Positions 1 to 64,000 of a DNA stretch of 64,000 nt are shown here, piece after piece (the first letter of the stretch is position 1; each line of letters opens with the position of its first letter). Position numbers and translations under genes: made by a program. A model generated the notes under the pieces. That model saw only the letters and a program-made list of their open reading frames with translations, was not told the DNA's origin and ran no database searches. The stretch comes from Fibrobacter sp. UWB10. Its GTDB lineage: Bacteria > Fibrobacterota > Fibrobacteria > Fibrobacterales > Fibrobacteraceae. The DNA lies in the NCBI RefSeq assembly GCF_900182935.1, contig NZ_FXUE01000001.1, positions 62,001 to 126,000 on the forward strand. Direction: 5' to 3'.

Positions 1-2
1 TT

Positions 3-857
3 GTGCCCAACGCCATTCTTTTGAGTTTCTGGCATGCGGACTTTCCCATTACCTACGTGCAACGCCCCGTGACAAACAAGTTCGGCCGTACGCTAGGCAT
101 TTTGGCGAAGAAGGTCGCCTTCTGGTACGCTAGACAAGAATTCAAGCATTTTGACGGCATCCAGGTTTCTTGCGACGAAGTCCTGAAGCGCCTCGAAAAG
201 AATCGCCTGCCCAAATCGCACTGGATTCCGCTCGGTTGCGATATTCAGATGTTCTCGCCCGCAAAACGCGACGAAGCGCTTGTTCAGAAATTAAAAGCCG
301 GAAAACCGGAACGACTCACTATCTTTTTCCCGCATCGTTTTTGCGAAGAAAAGGGAATCGAGCTCTTGTTGGGCGCCTACCCCCTGATTGCAGAAAAGCT
401 GGGATGCGAACCGGCGCTTGTCTTTGCCGGCACAGGCCCGTACCTGCCGCAGGTCGAAGAAGCGGTCAAGAAGCATTCTCACATTCAATACGCCGGATTC
501 ATTTCGTCGATCGATGAAATGGCAAGACATTACGCCAGCGTAGACATGGGACTGGCCCTTTCGGGCTGGGAAACCTTCGGGCTTTCGATTCTGGAAAGCA
601 TGGCCTGCGGAAACGCCCAAATTGGGGCAAGCACAGGCGCCGCTGCTGAACATGTGCTGAACTCAGGTGCTGGCGTTGTCTTGAAAAAGCGCACGCCCGA
701 AGCCCTGGCAGACGCCATTGTAGAACTTTACCGTTCGGACCTGAGCCAAAAGAAGGCAAACGCCCGAACCTACGCCGAAAAATTTAGTTGGAACGATTGC
801 TTTAAGCGGCAATTGGACCTTTACAAACAAATTTATAATCAAAAGAGGAAATCATGA
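3..857 (+). CDS. GT4-type glycosyltransferase, 5' end outside the window
   Basis: The reading frame is open to the left edge, and the product lacks most of the N-terminal Rossmann domain normal for GT-B enzymes, so the gene is cut by the window border; the GTG at base 3 is unlikely to be the real start. What remains is the C-terminal, nucleotide-sugar-binding half of a retaining family 4 glycosyltransferase. It includes a donor-loop segment with FAGTGP and the family's E-x7-E motif (GWETFGLSILE, Glu190 and Glu198 in this fragment). Such enzymes move a sugar from an activated donor to a lipid, glycan or protein acceptor in the cytoplasm. The acceptor cannot be told. The stop overlaps the next start by ATGA, so the two genes are probably co-translated. 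Confidence 0.85.
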   Translation: MPNAILLSFWHADFPITYVQRPVTNKFGRTLGILAKKVAFWYARQEFKHFDGIQVSCDEVLKRLEKNRLPKSHWIPLGCDIQMFSPAKRDEALVQKLKAGKPERLTIFFPHRFCEEKGIELLLGAYPLIAEKLGCEPALVFAGTGPYLPQVEEAVKKHSHIQYAGFISSIDEMARHYASVDMGLALSGWETFGLSILESMACGNAQIGASTGAAAEHVLNSGAGVVLKKRTPEALADAIVELYRSDLSQKKANARTYAEKFSWNDCFKRQLDLYKQIYNQKRKS

Positions 858-1171
858 TCCGTCACATTGTATTTTGGAAATTGAAGAGTGAAGCTGAAGG
901 TGCTTCTGCAAAAGAAAACGGCCAGAAGATGGTCGATGCATTCCACGCTTTGGCCGGAAAGATTCCTGGTCTCTTGAGCATTGAATCGGGTTTGAACTTT
1001 AACAAGGCCGAACTGGGCAACGGGGATGTAGAATACGATGTCGCACTCGACACTACATTCCACACCAAAGCAGCACTCGACATTTACCAGAACCATCCGG
1101 AACATTTGGCAATTGTATCGTTTGTTAAAAAAGTCGTAACAGAACGCCATGCAGTTGATTTCGAGTTCTAA
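854..1171 (+). CDS. Dabb family stress-responsive alpha/beta-barrel protein
   Basis: This 105-residue protein begins MIRHIVFWKLK and has the length and pattern of a single Dabb (dimeric alpha/beta barrel) domain: an N-terminal strand with a His, a Gly-Leu-hydrophobic stretch after the first helix, and a YQNHPEHLAIVSFV segment near the end. Members form small dimeric barrels. Some are enzymes or stress proteins, most have no known reaction, and none is assigned here. The ATG overlaps the upstream glycosyltransferase stop (ATGA), so it is probably translated from the same message. No terminator is visible after it. Confidence 0.8.
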   Translation: MIRHIVFWKLKSEAEGASAKENGQKMVDAFHALAGKIPGLLSIESGLNFNKAELGNGDVEYDVALDTTFHTKAALDIYQNHPEHLAIVSFVKKVVTERHAVDFEF

Positions 1172-1212
1172 TCGTTGAGCTTGGAAAAAACTCATTTTAT
1201 TTTGTAAGACTC

Positions 1213-1242
1213 ACGACAAATCTCATTTCTTTTTGCTAAATT
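1213..1242 (+). promoter_or_regulatory. Putative promoter placed for a leaderless transcript
   Basis: A TAAATT -10 hexamer at 1237-1242 lies exactly 7 bases before the ATG at 1250. An ACGACA -35-like element sits 18 bases upstream at 1213-1218. No Shine-Dalgarno sequence fits in the gap. The same geometry recurs at other genes in this window. Confidence 0.4.
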
Positions 1243-1249
1243 ATTGAAT

Positions 1250-1744
1250 ATGGTTCAATACAGTCAAACTTCATGGCAGGAATATACTCTGGCAAATTTG
1301 CTGGAGACCATGCGCTATGCGCCCATGAACGTGACTATCGGAAAATCCCCCGTTGTACACTATACGCTGCCCAAGGCAATCGAAGCTGGCGAAATCGTAC
1401 GCTACACTGTTGTAGTCGGGTTCCGCAAGATTTGCTGGACGGGCCGCATTAGTGCAATCAACAAGGGCAAAATCATGGTCCGCCTGGACAAGGGTCCTTT
1501 CCGCGGATTCAATGCGAGCCACGAATTTGTAGACGAAGGCAATTTGACCGCCTGCTACGACGACTTTTCTTTCCAAGGATTCAGCGAATTCCCGGAAGAA
1601 GCTTTTGCAAAAGTGATGGACAACGCTTCGATTGTTTACGCTGTGGCTAGCCGTAAGGACGCCCGCGATACTCTCGCAGCCATCGAAAGCAAGAAACAGA
1701 CCCAAGGGTTCAGCGCCATCGACCAATCCGCTACCGCCGGATAG
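1250..1744 (+). CDS. SRPBCC-like (START/Bet v1-like) domain protein
   Basis: I chose the ATG at 1250; a TTG two codons upstream is the alternative. The 164-residue product has a central segment resembling SRPBCC-family proteins: a Trp/Arg-rich strand followed by KGPFRGFNASHEF and an acidic strand pair, comparable to the GPFRxWxHxHxF pattern in ligand-binding cyclase/aromatase-like members. That fold binds hydrophobic ligands in a deep pocket. The assignment rests on pattern recall, so it is moderate. The gene sits 14 bases before ubiD and may be in its operon. There is no signal peptide, so it should be cytoplasmic. Confidence 0.55.
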   Translation: MVQYSQTSWQEYTLANLLETMRYAPMNVTIGKSPVVHYTLPKAIEAGEIVRYTVVVGFRKICWTGRISAINKGKIMVRLDKGPFRGFNASHEFVDEGNLTACYDDFSFQGFSEFPEEAFAKVMDNASIVYAVASRKDARDTLAAIESKKQTQGFSAIDQSATAG

Positions 1745-1758
1745 CAGCGGAGATTTCC

Positions 1759-3612
1759 ATGTACAGAAACCTGGAACAGGCACTGCTAGATCTTGAACGA
1801 GCAGGCATGCTCAAGCGCATTCAGCGCGAGGTGGACCCGTACTTGGAAATGGCCGAAATTGCCCGCCAGGCATTTGAAAACAAGGGACCGGCCATTCTTT
1901 TCGAACATGTGAAAGGAAGCCCGTTCAGGGCCGTTTGCAATATCTTTGGCACGCAGGAACGGCTTGATTTTCTGTTCCGCGACACCCTGAAAGGGACTCA
2001 AACCGCGGTCCTGTTCAAGTCGAATCCGGTCGAATTCTTTAAGCACGCCTCGCCCGCCAAGCTTTTAAGAGCCGCACGCACAGGCCTGCATTCACTCCCG
2101 AAAAAAAGCGGAAGCCTTAAGGATTTTAAGGAATGCAAGCTTTCGGACTTGCCGCAAATTGTCTGCTGGCCTAATGACGGCGGTGCCTTCTTGACGCTCC
2201 CGCAGGTAGCGACCCGACCCGCCGAGAACGCCTCGATTATGACGACGAATATGGGCATGTACCGCGTGCAGATTTCGGGAAACGATTACGCCAGCAACGA
2301 ATGCGGGCTCCATTACCAAATCAAGCGCGACATCGCTAGGCACCACCAGAAAGCGATTGAAGAAGGCAGACCGCTTAAGGTCAGCATCTTTATCGGTGGC
2401 ACGCCCGCGCAGACGGTGGCAGCCGTCATGCCCATGCCCGAAAACCTGAGCGAGCTCCTGTTTGCAGGTATGCTCGGCGGCAAGCGTTTCCGTTACTTTA
2501 TTCACGACGGCTACCTGGTTTCGAGCGATGCGGACTTTTGCATTCTGGGCGAACTCCAGCCGGATTTAAAGCCCGAAGGCCCTTTCGGCGATCACATTGG
2601 CTACTATTCCGATAGGCACCCGTTCCCGTATCTCAAGATCGAAAAAGTCTTGTGCAAGAAGAACGCGATCTACCCCTTTACCGTCGTAGGGCGCCCGCCG
2701 CAAGAAGACACCTTATTCGGAAGCTTTATTCACCAGATTACAAAGCCCATGGTGCCCGCCTCGATTCCGGGGCTTGTGGCGCTCCACGCCGTCGATGACG
2801 CCGGCGTACACCCGCTTTGCCTAGCGCTTGCCCACGAACGCTTTAGGCCCTACGCCAAGCCCGAAGACCGCGAGCCGCTCGAACTCCTGAAGACGGCAAA
2901 CGCTATTCTCGGATTCAATCAGGCAAGCCTGACCAAGTACCTTTTGATTGCCGCCGCCGAAGACGAAGAGGCCGGCCATAAAATCGACGTCAACGACGTT
3001 GCCGGATTCTTCGGGCATGTGCTGGAGCGAATCGACTTTAGCCGCGACTTGCATTTTGAAACCAGCACCAGCATCGACACGCTTGACTACACCGGAAGCA
3101 AACTGAATCACGGTTCCAAGCTGACACTTGCTGCCGCAGGCTTAAAGAAACGCGAACTGCGCCACAATCCCGAAGATTTGCAATCACTCAAGATCCCGGG
3201 AATTACCTCGGCCAAGATTCCGATGCCAGGCGTCATCGTTTTGCAAGGCCCCGCTTACGATAGCTCTGGCCGCGAAAACTTCATCGCAGAAATCGAAGAG
3301 GCGCTCGCTCACTGGGAATTCCGCGAGAATTATCCCTGGATTTCGATTGTCGACTCAGAACTCGATTCTTCTCTGGACACTAGCAATCTTCGCGATTTCT
3401 TGTGGCTAACCTTTACACGTTCTGATCCGGCAAAGGATGTTTTCGGTTATCAAGCCCGCATGAGCGAAAAGCACTGGGCATGCGAAGCCCCGTTGATCGT
3501 GGACGCTCGTATCAAGCCGCATCATCAGAAAGCGCTTACCGTGCCTGCAGAAATTCGAGAACAAGCGCATCAAGTTTTGGAGGAAGAAAAAGTTTTTGGG
3601 GGTTGTAAATGA
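1759..3612 (+). CDS. ubiD: UbiD family (prenylated-FMN) decarboxylase
   Basis: The 617-residue protein has the UbiD family layout: an N-terminal FMN-like domain, the central PEGPFGDHIGYYS segment matching the family's PEGPFGE-type active-site loop, and a TVVGRPPQEDT segment typical of the group. UbiD enzymes use prenylated FMN, made by UbiX, to decarboxylate aromatic or unsaturated acids. The longer relatives of this size act in menaquinone synthesis, so a quinone role is a reasonable inference in an organism with complex I. No ubiX lies nearby. The start follows a weak purine-rich site (AGCGGAGA). The stop overlaps the next ATG by ATGA. Confidence 0.88.
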   Translation: MYRNLEQALLDLERAGMLKRIQREVDPYLEMAEIARQAFENKGPAILFEHVKGSPFRAVCNIFGTQERLDFLFRDTLKGTQTAVLFKSNPVEFFKHASPAKLLRAARTGLHSLPKKSGSLKDFKECKLSDLPQIVCWPNDGGAFLTLPQVATRPAENASIMTTNMGMYRVQISGNDYASNECGLHYQIKRDIARHHQKAIEEGRPLKVSIFIGGTPAQTVAAVMPMPENLSELLFAGMLGGKRFRYFIHDGYLVSSDADFCILGELQPDLKPEGPFGDHIGYYSDRHPFPYLKIEKVLCKKNAIYPFTVVGRPPQEDTLFGSFIHQITKPMVPASIPGLVALHAVDDAGVHPLCLALAHERFRPYAKPEDREPLELLKTANAILGFNQASLTKYLLIAAAEDEEAGHKIDVNDVAGFFGHVLERIDFSRDLHFETSTSIDTLDYTGSKLNHGSKLTLAAAGLKKRELRHNPEDLQSLKIPGITSAKIPMPGVIVLQGPAYDSSGRENFIAEIEEALAHWEFRENYPWISIVDSELDSSLDTSNLRDFLWLTFTRSDPAKDVFGYQARMSEKHWACEAPLIVDARIKPHHQKALTVPAEIREQAHQVLEEEKVFGGCK

Positions 3613-5249
3613 AACGTTTTTGTTGGATAACCGTACTTTTTTTGAGTTTTGCATCGTTTGCCTTTGCAGATCATGTCTGCGGGACATCCATCATGATGGA
3701 AAACTTTTTAAACAACAAAAACAAGTCCTTCTCGCATTTCAAATATTCTAAACCGAGCGCTCTCGAGTCTGCAACAGCCTGCACAGATTCAGACCTTTAT
3801 GATAGCGTTTACACTCGCACTACAAAACATTTCGAAATTTTCTATACGCTCGAAGGCCCGCACAAAACGACTAAGGCCTACATTGACTCGCTAGAAAAAG
3901 CCCTTGAATACGCATGGGACTTTCATGTGAACAAATCGGGAATGCGCCCTCCTAAAGGGTACTTCGAAACGCATCAATACCAAAAGTCAACACAGAGTGA
4001 CCTTTATCCGGTTGAAGTGATAGACCTATCCATGTTACGCAACGCCAAGGAGCTCCTCAATGGCGAAACCTGCGATTTGTGTTTCGGGCTCACACTTCTC
4101 ATGAATGACGACGAAAGCGTCCTGCTGATAGAAAACGATTTTAGGCATGGAGTGGAGAAAGCCTCAACCATTGATACAGCCCATGTCAATGGAAAGTCCT
4201 GCCCATACATTAGCCCCACAGAAGATTTCACGAACCCGATTTATAATTATTCTTACGCTAAAAACTTTATGCCAGCGCTCCGCGTGACGGCGGTTCATGA
4301 GCTTTACCACGCCATTCAATTTCGCTATTTGAACACCTCTGTGAACTTCTGGTTCGAAGCATCGGCTTCGGGAGTTGAAGAAGTTGCGGCTCCAGATGTC
4401 GATGACTATTTCGAACACCTTTCGTATGTGGCAAACAGAGTCGGGCAACCCTACCCCACTCTTGCCAAACCTTACGGCGCAAGCGTCTTGTTCTTGTACC
4501 TGAACAACCATGTGGGCAGCGACATAAACAGACTTATCTGGGAAAACTTTACGAAAGAACCCAACAAAAATTTCCAGTACCAATTAACGCAAGTCGCAAA
4601 GAAAAAGGGTCTTTCAGCTGATTCCTTGTTCCACGACTTCGCAGTCAGACTTTCGTTTGCGGGCGATCGAAGCAAACTTGTCGATTCTACGTTCTTGATT
4701 GCAGACGATCAAACAAAATGGCCCCAATTCAAGACGACACCTCAAACCGGAAATTTCGAAGCACTCCCTCTTGACTATGTAGCCTACTATTATAACACGA
4801 ACGGAACGCCCGATTTGTCCAATTTTGAAGGAAAGGCCTCGGCGGTCGCAATTTATCCGGATTCCTACAAGATTCGATTCTTGCCAACAACGAACAGCAT
4901 CGATTCTGTCAAGACCGAATTTTTACGCCAAGGAACTCCAGATTCTACCATCTGGGTTTTCAGCCGTTTTTTCGAAGACGACTTGATTCCGACCGTATTA
5001 AAGGATTCTACGCTACGAGCCTACCCCACCCCTTGGCGCCAAGGCCCGCTTTGCTTTACTCCGCTTCCGCGTAACAAAGATTATATTGAGCTCCGTAATC
5101 GCCGCGGTAACCTGATTACCAAAATCAAGTATAACGGCAGTACGCATTGCATTGACGAAAGCGAAGTCAAATCGCTTTTTGCGCCAGGAATATACCGCTT
5201 TAGAATTGAAAATAGCGGTAAGTTGAAAGACTTTATAATTGTTTATTAA
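3609..5249 (+). CDS. Secreted HExxH putative metalloprotease (MXAN_6640-like)
   Basis: The 546-residue product starts with a Sec signal peptide (hydrophobic run ending near AFA-D at about residue 21). It carries a zinc-protease motif HELYH at residues 230-234, followed 16 residues later by Glu250 in FWFEASASG, a candidate third ligand. This arrangement, with the later KPYGASVLFLYL segment, recalls the MXAN_6640 group of putative exported metalloproteases. The substrate is unknown. The start is translationally coupled to ubiD, although their functions look unrelated. The stop overlaps the convergent GH57 gene by 4 bases, leaving no room for a terminator between them. Confidence 0.7.
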   Translation: MKRFCWITVLFLSFASFAFADHVCGTSIMMENFLNNKNKSFSHFKYSKPSALESATACTDSDLYDSVYTRTTKHFEIFYTLEGPHKTTKAYIDSLEKALEYAWDFHVNKSGMRPPKGYFETHQYQKSTQSDLYPVEVIDLSMLRNAKELLNGETCDLCFGLTLLMNDDESVLLIENDFRHGVEKASTIDTAHVNGKSCPYISPTEDFTNPIYNYSYAKNFMPALRVTAVHELYHAIQFRYLNTSVNFWFEASASGVEEVAAPDVDDYFEHLSYVANRVGQPYPTLAKPYGASVLFLYLNNHVGSDINRLIWENFTKEPNKNFQYQLTQVAKKKGLSADSLFHDFAVRLSFAGDRSKLVDSTFLIADDQTKWPQFKTTPQTGNFEALPLDYVAYYYNTNGTPDLSNFEGKASAVAIYPDSYKIRFLPTTNSIDSVKTEFLRQGTPDSTIWVFSRFFEDDLIPTVLKDSTLRAYPTPWRQGPLCFTPLPRNKDYIELRNRRGNLITKIKYNGSTHCIDESEVKSLFAPGIYRFRIENSGKLKDFIIVY

Positions 5250-6844
5250 AGCCAGCTGAAAATATTGTTCGTCTTTTCGAGACCGGGCAATATGGAGCTT
5301 GCGGCAGGCTTATCCGTATTGCGGAGAATTGCCTTGCAGGCTTCGGCAAACAGTTCATGTCCGTTATTGTAGTGGTCGTCGAGACGGCGACGAGCATAGC
5401 CTTCTGCGGAATGGTTGTGAATCATGAACGCCCAGTCCGAAGACTGGAACAGCATGAGTTCGCGTTCCATCTGCTTAATGTAGCGGGTCAAGAGTTTTCC
5501 TCGCGGAGACCCCTCGCCCATCTTTTCGCGAATAGATATCAAATGATCAATCATCGCCCGCATACGATACGATTGCGGGTAATACTTGTCCGTTTCACCG
5601 TTAATCCAAACGGAGCCGAAACCGCCTTCGCCCCAGCTGGAGAAAGCCGGCTCATGCACATCGGGGTCCGCAGAATTAGTCATCACCTGGTCTGCGCCCG
5701 CAAATTCAATCACCGACGAAGAGGCTGCACGCATCAGCATTTCTTCGAGGAATATCGGGCCTTCAAACCACCAGTGGCCAAAAAGTTCAGCATCGTAGGG
5801 ACAAAGCATGGCTGCCTTGTGGCCTTCCATGTTCACCAGCAATTCCGAAATGGTGGCTTCGCGGTTTACCACAAAAAGTCGCGCATGGTCTTCGGCGAGT
5901 TTCATGGCATTCCACGGGCGGTAAATTTCTTTGTGTTCGCCACCGGTAATGCGCTTGTACTTAAAGCCAGAATCAATCGGAGTATCGCCGGCAAAGAAGT
6001 ATTCGCCCAAATAATCACGCGGGCGTTCTCTGGCGATATCCGTAAAGAATTCACGGTACTCGGGGTGGCCCGGATAACCTGTACGGCGGCTCCAGACCTC
6101 CATGGAACTTTTCTGTTCGCGGCCCATGCAGTAAAGCCCCTGCGTGGTACGCAGCGGCGTGAACACGCCGTACTTGGGCGGAGGCGACGCCAGCAAGGCG
6201 CCATGGGTCTCTAAGAAGAAATAATGCAGGCCGAATTCGGCAAGGTACTTGTCGAGTCCCGGGAAGTAGCCGCATTCAGGAAGCCACACGCCCATGGGCT
6301 TACGGCCAAAAGCGCGCTCGAACGTTCGCACTGTGACATCGAGCTGCATGCGAATAGATTCCGGATCGCTCTGGTATGCCGGCAAGAACGGGTGCGTGCC
6401 CACGCAAGTGAGCAAGTTCAACTTTCCAGCCTTTTCAAGCTCCAGGAATTCCGCAAGCAAGTTGCGATGGATGCGATTTTCCCACAAGTCAATCAGCGTG
6501 TGCTGACGCGAAAGGTAAAAATGAGAGAGAGTCTCTAAATCCGTGCCCGCGTTGCGGGCCACTTCTTTTTCAATCAGCTTAAGTTGCTGTTTCAAATGGT
6601 CCGAAAACTTGTTCAGCAAGCTTTCGTCCGAAAGCATTTCAATCAGCGGAGGAGAAACGCTTAAATTGAGCGTCCCGGGCACACCCTTTTCCAAGAGACG
6701 GCGCATGGCCTGCACCAAGGGCAGGTAGGTTTCTGCAATAGCTTCAAACAGCCAATTCTCTTCGAAAAAGCGTGTATAATCCGGATGCCGCACAAAAGGT
6801 AAATGTGCGTGCATCAGGAAAATGATTTTTCCGGGAGCTCCCAT
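5246..6844 (-). CDS. GH57 1,4-alpha-glucan branching enzyme (DUF1957 type)
   Basis: The 532-residue protein shows the GH57 signatures in order: HAHLPF at residues 12-17, VWLPECGY with the candidate nucleophile Glu190, and CPYDAELFGHWWFEGP with the candidate acid/base Asp351. The length and the C-terminal helical part match bacterial GH57 branching enzymes, which cut alpha-1,4 glucan and rejoin it as alpha-1,6 branches. A cytoplasmic role in glycogen metabolism is therefore likely; there is no signal peptide. It follows the DUF4912 gene by 9 bases on the same strand, a pairing I recall from other bacteria. Confidence 0.88.
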   Translation of the reverse strand: MGAPGKIIFLMHAHLPFVRHPDYTRFFEENWLFEAIAETYLPLVQAMRRLLEKGVPGTLNLSVSPPLIEMLSDESLLNKFSDHLKQQLKLIEKEVARNAGTDLETLSHFYLSRQHTLIDLWENRIHRNLLAEFLELEKAGKLNLLTCVGTHPFLPAYQSDPESIRMQLDVTVRTFERAFGRKPMGVWLPECGYFPGLDKYLAEFGLHYFFLETHGALLASPPPKYGVFTPLRTTQGLYCMGREQKSSMEVWSRRTGYPGHPEYREFFTDIARERPRDYLGEYFFAGDTPIDSGFKYKRITGGEHKEIYRPWNAMKLAEDHARLFVVNREATISELLVNMEGHKAAMLCPYDAELFGHWWFEGPIFLEEMLMRAASSSVIEFAGADQVMTNSADPDVHEPAFSSWGEGGFGSVWINGETDKYYPQSYRMRAMIDHLISIREKMGEGSPRGKLLTRYIKQMERELMLFQSSDWAFMIHNHSAEGYARRRLDDHYNNGHELFAEACKAILRNTDKPAASSILPGLEKTNNIFSWL

Positions 6845-6853
6845 TAAAACGGA

Positions 6854-8068
6854 TTACTCCGTGCGCTTCACGACAATCGGAACGATCGTGGTCGGGAAAT
6901 CGCCATCCTTGTCGGTCGCAAACACCGGAATGATCTTGGTAGAATCCGGCAAGTCTTCTTCAAAGCTGAAGGTGCCATCCGGGTTCAGCGGGAACGGTTC
7001 GCCGCGCACCTGGAGGTGTGCATCCGGACGAGTTCCGCCGTAAACGATCAAGCGAGTCTTGACCCACAGGAAGAAATCCTTACCGTAGTTCACGGAATCC
7101 TTAGCGACTTCGATGTTGTTCGACTGGAGGGCAGCGCTAGAAAGGGCGCCCGAGAACATCGATTCCGAAGAGCTACCAAAGTTACCGCCAAGCTTCTTGA
7201 GCCAAGATTCAGCCGTCTGGCTAGAGAATCCGGAACTCATGAAGTTGCCGAGCGTGTTGCCACCGAGAGAAGCCTTGGCAAAGGCATCGTCTTCGGCAGG
7301 AGCGGCTGCGGACTTGTCAAAAGTCATGACCGGAGCCGATTCCACAATGGGCATAAAGTTCTTGCCGGATACGGCACCGAGAACGGCGACGCAGGCCTTG
7401 CCGGCGGTATTTTCGACATACCAGCTACGGGCATTTGCCGGAACTTCGACATCGCGGAACTTGCGCTTCTTGCCGCGCTGCACCGTAAGGTCATCGGCAA
7501 TGTCGAACAGACGAAGAACGATTTTCCCCTTACCGTGCTTCGCTTCGTTAATTCTGTTTTCGGACACTTCCCAGAAGGCGTGCATCCAGTTCGGGTCCTT
7601 CTGCATGAGCACCAGGTATTCGGCGTCAAAGGACTGTGCCATTTTGGCGACATCTTTTTCGGACACCTTAGCCCTAGGCTTTCTTGCAACCGGCTTTGCA
7701 GGCACAGCCTTTACGGCAGGCTTGATAGCGGGCTTTGCAACAGGCTTTACTGCAGGCTTAACAGCCGGTTTAGCGGCGGGTTTAACAGCGGGCTTTGCAG
7801 CAACCTTAGCGGCAGGCTTTTCAGCAGCTTTTGGAGCAGCGGCCTTCGTTGCAGTCTTTTTCGCGGCGACCTTTTTCACTTCGTCCGAAATCTTGGAAAC
7901 CTTCGTTGCAGCAGCCTTCTTCACCTTGGCTACGGCTTTTACAGCCTTTTCTTCAGCATCCTTCATCGTCTTAAGGGTTGCGGTCTTTTTGGCAGCGACC
8001 TTCGCCACCTTTTCCTTTACCACAGCCTTAATTTTCGACTTTGTTTCTGTTTCTTTTTTTATAGCCAT
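6854..8068 (-). CDS. DUF4912 protein with Lys/Ala/Pro-rich N-terminal tail
   Basis: Residues 1 to about 145 are built almost only from Lys, Ala, Val and Pro, first as histone H1-like KKxA blocks and then as about ten KPAxKPA repeats. The rest is a DUF4912 domain (EYLVLMQKDPNWMHAFWEVS onward) with a C-terminal strand-rich part ending in VRGEPFPLNPDGTFSFEEDL. DUF4912 has a beta-sandwich look and no proved function. Neighbouring GH57 genes elsewhere hint at glucan metabolism. The tail could bind DNA, RNA or an acidic polymer. The plus strand across this gene is also open because of the GC-rich repeats, which is a by-product. Confidence 0.8.
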   Translation of the reverse strand: MAIKKETETKSKIKAVVKEKVAKVAAKKTATLKTMKDAEEKAVKAVAKVKKAAATKVSKISDEVKKVAAKKTATKAAAPKAAEKPAAKVAAKPAVKPAAKPAVKPAVKPVAKPAIKPAVKAVPAKPVARKPRAKVSEKDVAKMAQSFDAEYLVLMQKDPNWMHAFWEVSENRINEAKHGKGKIVLRLFDIADDLTVQRGKKRKFRDVEVPANARSWYVENTAGKACVAVLGAVSGKNFMPIVESAPVMTFDKSAAAPAEDDAFAKASLGGNTLGNFMSSGFSSQTAESWLKKLGGNFGSSSESMFSGALSSAALQSNNIEVAKDSVNYGKDFFLWVKTRLIVYGGTRPDAHLQVRGEPFPLNPDGTFSFEEDLPDSTKIIPVFATDKDGDFPTTIVPIVVKRTE

Positions 8069-8092
8069 ACTAGGCCTCCTTCATTAAAAATC

Positions 8093-9334
8093 CTACCTGC
8101 GCTCCTGGCCCCATGTAGCAATACCGGTGAGACCAATACGGAGCCCGATAAACGTTTCTTCCCATTCTGTTTTAGAATCGGAGAAGCGCTTGCCCCCTTG
8201 CAATGCAATATCGATTGTGGTGCCCTTGCGGCCCAGCGGGAATCCGCCACCGAGCGAGCCACCCACTTCATAAACATCCTTGATGTACCAATTTCTGTAC
8301 CATGCTCCGGCGCGATAACTAATTCGGCTCCAGTAAGCATCATAGAACAGCGGAGATCCATCAAACTGGTAACCAAGCGACACCATGTAATCTGTCTGGG
8401 TTTCAGTTTCTTCGGGCATGTTCCAACCACCCGCGATATTCTGAATATCCTTGTCCCAAATGCGCCAAGTCAAATCCATCATGACATTGTGACGCTTTGC
8501 CAAGCGGTAATTGACGCCTGTGGCAAGCATTGCCGGCACATCAATTTCGCGCTTAGAATGGGTCGATACAATCGAATCCAGTTCGCTGAATCTAAAGTCA
8601 TAATCCAGCGAATTGACCAAGGTATAACCGGTCGTATACGACAAGAAATACGATGCCATCTTACCGCGATACTGGATAGCTCCCGTATAGTAAGCCGGGT
8701 GATGCTTGATTTCCCAATCGCCTTCAACATGGTCAGAAAGATTGCTTGCATCTGCAGCCCAAGTTTCAGAAGATTCCAGGTCGTCGTAACTAGGACCAAT
8801 CGTCAAATCACGAGAAATATTGCCCATTACAACGTGCGCAGACGCACCCACAGAAAGGGAACGGAAGAACGGCAAACGAACCGCATAAGTCGGAACGAGT
8901 TCGTAGACGCTACCCTTGTATTCAATTTTGGAATCAGTCGTCGCATTTTTATTTTCGAATTCATCGTTCAGAGAAGACGAATAATGCTGCCACAACGAAA
9001 GACCCATTGCACCGAACATGCCCATAGGGAACGAAAAGTTCATGGACGGAAGCGTCATGCCGGAATACGCATAATGCTTACCCCCGTTACGGGCTGCATC
9101 GAGTTCCATAGCAAAGTTCAGGTTAAAAACCACCTTCGCATCAAAAGCCATTCGTGCCGGGTTCACGACAGACAAGCCTTCGGCATCGCCCGTTTTGGCA
9201 TTACCGGCAAAACCGCGTGCCGCCGCAGACGTAACACCACCCATCACCTGTTCTTCGCCCAAGGCATCAAGCCCGATCATCGAAGAAAAAGCAAAACTCG
9301 TAAAAGCACCTAATGCAAGCAGAAATTTTTTCAT
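8093..9334 (-). CDS. FadL/PorV-like outer-membrane beta-barrel protein
   Basis: This 413-residue protein has a signal peptide (MKKFLLALGAFTSFAFS). Its N-terminus contains SAAARGFAGNAKTGDAEGLS and then NPARMAF, the ARG-x-AG...DA...NPA pattern typical of the FadL/OmpP1/PorV barrel fold. Alternating aromatic strands continue to the end. It probably sits in the outer membrane as a transporter or secretion-associated barrel; the substrate is unknown. Its ATG overlaps the upstream lipoprotein stop (TAATG), so the pair is probably made together and may act together. Confidence 0.72.
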   Translation of the reverse strand: MKKFLLALGAFTSFAFSSMIGLDALGEEQVMGGVTSAAARGFAGNAKTGDAEGLSVVNPARMAFDAKVVFNLNFAMELDAARNGGKHYAYSGMTLPSMNFSFPMGMFGAMGLSLWQHYSSSLNDEFENKNATTDSKIEYKGSVYELVPTYAVRLPFFRSLSVGASAHVVMGNISRDLTIGPSYDDLESSETWAADASNLSDHVEGDWEIKHHPAYYTGAIQYRGKMASYFLSYTTGYTLVNSLDYDFRFSELDSIVSTHSKREIDVPAMLATGVNYRLAKRHNVMMDLTWRIWDKDIQNIAGGWNMPEETETQTDYMVSLGYQFDGSPLFYDAYWSRISYRAGAWYRNWYIKDVYEVGGSLGGGFPLGRKGTTIDIALQGGKRFSDSKTEWEETFIGLRIGLTGIATWGQERR

Positions 9335-10848
9335 TATTCATCCCCCCGCCTAGATGCAAGCCAGAGCTTAAGAGTCATCGGATTTTCCAAAGAGGTTGAA
9401 AAATCGTAGCGGGCATAATCAAAGTAATTCACATACTGAAGGAGAGTGTCTGTCACACTCACGATCGAATCGCCACGATCGGTCTCAATCGTATCTTTCC
9501 TAGACTTCGTATAATCCGTGAAGGTCGGGTCCTTTTCCTGCAAGTACGGAAGGCCCATACGCATCATGAACTTCATATTACGGCCATCGCTAGCCTTATT
9601 CAAGAATTCACGCACGCCGTAAGTCAGCTGAATCGTCAAGGAATCGCCGTCGTGGAAAATCAAGTTCTGGAAACCCGATTCGACAACCGTAGCCGTATCG
9701 ATAAGGTACTTCGACTGCATACGGCGAACCACCTGGTCAGCACTATCCACAAAGGAGCCGCTCAGCATCTGGATGGGATAACCAAATTCGTTACTGCCCT
9801 TGGAATCATCGCGGGCCATCGTAAGTTGCGCATGGAGAACCACCTGGCGAACATCGTTGCCGTCGCCATCTGCACTGGGGAATTCATCGCCATAAAATTC
9901 AGACAGAGCCTCAAGGATAGGTTCGGACGGAAGTTCAACAACCAAGGAATCGTAAGTACCAGCATGCAGAATCGGGCATTCCGGACAATCTTCCTCGTTA
10001 GTCATGACATCTGCCATACGGAACGGATTAGGCGTAACGTATGTCATCGAATCTGAATGCATTTCGAAAATAGGCGGACGAGCCGTTCCATCGCCATAGA
10101 AACGGTACATACGGGGCGACTTCGGCGCAGAAAGACGAATCTGCAAGCGAGCGGCACCCTTCACCTGTTTAAGTTCGTTCACTAACTTCGAAGGCATATC
10201 CAAGCGGAGCCCTCTAGCCGTCGTGGTATCGGTGTCTTTAGCCTTAAGCATCTTCTTTGTCAGCTTGACTTGATAAGTCGTATCAACCGAGCCATCGCTT
10301 TCCCATTCCGTCAGGCTTTTGTACCAGGTCGTATCAGCTTCGTCCATCACATTCGAAAGGAACTTCTTATACGAAACAGAATCCGTGGATGTAAGTTTCC
10401 AGCTCACCGTGAAATCGACTTCTTCGTCAAAAGGAACATAATCCGACGGGATAGCGTTGTCTTCGTAGAAAGGCTTATGCCAGAACAGTCCCAAATACGC
10501 GCCCGAAGTATCCGATTCCGTAAACGACTTCATAAAATTCGACTTGGCTTCAAAAGCAATATCAAACACCAAGTCATGCGTAATGTTCGAAGAATGTCCA
10601 AGAACAGCACTGATGTCTGCAGACCTAGGCAACTCAGGAGCATACCTTTGGGCCGATGCCACCTTGATATTTTCAATGCTCAAAGTCTGCACCTTATAGC
10701 TACTCGGCAAGCCGCGAGCATCAAGCCAAGATTCCACACCATTTTCGTCAGAATCGAACAAGCAGGCGGTCAACGTAATTGTGCATAGCGATAGCGCCAA
10801 CGCCAGTAAATGGGTCTTTTTCAAATGATTAAGCAATGTTTTCTTCAC
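9334..10848 (-). CDS. Large lipoprotein of unknown function
   Basis: The 504-residue product has a lipoprotein signal with the lipid-bearing Cys at residue 29 (LTAC), followed by an acidic DSDENG stretch that would suit outer-membrane sorting. The body is rich in beta strands and Asp/Ser/Thr, with one CPECP cluster in the middle. I do not recognise the family. It is first in a minus-strand unit and is translationally coupled (TAATG) to the FadL-like barrel gene, so a surface or periplasmic partner of that barrel is a fair guess. A TATATT-like -10 lies on this strand near 10884-10889, but no good -35 pairs with it. Confidence 0.65.
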   Translation of the reverse strand: MKKTLLNHLKKTHLLALALSLCTITLTACLFDSDENGVESWLDARGLPSSYKVQTLSIENIKVASAQRYAPELPRSADISAVLGHSSNITHDLVFDIAFEAKSNFMKSFTESDTSGAYLGLFWHKPFYEDNAIPSDYVPFDEEVDFTVSWKLTSTDSVSYKKFLSNVMDEADTTWYKSLTEWESDGSVDTTYQVKLTKKMLKAKDTDTTTARGLRLDMPSKLVNELKQVKGAARLQIRLSAPKSPRMYRFYGDGTARPPIFEMHSDSMTYVTPNPFRMADVMTNEEDCPECPILHAGTYDSLVVELPSEPILEALSEFYGDEFPSADGDGNDVRQVVLHAQLTMARDDSKGSNEFGYPIQMLSGSFVDSADQVVRRMQSKYLIDTATVVESGFQNLIFHDGDSLTIQLTYGVREFLNKASDGRNMKFMMRMGLPYLQEKDPTFTDYTKSRKDTIETDRGDSIVSVTDTLLQYVNYFDYARYDFSTSLENPMTLKLWLASRRGDE

Positions 10849-10954
10849 TCAGTACTCCGAGTCTAATCTGTAATTCCAAGGACAATATAGCAAATTAGGT
10901 ACAAATAACCGCCAAAATTTCCTATATTTAGGCCCGAAAAAACTAGAGGATATT

Positions 10955-12295
10955 ATGGCCCAATTCAACGCCCATTTTAGGAACATCAACGGGGACGATA
11001 CTTACCCGCTGACCGACGTCATTTACCGCAGCAAAGTCGACGGTAGCTTGCTCGAAGTCGAACATGACCGCGCAGCACTTGCAAGCAAGAGCCCCGACGA
11101 ATGGAAGAAGCTCTTTGCCGAACGCCGCATGAGCTTTGAACCGGCCGACATGAGCGGTATTTGGAGCAAGCGCGAAATGGTGCTTCCCGACATGCCTCTC
11201 GAAGACATCGTGACCATGCGCGAAGGCTGGAGCCCGCTGTTTGACGCCGCTCCGCTCGCAAAAGAAATGGGCATCAAGAGCCTGAAGGTCAAGCTTTGCG
11301 GTAACTCTCACACAGGTTCTTTCAAGGACCTCGGTATGACGGTTCTCGTGAGCCAGGTGAACCACATTATCAAGAAGGGTATTCACCCGATTGACGCTGT
11401 GGCTTGCGCCTCTACCGGTGACACCTCTGCCGCTTTGAGCGCCTACTGCGCCAAGGCCGGCATTCCGAGCATCGTGTTCCTGCCCGCCGGCAAGACGAGC
11501 GTTGCCCAGCTGATTCAGCCGATTTCTAACGGCAGCATCGTGCTCGCCCTCGACACCGACTTTGACGGTTGCATGAAGATTGTGCAGCAGGTCACTGCCG
11601 ACAACCGCATTTACCTCGCCAACTCCATGAACAGCCTCCGCGTGGAAGGCCAGAAGACGATTTCTCCGGAAATCTGCCAGGAAATGGGCTGGAAGGTGCC
11701 CGACACCGTGATTATCCCGGGCGGCAACCTCGGCAACGTGAGCGCTCTGGCCAAGGGTTTCGAAGACTGCAAGGCCATGGGCCTTATCGACCGCATTCCT
11801 CGCATTATCGTGGCTCAGGCCGAAAACGCCAACCCGTTCTTCCAGGCTTACGAACGCGGTTTCGACAAGCTCGTTCCGATGCAGGCCAAGAAGACTCTCG
11901 CTAGCGCCATTCAGATTGGTAACCCGGTCAGCTATCCGAAGGCCGTGCGCGCCATCCAGAAGACGAACGGCATGGTCGTGAGCGTTACCGAAGAAGAACT
12001 CGCCAATGCCGCCCACCGCGGCGACCGTATCGGTCTCTACTGCTGCCCGCACACTGGCGTGGCTCTCGGCGCCCTCGAAAAGCTCGTTGCCGCAGGCAAG
12101 ATCGATAAGGAAGAAAACGTGGTCGTCATCAGCACGGCACACGGCCTCAAGTTCACCGAATTCAAGGTCGGCTATCACGAAAAGAAGCTCGAAAACATCT
12201 GCTCCAAGTTCGCGAACCCCGTATTCAAGGCTCCGGCAGACCTCGGCGCCGTCATGGACATCTTGAAGAAAGAGATGGCCGAAAGAAGGCGCTAA
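10955..12295 (+). CDS. thrC: Threonine synthase
   Basis: The 446-residue protein has the PLP-binding lysine in HTGSFKDLG (Lys124), the CASTGDTSAALSAY substrate/phosphate loop and the PGGNLGNV PLP-phosphate loop of threonine synthases. It converts O-phosphohomoserine to threonine in the cytoplasm. The ATG follows a good ribosome site (AGAGGA), with a TATATT -10-like hexamer at 10923-10928. It stands alone and ends at a clear terminator. The ThrH-like gene at 26.2 kb could supply homoserine phosphorylation if no thrB exists elsewhere; that is inference. A long ORF on the opposite strand is only a shadow of its biased codon use. Confidence 0.95.
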   Translation: MAQFNAHFRNINGDDTYPLTDVIYRSKVDGSLLEVEHDRAALASKSPDEWKKLFAERRMSFEPADMSGIWSKREMVLPDMPLEDIVTMREGWSPLFDAAPLAKEMGIKSLKVKLCGNSHTGSFKDLGMTVLVSQVNHIIKKGIHPIDAVACASTGDTSAALSAYCAKAGIPSIVFLPAGKTSVAQLIQPISNGSIVLALDTDFDGCMKIVQQVTADNRIYLANSMNSLRVEGQKTISPEICQEMGWKVPDTVIIPGGNLGNVSALAKGFEDCKAMGLIDRIPRIIVAQAENANPFFQAYERGFDKLVPMQAKKTLASAIQIGNPVSYPKAVRAIQKTNGMVVSVTEEELANAAHRGDRIGLYCCPHTGVALGALEKLVAAGKIDKEENVVVISTAHGLKFTEFKVGYHEKKLENICSKFANPVFKAPADLGAVMDILKKEMAERRR

Positions 12296-12334
12296 TGCGA
12301 CAAATCGTCATTCCGGCCACCGCCGGAATCTAGA

Positions 12335-12368
12335 AAAGCTCCGCGTCAAAGCGGAGCTTTCTTGTTTT
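12335..12368 (+). terminator. Rho-independent terminator of thrC
   Basis: A perfect 10-bp stem (AAAGCTCCGC at 12335-12344 with GCGGAGCTTT at 12351-12360) has a 6-base loop and a T-rich tail. It lies 40 bases after thrC. Confidence 0.85.
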
Positions 12369-12546
12369 AGGAATTTTGAGCGGAGTCCAGCCGTTCCCCG
12401 ATAACCAGGCTTAAATAGGCGATTGCGGCCGAAGATGCGGCAACCACGCTATCAGAACCATAGAACATAGCGCCGAAAACGACCGGAGCCAAGACCAGGA
12501 GCGTGGAAAACAGGATGTTGTTATTTGCAATGCTAAAGCGATTCAT
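12367..12546 (-). CDS. Small two-helix membrane protein, 59 residues
   Basis: This short ORF starts at an ATG with a strong AGAGAGG ribosome site 7 bases upstream and encodes 59 residues, MNRFSIANNN to ERLDSAQNS. Two hydrophobic segments are visible, about residues 11-29 and 34-50, separated by a short YGSDS turn, so it is probably a hairpin in the inner membrane. A TATATT -10 element and a perfect palindrome lie upstream. The stop is reached just inside the thrC terminator tail. I recognise no family. Good start signals, clean hydrophobicity and a plausible promoter argue that it is real. Confidence 0.6.
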   Translation of the reverse strand: MNRFSIANNNILFSTLLVLAPVVFGAMFYGSDSVVAASSAAIAYLSLVIGERLDSAQNS

Positions 12547-12571
12547 AATTTACCTCTCTTTTACGCATACA

Positions 12572-12606
12572 AATATACCTTTAAAATAATGACAAAAATT
12601 GTCATT
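12572..12606 (-). promoter_or_regulatory. Promoter and palindromic operator of the 59-residue gene
   Basis: On the minus strand a TATATT -10 (12572-12577) precedes the small gene. Just upstream is a perfect inverted repeat, AATGACAA-AAA-TTGTCATT (12588-12606, 8-bp arms), covering where the -35 should be. A repressor or activator site is the natural reading; the cognate protein is unknown. Confidence 0.45.
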
Positions 12607-12617
12607 TTGCAAACAAT

Positions 12618-12640
12618 AAAAAAGGCGGGACTTGCCCGCC
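12618..12640 (-). terminator. Terminator of the NSS symporter gene
   Basis: On the minus strand GGCGGG and CCCGCC (12624-12629, 12635-12640) form a short GC-rich stem. Six T residues follow at 12618-12623. It lies 20 bases after the symporter stop. Confidence 0.75.
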
Positions 12641-12660
12641 ATATTAGCTAATAAAAAGAA

Positions 12661-14067
12661 TTAGCCAAATATCTTGTTGTACAATTCCGGAGCGAACTTC
12701 TGGAAGTACCCCTGAATCAAGATTATCGCGATTACAACGGGAATCACCCACTTTACATAAAAGCGAACAATCTTATGAGTCGGGAACTTGAACCCTTTAC
12801 CGGTATTGATTTCGGCATAGAACTTTTCTTCGCCCCAGCCGCGCTTATGACAACAGAACACGATAAACAAAATCGAACCGATTGGCAACAGCGTATTGGA
12901 GACTAAGAAATCTTCGAGATCCAGCACACAACTACCTTCGCCAAAAGGCTGGAAACCAGAAATCATATTGAAGCCGATGGCGCAAGGAATCGAAAGCAGC
13001 ACTACCAGCACGGCATTCACGCGCACCACTTCCCTACGGTCAAAGCGGCGGGCATCGCGCCAGAAGGTCGTGATGTTTTCAAACACGGCCACCACAGTCG
13101 AAAGAGCCGCAAACGAAAGGAACAGGAAGAACGCCGCACCGCAAAGTCGCCCCGCAGGCATCTGCGAGAACACATTCGGAAGCGTCACAAAAATCAAGCC
13201 CGGCCCCGCATTGGGTTCAAGCCCAAAGGCAAAACAACTGGGAATAATAATCAGACCAGCAAGCAAGGCAACTGCGGTATCCAAGGCGCAAATATTGGCC
13301 GCCTCTTTTGCTATCGAATGATCCTTTTTGATATAACTTCCAAAAATGGTCATGGCTCCAATACCGAGACTCAGCGTAAAGAAGCTCTGACCCAACGCCG
13401 CAAAGAGCGCTTCGCCAATGCCGTTCTTCACAAGGTGGTCAAAATTGGGCAACAAGTAAAAACGCAAACCCGCCCCAGCACCAGGAAGCGTGACAGCGCG
13501 AATCGCAAGCGCAATCATAATGACAAACAAAAACGACATCATCCACTTGGTAATGCGTTCTACGCCCTTTTGGAGTCCGAGCGAAACAATACCGAAACCA
13601 ATCAGCGTTGTCGCGACCATCCAGCCAACCTGAATCGCAGGACTTGCAAGCGTTTCGCCGAACATTGCGCCGACCTGTGCCGGAGTCACGTTCGAGAAAT
13701 CGCCCACCACCATACGGTAGAAATAATAAAGCATCCAGCCGCAGACCGTGGTATAGAACATCATGAGCAGGTAGTTACCCGCAATCATGGGCCACTTCGC
13801 CAAATGCCACTTGGAATGTTTCGGTTCAAGTCGTTCAAAAGCACGACCCACACTGCGGTTCGCGGCACGGCCCACGGCAAATTCCGCCATGAGAATCGGA
13901 AGGCCGAACACGAGCAAGAAGAACAGGTAGATCACCACAAAAGCGGCACCACCGTACTGCCCCGTAATAAACGGGAAACGCCATACGTTACCTAGGCCAA
14001 TGGCGCAGCCTGCCGAAATGAGGATGAACCCCATACGGGAAGCAAAGGATTCTCTGTTACTATTCAT
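12661..14067 (-). CDS. NSS-family sodium-dependent symporter
   Basis: The product has about twelve membrane helices and the neurotransmitter:sodium symporter (SNF) signature in TM1, SAGCAIGLGNVWRFPFITGQYGGAAF, given here only as a described region near residue 15-40 and recognisable by GLGNVWRFP. The family takes up amino acids or related solutes with Na+. The substrate cannot be fixed from sequence, though bacterial relatives often carry Trp, Tyr or Leu. I prefer the ATG at 14067 to one twelve codons upstream, because a GTGACA-17-TATATT promoter ends 7 bases before it, implying a leaderless message. Confidence 0.88.
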   Translation of the reverse strand: MNSNRESFASRMGFILISAGCAIGLGNVWRFPFITGQYGGAAFVVIYLFFLLVFGLPILMAEFAVGRAANRSVGRAFERLEPKHSKWHLAKWPMIAGNYLLMMFYTTVCGWMLYYFYRMVVGDFSNVTPAQVGAMFGETLASPAIQVGWMVATTLIGFGIVSLGLQKGVERITKWMMSFLFVIMIALAIRAVTLPGAGAGLRFYLLPNFDHLVKNGIGEALFAALGQSFFTLSLGIGAMTIFGSYIKKDHSIAKEAANICALDTAVALLAGLIIIPSCFAFGLEPNAGPGLIFVTLPNVFSQMPAGRLCGAAFFLFLSFAALSTVVAVFENITTFWRDARRFDRREVVRVNAVLVVLLSIPCAIGFNMISGFQPFGEGSCVLDLEDFLVSNTLLPIGSILFIVFCCHKRGWGEEKFYAEINTGKGFKFPTHKIVRFYVKWVIPVVIAIILIQGYFQKFAPELYNKIFG

Positions 14068-14074
14068 ATAAAAA

Positions 14075-14103
14075 AATATAGAGTGTTGTAAGTTTTTTGT
14101 CAC
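14075..14103 (-). promoter_or_regulatory. Sigma70-like promoter of the NSS symporter, leaderless geometry
   Basis: On the minus strand GTGACA (14098-14103) and TATATT (14075-14080) are separated by exactly 17 bases. The -10 ends 7 bases before the ATG at 14067, so transcription should begin at or next to the start codon. Confidence 0.6.
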
Positions 14104-14194
14104 ATTTTAGTTTCGAAGAATCCGATTAAAACGGATCCTTATTTGGCATATTCCATATCATTTTCTAAATTTGCACGCGCAAAAAAGGTGTAAA

Positions 14195-15610
14195 ATGAGC
14201 GAAAACTACAAATACGGTTTTGTAACGGATATCGAGAACGAGGCCTTCGAGAAAGGTCTGAACGAAGATGTTATCCGCAGGGCGTCCAAGCTCCGCGGTG
14301 AACCGCAGTTCATGCTCGATTTCCGACTGAAAGCGTATGAAAAGCTCAAGACCATGGAGCAGCCGAACTGGGGCGAACTGAGTTTCGCACCGGTGGACTT
14401 GCAAGACATTGTCTACTACTCCGCCCCGAAGACCAAGAAGAGCCACGAAAAGATTGAAGACGTGGACCCGGAACTCTTGGCCACCTTCGAAAAGCTCGGC
14501 ATTCCGCTAGACGAACAGAAGCGCCTTGCCAACGTGGCCGTGGACGCGGTCTTTGATTCGGTGAGCATTTACACCAGCCATAAGCGCAAACTCATGGAAA
14601 TGGGCATTCTGTTCTGCAGCATCAGCGACGCCATCAAGGAATACCCCGAACTCATCGAGGAATATCTGGGTTCAGTCGTGCCCGCAGGCGACAACTATTT
14701 TGCAGCACTGAACAGCGCGGTCTTTGGCGACGGAAGCTTTGTGTATATTCCGCCTGGAGTCAAGTGCCCGATGGATCTTTCCACCTACTTCCGCATTAAC
14801 AACAAGGAAGCAGGCCAGTTCGAACGCACCTTGATCATCGCTGATGAAGGTGCGAGCGTAAGCTACCTGGAAGGTTGCACGGCGCCGGAATTTAGCAGCA
14901 AGCAGTTGCACAGCGCAATCGTGGAACTCGTGGCGAAGGACAACGCCAGCATCAAGTATTCGACCGTGCAAAACTGGTACGCGGGCGACCGCGAGACGGG
15001 AGCCGGCGGCGTGTACAACTTCGTGACCAAGCGCGGCAAATGTGCCGGCAAGAACAGCCGCATCAGCTGGACGCAGGTCGAAACAGGTTCTGCCATCACT
15101 TGGAAATATCCGAGCTGCGTGCTGCTAGGCGACAACTCTGTCGGAGAATTCTACAGCGTAGCCCTCACCAACGGGCACATGCAGGCCGATACCGGCACCA
15201 AGATGATCCACATTGGCAAGAACACCAAGAGCACGATTATCAGCAAGGGTATTAGCGCCGACTATTCTAGCAACGCCTACCGCGGCGAAGTGAACATTCA
15301 CAAGTCCGCCACAGGTGCCCGCAACTACACGCAGTGCGATAGCATGCTCGTGGGCGACAAGAGCGCGGCACACACGTTCCCGTACATCACGGTCGCAAAC
15401 GCAAGCTCCACCACCGAACACGAAGCAACCACCAGCCGCATTAGCGAAGACCAGCTTTTCTACTTCGAAAGCCGCGGAATCAAGCGCGAAGACGCCATCC
15501 AGGCAATGGTCGGCGGATTCTGCAAAGACGTGTTCAAGGAACTCCCCGGCGAATTCGCCACGGAAGCTCGCCAGTTGCTGACTTTAAAGCTCGAACACAG
15601 CGTCGGGTAG
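14195..15610 (+). CDS. sufB: Fe-S cluster assembly scaffold SufB, apparently orphan
   Basis: From the ATG at 14195, behind an AAAGGTG ribosome site, the protein has 471 residues and is close to typical SufB throughout, ending in LEHSVG. The scaffold residues match E. coli SufB: Cys381 in NYTQCDSML and the His409-Glu410 pair in EHEATTSR. SufB works in the SufBC2D complex to build Fe-S clusters on a sulfur supplied by a cysteine desulfurase. No sufC, sufD, sufS or sufE lies next to it; the gene is followed directly by a terminator. Partners must be elsewhere or absent. Confidence 0.93.
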
Positions 15611-15629
15611 CAGCCTCAAAAAACTTGTC

Positions 15630-15659
15630 ATGCCGGCCCCAATCCGGCATCTTTTTTTT
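15630..15659 (+). terminator. Terminator of sufB
   Basis: ATGCCGG (15630-15636) pairs with CCGGCAT (15644-15650). It is followed by C and eight T residues, a strong intrinsic terminator 20 bases after the stop. Confidence 0.9.
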
Positions 15660-15692
15660 ATTACCTTTTGAACATCCTTTCACGGAGGTTTT

Positions 15693-16238
15693 ATGCAGAT
15701 CTTATTCTTGATGGCAGATGGTTTCGAAGAAACCGAATTCGTCACTCCCTTTGACTACTGGCAGCGCGGCGGCCTCAATGTGACCCTCGCATCCATTAGC
15801 GACAGTTTGTCCGTAACAGGTAAGCTCGGGCTCCGTATTCAAGCAGATATTCTGCTGAAGGACGCCGACCTTGCACAGTTTGATGCCATTTACCTCCCCG
15901 GCGGGGGTCTGGGCGTCAAGAATCTCGCGGCAAGTGCAGCTGTCGAAGCAGCCATCAAGCAGTTTGACGCCCAGGGTAAATGGCTGTTCGCCATTTGCGC
16001 GGCACCGCTGGTACTTTCGAAGGCAGGCCTCTTGAAAGACCGCAAGTGCACTTGCTTCCCCGGCTGCGAAGGCGACCTCATTTGCAAGCAGTACCTGACC
16101 GACCGCGTGGTAGTCGACGGCAAGGTGATTACCAGCTGCGGTGCCGGCTCCGCCGAAGAATTCGCCTTCGAATGCCTCGCTCAAGTAGCGGGTCGCGAAA
16201 TCTCTGAAAAGATTCGCAACCAAGTCGTCGCCCGCTAA
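15693..16238 (+). CDS. DJ-1/PfpI family protein (YajL-like)
   Basis: The 181-residue protein matches the DJ-1 subfamily in full length. It has the nucleophile-elbow cysteine Cys102 in FAICAAPLVL and the supporting Glu15 in GFEETEFVTP, and the substrate loop YLPGGGLGVKNL is also present. Members act as glyoxalase III-type or deglycase/chaperone enzymes handling reactive carbonyls; the exact activity is debated in the family. It is cytoplasmic, with no signal peptide. The ATG follows a GGAGG ribosome site at good spacing. It is a single-gene unit ended by a terminator shared with the convergent pseudopilin gene. Confidence 0.9.
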   Translation: MQILFLMADGFEETEFVTPFDYWQRGGLNVTLASISDSLSVTGKLGLRIQADILLKDADLAQFDAIYLPGGGLGVKNLAASAAVEAAIKQFDAQGKWLFAICAAPLVLSKAGLLKDRKCTCFPGCEGDLICKQYLTDRVVVDGKVITSCGAGSAEEFAFECLAQVAGREISEKIRNQVVAR

Positions 16239-16267
16239 AGCGCAACTGAATACAGAATTTTCCGAAA

Positions 16268-16303
16268 CAAAAAAACCGGGTTGCTTTTGAAGCAGCCCGG
16301 TTT
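16268..16303. terminator. Bidirectional terminator between DJ-1 gene and giant pseudopilin gene
   Basis: AAACCGGG (16273-16280) pairs with CCCGGTTT (16296-16303) and an inner TTGCTT/GAAGCA stem extends it. An A tract lies on the left side, giving a T tract for minus-strand transcription. It serves both convergent genes. Confidence 0.75.
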
Positions 16304-16327
16304 ATTTCATAGAAAAGGTTTTAAAAG

Positions 16328-19300
16328 TTAAGGACTAGTAACCTTACACGACATCTTCTTTCCTGGCAAGCACTCTGTTGCAAAAGTTCCCCTGCAAGAA
16401 GTTGGTGTATTTCCATATCCATGCGAATCACAAACATGAACCGAAGTTACGTTATATTGACCAGCTGTTGAAGATCCTACAGTTTTATCAAAAGACCCTG
16501 AACAATATAAGCCAGTTCCATTATTTTCGTCTGTTGTTGTTGAAACCACAATCGTCTTTCTACAGGGAACTTCCGTATCCACACCCTTCGAAGATATTTC
16601 AACAGAACCAGTCACCACGACATCATTCACCGTAACATCAGCCACACATGAAGCCTCGCCTTTGTCACCACTGGTTACAGTATATGTATAGCGCTGCGTT
16701 CCAATTGCCAACGGTGTAATCTCATAACGGTTTGCACAGCCCGCAGCCCCACTCGTTCCAGATCCAGTCAATGCAGAAGTCCAACATGAACCACCATAAC
16801 TAGGCGTTAAAGTAAATGATTGTCCCAAATCAAGGGTCAACTTACTAAACGTACAACCAATAGAACCAGTGGTTGAGACACCTCCAGAACTTGCTGCCGC
16901 ATAATTCACCGTATAGGTTCCTGTACAATTTACAGCATCATCCTCTCCATGCTTAATTGACACAGTATAATCATGCTTTCCCGGAGCAGTAGCGCCAGTA
17001 AAATAGAGATTATAGCCACTATTATACGTTGTAGGGCCTCCCACTATCGAAGAACCATCCTTAACAGTATAAGTACATTCATTCGCGCCGCAACCACTTA
17101 CAGTCACAGAACTAGCAGGAATCGCCATAGACGGACCTGTACTAGTAGCAACCGCATTCACCGTTGCAGAAGTAATGCTACATGAAACTTCATTCTGGTT
17201 TCCTGCACTAGAATTACCGCTATTAGAGCCTCCTCCCGAAGAAGAGCTTCCTCCGGTTCCACTTGATCCAACAGTATAAGGAACAGTACAAGCAGACTCT
17301 CCATTTAAAGTCAGCACTAGGGTATACGATCCATTAGGAAGGTCTACTGCCTGAGTAAATTCAGTGTATTCAGAAATTGTCCTTTCGCTGCCAATCACAT
17401 TTCCAATAAGATCGCCATACCACAACTTGGCCTTTGCTGCGCCTGAAGACGGTGCCGTTATATTGGCCTTGAACACACCTTCTTCTACGCGGCAATTCGA
17501 CGCCGAAGCCGGAGTTACCGCATTCACCGTAACTGTAGCTTCGCAAACTGGCAACGTAGAGTATTTCAGTCTATACGTTAATGTACCTGCCGCCGTATTA
17601 ATATCAGCAGGAGTCCAGCTCTGTGCTTCGCAAGAAACACTTTCTGTGCAGTTTTTATTGTAAGTCACGGACTGTTCATCTACTTTGCCAACCAGTTCTA
17701 CAGTCGCATCGCAGCCACCTGTAGGACAATTTTGCATATAGTACCTGAACGCCGGCAAATTCTCACCAGCATCAATTTCACTCGCCTCAACCCAGCAAGA
17801 CATGGATGTTTTTTTCACGTTAACGACATTTGTCTGACAAGTTGTTTGAACGTTTTCCTTGTCCGTCATCGTTATGGTGAAGGTATAATCCTGCGATTCT
17901 GCGTTACCACTATTCAAACCTTCATAGACATCGGATCCTGGCACATAGAACGAACCATTCGCAGGGCAGTCCTGAGTCATATCGCTAAGAATTTTTTCAT
18001 TATTGGAAACAGTACAGCCACCATTAGCCGCATTTATCGTATTGGTGATTGTAGAATTAATCATAAACCCATTCCCATCAAATGAGGCTGTACAATCAAA
18101 AACGCCAGGAGCATTGCTACAATAGCTCTGTAAGCCCGAAACCGTAAAGCCCGTAGATCCAACAAACTTTACTGCCGAAACAGTCTGAGGATCAAAGCCC
18201 ATCTTTTCCGAAACTTGCGATACGTCAAATTCAATAGTACCATCGGCATTAATGGAATACGGATCACTAGCTACATTATTTTGGTCAATCAAATAAGCGT
18301 TGATGGATCCACTTAAATTCGAAATAGCCATCGAAAGTTTAGCTTCTCTCAAATTCGCATATTGATTATCCGGCATACTAACAAAGCAAGGATCTTCGCT
18401 ACAATATTTTTCCTGATTAAAGGAGCGTTCATGCTTGGTACAAGGGATAATATCACCTACATAGAATTGACCACAATCCGTAGAATAGGTGGTACTGCCA
18501 CATGTAATTTGGACAGATGCATTCTTGGCATAGCCGCTTAACCGAAGGTTACTGAATATAGCCATCGCTCTTGAAGTATCAATTTTATGGTAGCCTTCGT
18601 CTTTAAAATTATAAACATTACTGTTCAACTCGGCACCTTCATCCCAGAAGGCACCTATTCCACCTTCATCTGAACAATTGAACGCCGTTCCTAAATAACT
18701 AAAGCCCCTTTTATACAAACTACTACTCATATCACAGCCATTGTAGTAATATCCTACATCATTACAGTCGCTTCCGTTAAACCAACTAGACATGCTAACC
18801 CACGGAGTTACATTAGAATCCTTGGGCACGGTACCACCAAGGTACTGGTTTGCGAAAGAGCAATAGATTCGGGGGGTATTAAAGCAACTGTCACTATAGG
18901 TTTCAGAAGACCAAGATATGTCCTTATAGCGATAGAACGTATTGAACATTTTTATGCCCACGTATTCATGTCCTGGCGCTCCATAAGACAGCGATGTATT
19001 TTTCAATTTGCTCAAATCAAATGACACGGTACCTAAATCATGAGAACCAGTAGCAATGAAAGCCGTATTATAGTCCAAATCAATCGTAAGTGAAGCCCCA
19101 TCCAGAGTAATATTCATCGATACATCCGTTAGGGATTCCATTGGAACAAAATTTCCATCATACTCATTTTTAAAGTTTGCTTCAAGGCAAGCGGTGCTAT
19201 CGTTAAATTGTCCTTGAACATAACAAACACGAGCCCTAGCACCTATTCCTTGACCCTTCAATATCTTGGCTCTATACAAGGTTACCGACAAATAACTATT

Positions 19301-22300
19301 GCCTGCCGAATCGGATCTAAGCACGGCCCCGTCATTAAGATCTTCTCCTATACCAAAAAGGCTTTCAATTGTAGACGTAGTTCCAGTAGGAAGTTTCATT
19401 TTTAAGGACATTTTTCCATTTGTTCCAGCCTTTGCACGATTCAAAATAAATGTCGGGGCGTAGGCGTCCCAGATGTCACTGATATCACCCGCAATTTTTG
19501 GGGATTGAAGCAAACCATCATCTAAAAAGAATTCTGTCAAATTACCATGGGAGGCGGGTCGCTTAAAATCACGATATTTACGTTCTACACACTTATAGAC
19601 TGGTACAAAACCAAGCGCCGACACCCACTCCCTTTTCACACATTCTGCATCAGAATTAGTGTAAATCATCATCCAGTTCGCTTCGGGATCATAACCTTCA
19701 TACGCTTGCCCTTCAACACCTACAGAACAATGAGTCTTGCTCTTGCAACGGTCAAGGCAATTTTCATAGGTATTGTTAGGACACCACATTACAAATTTTT
19801 CATTCACACCGTTACTATTTTTTTGATCGTTAAACGAGTCAAAGAAACAATGGCCGTCACGTTCATTGAAATGAGCGACTAAGGTATCTACTCCTGTAAC
19901 CGAAAACGCCGCGGTATCAGCATTTATAATACCATTGTTAACAGCATCGCAATCTGGGCCTTTACATTTCCAGTAATTAAAATTATCATCACCTTTATTT
20001 ATTATCTCAGCCTTCACGCGATAGCCTGCATACACCTGATAAACCCTATAACCGTTTTCTGTGGTAATGGGATCAATTATCGTATAGCTAGACTCACCCG
20101 CTGTTTTCTTGATAGATACCTGAGGAGTTGCTGAACCTTTTTCGCCCACCATTTTCACATATAATTTATGTGGTTTACGCTTTAGCGAGGCATAAAGTAG
20201 GTATGTTTCATCGTTATCAGCTTCCAAGCTTGTATCTGGAATAAATGCCAAGCAATATTTCGAAATGTTATATTTCAGCAAACGAATAGCGAAATTCGTG
20301 CCACAAGTCCATGATTCATTGTCCGCAATAGTAGTCAACGAATTACAGTAAGGATAAACCCAGACCCCGTTCTGCACATCATCGCAAGATGGCCAATCAG
20401 AGCTAGTCACGTCGCTACAGTTATAAACTGAATTATCTGAAGCCGTAAGGGTTGCGTGACCTTCAGCATCACAGAATGATGCAGGAATCGGATCACGATT
20501 AATGGTCGCAGAACCAGAAATAGAAACATCGTATGTTCCAGGAGTACCCACAACACAACCGCTCAAGGGTCCACTCAGTTCAAAGTGGACCGTTGCAGCA
20601 GCAGCATCGGAAGGTGCCGAAATTTTGAACAGAGGCTTTTTGGCTTCGTTCGCCTTAAACGACACAACATAGGAACTCTGACCTTCCACACCAGAGATTA
20701 CCGACTGAGCAGTAACACCCGGCTGAGGAACTAGCGTCCAAGATGCAGGCAAGTTATAGACATTGACACCCACCGTCATGGTCGCAGAACCCGTAGCCTG
20801 CTTTACAAGCATATTGACTGTTGCCGCGCTACCGCCTGCAGTAATTTGGGTCCACCCCGGTTCTTCAAACGTTACCGCAGGTGTTTTACCTTTCTTACCG
20901 TTCACGACAACATAGAACGGATTGTCTCCATAGGTAGATTCATACTTACAGGTATAGATATCATCTGGCACATTAGTTTTGCCATCATACTTAATCGTCG
21001 TAGATAAACCACCCGGGTTACAAGAGACAGATGCATTCCCCTTGTCAGCCGCCTTATTCAAATTCAAGACGCTGTAATAATCGGACAGTTTACCCACAAG
21101 ATTCTGCGGCACGTATATAACACGAGGCATCACGATTACAGAAGGCTGAATATCCGTTCTCTTGGCTTCACTCAGAGAGGCTGGGTCAATTTCCTTGTTT
21201 TTGTACTGCGATTCAAGCGAAATATTCAACTGCGGAGCTGTAGCCACATAATAGGCATCCAAAGCTCCTGCACCTGCAGAATATGCACCACCAGTGCCAT
21301 CTGGATTTGCCACCGCCGTGTAATCCGGATTTTCCTTAATCAAGCCGGCTTCAGCCATTGTATTCACAACGGTGCGACCAAATTGTAAACGAGTTTCCCC
21401 CTGCGTTTTAAGAAGTCTCTTACCGGGTTCAAGAATCAAGGTTCCCGTAAGTTTCAAGCCATTGATTTGATCAATGTCTTCTTTAGAATAAATCACATAG
21501 TTGTGTTCACCTACAGCATTCAACTGTCCGGCACCCTGTTCCAAATACAACAAGACCATGCCTTCATCAGAAGTTGCGGGCAGATACGGGTCGCCACCTA
21601 GTTTTTGAGTAGCATAGAAAACAAACTTATGGTCCAATGTATGAGAAGGTTGCTTATTCTGGTTATAATTCCACTTAATAACCAAAAAATCATTATATAG
21701 CTTACCTGCTAATGCGGCCCTTGTATAACATTCATTTAAAGAATCAACAGCAGCATCATCCATATCAAACTTGCCATTTGCGTTATTGAAACGGCCGCCA
21801 CAAAATGAATTTGCCGTATCCGCTTTCCAGGCATCTTCATGATCTATCAATATCGGCTGTGGAATCGCATCGTCAACAATAAGGTTACCATAAGCATTTA
21901 TTTTATCAATCTTGGTCCAATATTGTCCGCTAACATTTTTCAAGACATTATCCGTTCTATCCCATTTGACAATTGTTTGGGTTTCATAAGATGAAGCAGA
22001 AATACTTGCAATTCGATGATTTTTGTTATAATCCTCACTGTCGTAAATAGAATTCTGCTCTGTAGTTTTCATATAAACGCCATATGCCGTACCACTAGAA
22101 TTCTGTTGTAAAATTCTATAATAGTTGGTCGAATTATAACGATAGACCGCCCCCGAGACAGTAATTGCCCTATTCCCATTTACATCACCACACTGTCCGC
22201 TAGGTTCACAATGAGCCTCAATTTTATCTGGTAGATAAAGGTTACCGCCAACAGTTATCGAGGAGTACGAATTAAAGTCCGCTCCTTGCTTATTATAATT

Positions 22301-23212
22301 CAACACACCGGTCTCCGTAAAGACCATATTCTTCCCAACCTTGATTTTAACGATATTACTGTTGTCAGCCACATCCAAGTGACCCGCCACGGTCAAGTTG
22401 CCTTTAACGTCCAAAATACATTTCTCAATAGGACCAACAAGATACAGGTCTCCATACACGGTAAAAGGCTGACCATCAGCACATTTTACTTTTCCGCCGA
22501 CATAGCCAACCAAAGTATCAATGGTCGTCGCATTACCGAAAGTAATTTTACCCGTCGTTTCAATTCCTTTACCGATATAAACATCGCCAAGATGTTCAAT
22601 ATCGCCACCATATTTAGCCTTTCCGGTAATAACCATTTTTGAATATATTTTAGGAATATTATTGGCTTCAAAATCACCTGTAATCAAGCCGGATTCCAAA
22701 CTATCGGATCCCGTAATACCAGCATGCTGACCAGCGAAAGCCCCATCAAAGTTGATACCTAAATGCTTTTCGGGAATTCTCACTCGATACAAGCCATTCA
22801 CTTTTAAAATGGAGTTTTCGCTATAGGTCGCAGCCCCTCCACGAGCCGTTCCGACAGATGTAATCTTGAGTCGATACGGAGATGTTGAGGCATCCACTCC
22901 GGTAAGCCATACCGAGTAATCCTGCTTATGGGAACCAAATGCCTTTACGACAGCATCCAACCGAACCGGTTTATTGCCGCCGTTAATGTATTGATGCATC
23001 ACAGCACCCACATCGTTAGCATGGAATGTCATCCATGCACGAACGGCGTCCAAACCCGCTCTAGAAGCCTGCTGAGCCTCTGCAATATTCATTCGACTCG
23101 CGCTAGAGCCCTGCGCGGAAGAAAGCCATTTATAGGTTGCCGTACCAGCAATTGTTGCTATTAGCATAAACAGCAACACCGTAACGAGAGATACACCTTT
23201 CTTGTTAAACAT
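16328..23212 (-). CDS. Giant PilX/GspK-like minor pseudopilin with a 2200-residue exported extension
   Basis: The 2294-residue protein begins like PilX or GspK: a short KK leader, Gly|Val cleavage point, then VSLVTVLLFMLIATIAG without the usual Glu5, followed by the amphipathic helix. After about residue 150 comes a run of short turns (GDxxIGKGI, GNLTVAGHLDV) like polymer-forming beta-helix repeats. Near residue 1080 is an InlB B-repeat-like stretch, then several Cys-rich beta domains and, near residue 1990, a Gly/Ser linker with two further Cys-containing domains. Minor pseudopilins cap type IV pili or type II secretion pseudopili; the extension suggests a surface-binding tip. It is last in the minus-strand row. 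Confidence 0.72.
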   Translation of the reverse strand: MFNKKGVSLVTVLLFMLIATIAGTATYKWLSSAQGSSASRMNIAEAQQASRAGLDAVRAWMTFHANDVGAVMHQYINGGNKPVRLDAVVKAFGSHKQDYSVWLTGVDASTSPYRLKITSVGTARGGAATYSENSILKVNGLYRVRIPEKHLGINFDGAFAGQHAGITGSDSLESGLITGDFEANNIPKIYSKMVITGKAKYGGDIEHLGDVYIGKGIETTGKITFGNATTIDTLVGYVGGKVKCADGQPFTVYGDLYLVGPIEKCILDVKGNLTVAGHLDVADNSNIVKIKVGKNMVFTETGVLNYNKQGADFNSYSSITVGGNLYLPDKIEAHCEPSGQCGDVNGNRAITVSGAVYRYNSTNYYRILQQNSSGTAYGVYMKTTEQNSIYDSEDYNKNHRIASISASSYETQTIVKWDRTDNVLKNVSGQYWTKIDKINAYGNLIVDDAIPQPILIDHEDAWKADTANSFCGGRFNNANGKFDMDDAAVDSLNECYTRAALAGKLYNDFLVIKWNYNQNKQPSHTLDHKFVFYATQKLGGDPYLPATSDEGMVLLYLEQGAGQLNAVGEHNYVIYSKEDIDQINGLKLTGTLILEPGKRLLKTQGETRLQFGRTVVNTMAEAGLIKENPDYTAVANPDGTGGAYSAGAGALDAYYVATAPQLNISLESQYKNKEIDPASLSEAKRTDIQPSVIVMPRVIYVPQNLVGKLSDYYSVLNLNKAADKGNASVSCNPGGLSTTIKYDGKTNVPDDIYTCKYESTYGDNPFYVVVNGKKGKTPAVTFEEPGWTQITAGGSAATVNMLVKQATGSATMTVGVNVYNLPASWTLVPQPGVTAQSVISGVEGQSSYVVSFKANEAKKPLFKISAPSDAAAATVHFELSGPLSGCVVGTPGTYDVSISGSATINRDPIPASFCDAEGHATLTASDNSVYNCSDVTSSDWPSCDDVQNGVWVYPYCNSLTTIADNESWTCGTNFAIRLLKYNISKYCLAFIPDTSLEADNDETYLLYASLKRKPHKLYVKMVGEKGSATPQVSIKKTAGESSYTIIDPITTENGYRVYQVYAGYRVKAEIINKGDDNFNYWKCKGPDCDAVNNGIINADTAAFSVTGVDTLVAHFNERDGHCFFDSFNDQKNSNGVNEKFVMWCPNNTYENCLDRCKSKTHCSVGVEGQAYEGYDPEANWMMIYTNSDAECVKREWVSALGFVPVYKCVERKYRDFKRPASHGNLTEFFLDDGLLQSPKIAGDISDIWDAYAPTFILNRAKAGTNGKMSLKMKLPTGTTSTIESLFGIGEDLNDGAVLRSDSAGNSYLSVTLYRAKILKGQGIGARARVCYVQGQFNDSTACLEANFKNEYDGNFVPMESLTDVSMNITLDGASLTIDLDYNTAFIATGSHDLGTVSFDLSKLKNTSLSYGAPGHEYVGIKMFNTFYRYKDISWSSETYSDSCFNTPRIYCSFANQYLGGTVPKDSNVTPWVSMSSWFNGSDCNDVGYYYNGCDMSSSLYKRGFSYLGTAFNCSDEGGIGAFWDEGAELNSNVYNFKDEGYHKIDTSRAMAIFSNLRLSGYAKNASVQITCGSTTYSTDCGQFYVGDIIPCTKHERSFNQEKYCSEDPCFVSMPDNQYANLREAKLSMAISNLSGSINAYLIDQNNVASDPYSINADGTIEFDVSQVSEKMGFDPQTVSAVKFVGSTGFTVSGLQSYCSNAPGVFDCTASFDGNGFMINSTITNTINAANGGCTVSNNEKILSDMTQDCPANGSFYVPGSDVYEGLNSGNAESQDYTFTITMTDKENVQTTCQTNVVNVKKTSMSCWVEASEIDAGENLPAFRYYMQNCPTGGCDATVELVGKVDEQSVTYNKNCTESVSCEAQSWTPADINTAAGTLTYRLKYSTLPVCEATVTVNAVTPASASNCRVEEGVFKANITAPSSGAAKAKLWYGDLIGNVIGSERTISEYTEFTQAVDLPNGSYTLVLTLNGESACTVPYTVGSSGTGGSSSSGGGSNSGNSSAGNQNEVSCSITSATVNAVATSTGPSMAIPASSVTVSGCGANECTYTVKDGSSIVGGPTTYNSGYNLYFTGATAPGKHDYTVSIKHGEDDAVNCTGTYTVNYAAASSGGVSTTGSIGCTFSKLTLDLGQSFTLTPSYGGSCWTSALTGSGTSGAAGCANRYEITPLAIGTQRYTYTVTSGDKGEASCVADVTVNDVVVTGSVEISSKGVDTEVPCRKTIVVSTTTDENNGTGLYCSGSFDKTVGSSTAGQYNVTSVHVCDSHGYGNTPTSCRGTFATECLPGKKMSCKVTSP

Positions 23213-23223
23213 ATCTGCCCCCC

Positions 23224-24582
23224 TTAGTCTCTAGGACCATTGCTTGGGATTGGAATAACTTGTCGAATCGCAGAACCTTCGCCATTACGCTTTGCCACCA
23301 CCTTAAGAAGCAAAGCCTTGATATTCTTTTTGTCCTTCTTGAACTCTGTATGATTAGGATCATCAGGATAGTAGTTTTCATCGGAAAAATCAAAGTTGGA
23401 GAATTCTACCTTTTTCAGAGCAACGTTACGGAGTGTCAACTGCCCTGTTGCCGCAATGGGAGAATAGCTCGCAAAGGTGAAGGCCATGCAAACGTTTGCC
23501 GCCTGGGTTTTTACGGTAAAACGGAACGTACGTTCAGCAGATTCGTTCGACGACGCCGGCATAAAGAAATTAAAGTCATCTAGACCGGCTATCATGGCTC
23601 CATCCTGGGTTCTAAACCCTACAGCAGCATAGTCGCGACCAGGACAGAACATTCTGCTGTTCGATTCCACATAGGGCGCCACGAATGAAATTTCGTATTC
23701 CACCTGAGGTTCCAGAGTAACCTTTTTACAAAGGGTTTTCCAAGTGCCCGTGGTACCATCGCTTGCCCCCACAAACACCTGATTCGCCTTTTGACCGGTC
23801 GTAATCGGTTCATTGATATCAAAATCATAATTTGCAACAAAGCCAGACAGCGTTACAGAAGTGCCCCCTGCAGGCGGGTTAGCCGACAACAACTCGAAAT
23901 TACCTTCGCCATAACGCGGGACCAACCTGAATTCCTTCACGGAAGCATCAGTGCTTGGCAACAAATAAGAAAGAGCAGCAGCACTCTTGGTTTCCGTAGA
24001 CAGGACTCTCGGCTTTGCAGGAATCACCTTAAAGGTGTCAATATGGTCAGCAACCTCGACCGGCTCGTAGTCGGTAGATTCATCGGGGCAATCCGTCGAC
24101 GCTGTCGATGACGTATTAGGAACGATTCGACAGCTACGGAAAAGTTTTTTACCTACGGTAAACCATTGAACCTGTTCTACCGCCTTGAAGTGACCATCGT
24201 CGTCATAACGCACACGGCGTACCGTTAAGGTGTCTGTATTACAGGTATTACAAGACCTAGATATTCTGAACGAAGAAGAATCTTTTGTTCCAACCGTAGG
24301 ATCCATGTAAAGAGAATCCTTCGTAGAAAAAGATTCAGCAGCAGCGTCCTTAGCACTCTTAGCACCAGTCTGACCAATGTCGTCTAACATAAAGAACGAC
24401 ACATCGCTTGCTATCGCATTGGACTTGATCATGCCTTCGGACCGGACCCTAAACTTGGTACTATCACTAAATACCTGGCCCGCAATAACTACAATCACAC
24501 CTACCAGTGCCATATACACCAGTAGTTCCATAAGGGTAAAACCACCCTTTTCCCTGCAGTTTTTAATCAATATCTTTTTCAT
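23224..24582 (-). CDS. PilW-like minor pseudopilin
   Basis: The 452-residue product has a prepilin signature KGGFTLMELLVYMALVGVIVV: Gly|Phe cleavage by prepilin peptidase, Glu5 and a long hydrophobic helix (described residues about 13-33). The large C-terminal beta-rich part contains a CNTC pair near residue 115. Position between a PilV-like and a PilX-like gene, and a size far above major pilins, suggest the PilW role in a minor pilin complex. It lies 11 bases upstream of the giant gene and both are probably co-transcribed. Its function in adhesion or secretion is inferred from the trio only. Confidence 0.75.
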   Translation of the reverse strand: MKKILIKNCREKGGFTLMELLVYMALVGVIVVIAGQVFSDSTKFRVRSEGMIKSNAIASDVSFFMLDDIGQTGAKSAKDAAAESFSTKDSLYMDPTVGTKDSSSFRISRSCNTCNTDTLTVRRVRYDDDGHFKAVEQVQWFTVGKKLFRSCRIVPNTSSTASTDCPDESTDYEPVEVADHIDTFKVIPAKPRVLSTETKSAAALSYLLPSTDASVKEFRLVPRYGEGNFELLSANPPAGGTSVTLSGFVANYDFDINEPITTGQKANQVFVGASDGTTGTWKTLCKKVTLEPQVEYEISFVAPYVESNSRMFCPGRDYAAVGFRTQDGAMIAGLDDFNFFMPASSNESAERTFRFTVKTQAANVCMAFTFASYSPIAATGQLTLRNVALKKVEFSNFDFSDENYYPDDPNHTEFKKDKKNIKALLLKVVAKRNGEGSAIRQVIPIPSNGPRD

Positions 24583-24678
24583 GTCCTTCTTACCATGAAA
24601 AACGGAATACCGGCAATAGCATTCCGTACCCCACTTAATATAATTTTATTTTTACAATAATGGTCAAAAATTTTTCGT

Positions 24679-24700
24679 AAAAAAGCCCCCCAAAGGGGCC
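24679..24700 (-). terminator. Hairpin with T tract between the PilV-like and PilW-like genes
   Basis: Directly after the PilV-like stop the minus strand carries GGCCCC-TTT-GGGG(GG)C followed by six T residues. That is a standard intrinsic terminator lying inside what otherwise looks like one operon. Confidence 0.65.
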
Positions 24701-24704
24701 ATTT

Positions 24705-25196
24705 TTACCTCAAAACAGTGGACATACTGATTGAATGCGGAGTGCCCTTATAGGTCCATTCCACTTCTATATCCACTTTTTTGGCATAAACATGCTCTGT
24801 AGTCTTATAAAGAGATGAATTTTGCTCTTTATAATCAGCATCATTAGAAATCCCTATCCTGACCGTATAGTCAACCGTCATTTTATGGGCATAAACGCCA
24901 GGTTTACCTTCCCATTCACGGATTTTATGGAGAACTATCTTGTTCCCGCTAGCGGGCATCTGCAGAGAGGCCACCCCCACAGCAGACAAGGAATCCAGGA
25001 CCTCCTGGGAAATCGCCACAGCGCCATCACGGGTGCGAATGCGGATAATAGAATCCCTATTGCTGGTCTGCAGCAAATTCAAGGCAACGATCATAAAGCC
25101 CAAAACAGCCGCAGAAATCAGGATTTCCATGATTCCGAAACCGGCTTTGCGACGACGCACTTCAGGAGAAATGCTCTTTTCGGTCCAAAAACGCAT
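24705..25196 (-). CDS. PilV/GspI-like minor pseudopilin
   Basis: I start at the ATG at 25196, which has a GGAGGG site 11 bases upstream, and not at the GTG four codons earlier. The 163-residue protein has a prepilin cleavage region RRRKAGFGIMEILISAAVLG: Gly|Phe, Glu at mature position 5, and a hydrophobic helix. The short globular part fits PilV or GspI. It is the first gene of the pseudopilin row and is followed at once by a terminator-like hairpin, so the downstream genes may be expressed at a lower level or from another promoter. Confidence 0.75.
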   Translation of the reverse strand: MRFWTEKSISPEVRRRKAGFGIMEILISAAVLGFMIVALNLLQTSNRDSIIRIRTRDGAVAISQEVLDSLSAVGVASLQMPASGNKIVLHKIREWEGKPGVYAHKMTVDYTVRIGISNDADYKEQNSSLYKTTEHVYAKKVDIEVEWTYKGTPHSISMSTVLR

Positions 25197-25284
25197 AAAT
25201 AACGCCACCCTCCATTAAATGCACGAATACACCAATAAAGATAATATTATTTAACAGAAAAAGACTCACTTTTTTTCATTTTAC

Positions 25285-25290
25285 TAAATT
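25285..25290 (+). promoter_or_regulatory. -10 element of hslO, leaderless geometry
   Basis: TAAATT ends 6 bases before the hslO ATG and no Shine-Dalgarno sequence is present. The -35 region (AAGACT, 18 bases upstream) is weak. Confidence 0.35.
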
Positions 25291-25296
25291 TGGGCT

Positions 25297-26175
25297 ATGA
25301 ATTTCAAGGACCGCATTATCCGCGCTACGGGCAAAAAAACGCCCTTCCGCCTGATTGTCGTCGACTTGACCGCGACGATGAACGAAATCGGCAAAAAACA
25401 CAACGCCCAGGGGTTCGCCCTGAAGCTTTTGGCCGAAAACTCCATCGCAAGCATTTTCTTGAGTGCTTCGCTCAAGTTCCCGGGCACCGTGAGCTTTACC
25501 ACCCGCTTTTCGGGCGAAATCACGCTGGTGCAGTCGGACTCCACGCCGCAGGGCCTGGTGCGCGCCATGATTCCGCAGCCGGAACTCCAGGCTGTTGGCG
25601 GTAACGAGCCCGCCCTGATTCCTCAGAGTGTCCGCGTCGTCAAGCTGAACGAACAGGGCAAGCGCGTCCACGAAAGCATTATCGAGGCTCCCGCCGTATC
25701 GATGGGTCAGAACCTCGCCACCTACCTTTTGCAGTCCGAACAGATCCGCTCGGCCGTAGGCATCGAAGCCGCCTTCAATAAAGAAGACCCGAGCAAACTC
25801 GACTACGCCGCCGGTTTCTACATCGAAGCCTTCCCCGACCTCGAAGACAAGGACATCAACCTGATCGAAGTCATCGTGCAGAACTTGCCGAAGTTCTGCG
25901 ACATGAACACGCCCGAAGGCTTTGACCTGGACGAGCTCCTGGACCAGCTGCGCGGCCCCTACGAAATCGATATCGTGAAAGAAATCGACCCGAAGGCCTA
26001 CTGTCCCTGCAGTCGCGAACGCACCGTGGCAACGCTTGCCACACTCCCGCTCAAGGACTTGCAGGACCTCGAAAAAGAAGGCAAGGACCTCGAAGTGATT
26101 TGCGACTTCTGCCGCACCCCGTACCAGATTACGATTGCGGATTTGCGCTCCATCATCAACGAACGAAAGAAATAG
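25297..26175 (+). CDS. hslO: Redox-regulated chaperone Hsp33
   Basis: The 292-residue protein aligns with Hsp33 over its length. The zinc-binding redox switch is intact at the C-terminus: Cys236 and Cys238 (CPC) and Cys269 and Cys272 (CDFC). On oxidation these release zinc and the protein becomes an ATP-independent holdase that protects unfolding proteins in the cytoplasm. For an anaerobe this suits defence against oxygen or hypochlorite exposure. thrH begins 4 bases after its stop, so the two share a message. The start lacks a ribosome site and lies 6 bases after a TAAATT -10. Confidence 0.94.
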   Translation: MNFKDRIIRATGKKTPFRLIVVDLTATMNEIGKKHNAQGFALKLLAENSIASIFLSASLKFPGTVSFTTRFSGEITLVQSDSTPQGLVRAMIPQPELQAVGGNEPALIPQSVRVVKLNEQGKRVHESIIEAPAVSMGQNLATYLLQSEQIRSAVGIEAAFNKEDPSKLDYAAGFYIEAFPDLEDKDINLIEVIVQNLPKFCDMNTPEGFDLDELLDQLRGPYEIDIVKEIDPKAYCPCSRERTVATLATLPLKDLQDLEKEGKDLEVICDFCRTPYQITIADLRSIINERKK

Positions 26176-26179
26176 CCCT

Positions 26180-26797
26180 ATGTTTACCAAGCAATGTGTC
26201 GTTACCCTGGACCTTGAAGGTGTCCTCGCCCCTGAAATCTGGATTGCCGTCGCCGAAAAGACCGGCATCAAGGACCTGCGCCTGACTACGCGCGACATTC
26301 CCGACTACGACGTGCTCATGAAGGGCCGCATCAAGATTCTCGAACGCGAAGGCATCAAGCTTTCGGACATCCAGAACGTGATTGCAAACCTCGGCTTGCT
26401 CGACGGCGCCCGCGACTTTATGGACAAACTCCGCGACGAAGCCCAGGTGATTATTCTTTCGGACACTTTCCAGGAATTCGCCTACCCCATCATGAAGAAC
26501 CTCGGTTTCCCGACTATCTTCTGCCACAACCTGGAAGTCGAAAACGACATGATCAAGGGTTACCACCTGCGACTCAACGACCAGAAGACGAAGGTCGTGA
26601 AGCACCTGCAGGACCTGAACTTTAAAGTGTTCGCCAGCGGCGATTCCTTCAACGATACGGGCATGCTCAAGCAGGCCGACAAGGGCTGCTTCTTCTGCGC
26701 CCCGGACTCCATCGTCGCCCAGTTCCCGCAGCTGGATTCCACCAAGACCTACGCCGAACTCCTGGAAAAATTCCACCAGTTCCAGGCCACTTTATAA
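26180..26797 (+). CDS. thrH: ThrH-type phosphoserine phosphatase / homoserine phosphotransferase
   Basis: From the ATG at 26180 the product has 205 residues. It is a HAD-fold enzyme with nucleophile motif DLEG (Asp11, Glu13), then LSDTFQEF and ASGDSFNDTGML, the last being the metal-binding motif. Length and motifs match ThrH, described in Pseudomonas as a phosphoserine phosphatase able to move the phosphate to homoserine. It could thus serve serine synthesis and feed threonine synthase at 11 kb. The gene follows hslO by 4 bases. Its stop codon is the first triplet of the 3' repeat element described next. Confidence 0.88.
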   Translation: MFTKQCVVTLDLEGVLAPEIWIAVAEKTGIKDLRLTTRDIPDYDVLMKGRIKILEREGIKLSDIQNVIANLGLLDGARDFMDKLRDEAQVIILSDTFQEFAYPIMKNLGFPTIFCHNLEVENDMIKGYHLRLNDQKTKVVKHLQDLNFKVFASGDSFNDTGMLKQADKGCFFCAPDSIVAQFPQLDSTKTYAELLEKFHQFQATL

Positions 26798-26985
26798 GAC
26801 CGCTCGACTCTATCGCATAAATAAAAATGTGATTTCGCCTCGCTCTCACAAACGCCCTCGGTTAACACCCGAGGGCTTTGTTGTTCACGGTAAGACCGCT
26901 CGCGCCCAATCGTACTAAGTACGTACCCTGAGCGCTCGCTCTCGCAACCGCCCCAGCTTAACGCATGGGGCTTTGTTGCTCACGG
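26795..26985 (+). repeat. Two tandem copies of a structured 3'-end repeat after thrH
   Basis: Two head-to-tail units (26795-26890 and 26891-26985) each run from TAAGACCGCTCG through CGCTCTC, a hairpin with a TTAAC-type loop, to TTTGTTGYTCACGG. The hairpin arms differ between units (CCCTCGG/CCGAGGG and GCCCCAG/ATGGGGC) but still pair apart from single mismatches. The first unit begins with the thrH stop codon. The same element recurs after nuoN and after the GH116 gene. It probably acts as a terminator or 3' stabiliser. Confidence 0.75.
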
Positions 26986-27050
26986 TAATCCCCCAAAAGT
27001 ACTTTTGGAACTTTTTTGTAAAAAATTATACACATTTAAAAGAAATAAGA

Positions 27051-27056
27051 TATATT
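27051..27056 (+). promoter_or_regulatory. Possible -10 element of the lipoprotein pair
   Basis: TATATT lies 64 bases before the first lipoprotein ATG in an AT-rich stretch. No convincing -35 sits 16-18 bases upstream, so this is tentative. I see nothing else in 26986-27120. Confidence 0.3.
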
Positions 27057-27120
27057 CAAAAGCAAGGTTCAATTCGGTACCGCTAAAAACCGAACGTAAT
27101 CGACTACAGGGGATAAATCG

Positions 27121-28293
27121 ATGAATAAAATATATGTGCCCAAATTTGCCATAACGGCAATTGCGCTTTCCACCATGCTCGTCGGGTGTGCAAGCATAGT
27201 CAAATCTATCGGACAATCTGTCGCAAGCAATGCCGTTAACGCTGTCGTGAATAGTGGCGAGAGCTCTAGCAAGTGGTATTCCGGCGAATTCGTGTTGGAA
27301 TCTCCAGAGAAGATGACAGTGTTCTTGCCCGAACCGAAATGGGAACTCAAGAAAAACTCCTCGACGATGAACAGCCAAGAAGTCAAATTTGAGCGTAACT
27401 CGAGCGACGAGAAAATTGAAATATTTGCTCTTGGCAAGAGCGCGCTGGACAATCAGTTCAAGTCGTTGTTGGGAAGCGCGAAGACGGATGCCGCCAAGAT
27501 AAAGTATATGCTGAATTGGAGAGCGGGGCAACTGAACAACGCCAATGATTCAGAGGACGCGGTAAAGACCGAAGGGCAGGATTTGGAGAAGCGCAGAGCA
27601 TGGACCTGCCTTGCCGCCAACGCAAAGAAGGTGTGCGACTTCGCTATCTATACCGAAAAAGAAAACTGGGTGCTCGTGCATGTTGAAGCCCCCCTGTCTA
27701 GCGATGCACGGGAAATAGGCGTCGCACTTTTTGAACAAAAAGAAGAAGAGGAAGAAGAGAAGGTAGCCGAAGTCGAGAGCTCGGAAAATAAAAAACGTGC
27801 CGGCGCATCCCGTAAATGGCGCACGATAGGCGGAGGCATGTCTATCTGGTACAACTGGGAAGACGAAGACCTGAACCCAGACCGCGACTTCAGCAGAGCA
27901 GCCTCCCTTCGCGAAGGTAAAATTTACGATCAGGGAGGAAGATTCGCGTTAACCTCTCTGAATATCTACGGATTCAACCCGGGCAACGGATGGCACAACT
28001 GGGGCTGGCGTGCAATGCTCATGTACGGTTTCCGCATCAACATGTTTAATCTCCCGGTTACACCCTTTGTCGGTGCGCAACTCGGTCTCGGCATGCAATA
28101 CGATGACCATTATCGCAGGTTCCGCGATAAGTTCGCCATAAATATTGCAGGCGACGTTAATGCAGGCATCGTCTTCTGCCGTTACTGCAAATACCAATTT
28201 GAAATGGGAGCATCTTACGATGCTGTTGAAGATGGATTCTTCAACGACCAAGTTTTCGGTTCGTTCAACTTCTACGGCGCCGTAAACTACTAG
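27121..28293 (+). CDS. Lipoprotein with C-terminal beta-rich domain, unknown function
   Basis: The 390-residue product has a lipoprotein signal with lipid Cys23 (LVGC). Residues about 55-200 form a mixed domain with one Cys pair. A highly acidic EEEEEEKVAEVES linker near residue 203-218 follows. The last 170 residues, rich in Gly, Trp, Tyr and Phe in alternating strands (for example GNGWHNWGWRAMLMYGFRI), look like a small outer-membrane barrel or a beta-sandwich. I do not recognise a family. It is followed 24 bases later by a second lipoprotein gene with a similar lipobox, suggesting a shared envelope role. Confidence 0.6.
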   Translation: MNKIYVPKFAITAIALSTMLVGCASIVKSIGQSVASNAVNAVVNSGESSSKWYSGEFVLESPEKMTVFLPEPKWELKKNSSTMNSQEVKFERNSSDEKIEIFALGKSALDNQFKSLLGSAKTDAAKIKYMLNWRAGQLNNANDSEDAVKTEGQDLEKRRAWTCLAANAKKVCDFAIYTEKENWVLVHVEAPLSSDAREIGVALFEQKEEEEEEKVAEVESSENKKRAGASRKWRTIGGGMSIWYNWEDEDLNPDRDFSRAASLREGKIYDQGGRFALTSLNIYGFNPGNGWHNWGWRAMLMYGFRINMFNLPVTPFVGAQLGLGMQYDDHYRRFRDKFAINIAGDVNAGIVFCRYCKYQFEMGASYDAVEDGFFNDQVFGSFNFYGAVNY

Positions 28294-28317
28294 CTTTTTT
28301 TAAAAAGGAGAAAAAAC

Positions 28318-29082
28318 ATGCTCAACTTCAAGTTTCTTGCCATTTTAGGCATTACAAGTATGTTCGTCGGTTGTGCGAGCATGCCTAGGGAACTTTCTGA
28401 CCACAAGGAAATCCCCGGTGGCGAATACTCCGGATCGGCACAGAACAACCGCCCCGAAGAAATCAAGTACCAAAAGCTCCCTGATAACATGCAGTACGTA
28501 CTTGCAAGCGACTCGCTCGTTATCGCCACATACAACAAGCTAAAAGAAGACCTTGCTGTCGAAGAAAGCAATCTCCCCATTGCCAAGTACCTATTCTTGA
28601 TGCCGGGCACTTGGGAAAAAATTGACCAAACCGGTCAGAACGAATTCTTTAACAAGCGCAAAAACACATTCACCTTCAAGGCTGGCGACGAAAAGTTCAA
28701 ATTCAAGTACGCCATTCCCAAGACTGCGAAATCCGCTAGAAAAGCTTGGGAAGGAGTCAGACAAGAAATCCGCCGCCCCGCATTCTACACCGCCCCAGCA
28801 GGCAGCGAAGAAGCTAACGCGCTTGGAGAAATCACCATTCGAACCATCAGCACCGCTGAAATGGAAACCATCGTTTGGTTCAGCCCGTTCAAGATGGTCG
28901 AGCCCCTCTTCATTGTCAACGACACCTATATGCTTGGATTCAACAAACAGGGTGAACTTGAAGTTATCGATGAAGTCCCCTACTACCTCCCCTTCTATGA
29001 AAGGTTAAAGCCAATCATTGCCGAATATGAGCATCAAAAGAAATTGATGGAAGAGCAACAGGCACAGCAAAAGAAAAAATAA
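28318..29082 (+). CDS. Lipoprotein of unknown function
   Basis: A 254-residue lipoprotein with lipid Cys19 (FVGC), preceded by a good AAGGAG ribosome site. The mature part mixes charged helices and strands, includes a KKGKFK-like basic patch region near residue 115-135, and ends in a Lys/Gln-rich tail (EEQQAQQKKK) that is likely disordered. I do not recognise the family. It is second in a two-gene unit with the 27.1 kb lipoprotein and probably anchors in the inner or outer membrane facing the periplasm. A weak terminator follows. Confidence 0.6.
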   Translation: MLNFKFLAILGITSMFVGCASMPRELSDHKEIPGGEYSGSAQNNRPEEIKYQKLPDNMQYVLASDSLVIATYNKLKEDLAVEESNLPIAKYLFLMPGTWEKIDQTGQNEFFNKRKNTFTFKAGDEKFKFKYAIPKTAKSARKAWEGVRQEIRRPAFYTAPAGSEEANALGEITIRTISTAEMETIVWFSPFKMVEPLFIVNDTYMLGFNKQGELEVIDEVPYYLPFYERLKPIIAEYEHQKKLMEEQQAQQKKK

Positions 29083-29090
29083 AAGAAAAA

Positions 29091-29120
29091 GCCGATGGAA
29101 ATAATCCACCGGCAAATTTT
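29091..29120 (+). terminator. Weak terminator after the lipoprotein pair
   Basis: GCCGATGG (29091-29098) pairs with CCACCGGC (29106-29113) with one mismatch, followed by a short AAATTTT tail. Confidence 0.45.
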
Positions 29121-29183
29121 AATCGCCCACTTTTTCTGAAATGCCGTTAGGCATTTCGAACCCGTATGGCAATCTAATAGATT

Positions 29184-29936
29184 TTAATTTCCTGAGATTT
29201 CCTTAGCCTTCGCCTCGATTTCGGCGATGGCTTTTTTGCGTCCTTCAGCAGAGTCTTCGTTGTTCAGCACAATGTTCACAAACACGGAGCCCGCGACCAC
29301 GGCGTACACGTGCTTGCTAAGCACTTTAGACTGTTCGCCATTACGGATACCGAAGCCGCCGAGCACTTTTGCGCCACCCTTACCGACGGTGTCGATAAAG
29401 TCAAGCGTTGCCTGGTCAATCGTCGTTTCGCTACCGGTCGTACCTGCGCGGAGTGCGGCGTAGATGTACTTGAAGCCTTTGGAAGCCATCGCTTCGAGGC
29501 GTTCCTTGGTCATGCTGGGGGCCGCCACCGGAATGTTTTCGAGGCCGTGCTTCTTGCAAGCTTCAGTCAGACCTTCGTCACCGTCGAACGGCAAATCCGG
29601 AATGATGCAAGCGGAAACGCCCACGTCCTTGCACATCTTGACGAAGTTTTCGACGCCTGGCGTAAAGGCGAGCGAGCCGTAAGTCATAATGTAGATGGGC
29701 GTTTCGGGGTGACGTTCGTGAATCTTCTTCACGATTTCGAGGCCCTGCTTGGTAGAATAGCCCTTATCGAGAGCAATGGTCGATGCCGTCTGAATGGCCG
29801 GACCGTCGGCACTCGGATCACTGAAGGCAAGCTGGATTTCAAGGATGTTGGCGCCACCCTTCACAAGTGCGTCGGCGATAGCGATAGAAGTTTCTGCGTC
29901 AGGAAAACCCGCAATAAGATGAGACATTAAGTTCAT
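29184..29936 (-). CDS. trpA: Tryptophan synthase alpha chain
   Basis: The 250-residue protein carries the TrpA catalytic pair Glu33 and Asp44, spaced 11 residues as in E. coli (Glu49, Asp60), in the ILEIQLAFSDPSADGP segment, plus the IPDLPFDG strand and the GFGI phosphate loop. It cleaves indole-3-glycerol phosphate to indole, which tunnels to TrpB. The family usually reads LELGVPFSDPLADGP, so the IQLAFSDPS variant is slightly unusual but catalytic residues are kept. It follows trpB by 9 bases and completes the pathway encoded over 29-39 kb. Confidence 0.95.
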   Translation of the reverse strand: MNLMSHLIAGFPDAETSIAIADALVKGGANILEIQLAFSDPSADGPAIQTASTIALDKGYSTKQGLEIVKKIHERHPETPIYIMTYGSLAFTPGVENFVKMCKDVGVSACIIPDLPFDGDEGLTEACKKHGLENIPVAAPSMTKERLEAMASKGFKYIYAALRAGTTGSETTIDQATLDFIDTVGKGGAKVLGGFGIRNGEQSKVLSKHVYAVVAGSVFVNIVLNNEDSAEGRKKAIAEIEAKAKEISGN

Positions 29937-29945
29937 AGTGATTAC

Positions 29946-31217
29946 CTACTTATTCATAATTTCCGCATCGTGGATGTCTTCGTTGTTTTCGAGGCGAACA
30001 AGTTCCGCCTTCAGGAATTCCTTCCACTTTTCGGGGCGGAACACCGGACTCGTGATAAAGATGTCCTTGTCGCCGCGGCCACTCATATTGATGACGAGCG
30101 CCTTGTCCTTCGGAAGTTCCTTCGCAATCTTCATGGCGGCGGCGCCAGCATGAGCGCTTTCGAGAGCAAAGAGAATGCCTTCATTGCGGGCAAAGAACTT
30201 CACCGCTTCCAAGGCTTCCTTGTCGAGAATCGCGGTGAATTCCACGCGGCCAGATTCGCCGAGGGCAGCGAGCTGCGGGCCGATTCCCATGTAGTCAAGG
30301 CCCGCCGAGATGGAACGAGTCGGCAGCGACTGACCGTCTTCATCAATCAGGAAGCGGCTCTTGTAACCCTGCAGAATGCCTTCGCGGCTCGCGTTACCCG
30401 TCATGCGGGCAGCGTTTTCTCCCTTGTTCGGGCCGATGCCACCGGCTTCGGCACCAATCAAGCGCACATTCTTGTCTTCGATAAACGGAGTGAATACGCC
30501 GATAGAGTTGCTACCGCCACCCACGCAAGCGACCACGGCAGCGATGTCGATGTTGCGTTCAGCGGCCTGGCGCTTGACTTCTTCACCGATAATGGACTGG
30601 AAGGTACGAACAATATCCGGGAACGGAGCCGGACCGAGAGCAGAACCGAGCACATAGTGGGTGTTCTTGAAATTCGTAGCCCAGTCGCGCATGGCTTCGT
30701 TCACGGCGTCCTTAAGGGTGCGGGCACCGCTCGTGACCGGCACGACCTTGGCACCGTACATTTCCATGGTCGCCACATTCGGCTGCTGGCGACGAACGTC
30801 CACTTCGCCCATGTAGACAACGCATTCGAGGCCGAGCTTTGCGCAGGCTGCTGCGGTGGCAAGGCCGTGCTGACCGGCACCCGTTTCAGCGATAATGCGG
30901 GTCTTGCCCATCTTCTTCGCCAAAAGGCACTGACCGATGGCGTTGTTGATCTTGTGGGCACCGGTGTTGGCAAGGCCTTCAAGCTTGATGTAAATCTGTG
31001 CGCCACCCAGAAGTTCCGTTGCGGTCGGAGCGTAATACAGCGGCGTTTCGCGGCCAATGTAATCACGCTGAATAATGCGGAGCTCTTCGAGGAATTCCGG
31101 ATCGTGGATGTACTTGTTGAAGGCCGCTTCGAGGTCGTCGAGCGGACGACGGATGATTTCGGCAACATACTTGCCGCCGAACTTGTCAAAGAAACCGTTG
31201 TTTGAAGAAGTAGTCAT
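29946..31217 (-). CDS. trpB: Tryptophan synthase beta chain
   Basis: The 423-residue protein has the PLP lysine Lys89 in NTGAHKINNA, the catalytic Glu in IIAETGAGQHG and the phosphate-binding GGGSNSIG loop. It condenses indole with serine to make tryptophan. It is the first structural gene after a leader with three Trp codons and an attenuator hairpin, so its transcription should rise when charged tRNA-Trp runs low. trpA follows directly. Length and sequence fit the standard TrpB1 type. Confidence 0.96.
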   Translation of the reverse strand: MTTSSNNGFFDKFGGKYVAEIIRRPLDDLEAAFNKYIHDPEFLEELRIIQRDYIGRETPLYYAPTATELLGGAQIYIKLEGLANTGAHKINNAIGQCLLAKKMGKTRIIAETGAGQHGLATAAACAKLGLECVVYMGEVDVRRQQPNVATMEMYGAKVVPVTSGARTLKDAVNEAMRDWATNFKNTHYVLGSALGPAPFPDIVRTFQSIIGEEVKRQAAERNIDIAAVVACVGGGSNSIGVFTPFIEDKNVRLIGAEAGGIGPNKGENAARMTGNASREGILQGYKSRFLIDEDGQSLPTRSISAGLDYMGIGPQLAALGESGRVEFTAILDKEALEAVKFFARNEGILFALESAHAGAAAMKIAKELPKDKALVINMSGRGDKDIFITSPVFRPEKWKEFLKAELVRLENNEDIHDAEIMNK

Positions 31218-31253
31218 ATTGGGTTTTGGGGTTTAGGTTTAAATTCTCGGGGT

Positions 31254-31290
31254 AAAAAATTAAAGGCCTTCGGTGAGTCCGAAAGCCTTT
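31254..31290 (-). terminator. Attenuator hairpin of trpBA
   Basis: On the minus strand AAAGGCTTTCGG (31279-31290) pairs with CCGAAGGCCTTT (31262-31273) around an ACTCA loop, then a T-rich run follows. It lies between the Trp-codon leader and trpB and ends 37 bases before the trpB start. Confidence 0.85.
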
Positions 31291-31323
31291 TACAAACACT
31301 TGATGAAATCAGCAAAACGGACT

Positions 31324-31380
31324 CTATTTAGTAGAGCCCCACCACCAACGGTTGAAACGGATTGCTGAATTCATCTTCAT
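31324..31380 (-). CDS. trpL: Trp leader peptide of trpBA with three tandem Trp codons
   Basis: An 18-codon ORF reads MKMNSAIRFNRWWWGSTK, with Trp at residues 12, 13 and 14, far beyond chance for a rare residue. Its 3' part forms an alternative stem over the Trp codons and stop (GGCTCTA with TAGAGTCC), and the terminator hairpin follows about 35 bases later. This is the arrangement of a ribosome-stalling attenuator: starvation for Trp stalls the ribosome on the WWW codons and lets transcription continue. The start may also be the third codon, also ATG. A promoter ends 7 bases before the ATG and there is no Shine-Dalgarno site. Confidence 0.85.
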   Translation of the reverse strand: MKMNSAIRFNRWWWGSTK

Positions 31381-31387
31381 ATGCACT

Positions 31388-31422
31388 AATTTAGGAATGT
31401 CTCTTTAATGTGGCAAGGGGTT
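31388..31422 (-). promoter_or_regulatory. trpBA promoter with AACCCCTTGCCA block
   Basis: On the minus strand AACCCC-TTGCCA (31411-31422) holds the -35 TTGCCA. A 17-base spacer leads to TAAATT (31388-31393), which ends 7 bases before the leader ATG. The same 12-base block occurs at the trpE and lysR promoters. Confidence 0.6.
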
Positions 31423-31428
31423 CAGCTT

Positions 31429-31464
31429 AAAAAAAGTGAAGACTCTCGATTATCGAGAGTCTTC
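31429..31464 (-). terminator. Terminator hairpin after the non-Trp leader ORF
   Basis: A perfect 12-bp stem, GAAGACTCTCGA with TCGAGAGTCTTC (31438-31464 on either strand), has a short loop. An A run at 31429-31435 gives seven T residues on the minus strand. It lies 28 bases after the leader ORF at 31493-31558, the spacing of an attenuator. Confidence 0.8.
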
Positions 31465-31492
31465 CTTTAAACACTTGATGAAATGGCAATGC

Positions 31493-31558
31493 CTAAATCC
31501 CTTCTTTGAGAACCTCGTCGATAGCGGCGCTAGCGTCAAAGCGGATTGCCAATTTCAT
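31493..31558 (-). CDS. Leader-like ORF without Trp codons, upstream of the trpBA leader
   Basis: A 21-codon ORF starts MKLAIRFDAS and ends DEVLKEGI. Its first codons resemble the trpBA leader (both have GCAATCCG at the same place), and both are followed by the identical 16 bases ATTTCATCAAGTGTTT before a terminator hairpin, so the two leaders look paralogous. It has no Trp; the run Ala-Ser-Ala-Ala-Ile replaces the Trp codons. It is either a decayed copy of the Trp leader or a second attenuator sensing something else. A consensus promoter precedes it by 12 bases. Translation is not proved. Confidence 0.45.
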   Translation of the reverse strand: MKLAIRFDASAAIDEVLKEGI

Positions 31559-31570
31559 CTTTATGTCTTC

Positions 31571-31599
31571 AATATATATACTAATTCGTTGTCTGTCAA
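31571..31599 (-). promoter_or_regulatory. Near-consensus sigma70 promoter upstream of the non-Trp leader
   Basis: On the minus strand TTGACA (31594-31599) and TATATT (31571-31576) are separated by 17 bases, the best promoter match in the window. Only the leader ORF and its terminator lie between it and the trpBA leader. Confidence 0.7.
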
Positions 31600-31677
31600 T
31601 AGGTTAGCGCAAGATTTTTGTAAAAATTTCTTTCATAATTTGTACAAAAAGACCTAAATTCGGCCATTTGGGCTATT

Positions 31678-33192
31678 TTACGAAAGAGCCGCAAACAACG
31701 CCTTCAGTTTTTCACTGTTTTTGATTCCGGGGGCATCTTCGACACCGCTGGAAACATCGACGAGTTCCAGGTGGAACTTTTGGACAATCGCGCCCACATT
31801 TTCAGGCGTGATGCCGCCAGCAAGCCAGAGAGGGATATCCCCCGCTTTTTCGCGGAGCAGGTTTTCGGGAATGGTCTTGCCCGTGCCGCCAGGGATTCCT
31901 TCGACTTTGGCATCTAAGAGAATGCGTGGTTCACCATTCTTGCGGAGAGCGGTCACCTTATCGAAATCGGATTCTTCGCCAACGCGGGCGGCACAATAGT
32001 ATGCAAAGTCAGCATTTTTCGGTTCAACGCCGTGAAGCTGGACTGCATCGAGCACGCCTTCTTTGGCAAGCTTGATAGCGGTTTTGCCTTCAACGGATTC
32101 GGGATCGGTGATGACGCCAACAAGGAGCGGAGATCCTTCGACTCCGTTTGCACTGCGCTCAGGATGACACTCGCGAATCTTTTCGGCAAAACTGCGCACG
32201 AATTCTTCGGTAGTCAAGCGCTTGGTGGTGCTGAATACAAAGCCGAGCATGTCGGCGCCGAGTTCAGCAGCCAGCTTACCATCTTCGTCGCGAGTAATGC
32301 CACAAATTTTAACGAGCGGGCCCGCCTTTTTGGCAGCCTTGCGTTCTGCAAACTTTTTCCAGAACTTGCCGCGGGCATTTTCTGAGCCCGATTCAAATGC
32401 GCCTACCACTTCTTTAGCAAGCGGCGGATTCTTGGCAACGGCCTCGCCCACCAGGATTCCCGTGAAGCCAAGGTTGCGGGCATAAGTCGCATCGGCCGGG
32501 CATAAAATTCCAGATTCAAAAACAGCCTTGGCCGGAAGTTTGCTACGCACCGACGCCGGCACCAGCGGGTCCGTATGGAAGGTCGCCAAATCGCGAGAAT
32601 TCACGCCCGCGACAATGGTCTTGGCAGCAGATTCGCCAAGGGCTTCGGTCACGACTTTCAGCTTGCGCAAGTCATCGACTTCGCGTACTTCGACAAAGGC
32701 CTGCATGTCAAAAGACTGTGCACGCTTCGCCATCTTCACAAGCTGATTGTCTTCTAAAATACGAGCAATCAAGAGCACCGCATCGGCACCGCAACGGTAA
32801 GCGATATCGATTTCATCTTCAAACAAGAGAAAATCTTTGCGAAGTACGGCGCAGGCATGCAAGCCCTGCTTGCGACGGCGTTCCATCAAGTCGGCAACCG
32901 CAATCAAATCGCGCAGCGAGCCTTTAAAGAAATTACCTTCGGTAAGCACCGAAACCGCCTGCGCATGGGCCTCGGCATAAGTCGTCGCCAGCGCCACCGG
33001 ATCCAAATCCGGCGCAATGTCGCCCTTCGAAGGCGATGCTCGCTTGACTTCAAGAATCGCACCGGCGTTCCCAAGAAATTCGGTATGACCGCCACGGCGT
33101 TTTTCGGGAATTTCAATTCCGAAATTCAAACCCAACCGCGAAATATCTTCGCGGCGCATACGTACGATTTTGGCTAAAATGTCTTCGCTCAT
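31678..33192 (-). CDS. trpCF: Bifunctional indole-3-glycerol phosphate synthase / phosphoribosylanthranilate isomerase
   Basis: The 504-residue fusion joins a TrpC barrel (residues about 1-265, with ILEVKRASPSKG, LRKDFL and GVNSRDL motifs) to a TrpF barrel (from about residue 290, with VKICGITR near its start and the general-acid region VDVSSGVED near its end). The two activities perform consecutive steps from phosphoribosylanthranilate to indole-3-glycerol phosphate. A 13-residue insert, CHPERSANGVEGS (342-354), interrupts the TrpF half in frame and comes from a repeat element. The start overlaps the transporter stop by ATGA. Confidence 0.93.
   Translation of the reverse strand: MSEDILAKIVRMRREDISRLGLNFGIEIPEKRRGGHTEFLGNAGAILEVKRASPSKGDIAPDLDPVALATTYAEAHAQAVSVLTEGNFFKGSLRDLIAVADLMERRRKQGLHACAVLRKDFLLFEDEIDIAYRCGADAVLLIARILEDNQLVKMAKRAQSFDMQAFVEVREVDDLRKLKVVTEALGESAAKTIVAGVNSRDLATFHTDPLVPASVRSKLPAKAVFESGILCPADATYARNLGFTGILVGEAVAKNPPLAKEVVGAFESGSENARGKFWKKFAERKAAKKAGPLVKICGITRDEDGKLAAELGADMLGFVFSTTKRLTTEEFVRSFAEKIRECHPERSANGVEGSPLLVGVITDPESVEGKTAIKLAKEGVLDAVQLHGVEPKNADFAYYCAARVGEESDFDKVTALRKNGEPRILLDAKVEGIPGGTGKTIPENLLREKAGDIPLWLAGGITPENVGAIVQKFHLELVDVSSGVEDAPGIKNSEKLKALFAALS
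32131..32169 (-). repeat. In-frame 39-base repeat insertion inside trpCF
   Basis: The minus strand reads TGTCATCCTGAGCGCAGTG at the left and GGAGTCGAAGGATCT at the right of this 39-base unit, encoding CHPERSANGVEGS. It resembles the widespread TGTCATCCTGAGCG...GAAGGATCT intergenic repeat seen in many bacterial genomes. Removing it would join IRE to PLLVGVI, the expected TrpF strand. Confidence 0.65.
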
Positions 33193-34379
33193 GAATTTCC
33201 CTTAGGCTTCAAAGTCAAGGCCTTAGAGAAAAGATAGGAAATTATGGCCGACGCCAGGATAGAAAGAAGCGTGGGGCCAAGAATTACAGAATCCAGGTGC
33301 GACGTGACTTGGTAAACGGCAAAGCCCACCAACCATGCGAATATGTTCAAAATCCAGTACTTATGGCCCACCTGGTGATTTTTCGCCAAGAAGAACGAAA
33401 CCAGGAGTACGGCAGCCATCGGGGCAAACACCGAGGCAATCAGGTAAAGGAAACCAATGTAATGATCCATGATGCCCGAAATGGCAAGGACTGCGCTGAT
33501 ACCGCTGACCACGACACCCGTGATTTTCGGATTCAACTTATGGACAATGGCCTTGGCCGATTCGCCAGCAGAGTTTGCAGCCAAGAAATTGGTGGTCACG
33601 GTCGAAAGCACCACGATAATGATTCCCGGGATTCCAAGGCCCGCCAGCAGAATGGCTCGGGCAATATCGTTACCGACTCCGGCAGCGGCAATCTGAAGCC
33701 CGATAAAGTACATCCAGAAACTTGCCACCGAGTAGGCAATTGCAGAGACCGCCGTGGCACGCGTCGGCTTTTCAACATCCTTGGTGTAGTCCGAAATCAC
33801 CGGCAACCAAGAAAGCGGAAGCGCCATCGAAATTTCAAAGATATTCCAGAAGCTAAGCGCATGTTCTGCGGCAGGCGCACTCGAAGTTCCGACACCGAAC
33901 AACTTGGCCGTAAGCACAATCAAGAGCACCGTCAAAACCGCCATCACAGCCGTCGTGACTTTCGCAAAACGGCGGAGTCCGACAAAGACCCAAATTGCAA
34001 TCAGCACCGCAAGAATCACGCAAGTCAGCGGGAACGAAATCGGGAGATTGAGGCCCGCCAAGACCGAGGCTCCCTGCGCATTCAGCACGGCAATCCAAGC
34101 AATCAACTGGAACAAGTTCAGCGAGGCAAAGAACTTAGAACCGTAAGAGCCGTAGACAGACGCGGTCGTTTCCATGGCATTCAGGCGAACGCGTGCACCG
34201 ATAAGGCCCACGAAGAACAGCAAAATGCCGCCCAGAATATGACCCAAAATCAGCGGGAGCCAAACAGAATCGTAAGAGGAGGCAGCCCCAATTTCAATAC
34301 CGGCTTCGATTTCGGAAACCGAGATAGCCACCCCAAACCAGATGACTCCATTCGTTAATAGATTCGTGCGTTTTTCCAC
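33189..34379 (-). CDS. NCS1-family nucleobase/HMP-type permease (CytX-like)
   Basis: I start at the GTG at 34379, which follows a strong GGAGGTG ribosome site by 5 bases; the ATG 11 codons upstream has none and lies within the -10 element of the likely promoter. The 396-residue product has about twelve membrane helices and the cytosine/purine permease (NCS1) look: GVAISVSEIEAG in TM1, YGSYGSKFFASLNLFQLIAW later. The closest recalled group is CytX, proposed to carry hydroxymethylpyrimidine. Its stop overlaps trpCF by ATGA, so the pair is coupled and it might carry a tryptophan-related compound instead. Confidence 0.75.
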   Translation of the reverse strand: MEKRTNLLTNGVIWFGVAISVSEIEAGIEIGAASSYDSVWLPLILGHILGGILLFFVGLIGARVRLNAMETTASVYGSYGSKFFASLNLFQLIAWIAVLNAQGASVLAGLNLPISFPLTCVILAVLIAIWVFVGLRRFAKVTTAVMAVLTVLLIVLTAKLFGVGTSSAPAAEHALSFWNIFEISMALPLSWLPVISDYTKDVEKPTRATAVSAIAYSVASFWMYFIGLQIAAAGVGNDIARAILLAGLGIPGIIIVVLSTVTTNFLAANSAGESAKAIVHKLNPKITGVVVSGISAVLAISGIMDHYIGFLYLIASVFAPMAAVLLVSFFLAKNHQVGHKYWILNIFAWLVGFAVYQVTSHLDSVILGPTLLSILASAIISYLFSKALTLKPKGNS

Positions 34380-34411
34380 AATGCACCTCCATAAATTCCA
34401 AAGACGAGCCA

Positions 34412-34440
34412 ATAATAGTAAAGCCCGTCTTAGAACTCAA
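34412..34440 (-). promoter_or_regulatory. Promoter of the permease-trpCF unit
   Basis: On the minus strand TTGAGT (34435-34440) and TATTAT (34412-34417) have a 17-base spacer. A 5' leader of about 26 bases follows and ends in GGAGGTG. Confidence 0.5.
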
Positions 34441-34488
34441 GGAATAGTTTAATACTTCTTTTTAATGTTCTGTTATAGTTCGTAGCTA

Positions 34489-35415
34489 TTACGACGAGCA
34501 GGTTGCCAAGTAGCGCTGCAATTCTTCGACATAGCGCTCGCCCACCAGGCCAAGCAGCATGTTGCGCTTTGCGATGTAGCCGATTTCCATGACGCGGCGG
34601 GATTCTTCGCTCTTGTCCTTGAAGGGCACGGCCAAGTAATCGGAGCCGTTCAATTCTTCGCAGATAATGCCGGAGCAAAGCGTGTAACCGTTCAGGCCAA
34701 TCATCAAGTTCAGCATGGTGGCACGGTCGTTCGCCTTAATGGTACGCTTGTATTCGTTCGTACTCAAGATTTCTTCGGCAAAATAGAACGAGCTGTTGTC
34801 ACCCTGTTCAAAAGAAAGGCACGGGTATTCAGCCAGTTCATCGAGCGTAATGAACTTGTTGTTGGCAAGCGGGTGGCCCTTCCACAGGTACACATAAGCC
34901 TTACAGTCGATGAGCTTATGGAAAGCGAGGTCGCGGGCATTCAGCAAGTTCATGATAATCTTGCGGTTGAAATCGCTCAGGTAAAGAATACCGATGTCGC
35001 TCTTGAAAGAGGCCACATCTTCGATGACTTCTTTGGTGCGGGTTTCGCGAATAGCGAATTCGTACTTGTCGGTATCGAAGAGCTTGACGGTTTCCACAAA
35101 GCTCTTGACCGCAAAGGAATAATGCTGCGTCGAGACGCCAAACTTCTTTTTGCGCTTGCCGATTTTGCCGTACTTGTCGAGCACCGATTCGTAATGATGG
35201 TAAAGTTCGCGAGCGTACGCAACGAATTCTTCGCCTTCGCTGGTGAGTTTGACACCGCGGCTAGTACGGTTGAAAATGAGGATATTCAGCTCATCTTCAA
35301 GATCCTTAATGGCGGCGGTCAGCGACGGCTGCGAAATATAAAGTTTTTCGGCGGCCTTGTTAAAGGAACCGGTTTCTGCAATGCCGATGGCATAACGTAA
35401 TTGTTGTAGAGTCAT
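34489..35415 (-). CDS. LysR-type transcriptional regulator
   Basis: The 308-residue protein has the N-terminal winged HTH of LysR regulators (LRYAIGIAETGSFNKAAEKL, with the ISQPSLTAAIKDLE recognition helix) and a C-terminal substrate-binding domain of the usual size. Such proteins activate or repress nearby genes in response to a small ligand. It sits between trpGD and the permease-trpCF genes, all on the same strand, so trp or permease control is plausible but unproved. It has its own promoter carrying the AACCCCTTGCCA block shared with the two trp leader promoters, and an AGGAGG ribosome site. Confidence 0.9.
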   Translation of the reverse strand: MTLQQLRYAIGIAETGSFNKAAEKLYISQPSLTAAIKDLEDELNILIFNRTSRGVKLTSEGEEFVAYARELYHHYESVLDKYGKIGKRKKKFGVSTQHYSFAVKSFVETVKLFDTDKYEFAIRETRTKEVIEDVASFKSDIGILYLSDFNRKIIMNLLNARDLAFHKLIDCKAYVYLWKGHPLANNKFITLDELAEYPCLSFEQGDNSSFYFAEEILSTNEYKRTIKANDRATMLNLMIGLNGYTLCSGIICEELNGSDYLAVPFKDKSEESRRVMEIGYIAKRNMLLGLVGERYVEELQRYLATCSS

Positions 35416-35481
35416 GTTTTTCGGCCTCCTGTTGAAAATCGTTGCGGGTTTTCATTTTCCTAGTTGTTTAGTAGGAATAAA

Positions 35482-35516
35482 AATATAGTTAAAAGCTATA
35501 AGGTTGGCAAGGGGTT
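35482..35516 (-). promoter_or_regulatory. lysR promoter with AACCCCTTGCCA block
   Basis: On the minus strand AACCCC-TTGCCA (35505-35516) contains the -35 hexamer. After 17 bases comes TATATT (35482-35487). A 5' leader of about 60 bases follows. Confidence 0.6.
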
Positions 35517-35537
35517 ATAAAACCCTTTGCCAACCTT
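35500..35537 (-). terminator. Long inverted repeat after trpGD, overlapping the lysR -35
   Basis: AAGGTTGGCAA(A)GGGTT and AACCCCTTGCCAACCTT form a stem of about 17 bp with one bulge or mismatch around a TATAA loop. It begins 7 bases after the trpGD stop and can act as its terminator, although the T tract is poor. The same bases carry the lysR -35 block, so termination and initiation signals overlap. Confidence 0.6.
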
Positions 35538-35543
35538 ATTTGA

Positions 35544-37139
35544 TTACGAGTTGGTTGCGACCTTGACTTCTTCAATCTTTTTCAGGACCGAGCCGTCTTC
35601 CATCGCCTTCATGGCCTTATCGAAGCCTTCCTTGAGGCTGGCAGCCTTCTTGCTGATGTAGAGGGCGGCACCGGCGTTCAGAGCGCAGGCATACTTGATG
35701 CCCGGGCGGCCCTTGCCATTCAGCACGTCGAGAGCGAGGTTAAAGTTATCGACACCCGTACCGCCGGCGAGGTCTTCGGGGTCCACAGCCGGGACGCCGA
35801 AGTCCTTCGGGTCGATGCGGTATTCGCGATATTCACCGTCTTCGAGGATTTCGGCAATGGTCGTCGGGACGCACGGAGAGATTTCGTCGTAGCCGTCGTC
35901 GGAGATGGCGACCATCACGCGCTTGGCACCGAGGGACTTCGCCGCCTTGGTGAAGGGTTCCAGAATCGACTTGCTGTAAACGCCGAGCATGAGGTACTTG
36001 GCTTCGGCCGGGTTCGTGAGGGGGCCGAGCAAGTTCATGATGGTCTTCACGCCGAGGGCACCGCGAACCGGGCCGGCAAAGCGCATGGCGCTGTGGTAGA
36101 CCGGAGCCATAAGGAACACGAAGTTCGTCTTGTCGATGACACTGGCGGCTTTTTCCGGAGTCATGTCCAGCTTGAAGCCGGCTGCAGTATAGAAGTCGGC
36201 AGCACCGGACTTGCTGGAAACAGCGCGGTTGCCGTGCTTGGCAATCTTGGCGCCGCAGCTTGCTGCGATAAGACCGGAGAGAGAGCTCACGTTGAAGCTG
36301 CCCTTGCCGTCGCCACCGGTACCCACGATATCGGTGAGTTCGTCACCGCTATACGGGAACTTGCGCTTCTTGCTGCTCAAAACCTTGGCGCAGCCTGCGA
36401 TTTCTTCGGTCACGGGGCCCTTGCTGGAAAGGGCGGTAAGGATTGCGGCCATCTGGCGTTCGTCCATGATGCCGTCGGTCAGGTCTTCCATGAACATTTC
36501 GGCAGTTTCGCGGCTCAGGTCCTTGCCTGCGGTAAGCGTGTTCAAGATTCCGCGAATATCCAGCGGTTCGCGACGGTAGTTGAGGAAAGCCTTGAAGAAT
36601 TCGTCGGCGCGGCCGCTAGCGATGGATTCCGGGTGGAACTGCACGCCTTCAATGGGGAGCGTCTTGTGGCGAATGCCCATGATGTCACCATCGGTAGCGC
36701 GGGCGGTCACTTCGAAGTCAGAAGAGAGCGTCGATTCGTCGATGACGAGGCTGTGGTAACGCGTGAAGATGTTCTTCTTGCCAATGGTGCGGAAGAGACC
36801 CTTACCGTCGAGGTCGATTTCTTCGGCGATGCCGTGCTTGATGAACTTGGCCTGCACAATCTTGGCGCCGAAAGCGTAACCGATAGCCTGGTGGCCGAGG
36901 CACACGCCGAGAATCGGGAGCTTGCCAGCAAAGTGCTTGATAGCTTCCACAGAAACGCCAGCATCTTCGGGGCGGCCCGGGCCCGGGCTCACGATGAGGC
37001 GGCTCGGGTTCAACTTTTCGATGTCTGCAATGGTGCATTCGCGGCTACGGAGCACGCGGATTTCTTCAGTGGTAATCTTGGCCAACGCCTGGTAAACGTT
37101 GTAAGTAAAAGAGTCGTAGTTATCGATAATGACGATCAT
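35544..37139 (-). CDS. trpGD: Fused anthranilate synthase glutaminase / anthranilate phosphoribosyltransferase
   Basis: From the ATG at 37139, one base after the trpE stop, the product has 531 residues. The TrpG half (1 to about 195) has IVSPGPGRP, the nucleophile Cys80 in GVCLGHQ and the His-Glu pair of GVQFHPES. The TrpD half has the GTGGDGKGSFNVS PRPP-binding loop and the later substrate motifs. TrpG supplies ammonia to TrpE, and TrpD attaches phosphoribose to anthranilate. The same fusion occurs in E. coli. It should be co-transcribed with trpE under the trpE attenuator. Confidence 0.95.
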   Translation of the reverse strand: MIVIIDNYDSFTYNVYQALAKITTEEIRVLRSRECTIADIEKLNPSRLIVSPGPGRPEDAGVSVEAIKHFAGKLPILGVCLGHQAIGYAFGAKIVQAKFIKHGIAEEIDLDGKGLFRTIGKKNIFTRYHSLVIDESTLSSDFEVTARATDGDIMGIRHKTLPIEGVQFHPESIASGRADEFFKAFLNYRREPLDIRGILNTLTAGKDLSRETAEMFMEDLTDGIMDERQMAAILTALSSKGPVTEEIAGCAKVLSSKKRKFPYSGDELTDIVGTGGDGKGSFNVSSLSGLIAASCGAKIAKHGNRAVSSKSGAADFYTAAGFKLDMTPEKAASVIDKTNFVFLMAPVYHSAMRFAGPVRGALGVKTIMNLLGPLTNPAEAKYLMLGVYSKSILEPFTKAAKSLGAKRVMVAISDDGYDEISPCVPTTIAEILEDGEYREYRIDPKDFGVPAVDPEDLAGGTGVDNFNLALDVLNGKGRPGIKYACALNAGAALYISKKAASLKEGFDKAMKAMEDGSVLKKIEEVKVATNS

Positions 37140-37140
37140 C

Positions 37141-38589
37141 TTAGTTTTCTCCTTCGAGCACGGCGCGGATGGCACCCAATTTTTCGTTCGTTTCTTCAAA
37201 TTCGCGGTCGGCGTTCGAGGCCGCGACAATGCCACCACCGGCCTGCAGGCTGATAGTCTTACCCTGCTTCAAACAGCAACGGATAGCGATACAGAAATCC
37301 AAGTCACCGTCGGATTCCATGTAGCCCACTGCACCGGCGTAGAAACGGCGCTTAACCTTTTCGAGGCCAGAAAGGATTTCGATAGCGCTGATTTTCGGGG
37401 CGCCGCTCACCGTACCTGCCGGGAAGCTGGAGCGCAGCACTTCGATGGCCTTCTTGTTCTTTGCCACACGGCCCTGCACATCAGAGACCAGGTGAATCAC
37501 GTGGCTGAACTTTTCGCATTCCATGTACTTGGTGGTTTCCACCGTACCGGCTTCGCAAACGCGGCCAAGGTCGTTACGGGCCAAGTCCACGAGCATCAAG
37601 TGTTCGGCACGTTCCTTCGGGTCGCCCTTCAAGTTCTTCATCAGGGCTTCGTCTTCCACGTCGTCCTTGCCGCGGCGGCGAGTGCCTGCAATCGGGTGGA
37701 TGGTGGCGATGCCATCACGCACGCGCACGAGGCTTTCCGGCGATGCACCGATAAACTGGTGCGTGCCGTAATCGAGGAAGAACATGTACGGAGACGGGTT
37801 CACCGTGCGGAGGCGGCGGTAGATGTCGAGGGCTTCGATATCGCTTGCGAACTGGATACGGCGAGAAGGCACAGCCTGCACAATGTTACCGGCGATAATA
37901 TGCTTCTGAAGGGCTTCGACCTTTTCGGTGTATTCCTTGCGGGACTGTTCCAGGTCGGTCATCGTGATGCCCTTGCCGTACTGCTTTTCCGGAGCGAGAT
38001 AGCTGAAGTCCAGGTCAGCGAGGCGGGCCTTCACCTTTTCAATCGCGGCCTTCAGGTCAATCTGGTGTTCTTCGTAGTTCAGGGCGAACAAGTGAAGCTT
38101 TTCGGTAAAGTGGTCGAACACGATGTAGATGTGGCCCACCAAGAATTCCGCTTCAGGAATGTTGAGTTCGTCTACCTGCGGGGCGAGGCGAATCGTATCG
38201 CAACGGGCACAGAATTCGTAGCCGAGGTAGCCCACGCCCGAAGAAGGAATAGGAATCTGGTTAGGCGGCACCGTATTTTCGGCAGAAATCAGCGTGAGGG
38301 CGTCCAAAATATCGCCTTCGCCTTCCTTCAGGAACACACTTTCCTTGCCATCGACAACGATGCTCACATCCTTTTCATTCTGGCGCAGACGGAAGCCTTC
38401 GTCCACCATCAGGGTCGAATAACGGCTACGACCGTGGGAGAAACTTGCGGATTCGAAAATAGCCTTCGCACCGAGCTTCTTGCCGAGCGAAAACGGGGTG
38501 TAACGTTCACCGGGCAGTGCCACGTAGATACTGTCGGTACGGGGTTCGAAGTTAGGGCTTTCAGTAATGTGCCTTATGTTCGTAGTCAT
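37141..38589 (-). CDS. trpE: Anthranilate synthase component I
   Basis: The 482-residue protein has the chorismate-binding domain with HPIAGTRRRGKDDVEDEAL and the SGAPKISAIEIL motif near the C-terminus. At the N-terminus IFESASF...GRSRYS matches the region that binds tryptophan for feedback inhibition in TrpE (LLES...GRYS). With TrpG it turns chorismate and glutamine into anthranilate. It is the first gene of the trpE-trpGD unit, preceded by a leader ORF with two tandem Trp codons and a terminator hairpin, so it is regulated both by attenuation and probably by feedback. Confidence 0.96.
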   Translation of the reverse strand: MTTNIRHITESPNFEPRTDSIYVALPGERYTPFSLGKKLGAKAIFESASFSHGRSRYSTLMVDEGFRLRQNEKDVSIVVDGKESVFLKEGEGDILDALTLISAENTVPPNQIPIPSSGVGYLGYEFCARCDTIRLAPQVDELNIPEAEFLVGHIYIVFDHFTEKLHLFALNYEEHQIDLKAAIEKVKARLADLDFSYLAPEKQYGKGITMTDLEQSRKEYTEKVEALQKHIIAGNIVQAVPSRRIQFASDIEALDIYRRLRTVNPSPYMFFLDYGTHQFIGASPESLVRVRDGIATIHPIAGTRRRGKDDVEDEALMKNLKGDPKERAEHLMLVDLARNDLGRVCEAGTVETTKYMECEKFSHVIHLVSDVQGRVAKNKKAIEVLRSSFPAGTVSGAPKISAIEILSGLEKVKRRFYAGAVGYMESDGDLDFCIAIRCCLKQGKTISLQAGGGIVAASNADREFEETNEKLGAIRAVLEGEN

Positions 38590-38668
38590 TTTGATCCTCT
38601 GGTTTAAAAATTCGTTTGCCTTTTCGTTTCGGGTTCCGCAAAGGCTTAGGTCCCGGAGGATTTCGATA

Positions 38669-38706
38669 TAAAAAAAAGGAAGGCCTCCGTGAGTCCGGAA
38701 GCCTTT
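38669..38706 (-). terminator. Attenuator hairpin of trpE
   Basis: On the minus strand AAGGCTTCCGG (38695-38705) pairs with CGGAGGCCTT (38680-38689) around an ACTCA loop, the same loop as in the trpBA attenuator. A run of T residues follows. It lies about 45 bases after the leader stop. Confidence 0.85.
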
Positions 38707-38750
38707 GCTTTAAAATCTTGGGTGATTTGCGACAAATACCGGGCTCTATG

Positions 38751-38807
38751 TTAGAGTCCGCGCCACCAACGACGGTTAAGGGTTGCTGTAGTCACAAAAT
38801 TCATCAT
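38751..38807 (-). CDS. trpL: Trp leader peptide of trpE with two tandem Trp codons
   Basis: An 18-codon ORF reads MMNFVTTATLNRRWWRGL with Trp at 14 and 15 just before the stop. Downstream, GGACTCTA pairs with TAGAGCCC over the stop codon, and then the terminator hairpin follows, as in classical trp attenuators. Stalling at the Trp codons would favour readthrough into trpE. Like the trpBA leader it lacks a Shine-Dalgarno sequence and starts 7 bases after the promoter -10, so it is probably translated from a leaderless message. Either of the two ATG codons may be used. Confidence 0.85.
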   Translation of the reverse strand: MMNFVTTATLNRRWWRGL

Positions 38808-38814
38808 GGCACCA

Positions 38815-38849
38815 AAAATATCAAACGAAAATTCCCTTGGCAAGGGGTT
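38815..38849 (-). promoter_or_regulatory. trpE promoter with AACCCCTTGCCA block
   Basis: On the minus strand AACCCC-TTGCCA (38838-38849) holds the -35. After 17 bases comes TATTTT (38815-38820), ending 7 bases before the leader ATG. The block is part of a small inverted repeat, GGCAA-ACCCC-TTGCC. Confidence 0.6.
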
Positions 38850-38935
38850 TGCCGTGAATTTTCGTAAAAAAATTGAAATTATCGGATAAAACAAGCAAAA
38901 AACAGCACCTGTTATCACACTATTTTGCCCCTCGG

Positions 38936-38964
38936 TTGCAAGGGTATAGTCATTTATATATATT
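38936..38964 (+). promoter_or_regulatory. Promoter of the lipoprotein/radical SAM operon
   Basis: TTGCAA (38936-38941) and TATATT (38959-38964) are separated by 17 bases. The leader RNA of about 25 bases ends in AAGGGAG before the first ATG. It is divergent from the trpE promoter. Confidence 0.6.
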
Positions 38965-38995
38965 CGTTTCCGAGACACTTAGAAGGGAGAACTGT

Positions 38996-39535
38996 ATGTT
39001 CTACAAGCATTGGAAAAAGATTGCACTCGCACTAACCGGTTTTTTCTGGGCAAGTTGCGACGACTCTGCCTCATCGGCCGTATGCCTTTATGGCCCGGAT
39101 CCTAACTACAGTAATCCCGCCGAGAACCCGACATCCAGTTCTTCTGAAGCTGTCAAGCCCGAAAGTTCCAGCAGCAACGATTTTGACAAAATGATGCCGC
39201 TATACGGTGTCGAAATGGACAAAACGGTATGTACCCAGATTAAGGGCGAACCTACAATTACCTGCGAAGACGGAACTGTCTGCACGCAAAAAACCGAAGA
39301 GCGTTGGGGCAATCTTCCTTGCAGCGATGACATCTGCCCCGCTTACGGCGTGGTACAAATTTCTGAAAACACCTACGAATGCGACGGCAAGGTCTACAAC
39401 GAAGCTGAATTCCGCGCTCGATTCGGAAAAATAACTGTAGTCGAGGAACCTCAAGATACCTTATTCACACAAGAACCCGTCCTTTATGGTCCACCTTGCG
39501 TATTCGACGGCACATGCGACGACGAAAAGGAATAG
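38996..39535 (+). CDS. Radical SAM-associated lipoprotein paralog 1
   Basis: The ATG at 38996, after an AAGGGAG site, gives a 179-residue lipoprotein. The export signal is MFYKHWKKI...FFWASC with lipid Cys at residue 21 and an unusual Trp at the lipobox -3 position. A Ser-rich segment (SSSSEAVKPESSSS) follows. Four Tyr-Gly motifs are present: LYGPDP at residues 31-36, LYGVE, AYGVV and LYGPPC near the end, along with several Cys pairs. It is the first of five tandem paralogs ending with a radical SAM gene. I infer that it is a substrate or partner of that enzyme; the modification is unknown. Confidence 0.75.
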   Translation: MFYKHWKKIALALTGFFWASCDDSASSAVCLYGPDPNYSNPAENPTSSSSEAVKPESSSSNDFDKMMPLYGVEMDKTVCTQIKGEPTITCEDGTVCTQKTEERWGNLPCSDDICPAYGVVQISENTYECDGKVYNEAEFRARFGKITVVEEPQDTLFTQEPVLYGPPCVFDGTCDDEKE

Positions 39536-39559
39536 AAGTCGATAATCAGGGAACCAGCC

Positions 39560-40144
39560 ATGTTTTACAAGCACTGGAAAAAAATCGCTCTTGCTCTGGC
39601 CAGTTTTTTCTGGGCCAGCTGTGGTGGCGATGGCTCCAGCGAAGAGATTTCAGCAGTTCAAGCTAATCCCAGTCTTTATGGGGTAATAGGTCCCATAGAG
39701 AATGATTCCAGTGATGTTACATTCTCTTCTAGTTCGGTAGAAGAAAGTTCCAGCAGCGATTTCATTTTGATAGCTCTTGACTATGGCGTTCCATACGATC
39801 CTGACGACAGAGACACTATATACACAGACCAAACACTCTGTTTTAACGATTCTGTGCAAAATGTCGAAGGCAGGGTGTTCAAGATTATCGACTGTATTGA
39901 CGGCAACAAGTACTTGCGAAATCCAGGCGACGCCGGGTCCGAAGGCGTAGAACTCCCCGAAGGAATCCAGGTTTTCGCCCCGAAGGCAGGCAGCGAAAAA
40001 GCTCCCAACTGCACCAGCGACCAAGATATCTGCATTGAACGCGACCCATCAAAGCCGATTGAACAGGATTCACTTGCAGGCTGCCACCCCATTATTAACT
40101 GCCCCGCAAAGCCAGATGATACAACCTTTATTAAGGTGGAATAA
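39560..40144 (+). CDS. Radical SAM-associated lipoprotein paralog 2
   Basis: A 194-residue lipoprotein with the same export signal (MFYKHWKKI, FFWASC, lipid Cys21). The Ser-rich spacer (SSSSVEESSSSD) lies between two Tyr-Gly motifs, SLYGVIGP starting at residue 38 and LDYGVPYDPDD after the linker. The C-terminal part has six Cys in two loose clusters. It starts 24 bases after paralog 1. It differs from the others in its C-terminal domain, so only the signal, linker and Tyr-Gly motifs are shared. Confidence 0.75.
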   Translation: MFYKHWKKIALALASFFWASCGGDGSSEEISAVQANPSLYGVIGPIENDSSDVTFSSSSVEESSSSDFILIALDYGVPYDPDDRDTIYTDQTLCFNDSVQNVEGRVFKIIDCIDGNKYLRNPGDAGSEGVELPEGIQVFAPKAGSEKAPNCTSDQDICIERDPSKPIEQDSLAGCHPIINCPAKPDDTTFIKVE

Positions 40145-40177
40145 ACATCCGTCAAAAGACCTTAGGAGAAAATGAAG

Positions 40178-40906
40178 ATGTTCTACAAACACTGGAAAAA
40201 AATCGCCCTCACGCTGACCGCCCTATTCTGGGCAAGCTGCAGCGAAACTCATGAAGAAGCCGTTCTTTACGGGTGTCCTCCGGATGATTGCTATGATGAG
40301 CCCGAAAGTAGCGATTCAAACAATGATGAATCCAGTTCTAGCGAGAAAACTATTTCGTCAAGTTCTGAAACAGCAAGTTCAAGTTCCGAGACTTCCAAGC
40401 CCGAAAGTTCCGAGACCGCGAATACAGAAAGTTCCAGCAGTGAATCAATCGAGACCGAGTCAAGTTCTAGTGAGGCAAAGTCCAGTTCCAGCGAAATTAC
40501 ATGCGTTCCCCTAGATTCCACTGTATCCTATTTTACTGATGATTACAACGAAGATCTAGAAAAATTGTGGAGTAAGCAAGCCGCCCAGCACGATGCCGCA
40601 AAAAGGATTGACTCCATCAAGACCACCCTGGCAGAAACGCCCATGTGCCTCGAAAACTTGCGCATGGAACTCGAGCGTTTCGTGGCACTTTACGGCGCAC
40701 CGATTGACATCAAAAACGCAGTAGACTCTTGCAGCGACGGCACCATCAGGCCTAGCGAAGAATATGCCAAGTTCCTGAAGATGCAGGAAGAGTGGGAAGC
40801 GAACAAGCCCGCTCTAGACGCAGAATGCAAGAAAGTCTACGAAGACAAGCTGAAAGAAATCGAAGCCCGAATCAACAAATGCCTTTCCGGCGAAACTGAA
40901 GAATAA
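40178..40906 (+). CDS. Radical SAM-associated lipoprotein paralog 3, long Ser/Glu linker
   Basis: I prefer the ATG at 40178 because the AGGAG site is 9 bases upstream; an in-frame ATG at 40172 is too close. The 242-residue product has the shared signal (lipid Cys21), LYGCPPDDCYDEP at residues 30-42, then about 65 residues of SSSSE/KPES-type linker. The C-terminal domain is helical and charged, with four Cys and another LYGAPID. The helical tail (residues about 180-240) resembles no family I know. The linker would hold this domain away from the membrane. Confidence 0.72.
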   Translation: MFYKHWKKIALTLTALFWASCSETHEEAVLYGCPPDDCYDEPESSDSNNDESSSSEKTISSSSETASSSSETSKPESSETANTESSSSESIETESSSSEAKSSSSEITCVPLDSTVSYFTDDYNEDLEKLWSKQAAQHDAAKRIDSIKTTLAETPMCLENLRMELERFVALYGAPIDIKNAVDSCSDGTIRPSEEYAKFLKMQEEWEANKPALDAECKKVYEDKLKEIEARINKCLSGETEE

Positions 40907-40908
40907 TC

Positions 40909-41229
40909 ATGTTCAAGAAACATTGGAAAAAAATTCTTCTAGGCCTGTGCACGCTGTTTTGGGGTGGATGCAGCGACGATTCGGTACCCCTTTACGGAAC
41001 CCCGCAGGTCGCTTGTGAATTAGACCACATGTGGAGTGACGAGTGCGGCACCACATCCAATATCGTATGCACGGACACCTACTATTGTAAAGACAAAGTT
41101 GTCTGTTTCAAGCAATATGAAGGGAAAAACGCGACCTTTGACTGTCGCGATGAACTGGGCAACAAGACTACCTATACCGAAGACGAATTCAACTCATTAT
41201 ACTATGTTGAAAGCGAACGCATTCACTAA
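40909..41229 (+). CDS. Radical SAM-associated lipoprotein paralog 4, short
   Basis: A 106-residue lipoprotein with signal MFKKHWKKI...FWGGC (lipid Cys21), followed at once by VPLYGTPQVACELD. It has no Ser linker. The C-terminal 60 residues hold paired Cys in a YYC-x-DKVVC-x(10)-C pattern and end EDEFNSLYYVE, closely like paralog 5. It begins 2 bases after paralog 3. This is the minimal form of the group: lipid anchor, one Tyr-Gly motif and one Cys-rich domain. Confidence 0.75.
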   Translation: MFKKHWKKILLGLCTLFWGGCSDDSVPLYGTPQVACELDHMWSDECGTTSNIVCTDTYYCKDKVVCFKQYEGKNATFDCRDELGNKTTYTEDEFNSLYYVESERIH

Positions 41230-41245
41230 CTTTAGACGAGGAAAA

Positions 41246-41608
41246 ATGTTCTACAAGCATTGGAAAAAAATTGCACTGGCTTTTACCGCCCTGTTCTGGG
41301 CCGGATGCGGCGATGATTCGTCAAGCGACAGCAAGGAGCTGGTTGCCTGCGACCTGCAGCAAATGTGTCCCGAATACGGCGTCGCCGGTTATTCTTGCGA
41401 TGACGGCTTTTACGGAGACGATAACGGTCAGAACTGCACCTTCATTCCAGCACCAACATGTTCCAAATATTATCAATGCGAAGACAATGTAACTTGTTGG
41501 GCTAATGAAGGTGATACTGTTCTAAATTGCTCCGACAAGCAAGACAAAGACTTTTCAATCAATGAAAATGATTTTAATTCAAAATATTACGTAAAGGAAA
41601 ACGAATGA
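41246..41608 (+). CDS. Radical SAM-associated lipoprotein paralog 5
   Basis: From the ATG at 41246 the product has 120 residues with the shared signal (FWAGC, lipid Cys21). The Tyr-Gly motif here is CPEYGVAGYSC at residues 41-51. The C-terminal domain (YYQCEDNVTC...C...ENDFNSKYYV) is homologous to paralog 4 and ends in the same FNSxYYV pattern; the last residues of paralog 1 (NEAEFRARFG) may be a distant version. The stop overlaps the radical SAM start by ATGA, which ties at least this member to the enzyme. Confidence 0.76.
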   Translation: MFYKHWKKIALAFTALFWAGCGDDSSSDSKELVACDLQQMCPEYGVAGYSCDDGFYGDDNGQNCTFIPAPTCSKYYQCEDNVTCWANEGDTVLNCSDKQDKDFSINENDFNSKYYVKENE

Positions 41609-42681
41609 AGCTCTCTCTCAAAAAGAAACTCGCTCTCGAAGCATATCGCCTTTACCGCCACAACGAAATCAAGGCACACCCGCTTACGTACTTTTTCTGG
41701 GAATGCACGCTCCGCTGCAACTTGCACTGTCTGCACTGCGGTAGCGACTGCGTGAAAGACGCCATTCCCGATATGCCCCGCGAAGATTTTATGAATGTGC
41801 TGGACAAATTGGCCCCGCACATCGACCCGAAGCATTTTATCGTGGTGATTACCGGCGGCGAACCCTTGATGCGCCAGGACCTTGAAGAATGCGGCATGGA
41901 AATCAAAAAACGCGGTTACCCCTGGGGAATGGTCAGCAACGGCCTTGCGATGACCCCCGAACGCTACACCAAGCTGCTGAATGCAGGGCTCCGCTCACTC
42001 ACGATTAGCCTGGACGGCCTCAAGGAAAGCCACAACCATTTCCGCGGCGCCCCCACGAGTTTCGATAACGCACTCCGCGCCATCGACATGGCCGCCCACA
42101 CGCAAGGCCTCACCTTCGACGTGATGACCTGCGTGAACCGCCAGAACTTGAAGGAGCTCCCGAAGATTCTTGACATCCTCCTGAAAATCGGCGTAAAGCG
42201 CTGGAGAATCGCGACGGTGTTCCCGAAGGGCCGCGCCAAGGACAATCCGCTGTTTCAGCTCACCAACCAGGAATTCCGCCAGGTATTCGACTTTATCCGC
42301 GAAGTCAAGAAACTGAACGTCATCAACGTGAACTACGGCTGCGAAGGATTCCTCGGCAGCTACGAAAAAGACGCCCGCAACTACCCGTTCTTCTGCCGTG
42401 CCGGCGTGAACGTGTCCTCTGTGCTTTGCGACGGTAGCATTTCGGCATGCCCGAGCTTACGCGGCGACTACATACAAGGTAATATTTACAAGGACGACCT
42501 CTGGGACGTATGGCAGAACCGCTATCAGGTGATGCGCGACCGCAGTTGGGCAAAAATCGGCGACTGCAAGACTTGCAAATACTGGCGCTACTGCGAAGGC
42601 TCCAGCCTGCATCTCCGTGATGAGAAAACGAAGGAATTGGCTTACTGCCACGTAAAGCGTTTGGAAGACGCAGGCGCATAA
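41605..42681 (+). CDS. Radical SAM/SPASM protein of an rSAM/lipoprotein system
   Basis: The 358-residue enzyme has the radical SAM cluster motif C-x3-C-x2-C at Cys38, Cys42 and Cys45 (RCNLHCLHCGSDC), the GGEPLMR strand that binds SAM, and a SPASM-like C-terminus with Cys264, Cys275, Cys282, Cys321, Cys324, Cys330 and Cys348 for auxiliary clusters. SPASM enzymes often modify peptides or proteins (sulfur-to-carbon or carbon-carbon links, sometimes on Tyr). Its family seems to be the one databases call rSAM/lipoprotein, known from Bacteroides and uncharacterised. It is the last gene of the operon, overlaps paralog 5, and a duplicate of its last 18 codons lies downstream. Confidence 0.85.
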   Translation: MKLSLKKKLALEAYRLYRHNEIKAHPLTYFFWECTLRCNLHCLHCGSDCVKDAIPDMPREDFMNVLDKLAPHIDPKHFIVVITGGEPLMRQDLEECGMEIKKRGYPWGMVSNGLAMTPERYTKLLNAGLRSLTISLDGLKESHNHFRGAPTSFDNALRAIDMAAHTQGLTFDVMTCVNRQNLKELPKILDILLKIGVKRWRIATVFPKGRAKDNPLFQLTNQEFRQVFDFIREVKKLNVINVNYGCEGFLGSYEKDARNYPFFCRAGVNVSSVLCDGSISACPSLRGDYIQGNIYKDDLWDVWQNRYQVMRDRSWAKIGDCKTCKYWRYCEGSSLHLRDEKTKELAYCHVKRLEDAGA

Positions 42682-42862
42682 GAAAGTTCTATCCCTCACA
42701 AATGCGTAAGGCGAGCGTCGCGACCAAGTTTACTTGGGCATGACCGAGCCTAGCATTTAACGCCGTTGGCGTTCGTGGCTGCGGTTATGCCATATCTGAA
42801 TACAAGTATTCAGCTGCGTCATAACCTTGCACACTTTTGGTACTTGAGCGAAGCGAAAGTAC
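42682..42862 (+). repeat. Hairpin-rich intergenic element between the two radical SAM 3' ends
   Basis: This stretch holds nested palindromes: CCAAG-TTTA-CTTGG, CGCC-GTT-GGCG, and GGTTATG...CTGAATA-CAAG-TATTCAG...CATAACC. The CAAGTTTACTTG core with a GAGCG-nGC flank also occurs inside the insertion at 56266-56344. No ORF of note lies here. It looks like a small repeat element that separates the true and duplicated 3' ends. Confidence 0.5.
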
Positions 42863-42864
42863 AA

Positions 42865-42921
42865 AAGACCAAGGAACTCGCCTACTGTCATGTAAAGCGT
42901 TTGGAAGACGCCGGCGCATAG
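42865..42921 (+). pseudogene. Duplicate of the last 18 codons and stop of the radical SAM gene
   Basis: These 57 bases encode KTKELAYCHVKRLEDAGA and a stop, identical in protein to residues 341-358 of the radical SAM enzyme at 42625-42681. The DNA differs at eight codons (counting the stop), all synonymous. The piece has no start of its own and cannot be expressed as such. It is the remnant of a second, diverged copy of the gene. Confidence 0.8.
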
Positions 42922-42955
42922 GCAAAAAAGATTTCAATCACCTGAAAAAAGCAAG

Positions 42956-42982
42956 AGCCGCACCCTATGGGTGCGGCTTTTT
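42956..42982 (+). terminator. Terminator after the radical SAM operon
   Basis: AGCCGCACCC (42956-42965) and GGGTGCGGCT (42969-42978) form a perfect 10-bp stem with a 3-base loop, then TTTT. It stands after the duplicated 3' end. From 42983 to 43171 I see AT-rich sequence with no gene; a TATTAT -10-like hexamer lies 8 bases before the next ATG. Confidence 0.85.
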
Positions 42983-43171
42983 CCAAACCATTACCTAGCC
43001 TTGTAATTAGCTTGGCTGTAAGATAGGTTTTTAACCTCAAAATTCAACGGATTCACAAAACAAAGTGTTGTACATAAAAACAACAGTGAAATACTTAAAA
43101 ACCCTTATTTTTCGCTTATTTCGCGAAAAACAACGAATCAAAGTGTGAATTTTTAGATATTATTTATACCG

Positions 43172-45316
43172 ATGTTACAAGCGAGCCTCACATCGAATCA
43201 AACGCACATTGTAGATGTGCTTTTAAAGAAGAATCCCAAGCTTGACCGAGAGATTCTTGAAAAGGCTGTAGCTTTTATTGCAGAGGCTCACGAGGGGCAA
43301 TACCGCAAGAGCGGAATGCCTTACACAGAACACCCCTACGAGGTTGCAAAGATCCTTGCAGACCTAAAGCAAGACCAGTCGACGGTCTTGGCCGGGTTGT
43401 TGCACGATGTGGTCGAAGATACCGACCACTCACTCGAAGAAATTGCCGAAAAATTTGGCGATGACACCGCCTTCATGGTAGATGCCGTCACCAAGATTAC
43501 AGCCGCTCAAGAATCGAGCAAGACCGCCCAAAAAGCGGAAACGTACCGAAAGTTAATTGTCGCCATGGCGAAAGACCCTCGGGTCATCATGATCAAAATC
43601 GCAGACCGCATTCACAACATGCGTACCATGCGATACATGAAGCCCGAAAAGCGCCAGGCAATCGCACAAGAAACACTCGACATTTACATTCCGCTCACGC
43701 ACAGGTTCGGTCTTTACAAGCTCAAGAACGAACTCGAAGATTTAAGTTTCAAGTACGTAAATCCCGACGAATACCAGAAGCTGGTGGACCTGCTCATCGA
43801 GAACAAAGAATCCCGCGAAAAGTATATCCAGTCGGTGATTGGCCCTCTGCAAATCAAGATGGCACTCGAAGATTTCGACTGCACCATCCAGGGGCGCACC
43901 AAGAACATTTACAGCATCTACAACAAGATGATTAGCCGTGGCTGCCAGTTCGAAGACATCTTCGACATTTTCGCCATCCGCATCATTGTAGAAACCATTC
44001 CCGAATGCTACCTGGCTTTGGGCTACGTCCACAACCTGTGGACGCCCCTGCAGAGTCGCTTTAAAGACTACATCGCGACCCCGAAGCCGAACCTTTACCA
44101 GAGCATTCACACCACCGTGATTGGTCCTGAAAACAAGATGGTCGAAGTCCAGATTCGAACCAAGGATATGGACCTGACCGCCGAAAAGGGATTCGCCGCC
44201 CACTGGGCCTACAAGCTTGAAACCCAGCACGAAGGCGAAGAACTGGCCTGGCTGAACCACATGGTGAAGTTGCAGTCCGAAATTTCGGACTCCAAGGAAT
44301 ACCTCGACTTCTTGAAGGTGGACCTGAAACCCGCCGGCATGACCGTGTTTACCCCCAAGGGCACTTCGATTGAACTGCCGCAGGGGTCCATTGTTTTGGA
44401 CTTTGCGTTTGCCGTTCATACCGAACTTGGCCTGCACTGCATTGGCGCGAAGATTAACGACGAAGTGGTGAACCTTGATACGGTTGTGGAACACGGAGCC
44501 ACCATTCAGGTGCTCAAGAGCCCGAACCAGGAACCCAGCCCCGAATGGCTTGAAATGGTCAAGACCGTGAAGGCCAAACAGGAACTGCGCCGCTGGATGA
44601 AAAACAGCATCATGAAGCAGGCCCTGGACCTGGGTAAAGAAATTTGGGTCCGCGAACTTAGACTGCAAAAAATCGAAAAGGACAAGCGTCCTTCCGAAGA
44701 AAGCATTTGCAAGTACTTTGGCACACCGACCATCGACGACTTTTACGAACGCATTGGCCAGGGCGAACTTCCGCTCGCAGATATCCAGCGCTTTTTGAAC
44801 GGTGGCGAAACCACGCAAAAGGAATCGACCGCACTCCGGTTCTTCCCGATGTTCAACAAAGACGTGAAGGCCGAACGCAAAGACGAAATGCCTCTGCAAA
44901 TCGGGCAAGAAACCAGTTTGGTGGTTCACTTTGCCAAGTGCTGTAGCCCGATTCCCGGCGATCCGGTGGTGGGAGTCTTGCGTCCGAAAATCGGTATCGA
45001 AGTCCACAATACGGACTGTCCGCAGCTCAAGAACCTGCCGATGGAACAGCGCATTGCAGTGGAATGGAGCGAAGACATTAAGCATTCGTTCGAGACGCAC
45101 CTCACGATTGACACCGAGAACCGCAAGAACATTACGTTCGACGTGTTGCAGGAACTCAAGCGCGCCAATGTTTTCCTTGACCGCATTACGGCAGCAAGCC
45201 AACATTACTCGGGCAGAATCCGGCTGGTGTTCAAGGCTTTCCGCAAGGAACAAGTCGATACAATCATTAACGCTATCAAGAGTATTTCTGGCGTAAAACA
45301 GGTGGTAAAATCATGA
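43172..45316 (+). CDS. rel: Bifunctional (p)ppGpp synthetase/hydrolase
   Basis: The 714-residue protein has the full long RSH layout. The N-terminal HD hydrolase includes His78-Asp79 in LLHDVVEDTD. The synthetase domain carries RFKDYIATPKPNLYQSIHT near residue 295; its RxKD form is typical of bifunctional Rel/SpoT. TGS (from about residue 390, starting VFTPKG), the zinc-finger-like CCSPIPGD segment and a C-terminal ACT domain follow. It makes and degrades the starvation alarmone at the ribosome. The hydrolase residues are intact, as needed for a single-copy Rel. It overlaps the next gene by ATGA. Confidence 0.95.
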   Translation: MLQASLTSNQTHIVDVLLKKNPKLDREILEKAVAFIAEAHEGQYRKSGMPYTEHPYEVAKILADLKQDQSTVLAGLLHDVVEDTDHSLEEIAEKFGDDTAFMVDAVTKITAAQESSKTAQKAETYRKLIVAMAKDPRVIMIKIADRIHNMRTMRYMKPEKRQAIAQETLDIYIPLTHRFGLYKLKNELEDLSFKYVNPDEYQKLVDLLIENKESREKYIQSVIGPLQIKMALEDFDCTIQGRTKNIYSIYNKMISRGCQFEDIFDIFAIRIIVETIPECYLALGYVHNLWTPLQSRFKDYIATPKPNLYQSIHTTVIGPENKMVEVQIRTKDMDLTAEKGFAAHWAYKLETQHEGEELAWLNHMVKLQSEISDSKEYLDFLKVDLKPAGMTVFTPKGTSIELPQGSIVLDFAFAVHTELGLHCIGAKINDEVVNLDTVVEHGATIQVLKSPNQEPSPEWLEMVKTVKAKQELRRWMKNSIMKQALDLGKEIWVRELRLQKIEKDKRPSEESICKYFGTPTIDDFYERIGQGELPLADIQRFLNGGETTQKESTALRFFPMFNKDVKAERKDEMPLQIGQETSLVVHFAKCCSPIPGDPVVGVLRPKIGIEVHNTDCPQLKNLPMEQRIAVEWSEDIKHSFETHLTIDTENRKNITFDVLQELKRANVFLDRITAASQHYSGRIRLVFKAFRKEQVDTIINAIKSISGVKQVVKS

Positions 45317-45906
45317 TTTCAAAGCTCCACCATAGCGACTACACGCTCAAGAACCGCGCCTTCAACTGTCGTATGCGTAACCGCTACTACGAAGAAGTCT
45401 ACTACGCGTTCAGAGCCATTTTTCCGAATGAAGTCGCTGAGCGGAGCGAAAAGAATCCAGTTGCCGACACCATCTGGTTCCAGAACCTGAGCAAAGAAAT
45501 CAAACGCTACGAAAGGCTAATCATGACCTGCCTGGAATACGCGCAAGCCGCCATCTTTTACGGCAAGGCCGAAAACAAGGCCATGTATTCCAAGGACAAG
45601 CGTTGGGGTATATTGCAAGAAGAAATCTTCTTGGTTCACTTTTTGCAAGAGCTACTATCTACCACACGCTACGTGATTGCCCGAATCGACACCGACCAAA
45701 TGCTACAACGCTGGGCCGGCGAAATGCAAGACCTAAAAACCAAACCGGTGGCATCAGGTTACGTGAACGCCATTCAAGAAAAACTGAACGAAATGAACGC
45801 AGCCACGCTTGACGAATTCAAGGATTTGCTCAAACACGTGCTAGACCGATTCCAGATAGGAAACACGCTGTTTGGTACGGTTCAGGAGCTACAGAACTTT
45901 TACTAA
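45313..45906 (+). CDS. Helical protein of unknown function coupled to rel
   Basis: The 197-residue product is mostly helical and charged, with many Tyr and Arg, no signal peptide and no membrane segment. I do not recognise it. It starts inside the end of rel (ATGA) and is 29 bases upstream of nuoA, so it may be expressed with either. One stretch, EVAERSEKNP (residues about 41-50), has DNA like the GAGCGGAGCGAAA core of the repeat seen in trpCF, so a repeat fragment may have been absorbed here as well. Co-translation suggests a link to Rel, unproved. Confidence 0.6.
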   Translation: MISKLHHSDYTLKNRAFNCRMRNRYYEEVYYAFRAIFPNEVAERSEKNPVADTIWFQNLSKEIKRYERLIMTCLEYAQAAIFYGKAENKAMYSKDKRWGILQEEIFLVHFLQELLSTTRYVIARIDTDQMLQRWAGEMQDLKTKPVASGYVNAIQEKLNEMNAATLDEFKDLLKHVLDRFQIGNTLFGTVQELQNFY

Positions 45907-45935
45907 ACGAGAGACGAAAGACAAGAGACACAAAA

Positions 45936-46316
45936 ATGTCAGAGTACATCATCCTTTCAATCTTCCTTTTCCTGGGCGCGTTTATCGCGGCAGCAGCTAC
46001 CGTTACGGGGTTACTGCTCGGTTACCGCACCAAGAATACCAAGAACAAGATGGCGCCATACGAATGCGGTATGGAAACCATCGGAAATGCGCGAATCCAG
46101 TTCAAGGTAGGTTACTACCTGTTTGCGCTTCTGTTCCTGGTGTTTGACATCGAAGCCCTTTTCCTGTTCCCCGTCATGGCGAACTTCAAGGAAATTATGG
46201 CTGGCAACACTCCGCTGCCCCCTCAAGTCGTTGTCATTGACCTTGTGATTTTCATGGCAATCCTCGTTTCGGGCCTTGCCTACGCATGGAAGAAAGGAAT
46301 CCTTAAGTGGGAATAA
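45936..46316 (+). CDS. nuoA: NADH-quinone oxidoreductase subunit A
   Basis: A 126-residue membrane protein with three helices and the NuoA hallmark [13 protein letters not shown] loop (about residues 34-46) between TM1 and TM2, then [27 protein letters not shown]. It sits at the junction of the membrane and peripheral arms of complex I, near the quinone channel. It is the first of ten nuo genes that run to 56.1 kb on one strand with gaps of a few bases or overlaps. The fused nuoBC gene follows by 4 bases. Confidence 0.95.
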
Positions 46317-46320
46317 CCCT

Positions 46321-47580
46321 ATGGGAATTATCAACCTAGCTCCTAAGATTTTAGATCCTATCCCGGGCGGCAAGTATGTCGTCAACGCGATAGACTACGT
46401 TGTAAACTGGGCCCGAGCAAACTCGATTTGGCCCCTCACCTACGGCACAAGTTGCTGCGCCATCGAAATGATGAGTAGCTCTATGGCCCGCTACGATATC
46501 GCCCGCTTTGGCTCCGAAGTGTTCCGCGCTTCGCCCCGCCAGGCGGACCTTTTCATTATCGCAGGAACCATTACCCGCCGTATGGCGCCCGCTCTCCAGA
46601 TGCTCTGGGAACAAATGCCCGGCCCCAAGTACGTGCTTGCCATGGGCGCTTGCACCATCAGCGGTGGCCCGTTCATTTATGATAACTACGCTGTGGTGCG
46701 CGGGGCGCAGAACCTGATTCCGGTCGACGTATTCGTCCCTGGTTGCCCGCCTCGCCCCGAAGCCTTGTTCCACGGACTTTTGACTCTGCGCGAAAAGATT
46801 TTGAAGGAAACCTGCCGCGAACCTTGGCACGAAGGCGACGTGCGTAACGTGTCGACTATGGACCGCTACCGTGAAGCCGCCAAGGCATGGGCCGCCCTCG
46901 AACGCATCAAGGATGAGGAAATGGCCGAAGCCCGCGCCAAGTTCAAGGAAGAAAATCCGGATTACAAGAGCAGCTTCAAGCCCGTGCGCGTGAAAAAGGA
47001 AGACTTCCCCGAAGTGGAACGAGTCGCCTGCAAGCGCTTTGGTTTAAGCCAACTTGACATTTACAAGAAGCTCAAGGCGAAGTTCCCAAACATCACCGTG
47101 CACACGCACAGTGAAGACCCGATTGAAGACGTTGTGGCCGCCATGCCCGCCGACCGTCCGCTCGAAGTGATGATCGATGTGGAAGACTACTTGCCCGCTG
47201 TCGAATACGTGAAAAACGATCCCGAATTCAAAATGAATTACCTGATTGACGTTACGGCAATCGACTACGATGACCACTTTGACATGGTAACGCAGTTGCG
47301 CAGCCTCGAAAAGGGCCACAAGGTATTCTTCTGCGTGCAAATCAAGAAGAACTTCAACATTCCCGAAGAAGATCGCCCGACAGCGCTGCTCGGATCCGTT
47401 CCGACAATTAGCCACCTGTACCCGGGCGCCGAAGTCAAGGAACGCGAAGTTTATGACATGTTCGGCATCAACTTTGAAGGTCACCCCGACCTGCGCCGCA
47501 TTTTCTTGGACAAGGACTTTGTAGGCTACCCCTTGCGTAAAGACTTTACCCACCCGCAAATGATCAAGAGGCCCGTATGA
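46321..47580 (+). CDS. nuoBC: Fused NADH-quinone oxidoreductase subunits B and C
   Basis: From the ATG at 46321 the product has 419 residues. The NuoB part (1 to about 170) has all four ligands of cluster N2: Cys45 and Cys46 (GTSCCAIEM), Cys111 (GACTISGG) and Cys142 (GCPPRPE). A charged helical linker of about 60 residues follows. The NuoC part then has the family signature [23 protein letters not shown] and YPLRKDF. Both belong to the peripheral arm that hands electrons to quinone. NuoC is usually separate or fused to NuoD; a B-C fusion is less usual. The stop overlaps nuoD by ATGA. Confidence 0.93.
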
Positions 47581-48719
47581 GTATGACAAGACTCCCGCCG
47601 GGATTCAAGATTACCCGCGATACCAATACCGAAGAATTTTTCATTAACATGGGCCCGCAGCACCCGAGTACACACGGTGCATTGCGCCTCGCCCTGCGTA
47701 TGGACGGCGAAAACATTGTGGAAATCGTGCCGCACTTTGGCTACATCCACCGCGGCATGGAAAAGCAGGCCGAATCCATGAGCTACCTGCAGTACATCGC
47801 CATGTCTGACCGTCAGGACTATTTGACCGCCATCCAGAACAACCTGGGTGTTGTCATCGCTCTTGAAAAGGGCATGAACATTGGCGTGCCCGAAAAAGGC
47901 GAATACATTCGCGTGATGCTTTCGGAACTCGGACGTATCGCTAGCCACCTGGTGTTCTTCGGCTGCTTCGGCGGCGATTTGGGCGGCCAGACCTGCTTGC
48001 TGTTCGGCTTCAAGGAACGCGAAATGATCCACGACATTCTGGAAGAAGTCACCGGATCGCGCCTGACCACCAACTTCTTTAGACCGGGTGGCAGCCGCTT
48101 TGATGTTCCCGAAAACTTTATCGACCGCGTGAAAGCATTCCTCAAGCACCTCGAAGGTGCGATGAAGGACTACGAAAGATTCCTTTCGAAGAACATCATC
48201 GTGCTTGAACGCAGCAAGGGCATCGGCATTCTTTCTGCCGAAGACGCCATCGCTTACGGATGTTCCGGCCCGGTACTTCGTGCCAGCGGCGTCGACTTCG
48301 ATGTGCGCAAGGCGAACCCCTATAGCATTTACGACCAACTGCAGTTTGACGTGCCCGTGACCTACACCGGCGACTGCTACGACCGCTACACGGTGCGTAT
48401 CGCTGAAATTCACGAATCTATGCGCATTCTGTACCAGTGCATTGAAAAGTTCCCGAAAGAAGGCCCCTGGCGCTCCAAGGAAAAGCCGGTGCGCCTTCCG
48501 GTCGGTCGCTACTATAGCGAGATTGAAACCGCAAAGGGTCTGTATGCCACTTACGTGGTGGCCGCCACAACCGGCGAAAAGCCTTACCGTATTCACACGC
48601 GTGGGCCGAGCTTCCCGCACATTGCCGCCCTCAACAAGATGGCGCAGGGCCACAAGATTTCGGACCTTGTGACCATTATGGCAACGCTTGACCCGGTGAT
48701 TCCCGAAATTGACAGGTAA
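47577..48719 (+). CDS. nuoD: NADH-quinone oxidoreductase subunit D
   Basis: The 380-residue protein starts [10 protein letters not shown] and carries [10 protein letters not shown], the HRGMEK strand and the later C-terminal IPEIDR, all typical of NuoD. It forms the quinone-binding site with NuoB, as the descendant of a NiFe-hydrogenase large subunit. The hydrogenase metal Cys residues are absent as expected. It is slightly shorter than E. coli NuoD but complete. It overlaps nuoBC and is followed 3 bases later by nuoH. A second ATG two codons in could be the start. Confidence 0.95.
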
Positions 48720-48722
48720 TAT

Positions 48723-49844
48723 ATGTTTGTACCTTCTATTACACATCCTGTAGGCGACTTTATTCGCGAATGGGTTCCGAAGCTTTCGGCTTACTTGCCC
48801 GAACAGCTGCAGTCCCAGACGCTCGATAGTATTGCCGCCTTCTTGATTAACGCGCTCCTCTGCATTATCGCAGTCTGCGCTGTGAATATCGGTTCTGCCC
48901 CGATTCTGATTTACATGGAACGCAAGGTTTGCGCCCACGTGCAATGCCGCTTGGGCCCCATGCGTCTCGGTTGGCATGGTACTCTGCAGACCATCGCCGA
49001 TGTGATCAAGATGCTCTTCAAGGAAGTCTATTCCCCGAGCGGCGCCGACAAGCTGATGTTCTATGTAGCACCGCTGATTGTGCTGATTGCCCCGTTCATT
49101 ATCGCAGCCCTGATTCCGTTCGACCACAACCTGATTGTCGCCGACATCGATATGGGCATTCCGATGATTATCGCGGTAAACGGCTTTGGCGTGCTGGGAA
49201 TTTTGCTTGGCGGCTGGAGCAGCAACAACAAGTATTCCTTGCTCGGTGCTCTCCGTAGCGGCGCCCAGATGATCAGCTACGAAATCTCTTTTGCGATGAT
49301 TCTTTTGTTCGTCGTAATGATTTCGGGTTCTACAAGCCTGATGGACATTGCCCAGGCTCAGGACGGCACGGTTCTTGACTGGTTTATCTTCAAGATTCCG
49401 GTGCTCGGCTTTATCGCCTTCATTCTCTTCTTTATTTCTAGTACCGCTGAAATGAACCGCGCTCCCTTCGACATTGCCGAAGCAGAACAGGAACTGACTG
49501 GTGGTTACCACACGGAATACAACGGCACCCCGTTTGCCATGTTCTACCTGGCCGAATATATCGCCTTGGTCACGAACTCGGCACTTGCCGCCACCTGTTT
49601 CTTGGGTGGATTCCATGCACCCTGCATTGGCGTTGCCGCTATCGATGGCGTTCTGCAGATGGTACCCGGAGTCGTGTGGCTCTTCGCGAAGATTTACTTT
49701 ATGATTTGGTGCTACATGATGGTGCGCTGGACATTTGTCCGCCCGCGTGTGGACCAGCTCATGGACTTTGAATGGAAATTCCTTTTGCCGGTGAACTTGG
49801 TACTCCTTGCCGCCGGCGCCGTGTGGATGATTTTTGTAGGGTAA
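48723..49844 (+). CDS. nuoH: NADH-quinone oxidoreductase subunit H
   Basis: A 373-residue protein with about eight helices and the NuoH signatures: MERKVCAHVQCRLGPMRLG near residue 62, the EISFAMILLFVVM helix, and EMNRAPFDIAEAEQELTGGYHTEYNG with its conserved acidic loop near residue 245. It forms the floor of the quinone cavity and the first part of the proton path. The longer N-terminus includes about 30 residues before TM1. Order nuoD-H-I, with no nuoEFG between, is as in clusters that lack the NADH-oxidising module. Confidence 0.95.
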   Translation: MFVPSITHPVGDFIREWVPKLSAYLPEQLQSQTLDSIAAFLINALLCIIAVCAVNIGSAPILIYMERKVCAHVQCRLGPMRLGWHGTLQTIADVIKMLFKEVYSPSGADKLMFYVAPLIVLIAPFIIAALIPFDHNLIVADIDMGIPMIIAVNGFGVLGILLGGWSSNNKYSLLGALRSGAQMISYEISFAMILLFVVMISGSTSLMDIAQAQDGTVLDWFIFKIPVLGFIAFILFFISSTAEMNRAPFDIAEAEQELTGGYHTEYNGTPFAMFYLAEYIALVTNSALAATCFLGGFHAPCIGVAAIDGVLQMVPGVVWLFAKIYFMIWCYMMVRWTFVRPRVDQLMDFEWKFLLPVNLVLLAAGAVWMIFVG

Positions 49845-49845
49845 T

Positions 49846-50319
49846 ATGCAAGAAAAACTTTCAACACGCCGATACATCAAGCGCTACCTGAAGCGCTGCA
49901 TTACGGGCCCCTGGAGTCTGATTTGCGGTCTGTCCGTTTCGCTTAAGTATTTCTTTGACCCCAGACGCATCGTGACCGAGCAGTATCCTGAAAACAGGAA
50001 GACGCTCAAGATGCACGAACGTTACCGCGGCCGCCTCGAAATGATCGAAGACGCCGATGGCAATAACCATTGCACCGCTTGCGGCATGTGCGAACGCGCC
50101 TGCCCGAACGCCTCGATCAACGTACTTTCGACCAAGAATATCGCAGGCAAGAAAGTGCTCGGTCGTTACGTTTACCACTTTGCGAGTTGCACCCAGTGCG
50201 GGCTTTGCGTAGAAGCCTGCCCGTTTGGCGCTATTCGCATGAGCCAGGCGTTCGAAGTCGCCACCACCGACCCGAACACGCTCGAAATGATTCTCAACAA
50301 GAAGGAGGGCCAAGGCTAA
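49846..50319 (+). CDS. nuoI: NADH-quinone oxidoreductase subunit I
   Basis: A 157-residue protein with two [4Fe-4S] ferredoxin motifs: C-x2-C-x2-C-x3-CP in CTACGMCERACP (about residues 76-87) and in CTQCGLCVEACP (about residues 113-124). These hold clusters N6a and N6b in the peripheral arm. The N-terminal helix lies on the membrane. The ATG follows nuoH's stop by one base; its stop shares an A with the nuoJ ATG (TAATG). Confidence 0.95.
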   Translation: MQEKLSTRRYIKRYLKRCITGPWSLICGLSVSLKYFFDPRRIVTEQYPENRKTLKMHERYRGRLEMIEDADGNNHCTACGMCERACPNASINVLSTKNIAGKKVLGRYVYHFASCTQCGLCVEACPFGAIRMSQAFEVATTDPNTLEMILNKKEGQG

Positions 50320-50897
50320 TGATCCAGAATCTGTTGGCTGGGCTTATCCCACAGAATATCGCTTTCCCGCTCGGGGGTATGGACCTCGCGTTCTACGCGG
50401 TCGCCTTCATTATCCTTGTAACGGCTGTTTGTACGGTTGCAGTCAAGAACATTCTGCAGAGCGCCGTATTCCTGATTTTCAGCTTCGTCGCAACCGCGAT
50501 TCTTTACCTGCTTTTGCATGCGGAATTTACCGCACTCGCCCAGGTGATGGTCTATGTGGGCGGCGTCGTGATTTTCGTGGTGTTCACGATTCTCTTGACA
50601 AGCCGCCTCGGCGAAGATGCCTTCTCGGTCAAAATTCCGAGAATCTTTGCTGCATTCGCACTATCGATTATCTTTGTACTCGTGATGGTCAAGTGCCTGT
50701 TGCCCATCGAAGGACTTTCGAGCGGAGCAGTCGCTGCCCCCGAAGGCTACGCCTCGCTCAAGGCTTTCGCCTTTAGATTGCTCGGCTACGGCGAAGACGG
50801 ATTCGTGATTCCGTTCGAAGTCGTGAGTATCCTTCTCTTGATGACTCTGATTTGCGCCATCACGATTGCCCGCAAAGGCAAGGAGGACGAAGAATGA
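50319..50897 (+). CDS. nuoJ: NADH-quinone oxidoreductase subunit J
   Basis: From the ATG at 50319 the product has 192 residues and five membrane helices, with the NuoJ TM3 pattern AEFTALAQVMVYVGGVVIFVVF (described, residues about 66-87), including the conserved Tyr and Gly-Gly at the pi-bulge. It is part of the proton path next to NuoA and NuoK. It begins in the nuoI stop (TAATG) and ends in the nuoK start (ATGA), so the three are tightly coupled. Confidence 0.94.
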   Translation: MIQNLLAGLIPQNIAFPLGGMDLAFYAVAFIILVTAVCTVAVKNILQSAVFLIFSFVATAILYLLLHAEFTALAQVMVYVGGVVIFVVFTILLTSRLGEDAFSVKIPRIFAAFALSIIFVLVMVKCLLPIEGLSSGAVAAPEGYASLKAFAFRLLGYGEDGFVIPFEVVSILLLMTLICAITIARKGKEDEE

Positions 50898-51199
50898 CTT
50901 TAATGAATTGCCTTATTCTTGCATTCTTGCTGTTTGGCATTGGCGTTTGGGGCTTAATGCGCCGCCGTCACTTGATTGGCATGCTGATTTCGATTGAACT
51001 CATGCTGAATGCAGCGAACATTAACTTTATTTCGTTTGCCTACTTTAGCGCAAAGGACTCGACCGCAGGCGCCTTGTTCAGCATCTTCGTGATTGCCGTG
51101 ACCGCCTGCGAAATGGCAATTGCACTTGCCATTATCGTGTCGATGTACCGCCGCTATAAGAGCTTGGACGTAGAACAGTTGAGGGACCTCCATGATTAA
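50894..51199 (+). CDS. nuoK: NADH-quinone oxidoreductase subunit K
   Basis: A 101-residue protein with three helices, starting MTLMNCLILAF. The essential glutamates are present: one in ISIELMLNAANINF (TM2) and one in VTACEMAIALAI (TM3), matching the proton-channel residues of E. coli NuoK. It overlaps nuoJ by ATGA and nuoL by 8 bases. The length equals the family norm. Confidence 0.94.
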   Translation: MTLMNCLILAFLLFGIGVWGLMRRRHLIGMLISIELMLNAANINFISFAYFSAKDSTAGALFSIFVIAVTACEMAIALAIIVSMYRRYKSLDVEQLRDLHD

Positions 51200-53147
51200 C
51201 GACGTTTCCATCAGCTATTTAATCTTCTTGATGCCGCTTTTGGTATTTGCGATTAACGGACTTTTCCTAGGTCGCAAATCGGACAAGGCTGCCGCCACTT
51301 TTGCCGTTATCGGTAACGGTATTGCCATGTGCGCTGCCCTGATTGTGGCAGTCCACTACTTCAGTTCAACTTTTGCCCCGCAAAAAGCGGTCCTGTTCAA
51401 TTTTCCGTTCCTTAAGTTTGCAGAACACTTTGCCGCAAACATCGGACTTTTGATTGACCCGCTTTCGGTCATGATGCTTGTGGTCGTCACGGTGATTTCG
51501 TTCCTCGTGAACATCTACAGCATTGGCTACATGAAGGGCGACCGCAGTGCCGGCCGATTCTTCTCGATTCTTTCGCTGTTCAGCTTTAGCATGCTCGGCC
51601 TCGTTGCCGCCACCAACCTTTTCCAGATGTTCATTTTCTGGGAACTCGTGGGTGTATCTAGCTACTTGCTGATTGGTTTCTGGTATCACAAGCCCTCGGC
51701 CGTGAGCGCATCTAAGCAGGCCTTCATTCTCACCCGCTTTGCCGACAGCTTCTTCTTGCTTGGCATTGTGATTGTGAGCTATGTGGTGCAGAGCTTCGAC
51801 TTCTTTGCCCTTAACGGTCTGACACTCAGCTCTTTCACCAATCAAACGATAGACCTCGGCCTCACTGTCGTGAGCAAGGCAGACGCCCTCATTCTTGGCT
51901 CCATCTTGATTTTCACAGGTGGCTGGGGCAAGTCGGCCATGTTCCCGATGCATATCTGGCTTCCGAACGCCATGGAAGGTCCGACTCCGGTGTCTTCAAT
52001 CATTCACAGCGCCACCATGGTGGTCGCAGGTGTTTACCTGGTTGCAAGACTCTTCCCGTTCTTCGCTGTCTGTGGCAATTCACTCACGCTGATTATGTGG
52101 GTGGGCGCCTTCACGATGATTTTTGCCGCGGTTATCGCCTGCACGCAGAAAGACATCAAGCGCATTCTCGCCTACTCGACGCTTTCGCAGCTCGGCTACA
52201 TGATGTTTGCGCTTGGCGCTTGCAAAATCGGCGACGCCGTCATTACCACCGGCTGGACCGCTTCTACCTTCCACATCTTTACGCACGCCTTCTTCAAGTG
52301 TGCCCTGTTCTTGATTGCAGGTAGCTTGATTCACCAAGTGCATACGAATGATTTGGACGCCATGGGCGGACTTCGCAAGAAAATGCCGCTGACCTATTGG
52401 AGCAGCCTCATTTGCGTACTCGCTATCGCAGGCATTCCGCCGTTCTCCGGATTCTTCTCGAAGGACGAAATCATCTTGGCCGCCTTCCAGGGCCATCATT
52501 ACGTGGTATTCGGTTTAGCTATTCTCACGAGCGGCCTTACCACCTTCTACATGTTCCGTCTGTTCTTCCTCGCCTTCCATGGCACTCCGCGCTGCAAATC
52601 TGTTGCCGAAGGCCATGTGCACGAAGACTTCTTCATGACGCTTCCGATTGTGATTCTTGCCGTACCCGCCCTGCTGAGCGGTCTCTTGGGCAAGGGTCTC
52701 TTCGAACAGTACTTTGTGCCGGGTAGGCTTCGCGTGCCGCAGCTCGTGATGCTCCCCCACGCCGAATGGATTCCGTATGTGGCCGTGGCGGTCGCTGCCG
52801 TCGCGCTGTTGATTGCCTGGTTCTTCTATGCAAGCCCGAAGGCAAAAATCGAACGCGCCCTCGACGAATCGAACCGCAGTTCGATTTACAAAGTCGTTTA
52901 CCACAAGTTCTACTTCGACGAAATGTACTACGCCGTGGTTCGCCAGTTCGTGATTGGCGGTATCGCTCGCGTGGCACGCTTTATTCAAGACTACATTATC
53001 GAAGGCATCCTCGCATTCTGCGTCTGGTTTATCCACAAGTTGGGCGACCTCGTGCGTTACGCGCAGGGTGGCAATTTGAGTTTCTACCTGGGCACCCTGA
53101 TTGTCGGCGTTATTCTGTGGCGTTTTTTGGGGCAGCTCCCGCTGTAA
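51192..53147 (+). CDS. nuoL: NADH-quinone oxidoreductase subunit L
   Basis: A 651-residue antiporter-like subunit with about sixteen helices. FWELVGVSSYLLIGFW carries the TM5 Glu, and GGWGKSAMFPMHIWLPNAMEGPTPVSS carries the TM7 Lys and the loop typical of NuoL, both needed for proton pumping. The C-terminal lateral helix region (residues about 545-620, ending in a last TM) is present, so the subunit is full length. It is followed 14 bases later by nuoM. Confidence 0.95.
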   Translation: MINDVSISYLIFLMPLLVFAINGLFLGRKSDKAAATFAVIGNGIAMCAALIVAVHYFSSTFAPQKAVLFNFPFLKFAEHFAANIGLLIDPLSVMMLVVVTVISFLVNIYSIGYMKGDRSAGRFFSILSLFSFSMLGLVAATNLFQMFIFWELVGVSSYLLIGFWYHKPSAVSASKQAFILTRFADSFFLLGIVIVSYVVQSFDFFALNGLTLSSFTNQTIDLGLTVVSKADALILGSILIFTGGWGKSAMFPMHIWLPNAMEGPTPVSSIIHSATMVVAGVYLVARLFPFFAVCGNSLTLIMWVGAFTMIFAAVIACTQKDIKRILAYSTLSQLGYMMFALGACKIGDAVITTGWTASTFHIFTHAFFKCALFLIAGSLIHQVHTNDLDAMGGLRKKMPLTYWSSLICVLAIAGIPPFSGFFSKDEIILAAFQGHHYVVFGLAILTSGLTTFYMFRLFFLAFHGTPRCKSVAEGHVHEDFFMTLPIVILAVPALLSGLLGKGLFEQYFVPGRLRVPQLVMLPHAEWIPYVAVAVAAVALLIAWFFYASPKAKIERALDESNRSSIYKVVYHKFYFDEMYYAVVRQFVIGGIARVARFIQDYIIEGILAFCVWFIHKLGDLVRYAQGGNLSFYLGTLIVGVILWRFLGQLPL

Positions 53148-53161
53148 GGTAAGGTTTGAAT

Positions 53162-54667
53162 ATGGATTCTTTGCTTTTTAACTTAATCTGGATCATCCCG
53201 CTGTTTACAGTGCTTGTCTGCGCTCCGATTCCCTCACAAAAGGAATCGCTCCTCAAGACAATTCATGCATTCTCGGGCACCCTGGTATTGCTGTTAGTCG
53301 GTTATCTGACTTACCGACTCTACACGCTCGGCATTGATTCTGCAAGTGCAGATTCTGCCCCGCTCCTGTTGCATTACTACATGGACATTCCTTGGATTCA
53401 CACGCTCAACGCCCACTATTCTGTTGGCGCCGACGGCTTGAACATGTTCCTCTTGTTCTTGACGGCAGTCATCGTTTGGGCAGGCATTTTGGTAAGCTGG
53501 AATATCAAGGGCAATCAAAAGGTATTCTTTGCACTCATCCAGTTGCTTGCCACAAGCGTTTACGGCGTGTTCATGAGCATGGACCTGGTGCTGTTCTTCG
53601 TGTTCTACGAAATGGAAGCACTCTGCATGTACTTGATGATTGCAGGCTACGGTTCTGGCCGCAAGGACTACGGCGGTAAAAAGCTGACGTTGACGCTTGC
53701 CTTCGGTTCTTCGATGATTTTGGCAACGCTTTTCGGTCTCTATTTCGAAAGCGGAATCAACAGCTGGAGCATCGTAGAACTTTCCAAGATTACGCTCCCG
53801 ATGGATTACCAGATGTGGGCATTCCCGCTCATGTTCATGGGATTTGCCGTTTCAAGTTCCCTATTCCCGTTCCACTTCTGGAGCCCGGATGGTCACTCGG
53901 CCGCTCCGACAGCGGTATCGATGCTTGCCGCCGGCGTGATGATGAAGATGGGCGCCTACGGTTGCTTGCGCGTTGCCATGTTCCTGATGCCGGAAGCCGC
54001 CAAGATTTGGCTCCCGTACGTAGTTGCCCTCTTGATCTTTAACGTGGTGCTTGGCCCCTTCATTGCGCTTCGCCACAAAGACCTCAAGTACATTACAGCT
54101 TACAGTTCCATTAGCCACTTGGGCCTAATATTCCTCGGTCTTGCGGCCATGACTCCGGTGGGTCTTCGCGGAGCGAGCCTCCAGATGATTTCTCACGGAT
54201 TCTTGACGGGACTTTTCTTCGCAACTATCGGTATGATTTATGAACGCACGCATACCCGCGACATTACCGAAATGGGCGGCATTATGCGCAAGCTTCCGTT
54301 CCTCGGCGTTGGATTTGTAATTGCAGGCTTTGCAGGCCTTGGCCTGCCAGGCTTTAGCGGATTCATTGCCGAAAGCAATATCTTTATCGGAGCTTTCCAG
54401 CAAGATTCTACGATAACCCGTATCGTAACCGTACTTGCAATCCTGTCTATTACGACGACCGCCGTTTACATTCTGCAGACGGCAAACCGCATGTTGCACG
54501 GCAATATGCCCGCCAAGTACGCCACTCTTACCGACGCATGTTTCCGCGAAAAACTCGTGGTAGTTGTCCTTGTAGCATGTTTACTTTTGATTGGCGTTTT
54601 CCCCGGATGGATTGCAGACATGCTTGACCAAAGCATTGCCCCCATCTTTAGCAAGATAGGTTTATAA
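53162..54667 (+). CDS. nuoM: NADH-quinone oxidoreductase subunit M
   Basis: I use the ATG at 53162; a TTG two codons upstream is unlikely. The 501-residue protein has about fourteen helices. FVFYEMEALCMYLMI carries the TM5 Glu, and SLFPFHFWSPDGHSAAPTAVSM the conserved helix after TM7. It is the middle proton-pumping, antiporter-like subunit. Its stop shares an A with the nuoN ATG (TAATG at 54667). Nothing in it suggests loss of function. Confidence 0.95.
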   Translation: MDSLLFNLIWIIPLFTVLVCAPIPSQKESLLKTIHAFSGTLVLLLVGYLTYRLYTLGIDSASADSAPLLLHYYMDIPWIHTLNAHYSVGADGLNMFLLFLTAVIVWAGILVSWNIKGNQKVFFALIQLLATSVYGVFMSMDLVLFFVFYEMEALCMYLMIAGYGSGRKDYGGKKLTLTLAFGSSMILATLFGLYFESGINSWSIVELSKITLPMDYQMWAFPLMFMGFAVSSSLFPFHFWSPDGHSAAPTAVSMLAAGVMMKMGAYGCLRVAMFLMPEAAKIWLPYVVALLIFNVVLGPFIALRHKDLKYITAYSSISHLGLIFLGLAAMTPVGLRGASLQMISHGFLTGLFFATIGMIYERTHTRDITEMGGIMRKLPFLGVGFVIAGFAGLGLPGFSGFIAESNIFIGAFQQDSTITRIVTVLAILSITTTAVYILQTANRMLHGNMPAKYATLTDACFREKLVVVVLVACLLLIGVFPGWIADMLDQSIAPIFSKIGL

Positions 54668-56103
54668 TGTTCAGCATTCCCAATTTTGTCATTCCCGATT
54701 TACTGCTTCTGCTTTTCCCGTTTATCGTGATTGGAAGCAGGCTATTCTGTACAGACCGTTCCAAGGCTCCTTGGAGAATCGGAAACATCGGATTCATTCT
54801 GATTTTCATTCTGCTGAATCTGATTCCGCTTGCTAGCGGCGCCGGCAGGTTCTTCATTACCAACTGGCACATTGATGACTTTGGCGTTTTAATGCGCGAA
54901 GTATTGATGGTTTCGGCCATTCTTGGTATCTGGCTTGCCAAAGACTATTTTGACCACAGCGGTGACGGCAAACCCGCCATGCACCAGATTGCAGAATTCA
55001 TCGGTACCGTCGCATTCGCCACCTTCGGCGGATTCACGGTGGTTTCGGCCTGCGACATGCTCACGTTCTTCTTGGGCCTCGAAATCGCAACCATTCCGAT
55101 GTACGCTCTTGCCGCCTGGAACAAGCGCGACCAATACGGCTCTGAAGCCGCGACCAAGTACATTCTGATGGGCTCTGTCGCAACCGCCTTCGAACTGTTC
55201 GGATTCAGCTACCTTTATGGTTTTGCCGGTTCCATTCACTTTGAAGCGATTCAGCAAGCCGTTGCCGCAGGCACCTCTCCCCTGCTGTGGATTGCAGTGT
55301 TGTTCCTGTTCGCAGGCATTGGCTTTAAGCTCACGCTGTTCCCGTTCTACACTTGGGCCCCCGATGTTTACGAAGGCGCTCCAACTCCGGTAACCGCCAT
55401 TCTCTCGGTGACCTCGAAGGCAACCGCTATCGCATTCCTCGTGGTTCTCGTTTACGGCCCGCTCGCTCCGATTCAGGAACAGGTCGCCCCGTTCATTGCA
55501 TTGCTTGCAGGCACCACACTCTTTGTCGGTAACCTGGGCGCTTTAAAGCAGTTCAGACTCCGCCGCTTTATGGCTTACAGCTCGATTGCTCAAGCAGGCT
55601 ACATCATGGTAGCACTCCTTGGCCCGGCAGCTACAGCAAAGACCGCTATCATTTACTACTTGTTCGTGTATGCGGTTTCGAACTACCTCGCCTTCTTTAT
55701 CTTCGGCATTATCGGGCATCACCGCGAAGAAACGTTCAATTCTCTGCGCGGGCTTTCCAAGCAAAAGCCGATGCTTGCAATCGCTCTTGCCGTTGCAATG
55801 TTCAGCTTGGCTGGTATCCCGCCGCTTGCAGGTTTCTTCGGTAAGTTCCACCTGTTCTTCAGCGGAGCTTCTACCGGACATTACGGCATCGTGGCGTTTG
55901 CAGTCCTCAACAACGTGCTCGCACTGTATTACTACTTGCAGCTGATCAAGAGCGCTTGGATTGACGAGACTGACGACCACCTGAATCCGCTCCGCATGAC
56001 CAAGCGTCAGCGCGGTGTGATTGGGCTCTTGACAGTCGCCGTGATTGTGCTGGGGGCGTTACCATTCTTAAGTGATAATATCTTCGCCGGCTTTACTTTT
56101 TAA
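54667..56103 (+). CDS. nuoN: NADH-quinone oxidoreductase subunit N
   Basis: A 478-residue antiporter-like subunit with about fourteen helices. FLGLEIATIPMYAL holds the TM5 Glu, and KLTLFPFYTWAPDVYEGAPTPVTA is the characteristic NuoN segment including Lys. It is the last gene of the nuo cluster, which ends with no nuoE, nuoF or nuoG. Its TAA stop is the first triplet of the 3' repeat element that also follows thrH and the GH116 gene. Confidence 0.95.
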   Translation: MFSIPNFVIPDLLLLLFPFIVIGSRLFCTDRSKAPWRIGNIGFILIFILLNLIPLASGAGRFFITNWHIDDFGVLMREVLMVSAILGIWLAKDYFDHSGDGKPAMHQIAEFIGTVAFATFGGFTVVSACDMLTFFLGLEIATIPMYALAAWNKRDQYGSEAATKYILMGSVATAFELFGFSYLYGFAGSIHFEAIQQAVAAGTSPLLWIAVLFLFAGIGFKLTLFPFYTWAPDVYEGAPTPVTAILSVTSKATAIAFLVVLVYGPLAPIQEQVAPFIALLAGTTLFVGNLGALKQFRLRRFMAYSSIAQAGYIMVALLGPAATAKTAIIYYLFVYAVSNYLAFFIFGIIGHHREETFNSLRGLSKQKPMLAIALAVAMFSLAGIPPLAGFFGKFHLFFSGASTGHYGIVAFAVLNNVLALYYYLQLIKSAWIDETDDHLNPLRMTKRQRGVIGLLTVAVIVLGALPFLSDNIFAGFTF

Positions 56104-56194
56104 GACCGCTCGGCTCTATCACATTCATTAAAATGTGACTTCGCCTCGCTCTCGCAACCACGCCTCGTTAATACGAGGCGTTTGTTGCTCACGG
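56101..56194 (+). repeat. 3'-end repeat, nuoN copy 1
   Basis: TAAGACCGCTCGGCTCTATC is followed by CACATT-CATTAA-AATGTG, CGCCTCGCTCTCGCAACC, the hairpin CGCCTCG-TTAAT-ACGAGGCG and TTTGTTGCTCACGG. GCAAC and GTTGC on either side extend the hairpin. Confidence 0.75.
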
Positions 56195-56367
56195 TAAGAC
56201 CGCCCGGCTCCATCACATTCATTAAAATGTGACTTCGCCTCGCTCTCGCAACCACGCCTCGTTAAATAATCCCAAGCCGAGCGCAGCAGAAACAAGTTTA
56301 CTTGTTTCTATTGTCGAGGCGCCGGATTATGCGATACATCGCAATACGAGGCGTTTGTTGCTTACGG
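56195..56367 (+). repeat. 3'-end repeat, nuoN copy 2, with an insertion in the loop
   Basis: This copy matches copy 1 but the TTAAT loop is split by about 79 bases (roughly 56266-56344). The insert has its own hairpin, AAACAAG-TTTA-CTTGTTT. The outer arms CGCCTCG and CGAGGCG remain intact. Confidence 0.7.
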
Positions 56368-56404
56368 TAAGACCGCCCGACTCATTACATTCATTAAAAT
56401 GTGA
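56368..56404 (+). repeat. 3'-end repeat, nuoN partial copy 3
   Basis: Only the first part is present: TAAGACCGCCCGACTC, then CATTCATTAAAATGTG. It breaks off before the main hairpin. Confidence 0.6.
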
Positions 56405-56414
56405 CAATAGCTTT

Positions 56415-56457
56415 CAAAACAGAAACAGGTCCGCTTGGCGGACCTGTTTCTGTTTTG
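56415..56457. terminator. Bidirectional terminator between nuoN and the FISUMP gene
   Basis: A perfect 20-bp stem (56415-56434 with 56438-56457) has a 3-base loop. The arms begin CAAAACAGAAACAGG and end CCTGTTTCTGTTTTG, giving T-rich ends in both directions for the convergent genes. Confidence 0.85.
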
Positions 56458-56471
56458 TGAAAGGTTTTAGG

Positions 56472-57830
56472 TTATTCTTTCATGCAGCGCACGGCGTATG
56501 CATAATTCTTACCGTTATCCACAACAGAGAAGGATGATTCGGAATAACGCAAGCCAACGGCAACTGTATCACCGGTTTCCTGAGATTCTTTCGACATATC
56601 AAGCCATAGATAAGCTGTATAGCCAATATCAAAGAAAGATTCACTGCCAATGTCGTATCCACCAGAAGGTTTCAAGTTGAATCCCGACAGATTATTTCCG
56701 GGTTGCTTAGCCCATCCTTCTGTGGATTTCGTTTCTTCGGCGGTATAGCCCAACAGCGCGCGAGACGACCCCATAGACTTTACCACTTCTGCGAAAGCTT
56801 CCGGGTAATCATCTTCATCATCAAGAATTCCATTTTTCATCAGTCGCCAACCTTCAGGGCAAACCTTCGCTGCGGTTTCCTTGTCATACAAGCGGCCATA
56901 TTTTTTACAGGAATCTGCGCTATTATTGTAGCACCAGCTGTTTCCTGTCTCATAATTCATATTTTCGGCCATATAGGTTTTACCCCATAGTTCAATGGTC
57001 TTATATGTTTGGCCCTGATACTTCAATTCACCAAAGTGGAAAGGTATTTCCTCAAGATAGGTGGAATCAAAATCACCTTCAACATGAAGATCGCTATCCT
57101 CCATAAATTTCACGCAACGCACCGACATTCCGTGATCTTTGTAGTATTTTCCATAGTTAAAGACATCTGTTTCATAAGTCAGCTGCCAACCATAAGCAAG
57201 ATCTTTATCCGTAGAAATTTCGGTACTTGACCAGAAATAAGCAAACTTACCCACCGGGAGCCAGCCGCCCTCTACATTTTTTCGACCTGCCGGAAGGCCA
57301 TAAAAGCCCTGGCGATTTGTACCCTGCAAAACACCTTCGGCATTCTGCCACTGGTCAACCGATTTCAGCTTTGTGCCCACAGGTTCTATTCTGTCGCCAA
57401 CGACATTATAAAGTTCCTGCCACATATCATGAGTCGGCAGTTGCCAACCCTCAGGACAAGCCTCCCTAGCAGCCTTCCAATTATAAAGTCGACCGTATTT
57501 TTTACAGTTGTCCTTATTGTCTTCATAGCACCAAGAATCATCTTCTAACGTAGAATCCACGTAGTCCAAGTTTTCGGCAAACCACAAATAATAACCTTGC
57601 AAATCATAAGAAGAATAATACGAGTAATAATTCGAACTTTCCTTCTTAATTTTCATAATCCGGTATTCGTGATTATTTCGCGCATCCTTATAATAGCCAT
57701 CCTTGATGACAACACCATTCAGCTCATAATCTGAATAGCTCTTAACAACTTTCTCATCTGTTTCGGAGCATGCCGAAAAGAAAAAAGGTGCTAAAACAGC
57801 ACCTATGAGAAATCTATTTAAAGATTTCAT
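56472..57830 (-). CDS. Lipoprotein with two Fibrobacter major paralogous (FISUMP) domains
   Basis: I start at the ATG at 57830, ten codons inside the longest ORF, with GAGAGGA upstream. The 452-residue lipoprotein (lipid Cys21, FSAC) has two copies of the domain: the first around residues 85-245 (WFAENLDYV, SWCYEDNKDNCKKYGRLYNW, CPEGWQLPTHDMW, and YFWSSTE), the second from about 290 (YMAENMNYE, SWCYNNSADSCKKYGRLYD, CPEGWRLM). This domain is hugely expanded in Fibrobacter and found in some Bacteroidetes; its role is unknown, probably surface binding. The second copy keeps the Cys but has lost the W-S-S-T-E part. It lies 13 bases after the barrel gene. Confidence 0.88.
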   Translation of the reverse strand: MKSLNRFLIGAVLAPFFFSACSETDEKVVKSYSDYELNGVVIKDGYYKDARNNHEYRIMKIKKESSNYYSYYSSYDLQGYYLWFAENLDYVDSTLEDDSWCYEDNKDNCKKYGRLYNWKAAREACPEGWQLPTHDMWQELYNVVGDRIEPVGTKLKSVDQWQNAEGVLQGTNRQGFYGLPAGRKNVEGGWLPVGKFAYFWSSTEISTDKDLAYGWQLTYETDVFNYGKYYKDHGMSVRCVKFMEDSDLHVEGDFDSTYLEEIPFHFGELKYQGQTYKTIELWGKTYMAENMNYETGNSWCYNNSADSCKKYGRLYDKETAAKVCPEGWRLMKNGILDDEDDYPEAFAEVVKSMGSSRALLGYTAEETKSTEGWAKQPGNNLSGFNLKPSGGYDIGSESFFDIGYTAYLWLDMSKESQETGDTVAVGLRYSESSFSVVDNGKNYAYAVRCMKE

Positions 57831-57843
57831 GTATCCTCTCTCT

Positions 57844-58881
57844 CTAGAATCCGTAGCCAATGCCTACGTTAAAGACAAAACCCTGAACAGCGTGGTCCTT
57901 GGAAGTAATCTGCACGCGGCCATCATCCATCTTTTCGTAATCAAAGACATCGTTCTTATAGAAGTTGATCATGTACTTAGCCTGTGCAATGAACATCACG
58001 CGGCTAGAACGGTTGAACATCACACCACCGCCAATGAAGCCAGTAAGGCCCGAGCTACCATCTTCAAATTCTTCATCGTTATCGTAGAAGCTGTAGTTGT
58101 AGTTGGTGCTACGATATTCCAGCGGAATGTCACTCTGATATTCAGTATGGCTATAGGCAAGACCGCCACCCAAGAACGGGGTAATAGCCTTGGTACCGAA
58201 CGGATAGTATGCAGAAATTGCAATGTCCATGTAGCCGAGCTTCGAATCGTCACCCAAGCCATAGATATCCCAGTCGATACCGAACAAGATTACCTGAGCA
58301 TCGTACATCAAGTAGAAATCGAGACCAGCGTAAACATCGAATTCCGGCTGGAAGGCCATCAGACCACCCACAGACATACCGATGTAGGAATTAACACCCT
58401 TGCGCTTCGGAGTCTTGGTTTCCTGTTCAGTCACGCTGTAAATATCGGTATCGTCAACAGCCTTGTTCTTAGTACCAATATTGCGGGCAACGCGCTGGAT
58501 AATCGGGTCGAAGTCATCCGGGTTACGGGCCTTGAGGCGGTCATCCCAAATCGGGGCGTCCTTGTCGACGCTATAAAGCTTGAACGACATGATGACGTTT
58601 TCACCAAGGCGGGTAAATTCCGCAATAATATACTTGGAGCAGCCCTTTTCAGTAGCTTTCTGACGAACGGCAGCCTGATTGTCAGCCGTAACGCCATCTT
58701 CTGCAGAACCAACCACCAAGATATAGCGGCCATCATCTTCGATATAAGCCTTCATGAGTTTGGACGATGCAACAGCATAGTCCCCATGCATACCAGTAAG
58801 ACCCACCGGAGCAAGGTAAACCTTTTCGGCGGCAAACAAAGCAACAGCAAGAACGAGTACACTTAACAGAAACTTTTTCAT
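57844..58881 (-). CDS. Exported protein with C-terminal outer-membrane barrel-like domain
   Basis: The 345-residue product has a signal peptide (MKKFLLSVLVLAVALFAAE). Residues about 20-140 form a mixed domain with YILVVGSAEDG and ATEKGCSKYIIAEFTRLGENVIMSFKLYS, resembling proteins that compute a protein or sugar-binding periplasmic domain (TolB-N-like); this is a loose likeness. From about residue 165, GMSVGGLMAF onward, alternating aromatic and Gly strands end in FNVGIGYGF, a typical last beta-barrel strand with terminal Phe. It probably sits in the outer membrane. The gene has a good promoter and AAGGAGA site, and leads the FISUMP gene. Confidence 0.65.
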   Translation of the reverse strand: MKKFLLSVLVLAVALFAAEKVYLAPVGLTGMHGDYAVASSKLMKAYIEDDGRYILVVGSAEDGVTADNQAAVRQKATEKGCSKYIIAEFTRLGENVIMSFKLYSVDKDAPIWDDRLKARNPDDFDPIIQRVARNIGTKNKAVDDTDIYSVTEQETKTPKRKGVNSYIGMSVGGLMAFQPEFDVYAGLDFYLMYDAQVILFGIDWDIYGLGDDSKLGYMDIAISAYYPFGTKAITPFLGGGLAYSHTEYQSDIPLEYRSTNYNYSFYDNDEEFEDGSSGLTGFIGGGVMFNRSSRVMFIAQAKYMINFYKNDVFDYEKMDDGRVQITSKDHAVQGFVFNVGIGYGF

Positions 58882-58907
58882 AAGTTCTCCTTTTTTAAAT
58901 CAATCTA

Positions 58908-58936
58908 AATATACGTTATTTTAAATACAAATGCAA
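58908..58936 (-). promoter_or_regulatory. Promoter of the barrel/FISUMP unit
   Basis: On the minus strand TTGCAT (58931-58936) and TATATT (58908-58913) have a 17-base spacer. A short leader and AAGGAGA precede the ATG. The rest of the gap up to 59133 is AT-rich and holds nothing else I can name. Confidence 0.6.
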
Positions 58937-59133
58937 ACATTTTGAAACCCATTTTTTCGCATTTCATCGCTTTTTTTCGCCATTTTCACGAAAATATGCT
59001 TTGTATGCAAATTTGTGTGAGGAAAAACACGTTTTAGAAAACGTTCATTTTGTGTACACATTTGGAAAAGCCCCTCCTTTTTACAGCCTTTATAATTTTT
59101 AACTTTTAACCCGTAAAAATTTAACCCCAATTC

Positions 59134-62100
59134 ATGGAATTGACTATGAGCATTAAAGATTACCTCGCCGGCGCCAAACAGGCCGGTTCCGTCCAGAAGC
59201 TGATGACCCCGGGCCTCGCCGTGGAATTTATCCAGCCCTGGTACACCCCGCTTTCTACGACCCCTTCTACCACGGGTATTGCTGTCGGCGGTATCGGCTC
59301 GACATTCACCGCAACGCCTGCTGGCACCACTCCCGTGATGAACGTGATGCCGGGCGTGCAGGTTCGCACCGAAAAGCCCTCTGACCTCCGCTTCAACAAC
59401 TTCTTCTTCCGTGAATCCGTTGTTGACGCAAAGGCCACTCTCGAAATCGGCGACTTCGCAGGCTTTACGCAGATGCTCGCCAAGTACCCGCTGGTGGACG
59501 CCAAGGGCGAAGCACTCTTCAGCGCCGCTGATCTCGCCAACCAGAAGAAGGCCGAAGCCAAGCTCAACAAGGCTATTGCCGAAAAGGATTTCTTCAAGAA
59601 CAACTCTGCCGACTTTGAACGCTGGCACATTGAATGGAGCGACCGCACCGCAGCTCTCTTGAACAAGGCCGGTGCCGAACTCAACCGCAGCGCCGTCATC
59701 GACTTCTTCAACGGCGTCGTGGGCGAAAAGGTTGTGCGTCAGGGCGCCCTCACCGCCGCTTGGGCAAACGACAGCGAATTCTTGGGCCAGGCCGGTTACG
59801 ATGCCGCCAAGATGCAGTACGCCGCCCTTTATCCGGTGAGCGAAACCAAGTATGAAGGCAAGGGCGTGCAGATTACCAAGACCCAGTCCAGCTATGTGAC
59901 TCCAGGTGACGAACGCCTTTCTAGCCTCCCGGTGAACGCTACCGTGTTCACGCTCGAAAATACCACCAAGGAAACCCGCGAAATCACCATCGTGCAGGTG
60001 CAGGACTGCATCGCCGGTTACATGGCCAAGAAGGACCGCCAGGGCGTTCAGGACTCCAGCTTTGTGCTCGTTCCGTCTGCTCGTTTCCCGAAGGGCGTGA
60101 AGTTCAGCAAGCAGGCCAAGGACGGCCGCGAAGTCCGCGGTCTCGAATTCTACAACGAAAAGCCGCTCGCCGAAAGCGATTTCAACGGTTGCATGGGCGT
60201 GTCTGTCGCTTGGAACAAGAAGGATAACCTGAACGTTTCCGTGAAGCCGATGTTCTACCAGGATGACGCTGCCAGCGTGCTGAAGGGCGCTCTCCGCAGC
60301 GGTCGCGTTTGCGAAGCCTGGGTCAAGAACGTTTACAGCGGCCGCGAAACCATGGCCGGTGCCGTTGCCGTTACCGCCGTTTTGAAGCCGAAGCAGAAAG
60401 TCAGTTTCCAGTTCAACCTGGTGCTCGACTTCCCCGAAATCAAACTGAACAAGCTTACTTCCGCCAAAAAGTACACCGCGTTCTTCCCCGAAGCCTATGG
60501 CCGCGTGGGCGCGATCCTCGAAGAAGCCCTCGCCGCCGACAAGAACATGGACGCTCGCCTCAAGGCATTCGAAGCCCTCGTGCCGAAGAAGGCCGTAGCC
60601 AAGCTCTACAAGACTGCCGCCAAGCAGGACGAATTCAAGAGCCTCGCTATCAACACACTCAGCTTCCTCGCCGAAGCCACCGTGTGGGACAAGGATGACC
60701 GCTTCTTGGTCCGTGAATGCGCCGACTATCCGTTCTTCAACTCTCTCGACGTTTACTTCTACGGCAGCTTCAGCCTGATGGCACTGATGCCGCGCCTCGA
60801 CGGTGTAGTCATGAAGCGCTTCGGTGACGCTATTCTCGCCGTAAACGACAACCGTCGCCGTCACCACGAATATGTGAACCACCCGTTCGCAGACCTTCCG
60901 GATCCGAAGCTTGAAGGCCCGCGCGCCGTGCGTGGCGCCGTGATTCACGACCTCGGAAGCCCCTTCGATGCAGAACCCGATGCCTACGACTGGCACAACG
61001 TGAAGGAATGGAAGGATCTCGCTCCGAAGTATGTGCTGATGGTTCTCCGTCATTACGTGAAGACGCAGGACAAGCAGAACTTGCAGGATTGCAAGGAAGC
61101 CGTCTATGCCGCCATGCAGTACCTTGAAAAGATGGTGAACGAAGGCGAAAACTTCCCGCTCACCCACGGTACCGACGATACGTTCGACAACCTCTCCAGC
61201 CACGGCATTTCCGTGTACTGCGGTAGCCTCTGGATTGCAGGCCTCCGCGCTGCAGCAAAGATTGCCGAAATCCTCGGCGACAAGGTTCAGGCCGACACTT
61301 GGAACGCCAAGGCCGACGCTGCCAATAAGGAATTCGACGAAGCCCTTTGGGACGAAGCCGAAGGCTACTACCACTTCTTCGTGACTCCGATGGAAGCAAA
61401 GGACGTTGTTGCAGACAAGCTCCCGCAACTCGCCGACGCTATCAAGGAAACGCTCGTCATTGACGGCAACGATGTGAAGGCAGCCCTCAAGACCATCAAC
61501 GAATGGCTGAACTCTGGCGCAATCCCGAGCGACGTGGAACTTTCCAAGAATGAACTCCGCGGTCTCAAGAAGGCATGGCTCACCGCCCAATGCAAGGACG
61601 CATTCACCGCCAGCTGGAACGCAAAGATTGCTAACGACTGCGACGATGTCTTTGCCGACACGATGCTCGCCGACACCTACCTCCGCCTGCTCGGTCTCAA
61701 GCCGATTAGCGACGAGAAGAAGGCCAAGGCTAACCTGCTCCGCGTTTTCAACACGAACTACAAGGCAAACAGCCCGCTCATCGGTGCCGCAAACCTTGTT
61801 CGTAAGGACGGCTCTCCGCTCGACGAATTCAACTTCCAGGCTCACGACGTGTGGATCGGCATTCAGTACAGCATTATGTGCGCCATGATGCACCACGGCC
61901 TCGAAAAGCAGGCTGCCGACATGGGCGATTCCATGATTCGCAACCTCTACGAAGAAGCCCGCATCCCGTTCGCCGCACCGGAAGGATTCAACGGTTCCTG
62001 CCGCCTGCACCCGGAAGCCCTGGTGAAGGCCTTCGGCCTCAGCGCCACCGCCGCCGACAAGATGCACAAGGAACTCCTGAAGAAGGGCGCCCTCCTTGCC

Positions 62101-62283
62101 GACAGCCGCATCAGCCCGAAGCTCCCGCGCAACCTGCCCGCCTTCACCAAGGCATTCGGCAGCATCGCGAAGGCCAATAAGGTTGAAGCAAGCGCACTGT
62201 TCATGCTGCTCCACAGCACGGCACTCAAATACACCGCCGGCAAGTACTTCCGCCCCGGCATGGTGTTCGCATTGTTGTACTAA
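59134..62283 (+). CDS. GH116-like glycoside hydrolase (GBA2/DUF608 type)
   Basis: The 1049-residue protein matches the GH116 layout: an N-terminal beta domain starting around TGIAVGGIGSTFTATPAG and a C-terminal (alpha/alpha)6 domain. The candidate nucleophile is Glu528 in VRECADYPFFNSLDVYFYGS, which parallels the family Y-N-x-x-DVHFYAS region. The acid/base loop is TDDTFDN (Asp681-685), in place of the usual DQTYD. HDLGSPFDAEP and WHNVKEWKDLAPKYVLMV also fit. Members cut beta-glucosides or xylosides. There is no signal peptide, so it may act on imported oligosaccharides. Codon use is strongly biased, suggesting high expression. The start could be the ATG four codons later. Confidence 0.75.
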   Translation: MELTMSIKDYLAGAKQAGSVQKLMTPGLAVEFIQPWYTPLSTTPSTTGIAVGGIGSTFTATPAGTTPVMNVMPGVQVRTEKPSDLRFNNFFFRESVVDAKATLEIGDFAGFTQMLAKYPLVDAKGEALFSAADLANQKKAEAKLNKAIAEKDFFKNNSADFERWHIEWSDRTAALLNKAGAELNRSAVIDFFNGVVGEKVVRQGALTAAWANDSEFLGQAGYDAAKMQYAALYPVSETKYEGKGVQITKTQSSYVTPGDERLSSLPVNATVFTLENTTKETREITIVQVQDCIAGYMAKKDRQGVQDSSFVLVPSARFPKGVKFSKQAKDGREVRGLEFYNEKPLAESDFNGCMGVSVAWNKKDNLNVSVKPMFYQDDAASVLKGALRSGRVCEAWVKNVYSGRETMAGAVAVTAVLKPKQKVSFQFNLVLDFPEIKLNKLTSAKKYTAFFPEAYGRVGAILEEALAADKNMDARLKAFEALVPKKAVAKLYKTAAKQDEFKSLAINTLSFLAEATVWDKDDRFLVRECADYPFFNSLDVYFYGSFSLMALMPRLDGVVMKRFGDAILAVNDNRRRHHEYVNHPFADLPDPKLEGPRAVRGAVIHDLGSPFDAEPDAYDWHNVKEWKDLAPKYVLMVLRHYVKTQDKQNLQDCKEAVYAAMQYLEKMVNEGENFPLTHGTDDTFDNLSSHGISVYCGSLWIAGLRAAAKIAEILGDKVQADTWNAKADAANKEFDEALWDEAEGYYHFFVTPMEAKDVVADKLPQLADAIKETLVIDGNDVKAALKTINEWLNSGAIPSDVELSKNELRGLKKAWLTAQCKDAFTASWNAKIANDCDDVFADTMLADTYLRLLGLKPISDEKKAKANLLRVFNTNYKANSPLIGAANLVRKDGSPLDEFNFQAHDVWIGIQYSIMCAMMHHGLEKQAADMGDSMIRNLYEEARIPFAAPEGFNGSCRLHPEALVKAFGLSATAADKMHKELLKKGALLADSRISPKLPRNLPAFTKAFGSIAKANKVEASALFMLLHSTALKYTAGKYFRPGMVFALLY

Positions 62284-62376
62284 TGAGACCGCTCGGCTCT
62301 ATCGCAGATTAAAAATGTGATATTGCCTCGCTCTCGCAACCACGCCCGGTTAATACCGGGCGTTTGTTGCTCACGG
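62281..62376 (+). repeat. 3'-end repeat after the GH116-like gene
   Basis: The element begins at the stop codon (TAATGAGACCGCTCGG), has CGCTCTCGCAACC, the hairpin CGCCCGG-TTAAT-ACCGGGCG and TTTGTTGCTCACGG. Compared with the nuoN copy, stem bases have changed on both arms so that pairing is kept. From 62377 to 62513 there is no ORF, only small inverted repeats such as GTGAGC...GCTCAC and TTGGCC-TTC-GGCCAA. Confidence 0.75.
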
Positions 62377-62513
62377 ACATGCTTCAGCTTCAGAGGTGAG
62401 CTCGTCTCGCTCACATGGCCTTGGCCTTCGGCCAACGAATGTTCGCTCAACGACTTACCTCTTTCGCCTACGCTATACTAATAAGCCCCGTTTTTCCGGG
62501 AATAAAAGAAATT

Positions 62514-62546
62514 AAAACAGGCGCTCCAAAAGGGGCGCCTGTTTTT
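62514..62546. terminator. Terminator of the 62.6 kb lipoprotein gene, possibly bidirectional
   Basis: AAAACAGGCGC (62514-62524) pairs with GCGCCTGTTTT (62535-62545) with an inner TCC/GGGG part and AAAA loop. T-rich ends occur in both directions. Confidence 0.8.
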
Positions 62547-62565
62547 CGTGAGTAGCAAGGAGTAA

Positions 62566-63645
62566 TTATCCTTTCCAATTAGGATCAACCACATACCGGA
62601 TCTCATTGACCCAGTACAGAACATCCTTGAACTTGACGTATCGGGCAGTTGCATTTTCCGGTTCAATCAGGAATTCGATTTTATCAAAGTTGCAAATGCA
62701 CTTGGTTACACTGGTTGCATCGTAATAGTCAAGCATCAATGTATCGCCGACCATCTTCTGAGAAACCTTCGCGTCAATTCCGCAATAGTCCGTCACGTTT
62801 TCCAAAGTCAAGACAGTTTCGCCGTTCATGTAAGTAATCTGCCTTGCTTCGGGGAGTTCGGTAGCGGCAGACTTTGCAACTGGCTTGGCAGCAAGATCAT
62901 CATTCATGCATTTACCTCTTTCAAACCCCTTCAATTCCAAATCCGTCGGGGTCGATTTGGGAACACTATCCTGTGCGGCAGGAATAGAATCCCGCGGTTC
63001 CTGTTCATCAGGTGGAAACGCCTTAATAATTTCCATTCTGTTGCCATAATCACCGTCTCTAACGGCAACCAAGAGCGAGACATTGATAAATGCGGGGTCA
63101 GCCTTCACCTTAAAAATCAGTCGGGAATCACACATGCAATCCGGTTCGACATTGACGGTATCAAGCGCCGCTTGCTGCATATAAAGAGTATCACCGGAAG
63201 CCGAAAGGTAAATATTTCCGACAATCGGTTGACGAATTATACTTTTCGTTCCACTGATAGACCTACAATTCATCGAAACATTCTCGACAACGACCGTCGC
63301 CGAATCGTCTCCGTCTTCATAACCCAAATAGGCTACAGGAGGCAAAGTCGCATCCAGCATGGGGTCCACCTTTTTATCGAGACACGTTCCAAAGATATCG
63401 TTAATCTGCTGTACGGTTTCTTCTTGCGAAGAAGACGACACCGAAGACGAGCTCAGTTCTTCACTAGAAGAAGAACTCGTCACCTTGCAGCAGGTCGTAT
63501 CAGGAGGAAGTTCGCTAGAGGAAGACTCTTCCACCATGGAACTGTTTCCGCCAGCAACAGGCTCGGGCGCCGTCGAAGACGAATCATCGCCGCAAGCGAG
63601 CAACGTAAGCGAAAGTGCTACACCGCAAATGAATAACTTTTTCAT
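62566..63645 (-). CDS. Ser-rich lipoprotein with two related Cys-containing domains
   Basis: The 359-residue product has a lipoprotein signal (lipid Cys18, LLAC) and a linker rich in Ser and Glu (residues about 20-80). Two domains follow, about 85-205 and 250-350. Both contain a C near the start, a VVVENVSMNC or LTLENVTDYC strand, a GDTLYM or GDTLML strand, and a C-x-C pair (CMCDSRLIFKV, CICNFDKIEFLI), so they appear to be a tandem duplication. The fold is probably beta-sandwich. I know no family name. The partial gene upstream shares the C-x-C and strand pattern, so a paralog row continues beyond the window. Confidence 0.65.
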   Translation of the reverse strand: MKKLFICGVALSLTLLACGDDSSSTAPEPVAGGNSSMVEESSSSELPPDTTCCKVTSSSSSEELSSSSVSSSSQEETVQQINDIFGTCLDKKVDPMLDATLPPVAYLGYEDGDDSATVVVENVSMNCRSISGTKSIIRQPIVGNIYLSASGDTLYMQQAALDTVNVEPDCMCDSRLIFKVKADPAFINVSLLVAVRDGDYGNRMEIIKAFPPDEQEPRDSIPAAQDSVPKSTPTDLELKGFERGKCMNDDLAAKPVAKSAATELPEARQITYMNGETVLTLENVTDYCGIDAKVSQKMVGDTLMLDYYDATSVTKCICNFDKIEFLIEPENATARYVKFKDVLYWVNEIRYVVDPNWKG

Positions 63646-63656
63646 GATTTCCTCCT

Positions 63657-64000
63657 TTAGTTAATATCCTTATTGTGAATCTCTTTCATCTGGAGCGGTT
63701 TCTGTTGGTCAAACACCGCATATTCAATTCCAGGATAGTACTGGGGCAACTTGAATCCAGCATCCGCCACGCAGAAACAGCCATAATCCAAGCCCTTGCT
63801 CCGGCTAAACGTTGCATACAGCGTACTCCCATCAAGGCCCACAATGGCGCCAGATTCGTTGACACTATTCAAGAATGATGTCCGTTGTTCTTCGTCGCAG
63901 GGAACATCGAATTGGACATTTTCAAACTGAATCACTTCTGAACTCCCTTCCATGTAGAAGCGAGCCGAAGGAGGTTCGATTTCGGGGTCGACAACGGGAA
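63657..64000 (-). CDS. C-terminal part of a protein with the same Cys-containing domain, cut by the window edge
   Basis: The frame stays open to the right edge (reading PVVDPEIEPPSARFYM before the internal Met at 63953), so the N-terminus lies outside the window. The visible 114 residues contain VIQFENVQFDVPC, GSTLYATFSR and a CFCVADAGFKL strand. This is the same order of an ENV-like strand with C, a G-TLY strand and a C-x-C pair as in the neighbouring lipoprotein. It ends 11 bases before that gene starts, so they are probably one operon. A Pro/Glu-rich linker just upstream suggests another lipoprotein. Confidence 0.55.
   Translation of the reverse strand, partial: PVVDPEIEPPSARFYMEGSSEVIQFENVQFDVPCDEEQRTSFLNSVNESGAIVGLDGSTLYATFSRSKGLDYGCFCVADAGFKLPQYYPGIEYAVFDQQKPLQMKEIHNKDIN

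Follow-up and report, generated by a model that had tools for sequence, protein, structure and literature searches.

In Fibrobacter sp. UWB10, the tryptophan leader of trpBA (trpL) is preceded by a duplicated trp-leader element that we name El1, and this element is probably the gene of a stand-alone non-coding RNA of about 135 nt. It lies within a stretch of 64,000 nucleotides analysed as a whole (the window), where every feature described here is on the minus strand. The gene order is trpCF (31678-33192, with IGPS and PRAI domains), El1, trpL, trpB (29946-31217, Pfam PALP) and trpA (29184-29936, Pfam Trp_syntA); TrpB has its nearest named relatives in Fibrobacter genomes. Transcription of El1 is predicted to yield a discrete RNA that starts near 31564 and ends near 31429. 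After the duplication it would have shed the start codon, the Trp codons and the antiterminator, and retained a promoter of its own, the closing stem, a single-stranded tail and the terminator. The initial annotation saw here a duplicated attenuator that had lost or changed its specificity, and offered two outcomes: serial attenuators on one operon, or a short stand-alone RNA. The duplication of a trp leader and the loss of its Trp specificity stand, the tandem leader peptide does not, and the second outcome is the one best supported by El1's promoter, terminator and genomic context.

El1 has the two elements expected of a small RNA gene, a promoter and an intrinsic terminator of its own, both recognised by their sequence signatures. 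The strong, near-consensus promoter TTGACA-17-TATATT, correctly annotated at the outset, occupies 31571-31599 and agrees with the consensus at 11 of 12 positions. We extracted 58 El1 copies, some genomes being counted twice as they are present in two collections. All 58 carry TTGAC[A/T] and TATATT at a spacing of exactly 17 nt, a constancy that is partly by construction, as the copies were extracted with a -35/-10 pattern similar to TTGACA/TATATT; one additional copy, at locus L115, has a decayed -10 hexamer. Just upstream, a conserved footprint (31600-31624) stands out by the low entropy of its columns in 49 El1 promoters; it is made of two blocks, TTTACAAAAA at 31624-31615 and TAACCTA at 31606-31600, and flanked by columns of 1.5-2 bits. 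The promoter spacer (31577-31593) is likewise conserved across the 49 copies, as CAA.GA.TTA. Together, the two blocks and the spacer look like a UP element or a regulator site.

The predicted transcript start is an ATA triplet (31562-31564), whose position matches that of the 5'-terminal ATG of trpL. At this position all 58 copies have ATA, GTA or ATT, and never ATG. At the other end, the strong terminator with seven T residues described initially is present at 31464-31429, with a 12-bp stem (31464-31438) followed by T7 (31435-31429). The sequence of its stem varies between species yet stays paired.

trpL has a promoter separate from that of El1, TTGCCA-17-TAAATT (31388-31416), with the same layout in relatives. 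Its reading frame (31324-31380, MKMNSAIRFNRWWWGSTK up to the stop codon) is apparently leaderless. The peptide is conserved across El1-bearing genomes, where it retains AIRFNRWWWGS or VIRFNRWWWGS. In all genomes examined the [AG]TG of Fibrobacter trpL sits 6-8 nt behind the -10 hexamer, and the trp leaders of this genus appear to be leaderless. The true trp attenuator spans 31262-31324: an antiterminator, formed by GAGTCCG (31324-31318) and CGGACTC (31281-31275), is set against a terminator at 31290-31262. A second Trp leader, MMNFVTTATLNRRWWRGL, is found ahead of trpE at window position 38768 (leader about 38870-38680, minus strand); it has a TTGCCA/TATTTT promoter, a terminator and a comparable closing stem, with no El1 alongside.

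On the evidence of common sequence and common fold, El1 and trpL are homologous. The start region GCAATCCG and an identical 16-nt stretch, ATTTCATCAAGTGTTT, which the initial annotation assigned to both leaders, are indeed found in both, and the 15-mer TTTCATCAAGTGTTT has just two sites in the 3.48-Mb genome, one in each leader. A genome-wide repeat family built on the El1 15-mer was considered and rejected: 21 near-matches compare with 16 for the reversed control. Ten El1 sequences were then used to build a covariance model, which was run on 80 congeneric genomes. In almost all genomes with both elements this model matches El1 and trpL, at E values of 1e-25 to 1e-5; made of El1 only, it reaches trpL at 1e-13 to 1e-5. 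Beyond these it gives two matches in the 80 genomes, at E 0.4-1, and none in 10 other genera of the family. It is because a model built on El1 picks out both elements, and almost nothing besides, that we regard them as homologues. Fibrobacter trpL shares with El1 the homologous 5' segment, the closing stem P1, CAUCAAGUGUUU, the position of the terminator and the distance from promoter to 5' end. Unlike trpL, El1 lacks a 5' start codon, Trp codons, a conserved ORF and an antiterminator.

By nucleotide search, 51 of the 80 Fibrobacter genomes have a match, which for most of these genomes is a complete El1, as a rule in single copy. Outgroup Fibrobacter genomes have no El1, and their trpL has a closing stem of different sequence. 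Since a closing stem is also carried by trpL in these El1-less outgroups and by the trpE leader of the window, we infer that P1 is older in trpL and that El1 is the derived copy. On the trpB tree, which is poorly resolved, five genomes devoid of El1 (G003, G009, G019, G065 and G071) are scattered among those that have it, and losses of El1 are likely. Two loci labelled as El1-negative on this tree, L138 and L140, belong to genomes that carry El1 elsewhere (contigs L139 and L129).

Both RNAs fold far more stably than shuffled sequences (z = -6.8 for El1 and -5.2 for trpL), because in each of them the 5' end (GAUGAA...GCAAUCC) pairs with the segment located 5' of the terminator (...UUUCAUC), forming P1. 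Chance does not account for El1, given this fold and its recurrence in about 50 of the 80 genomes. The arms of the El1 stem, GATGAAATTGGCAATCC (31543-31559) and GGCATTGCCATTTCATC (31477-31493), were placed by folding and by comparison of arm pairs. They form 15-17 bp in all 29 distinct arm pairs, with a U-A to C-G change between two clades; covariation is modest, both sides having changed in 3 of the 26 pairs of the whole structure in the window's clade. The interior of El1 (31494-31542) is variable, with two hairpins in the window's clade and one long hairpin in the other. A three-way junction, which fits the former, was therefore dropped as the fold of the whole family, and only P1 is claimed family-wide because the interior differs between clades. 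The clades were analysed separately, as a joint MAFFT alignment misaligned the 3' half. Next to the 3' arm of P1 lies AAGUGUUU (31469-31476), common to El1 and trpL, with an unpaired probability of 0.99 and nearly invariant among El1 copies; the CAUCAAGUGUUU of trpL (31294-31305) is identical to that of El1. El1 is structured and has a recurrent fold, as Rfam families do, but it matches none of them: no family of release 15 reaches its gathering cut-off in the window, and sub-threshold or relaxed matches are at chance level.

This degree of conservation bears on the idea that El1 is a decaying, functionless relic of a tandem duplication. Its coding part has been lost and some close relatives lack it, as a relic would have it; however, the promoter hexamers and their spacing, P1 and the tail are maintained in about 50 genomes while the flanks vary freely, and we find decay a very improbable account.

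The 21-codon ORF reported at the start exists in the sequence (ORF 1, ATG to TAG, 31558-31493), and we judge that it is not a gene. Conservation of its frame and control codons in other Fibrobacter genomes had been proposed as a check, and neither these nor its start and length turned out to be conserved. Relatives start with ATG or GTG (GTG in one clade), the frame runs for 2, 9, 15, 18, 21, 27 or 29 codons or stays open, and at locus L090 a single-base deletion shifts it. Because frame, length and start codon all vary, El1 is not, as judged by this comparison, a tandem leader peptide.

We also looked for an antiterminator, scoring the pairing of the terminator 5' arm with upstream RNA against shuffled arms, with trpL as positive control. 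None was found in El1 (mean z = -0.19, 0 of 40 below -2), as opposed to a mean z of -2.60, with 71% below -2, for trpL in the same arm-duplex test, a result in line with its GAGUCCG/CGGACUC pairing. El1 thus has neither the conserved leader ORF nor the antiterminator of an attenuator. The serial arrangement envisaged initially, a second ribosome-mediated attenuator whose ORF 1 would sense another amino acid, draws on the promoter, short ORF and terminator that adjoin a real attenuator, and on a weak pairing that TATCGACGAG can form in the window with the terminator sequence CTCTCGATA. Against it, ORF 1 and its codons are not conserved and the terminator arm has no excess pairing to upstream RNA. 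We reject serial attenuation, as extremely improbable, because there is no antiterminator and because El1 persists beside convergent or DHH-family genes, which in several genomes lie directly downstream.

The neighbourhoods of El1 are indeed diverse. In most genomes, the window included, it stands directly upstream of trpL-trpBA, and it is often 50-120 nt downstream of trpCF. Some copies are retained 0.6-1.6 kb away from trpL, and El1 also recurs without trpCF upstream. A convergent gene ends 59-127 nt downstream of El1 at L116, L118 (first copy), L126, L127 and L131. In about 11 copies the gene directly downstream is a same-strand member of the DHH family, which is found further down in others; by its domains, this DHH/DHHA2-family gene is pyrophosphatase-like. 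In such surroundings El1 could control trp genes in cis either not at all or only in an indirect way. A same-strand gene that El1 could regulate in cis is missing downstream of five copies, and trpL-trpBA follows in the window and most others. Locus L118 has two complete El1 copies (1261-1383 and 2015-2137), which lie about 750 bp apart. A convergent lipoprotein-like gene faces the first copy, and the second precedes a DHH/DHHA2 gene. At L088, L091, L092, L093 and L109, the T tract of the El1 terminator is degenerate (TTTCTTATATTT) and runs into the TATATT-6-ATG with which a DHH-family gene begins; the terminator and a leaderless gene start may therefore overlap there.

These contexts weigh on two further cis-acting readings. 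El1 could be a peptide-free, riboswitch-like regulator, with a ligand controlling its terminator and giving trpBA a second input; it is, after all, a structured RNA immediately 5' of a terminator, mostly directly upstream of trpL-trpBA. We hold this to be quite improbable: antiterminator pairing is absent, the interior fold differs by clade, and El1 is kept at 0.6-1.6 kb from trpL or next to convergent genes. Alternatively, El1 could be a boundary device only, a trpCF terminator with an accessory promoter leaking into trpBA, much as the initial annotation allowed that it might simply end trpCF transcription. Its frequent position shortly after trpCF is in favour, and the terminator would halt readthrough from that gene. 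That reading is nevertheless improbable. The recurrence of El1 at sites that lack an upstream trpCF shows that it is not simply the terminator of that gene; both P1 and the single-stranded AAGUGUUU are conserved far beyond the needs of a terminator, and a trpCF terminator would have no use for the promoter that El1 keeps.

A role in trans is plausible for the stand-alone RNA, short of being likely. The part of El1 that makes contact would most likely be the unpaired tail with the 3' arm of P1, the module common with trpL, so that El1 would act through this arm and CAUCAAGUGUUU. It might pair with the same mRNAs as the released trpL RNA, or compete with trpL for a common binding partner. The trpL tail reads AAGUG[U/C]UU at 42 of 42 loci of El1-bearing genomes and at none of 7 El1-less loci, where AAGAGAUU occurs four times, along with three other sequences. 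This pattern suggests that selection acts on the trpL tail only in the presence of El1, and so hints at a coupling of the two elements. The association amounts to few independent events, given the poorly resolved trpB tree, and it could also come from shared ancestry of the El1-less lineages or from gene conversion between the neighbouring copies.

As for mRNA partners, no conserved target of El1 was found among the start regions of the window or, for the trpE site described below, across El1-bearing genomes. Among the window's start regions, the shared segment finds no better match than shuffled segments do, and the top-scoring start region was that of a spurious ORF, which runs antisense to a nuo-like region. 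Along the trp sense strand there is one further perfect 11-nt complement to the El1 tail, in trpE (37604-37594). We do not claim it as a target: in about 16 of the 40 El1-bearing genomes where the site is readable, a CTG or CTA codon interrupts the complement, and the site is also partly constrained by the TrpE motif EHLM.

These observations leave room for a variant in which the stand-alone El1 has no mRNA partner and acts by titrating a factor that recognises the P1/AAGUGUUU module in the trp leader. The module is common to both RNAs, trpL conserves it only in the presence of El1, and the failure to find a conserved mRNA target fits as well; on the other hand, no factor of that kind is known, and the ancestry or gene conversion invoked above could explain the association. 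Such a decoy is unlikely in itself, and about as compatible with the data as mRNA pairing.

Trans activity of released attenuator RNAs is known from at least one bacterium, and one can seldom see how a dedicated small RNA gene originated. In the case of trpL and El1, dozens of related genomes have the parent next to its offspring, and their losses and rearrangements can be compared. The comparison reveals which parts El1 shed and which it kept, and the passage from attenuator to trans-acting RNA becomes directly testable. The rnTrpL of Sinorhizobium meliloti, which is leaderless and starts at its AUG, destabilises trpDC mRNA in trans once released (PMC7298713). Like El1, it is derived from a trp leader (PMC7298713), but it is what the attenuator itself releases on termination, and it still codes for the peptide, whereas El1 would be a separate and permanently non-coding gene. 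By analogy, El1 may correspond to a released attenuator RNA that has become dedicated and non-coding. The full scenario, in which duplication turned an attenuator into the gene of a dedicated non-coding RNA, co-evolving with the parent leader and adjusting Trp synthesis in trans, is one we hold only tentatively, as rather doubtful; if true, it would provide a worked example of small RNAs arising from attenuators. Our literature search found no paper linking Fibrobacter with trp attenuation and none describing the El1 RNA, which appears restricted to one genus, stands outside Rfam and has a putative function.

Two loci depart from the usual arrangement in another way. In genome G022 (L142), El1 and trpL are both absent and trpB follows the trpCF stop codon after about 30 nt, so that Trp attenuation of trpB seems to have been lost. 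In G079 (L085), El1 is intact and a deletion took the -10 hexamer and start of trpL; unless this is an assembly error, trpB would rely there on readthrough from El1.

Follow-up and report, generated by a model that had tools for sequence, protein, structure and literature searches.

The window, the whole stretch of 64,000 nucleotides from Fibrobacter sp. UWB10 that was analysed here (contig NZ_FXUE01000001.1, positions 62,001 to 126,000), carries an intact radical SAM/SPASM gene that matches the family TIGR04133 (41605..42681); this gene and the parts of the locus from copy 1 to the terminator-like site, described next, lie on the forward strand. The last 18 codons and the stop of the gene (copy 1, 42625-42681) recur at an offset of 240 bp (copy 2, 42865-42921). 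Both copies translate to KTKELAYCHVKRLEDAGA followed by a stop, and they differ in eight codons or nine nucleotides, including the stop (TAA/TAG), all synonymously. Copy 1 is followed by a 16-nt spacer (42682..42697), which is the same in genome G060, and by the long form of a hairpin element with the right end GTACA (about 42699..42863). This element is composed of a first hairpin, H1 (42699-42759), an extra module (about 42759-42836) and a last hairpin, H3 (42840-42862). A hairpin followed by a T run (42953..42981), the terminator-like site of the original gene, is still found 3' of copy 2. Five tandem small lipoprotein-like ORFs (..FYKHWKKIAL..) are located upstream of the radical SAM gene (38873-41608); the two that were searched had no Pfam or NCBIfam match, and the lipoproteins to which the family name rSAM_w_lipo alludes could be these five.

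The duplicate, to which an earlier note on this DNA had drawn attention, is real: when nine substitutions were placed at random, the peptide stayed unchanged in none of 200,000 trials. A 20-nt identical run is located within the two copies, away from the junction. If 240 bp (42625-42864) are removed, the window aligns continuously with the uninterrupted locus L040 from another species (genome G003), from the end of the gene past its stop, across the 3'UTR with its terminator hairpin and on towards spoT. This one uninterrupted relative is the empty-site comparison for the radical SAM locus, and UTR stretches matching the window were identified by BLAST in L039 and L040. The removal thus restores continuity with the UTR and terminator of L040, which identifies copy 2 as the displaced original gene end. 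The insert, which spans 42624..42863 with ends ambiguous by about one base, consists of copy 1 as a replacement end, the spacer and the hairpin element, and it leaves the gene intact. The claim of the earlier note that both versions diverged in functional genes holds, since all nine differences are synonymous and copy 2 with its UTR aligns with uninterrupted relatives. The same alignment with the uninterrupted ends bears out its suggestion that a homologous allele provided the present 3' end while the old end stayed behind. The sequences lent no support to copy 2 being a short gene of its own under selection.

Between the two copies lies an interspersed repeat of rumen Fibrobacter, which has many relatives elsewhere in this genome and a single copy in the window. 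With a typed 86-nt form as the query, matches were obtained in 59 of the 61 Fibrobacter genomes searched (E up to 0.001), and an exact scan of the GTDB representative contigs for a 24-nt pattern from the left half of the element recovered 34 stretches, all titled Fibrobacter or Fibrobacterales. Among the matches listed, we selected at least 115 distinct and nearly full-length copies, excluding those starting after position 5 or ending before position 70; the long element in the window does not belong to this set, since its match breaks at position 61. The extra module of the window (42759-42836) was also found with another right end at L002-L005. No Rfam family matched the element above its gathering score, and two sub-threshold matches were located on the opposite strand, beyond the element. 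In an alignment of 89 distinct elements, H1 (columns 2-62) and H3 (columns 64-84) keep their pairing despite changes on both sides, and several of the pairs tolerate G-U. These paired changes and the G-U tolerance point to a structure that acts as RNA or as single-stranded DNA.

The element copies have a preferred position and orientation. Fifty-eight of the 115 are located on the same strand and at most 45 nt past the stop codon of an ORF that is 90 codons or longer, and four on the opposite strand, versus 27 and 61 of 575 random points in the same loci; because related species share loci, these are not counts of independent events. The left border is GA in 99 of the 115 copies among the matches listed, and CA in the copy in the window. 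A MITE would have terminal inverted repeats and a target duplication; the two ends of the element, CAAATGC and GTACA, are not inverted repeats of each other. Simple insertions of the element inside partial copies of valS show no duplication (the junction lies between GGA and AATC). Direct repeats of about 7 nt occur at many other copies; they are part of heptamer arrays and could be older than the insertion. Such arrays, of degenerate AGTAGGA, AAGACGA and AATGTGA types, flank both sides of many copies without a displaced gene end (L105, L120, L122, L129, L093 and L160). A scan for ORFs across the joined flanks flagged 17 of the 115 loci as potential insertions within genes, none of which was by eye clearly a disrupted gene. 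A non-coding element derived from IS200/IS605 would have a fixed left flank, terminal hairpins and no target duplication; observed here were the GA flank in 99 of the 115 copies, the hairpins and the lack of duplication in partial valS. No matching transposase was found in genome G000, whose sole Y1 transposase gene does not have element-like ends.

The unit of replacement end and element was identified at four genes, namely the radical SAM gene and three others that we take to be valS, a putP-like sodium/solute symporter gene and prmA, as judged from reading the proteins rather than from a family search. Read by eye, six distinct sites have GA as the last two bases of native sequence ahead of the right junction, with GATGA in the radical SAM gene, CAAGA and AACGA in valS, GAAGA and GTGGA in the symporter gene and GGCGA in prmA. 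The four genes thus share one anatomy at six different points of insertion, and at each the right end of the element follows a GA and adjoins native coding sequence. The idea that the hairpin element between the copies is a scar has to be abandoned, since the element is a structured repeat distributed across the genus and has the same layout at three other genes.

The four genes emerged when the 115 loci were scored for how well the C-terminus of the upstream gene is repeated just past the element. Twenty-four of the 58 same-strand gene-end copies reached a score of at least 38, and the other 34 are without a displaced end. For mismatched pairs, some of which possibly represent the same gene, this cut falls above the 95% and below the 99% point, and it was reached by none of the 132 element-free ortholog ends. 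For the four genes, 167 distinct 3' ends of orthologs were collected (at most 30 loci per search), from which five were dropped for having too little downstream sequence. In 30 of the remaining 162, an element starts no more than 60 nt past the stop and is followed by another gene end; the other 132 lack both features, and no end shows just one of them. The proportion of 30 in 162 is not a frequency, since some of the orthologs entered the set through the element itself. An element without a displaced copy, or a displaced copy without an element, would have shown up in this set. The number of independent events is about six rather than 30, since the units at each gene may descend from a single event.

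Stacked units were observed in L091 and L073, in the order gene, element, copy, element, copy, and a partial valS copy in L295 likewise ends in a unit. In several genomes a displaced partial valS is located about 2-2.6 kb past the full-length valS, behind a conserved hairpin motif (ATATAGCCCGACC..GAACGCC) that was found in 13 of 344 loci, mostly at valS. This layout is seen at L293 (1780-5419) and L296 (5042-7450), and also at L291, L298, L303 and L295, and by eye the ORFs in the intervening segment resemble toxin-antitoxin, PIN and small lipoprotein genes. We consider these valS loci to have the same anatomy with cargo.

Comparisons between genomes indicate that the replacement ends, here called patches, are foreign and travel together with the element. 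In both valS groups and the symporter group y1 (10 of 10 pairs), identity between genomes is 0.94-1.00 for the patch and 0.99-1.00 for the element, versus 0.84-0.91 for the 80 nt before the junction and 0.70-0.86 for the displaced copies. In the symporter group y2 (six pairs), the patch (1.00) and the element (0.99-1.00) are accompanied by flanks that are also highly similar (0.95-0.99 before the junction and 0.92-1.00 for copy 2). The signal of a patch and element more alike than their flanks is weak in the radical SAM group (15 pairs), with identities of 0.76-1.00 for the patch, 0.75-0.95 for the preceding 80 nt and 0.69-0.96 for copy 2. Most patches are far from the displaced copy next to them (identity 0.63-0.86). 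Furthermore, prmA has several C-terminal types in the genus, and L142 and L268 each combine a patch of one type with a displaced native end that belongs to a different type.

Some individual loci retain traces of how the units were joined. The window and G060, which belong to the same species, are nearly identical from the patch to spoT, whereas the gene itself has an identity of 0.81-0.97 by segment, which places a recombination breakpoint at the patch. In L071, the patch matches the displaced copy over about 30 nt before the two diverge, a pattern that fits a left crossover inside the patch. A patch-type end is present without an element in L036, and this could reflect loss through recombination between the two copies or, equally, a donor type. 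The symporter locus provides no clean empty site, since G000, which has the unit, and G060, which is of the same species and does not, differ over the whole 3' region.

The units have a fixed right end joined after GA, carry a functional replacement end and are shared between species. The explanation that we favor, and consider probable, is that a non-coding insertion unit supplies the end of the gene it enters and spreads by homologous recombination. The 240-bp unit would combine the non-coding hairpin element with a version of the gene's 3' end that is of foreign origin, with the right end set by a site-specific insertion step at GA, catalysed by a putative enzyme, and the left side joined by homologous recombination within the gene. 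The transferred DNA would thereby bring in the element together with a functional, synonymously different gene end. As judged from the sequence, the gene would read through intact and the displaced end would persist as a silent duplicate. An existing unit has homology on both sides, in the gene body and in the displaced copy, so that ordinary recombination could carry it between Fibrobacter species, and recombination might also remove the unit and leave a mosaic gene end. The empty site, the co-occurrence of element and second gene end in 30 of 30 cases, the shared identity of patch and element, the GA borders, the breakpoint relative to G060, the stacking and the patterns in L071 and L036 all support this explanation. 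The weak signal in the radical SAM group, the CA at the left border in the window and a perfect 39-nt repeat in L132 count against it, as do the searches of G000, which yielded no enzyme, and the low number of about six independent events.

One alternative, which we regard as unlikely but worth keeping in mind, is homing without an encoded protein. As a structured agent of RNA or ssDNA, the non-coding element would copy itself along with the 3' end of the transcript that it terminates or follows and would enter the same gene in other cells, with the right end at GA and the left end determined by homology. The strand bias (58 versus 4 of 115), the paired and G-U-tolerant hairpins and the stacked units fit this scheme. 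G000 has no RVT_1 match, that is, no reverse transcriptase, which disfavours the RNA version in that genome.

We also find it unlikely that two separate insertions occurred, one inside the coding sequence and one just past the stop in another strain, and that a crossover inside the element then rescued the gene. Both borders look like simple insertion sites at GA, simple insertions exist in partial valS copies, and 34 of the 58 same-strand gene-end copies are without a displaced end. However, neither precursor was seen among the 162 ortholog ends of the four genes, and the scheme requires the disruption of valS, which is an essential gene.

Rather improbable, in our view, is a long target-site duplication, in which the insertion duplicates 20-125 bp, the survivors are those whose duplication spans the stop, and later recombination between species makes the copies diverge. 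The perfect 39-nt repeat around the element in L132 would be explained by such a duplication without any foreign DNA, and a perfect 26-nt repeat in L130 and the direct repeats of about 7 nt that accompany many further copies point in the same direction. Yet the insertions in partial valS have no duplication, the short repeats belong to heptamer arrays that could already have existed before the element arrived, and the divergence of most patches from the displaced copy is strong.

That the unit is a remnant of a larger integrase-type island that lost its interior seems very improbable. The anatomy is identical to that of prophage e14 in icd, and several genomes have the 2-2.6 kb cargo before the displaced part of valS, but the compact element has both ends and paired hairpins at many unrelated loci, and independent deletions would not yield the same 86 bp. 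We give practically no credence to the other proposal in the earlier note, a collapse of two tandem radical SAM genes into one: tandem paralogs are present in some relatives, but the paralog ends compared mostly end in AGV or have ELMYCHV, versus the AGA end here, copy 2 continues into the UTR and terminator of the ortholog, and the identical layout recurs at other genes.

Short structured repeats near gene ends are well known in the form of the REP/BIME repeats, which have RAYT transposases. The Fibrobacter element resembles these in size, structure and position; unlike them, it has no Y1 transposase with matching ends in G000, and we rejected a REP/RAYT link because the only Y1 gene there is without matching repeat ends. 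To our knowledge, REPs do not carry gene ends.

The lambdoid prophage e14, which resides in icd of E. coli K-12 (icdA/icdC), brings along an alternative 3' end, and the displaced one is found on the far side of the prophage. The two ends differ by 12 SNPs, 10 of them synonymous, and e14 is excised by site-specific recombination at 11-bp repeats (PMC4759930). The Fibrobacter unit likewise makes the gene whole again, with the original end located past the insert, but it is only 140-240 bp long, is gene-free, occurs in many copies per genome and has four host genes. In the mobile ORF elements (mORFs) of fungal mitochondria, for example those in atp6, atp9, cox2 and nad3, an in-frame foreign C-terminus comes first, followed by the element and finally by the native C-terminus; mORFs have passed from species to species and encode LAGLIDADG or GIY-YIG homing endonucleases (PMC3630166). 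The Fibrobacter element also has a foreign C-terminus upstream and a native one downstream, although weakly so in the radical SAM group; unlike the mORFs, the unit encodes nothing and its host is bacterial. No ORF of at least 80 aa was found inside the 140-240 bp units, which are without an integrase or homing endonuclease gene. Large islands that carry integrases are reported to use dusA or the 3' end of trmE as their insertion site (PMC8409611), and the Fibrobacter unit similarly targets the end of a conserved protein gene but is small and integrase-free. In searches of the open-access literature, we found no account of such an element in Fibrobacter or of non-coding gene-end patches.

Prophages and the mitochondria of fungi already provide examples of mobile DNA that repairs the gene into which it inserts, and these encode a dedicated enzyme. 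In Fibrobacter, the same anatomy is seen with a non-coding element of less than 250 bp, at housekeeping genes such as valS and prmA and across a bacterial genus. If our interpretation is correct, the unit represents a tractable case of selfish DNA that enters coding sequences at no apparent cost, and it would explain mosaic synonymous variation at gene ends. It would also be a warning that what looks like the tail of a pseudogene can be the end that the gene had at first.

Finally, we considered a hairpin common to the patches and rejected it. Folding revealed a strong hairpin in one valS patch (z -5.3) and in a prmA patch (z -3.1), and none in the other five patches folded. The hairpin in the valS patch of L008, L065, L069 and L070 is long and near-perfect and extends over the coding end and the UTR, and this patch still encodes the C-terminus.
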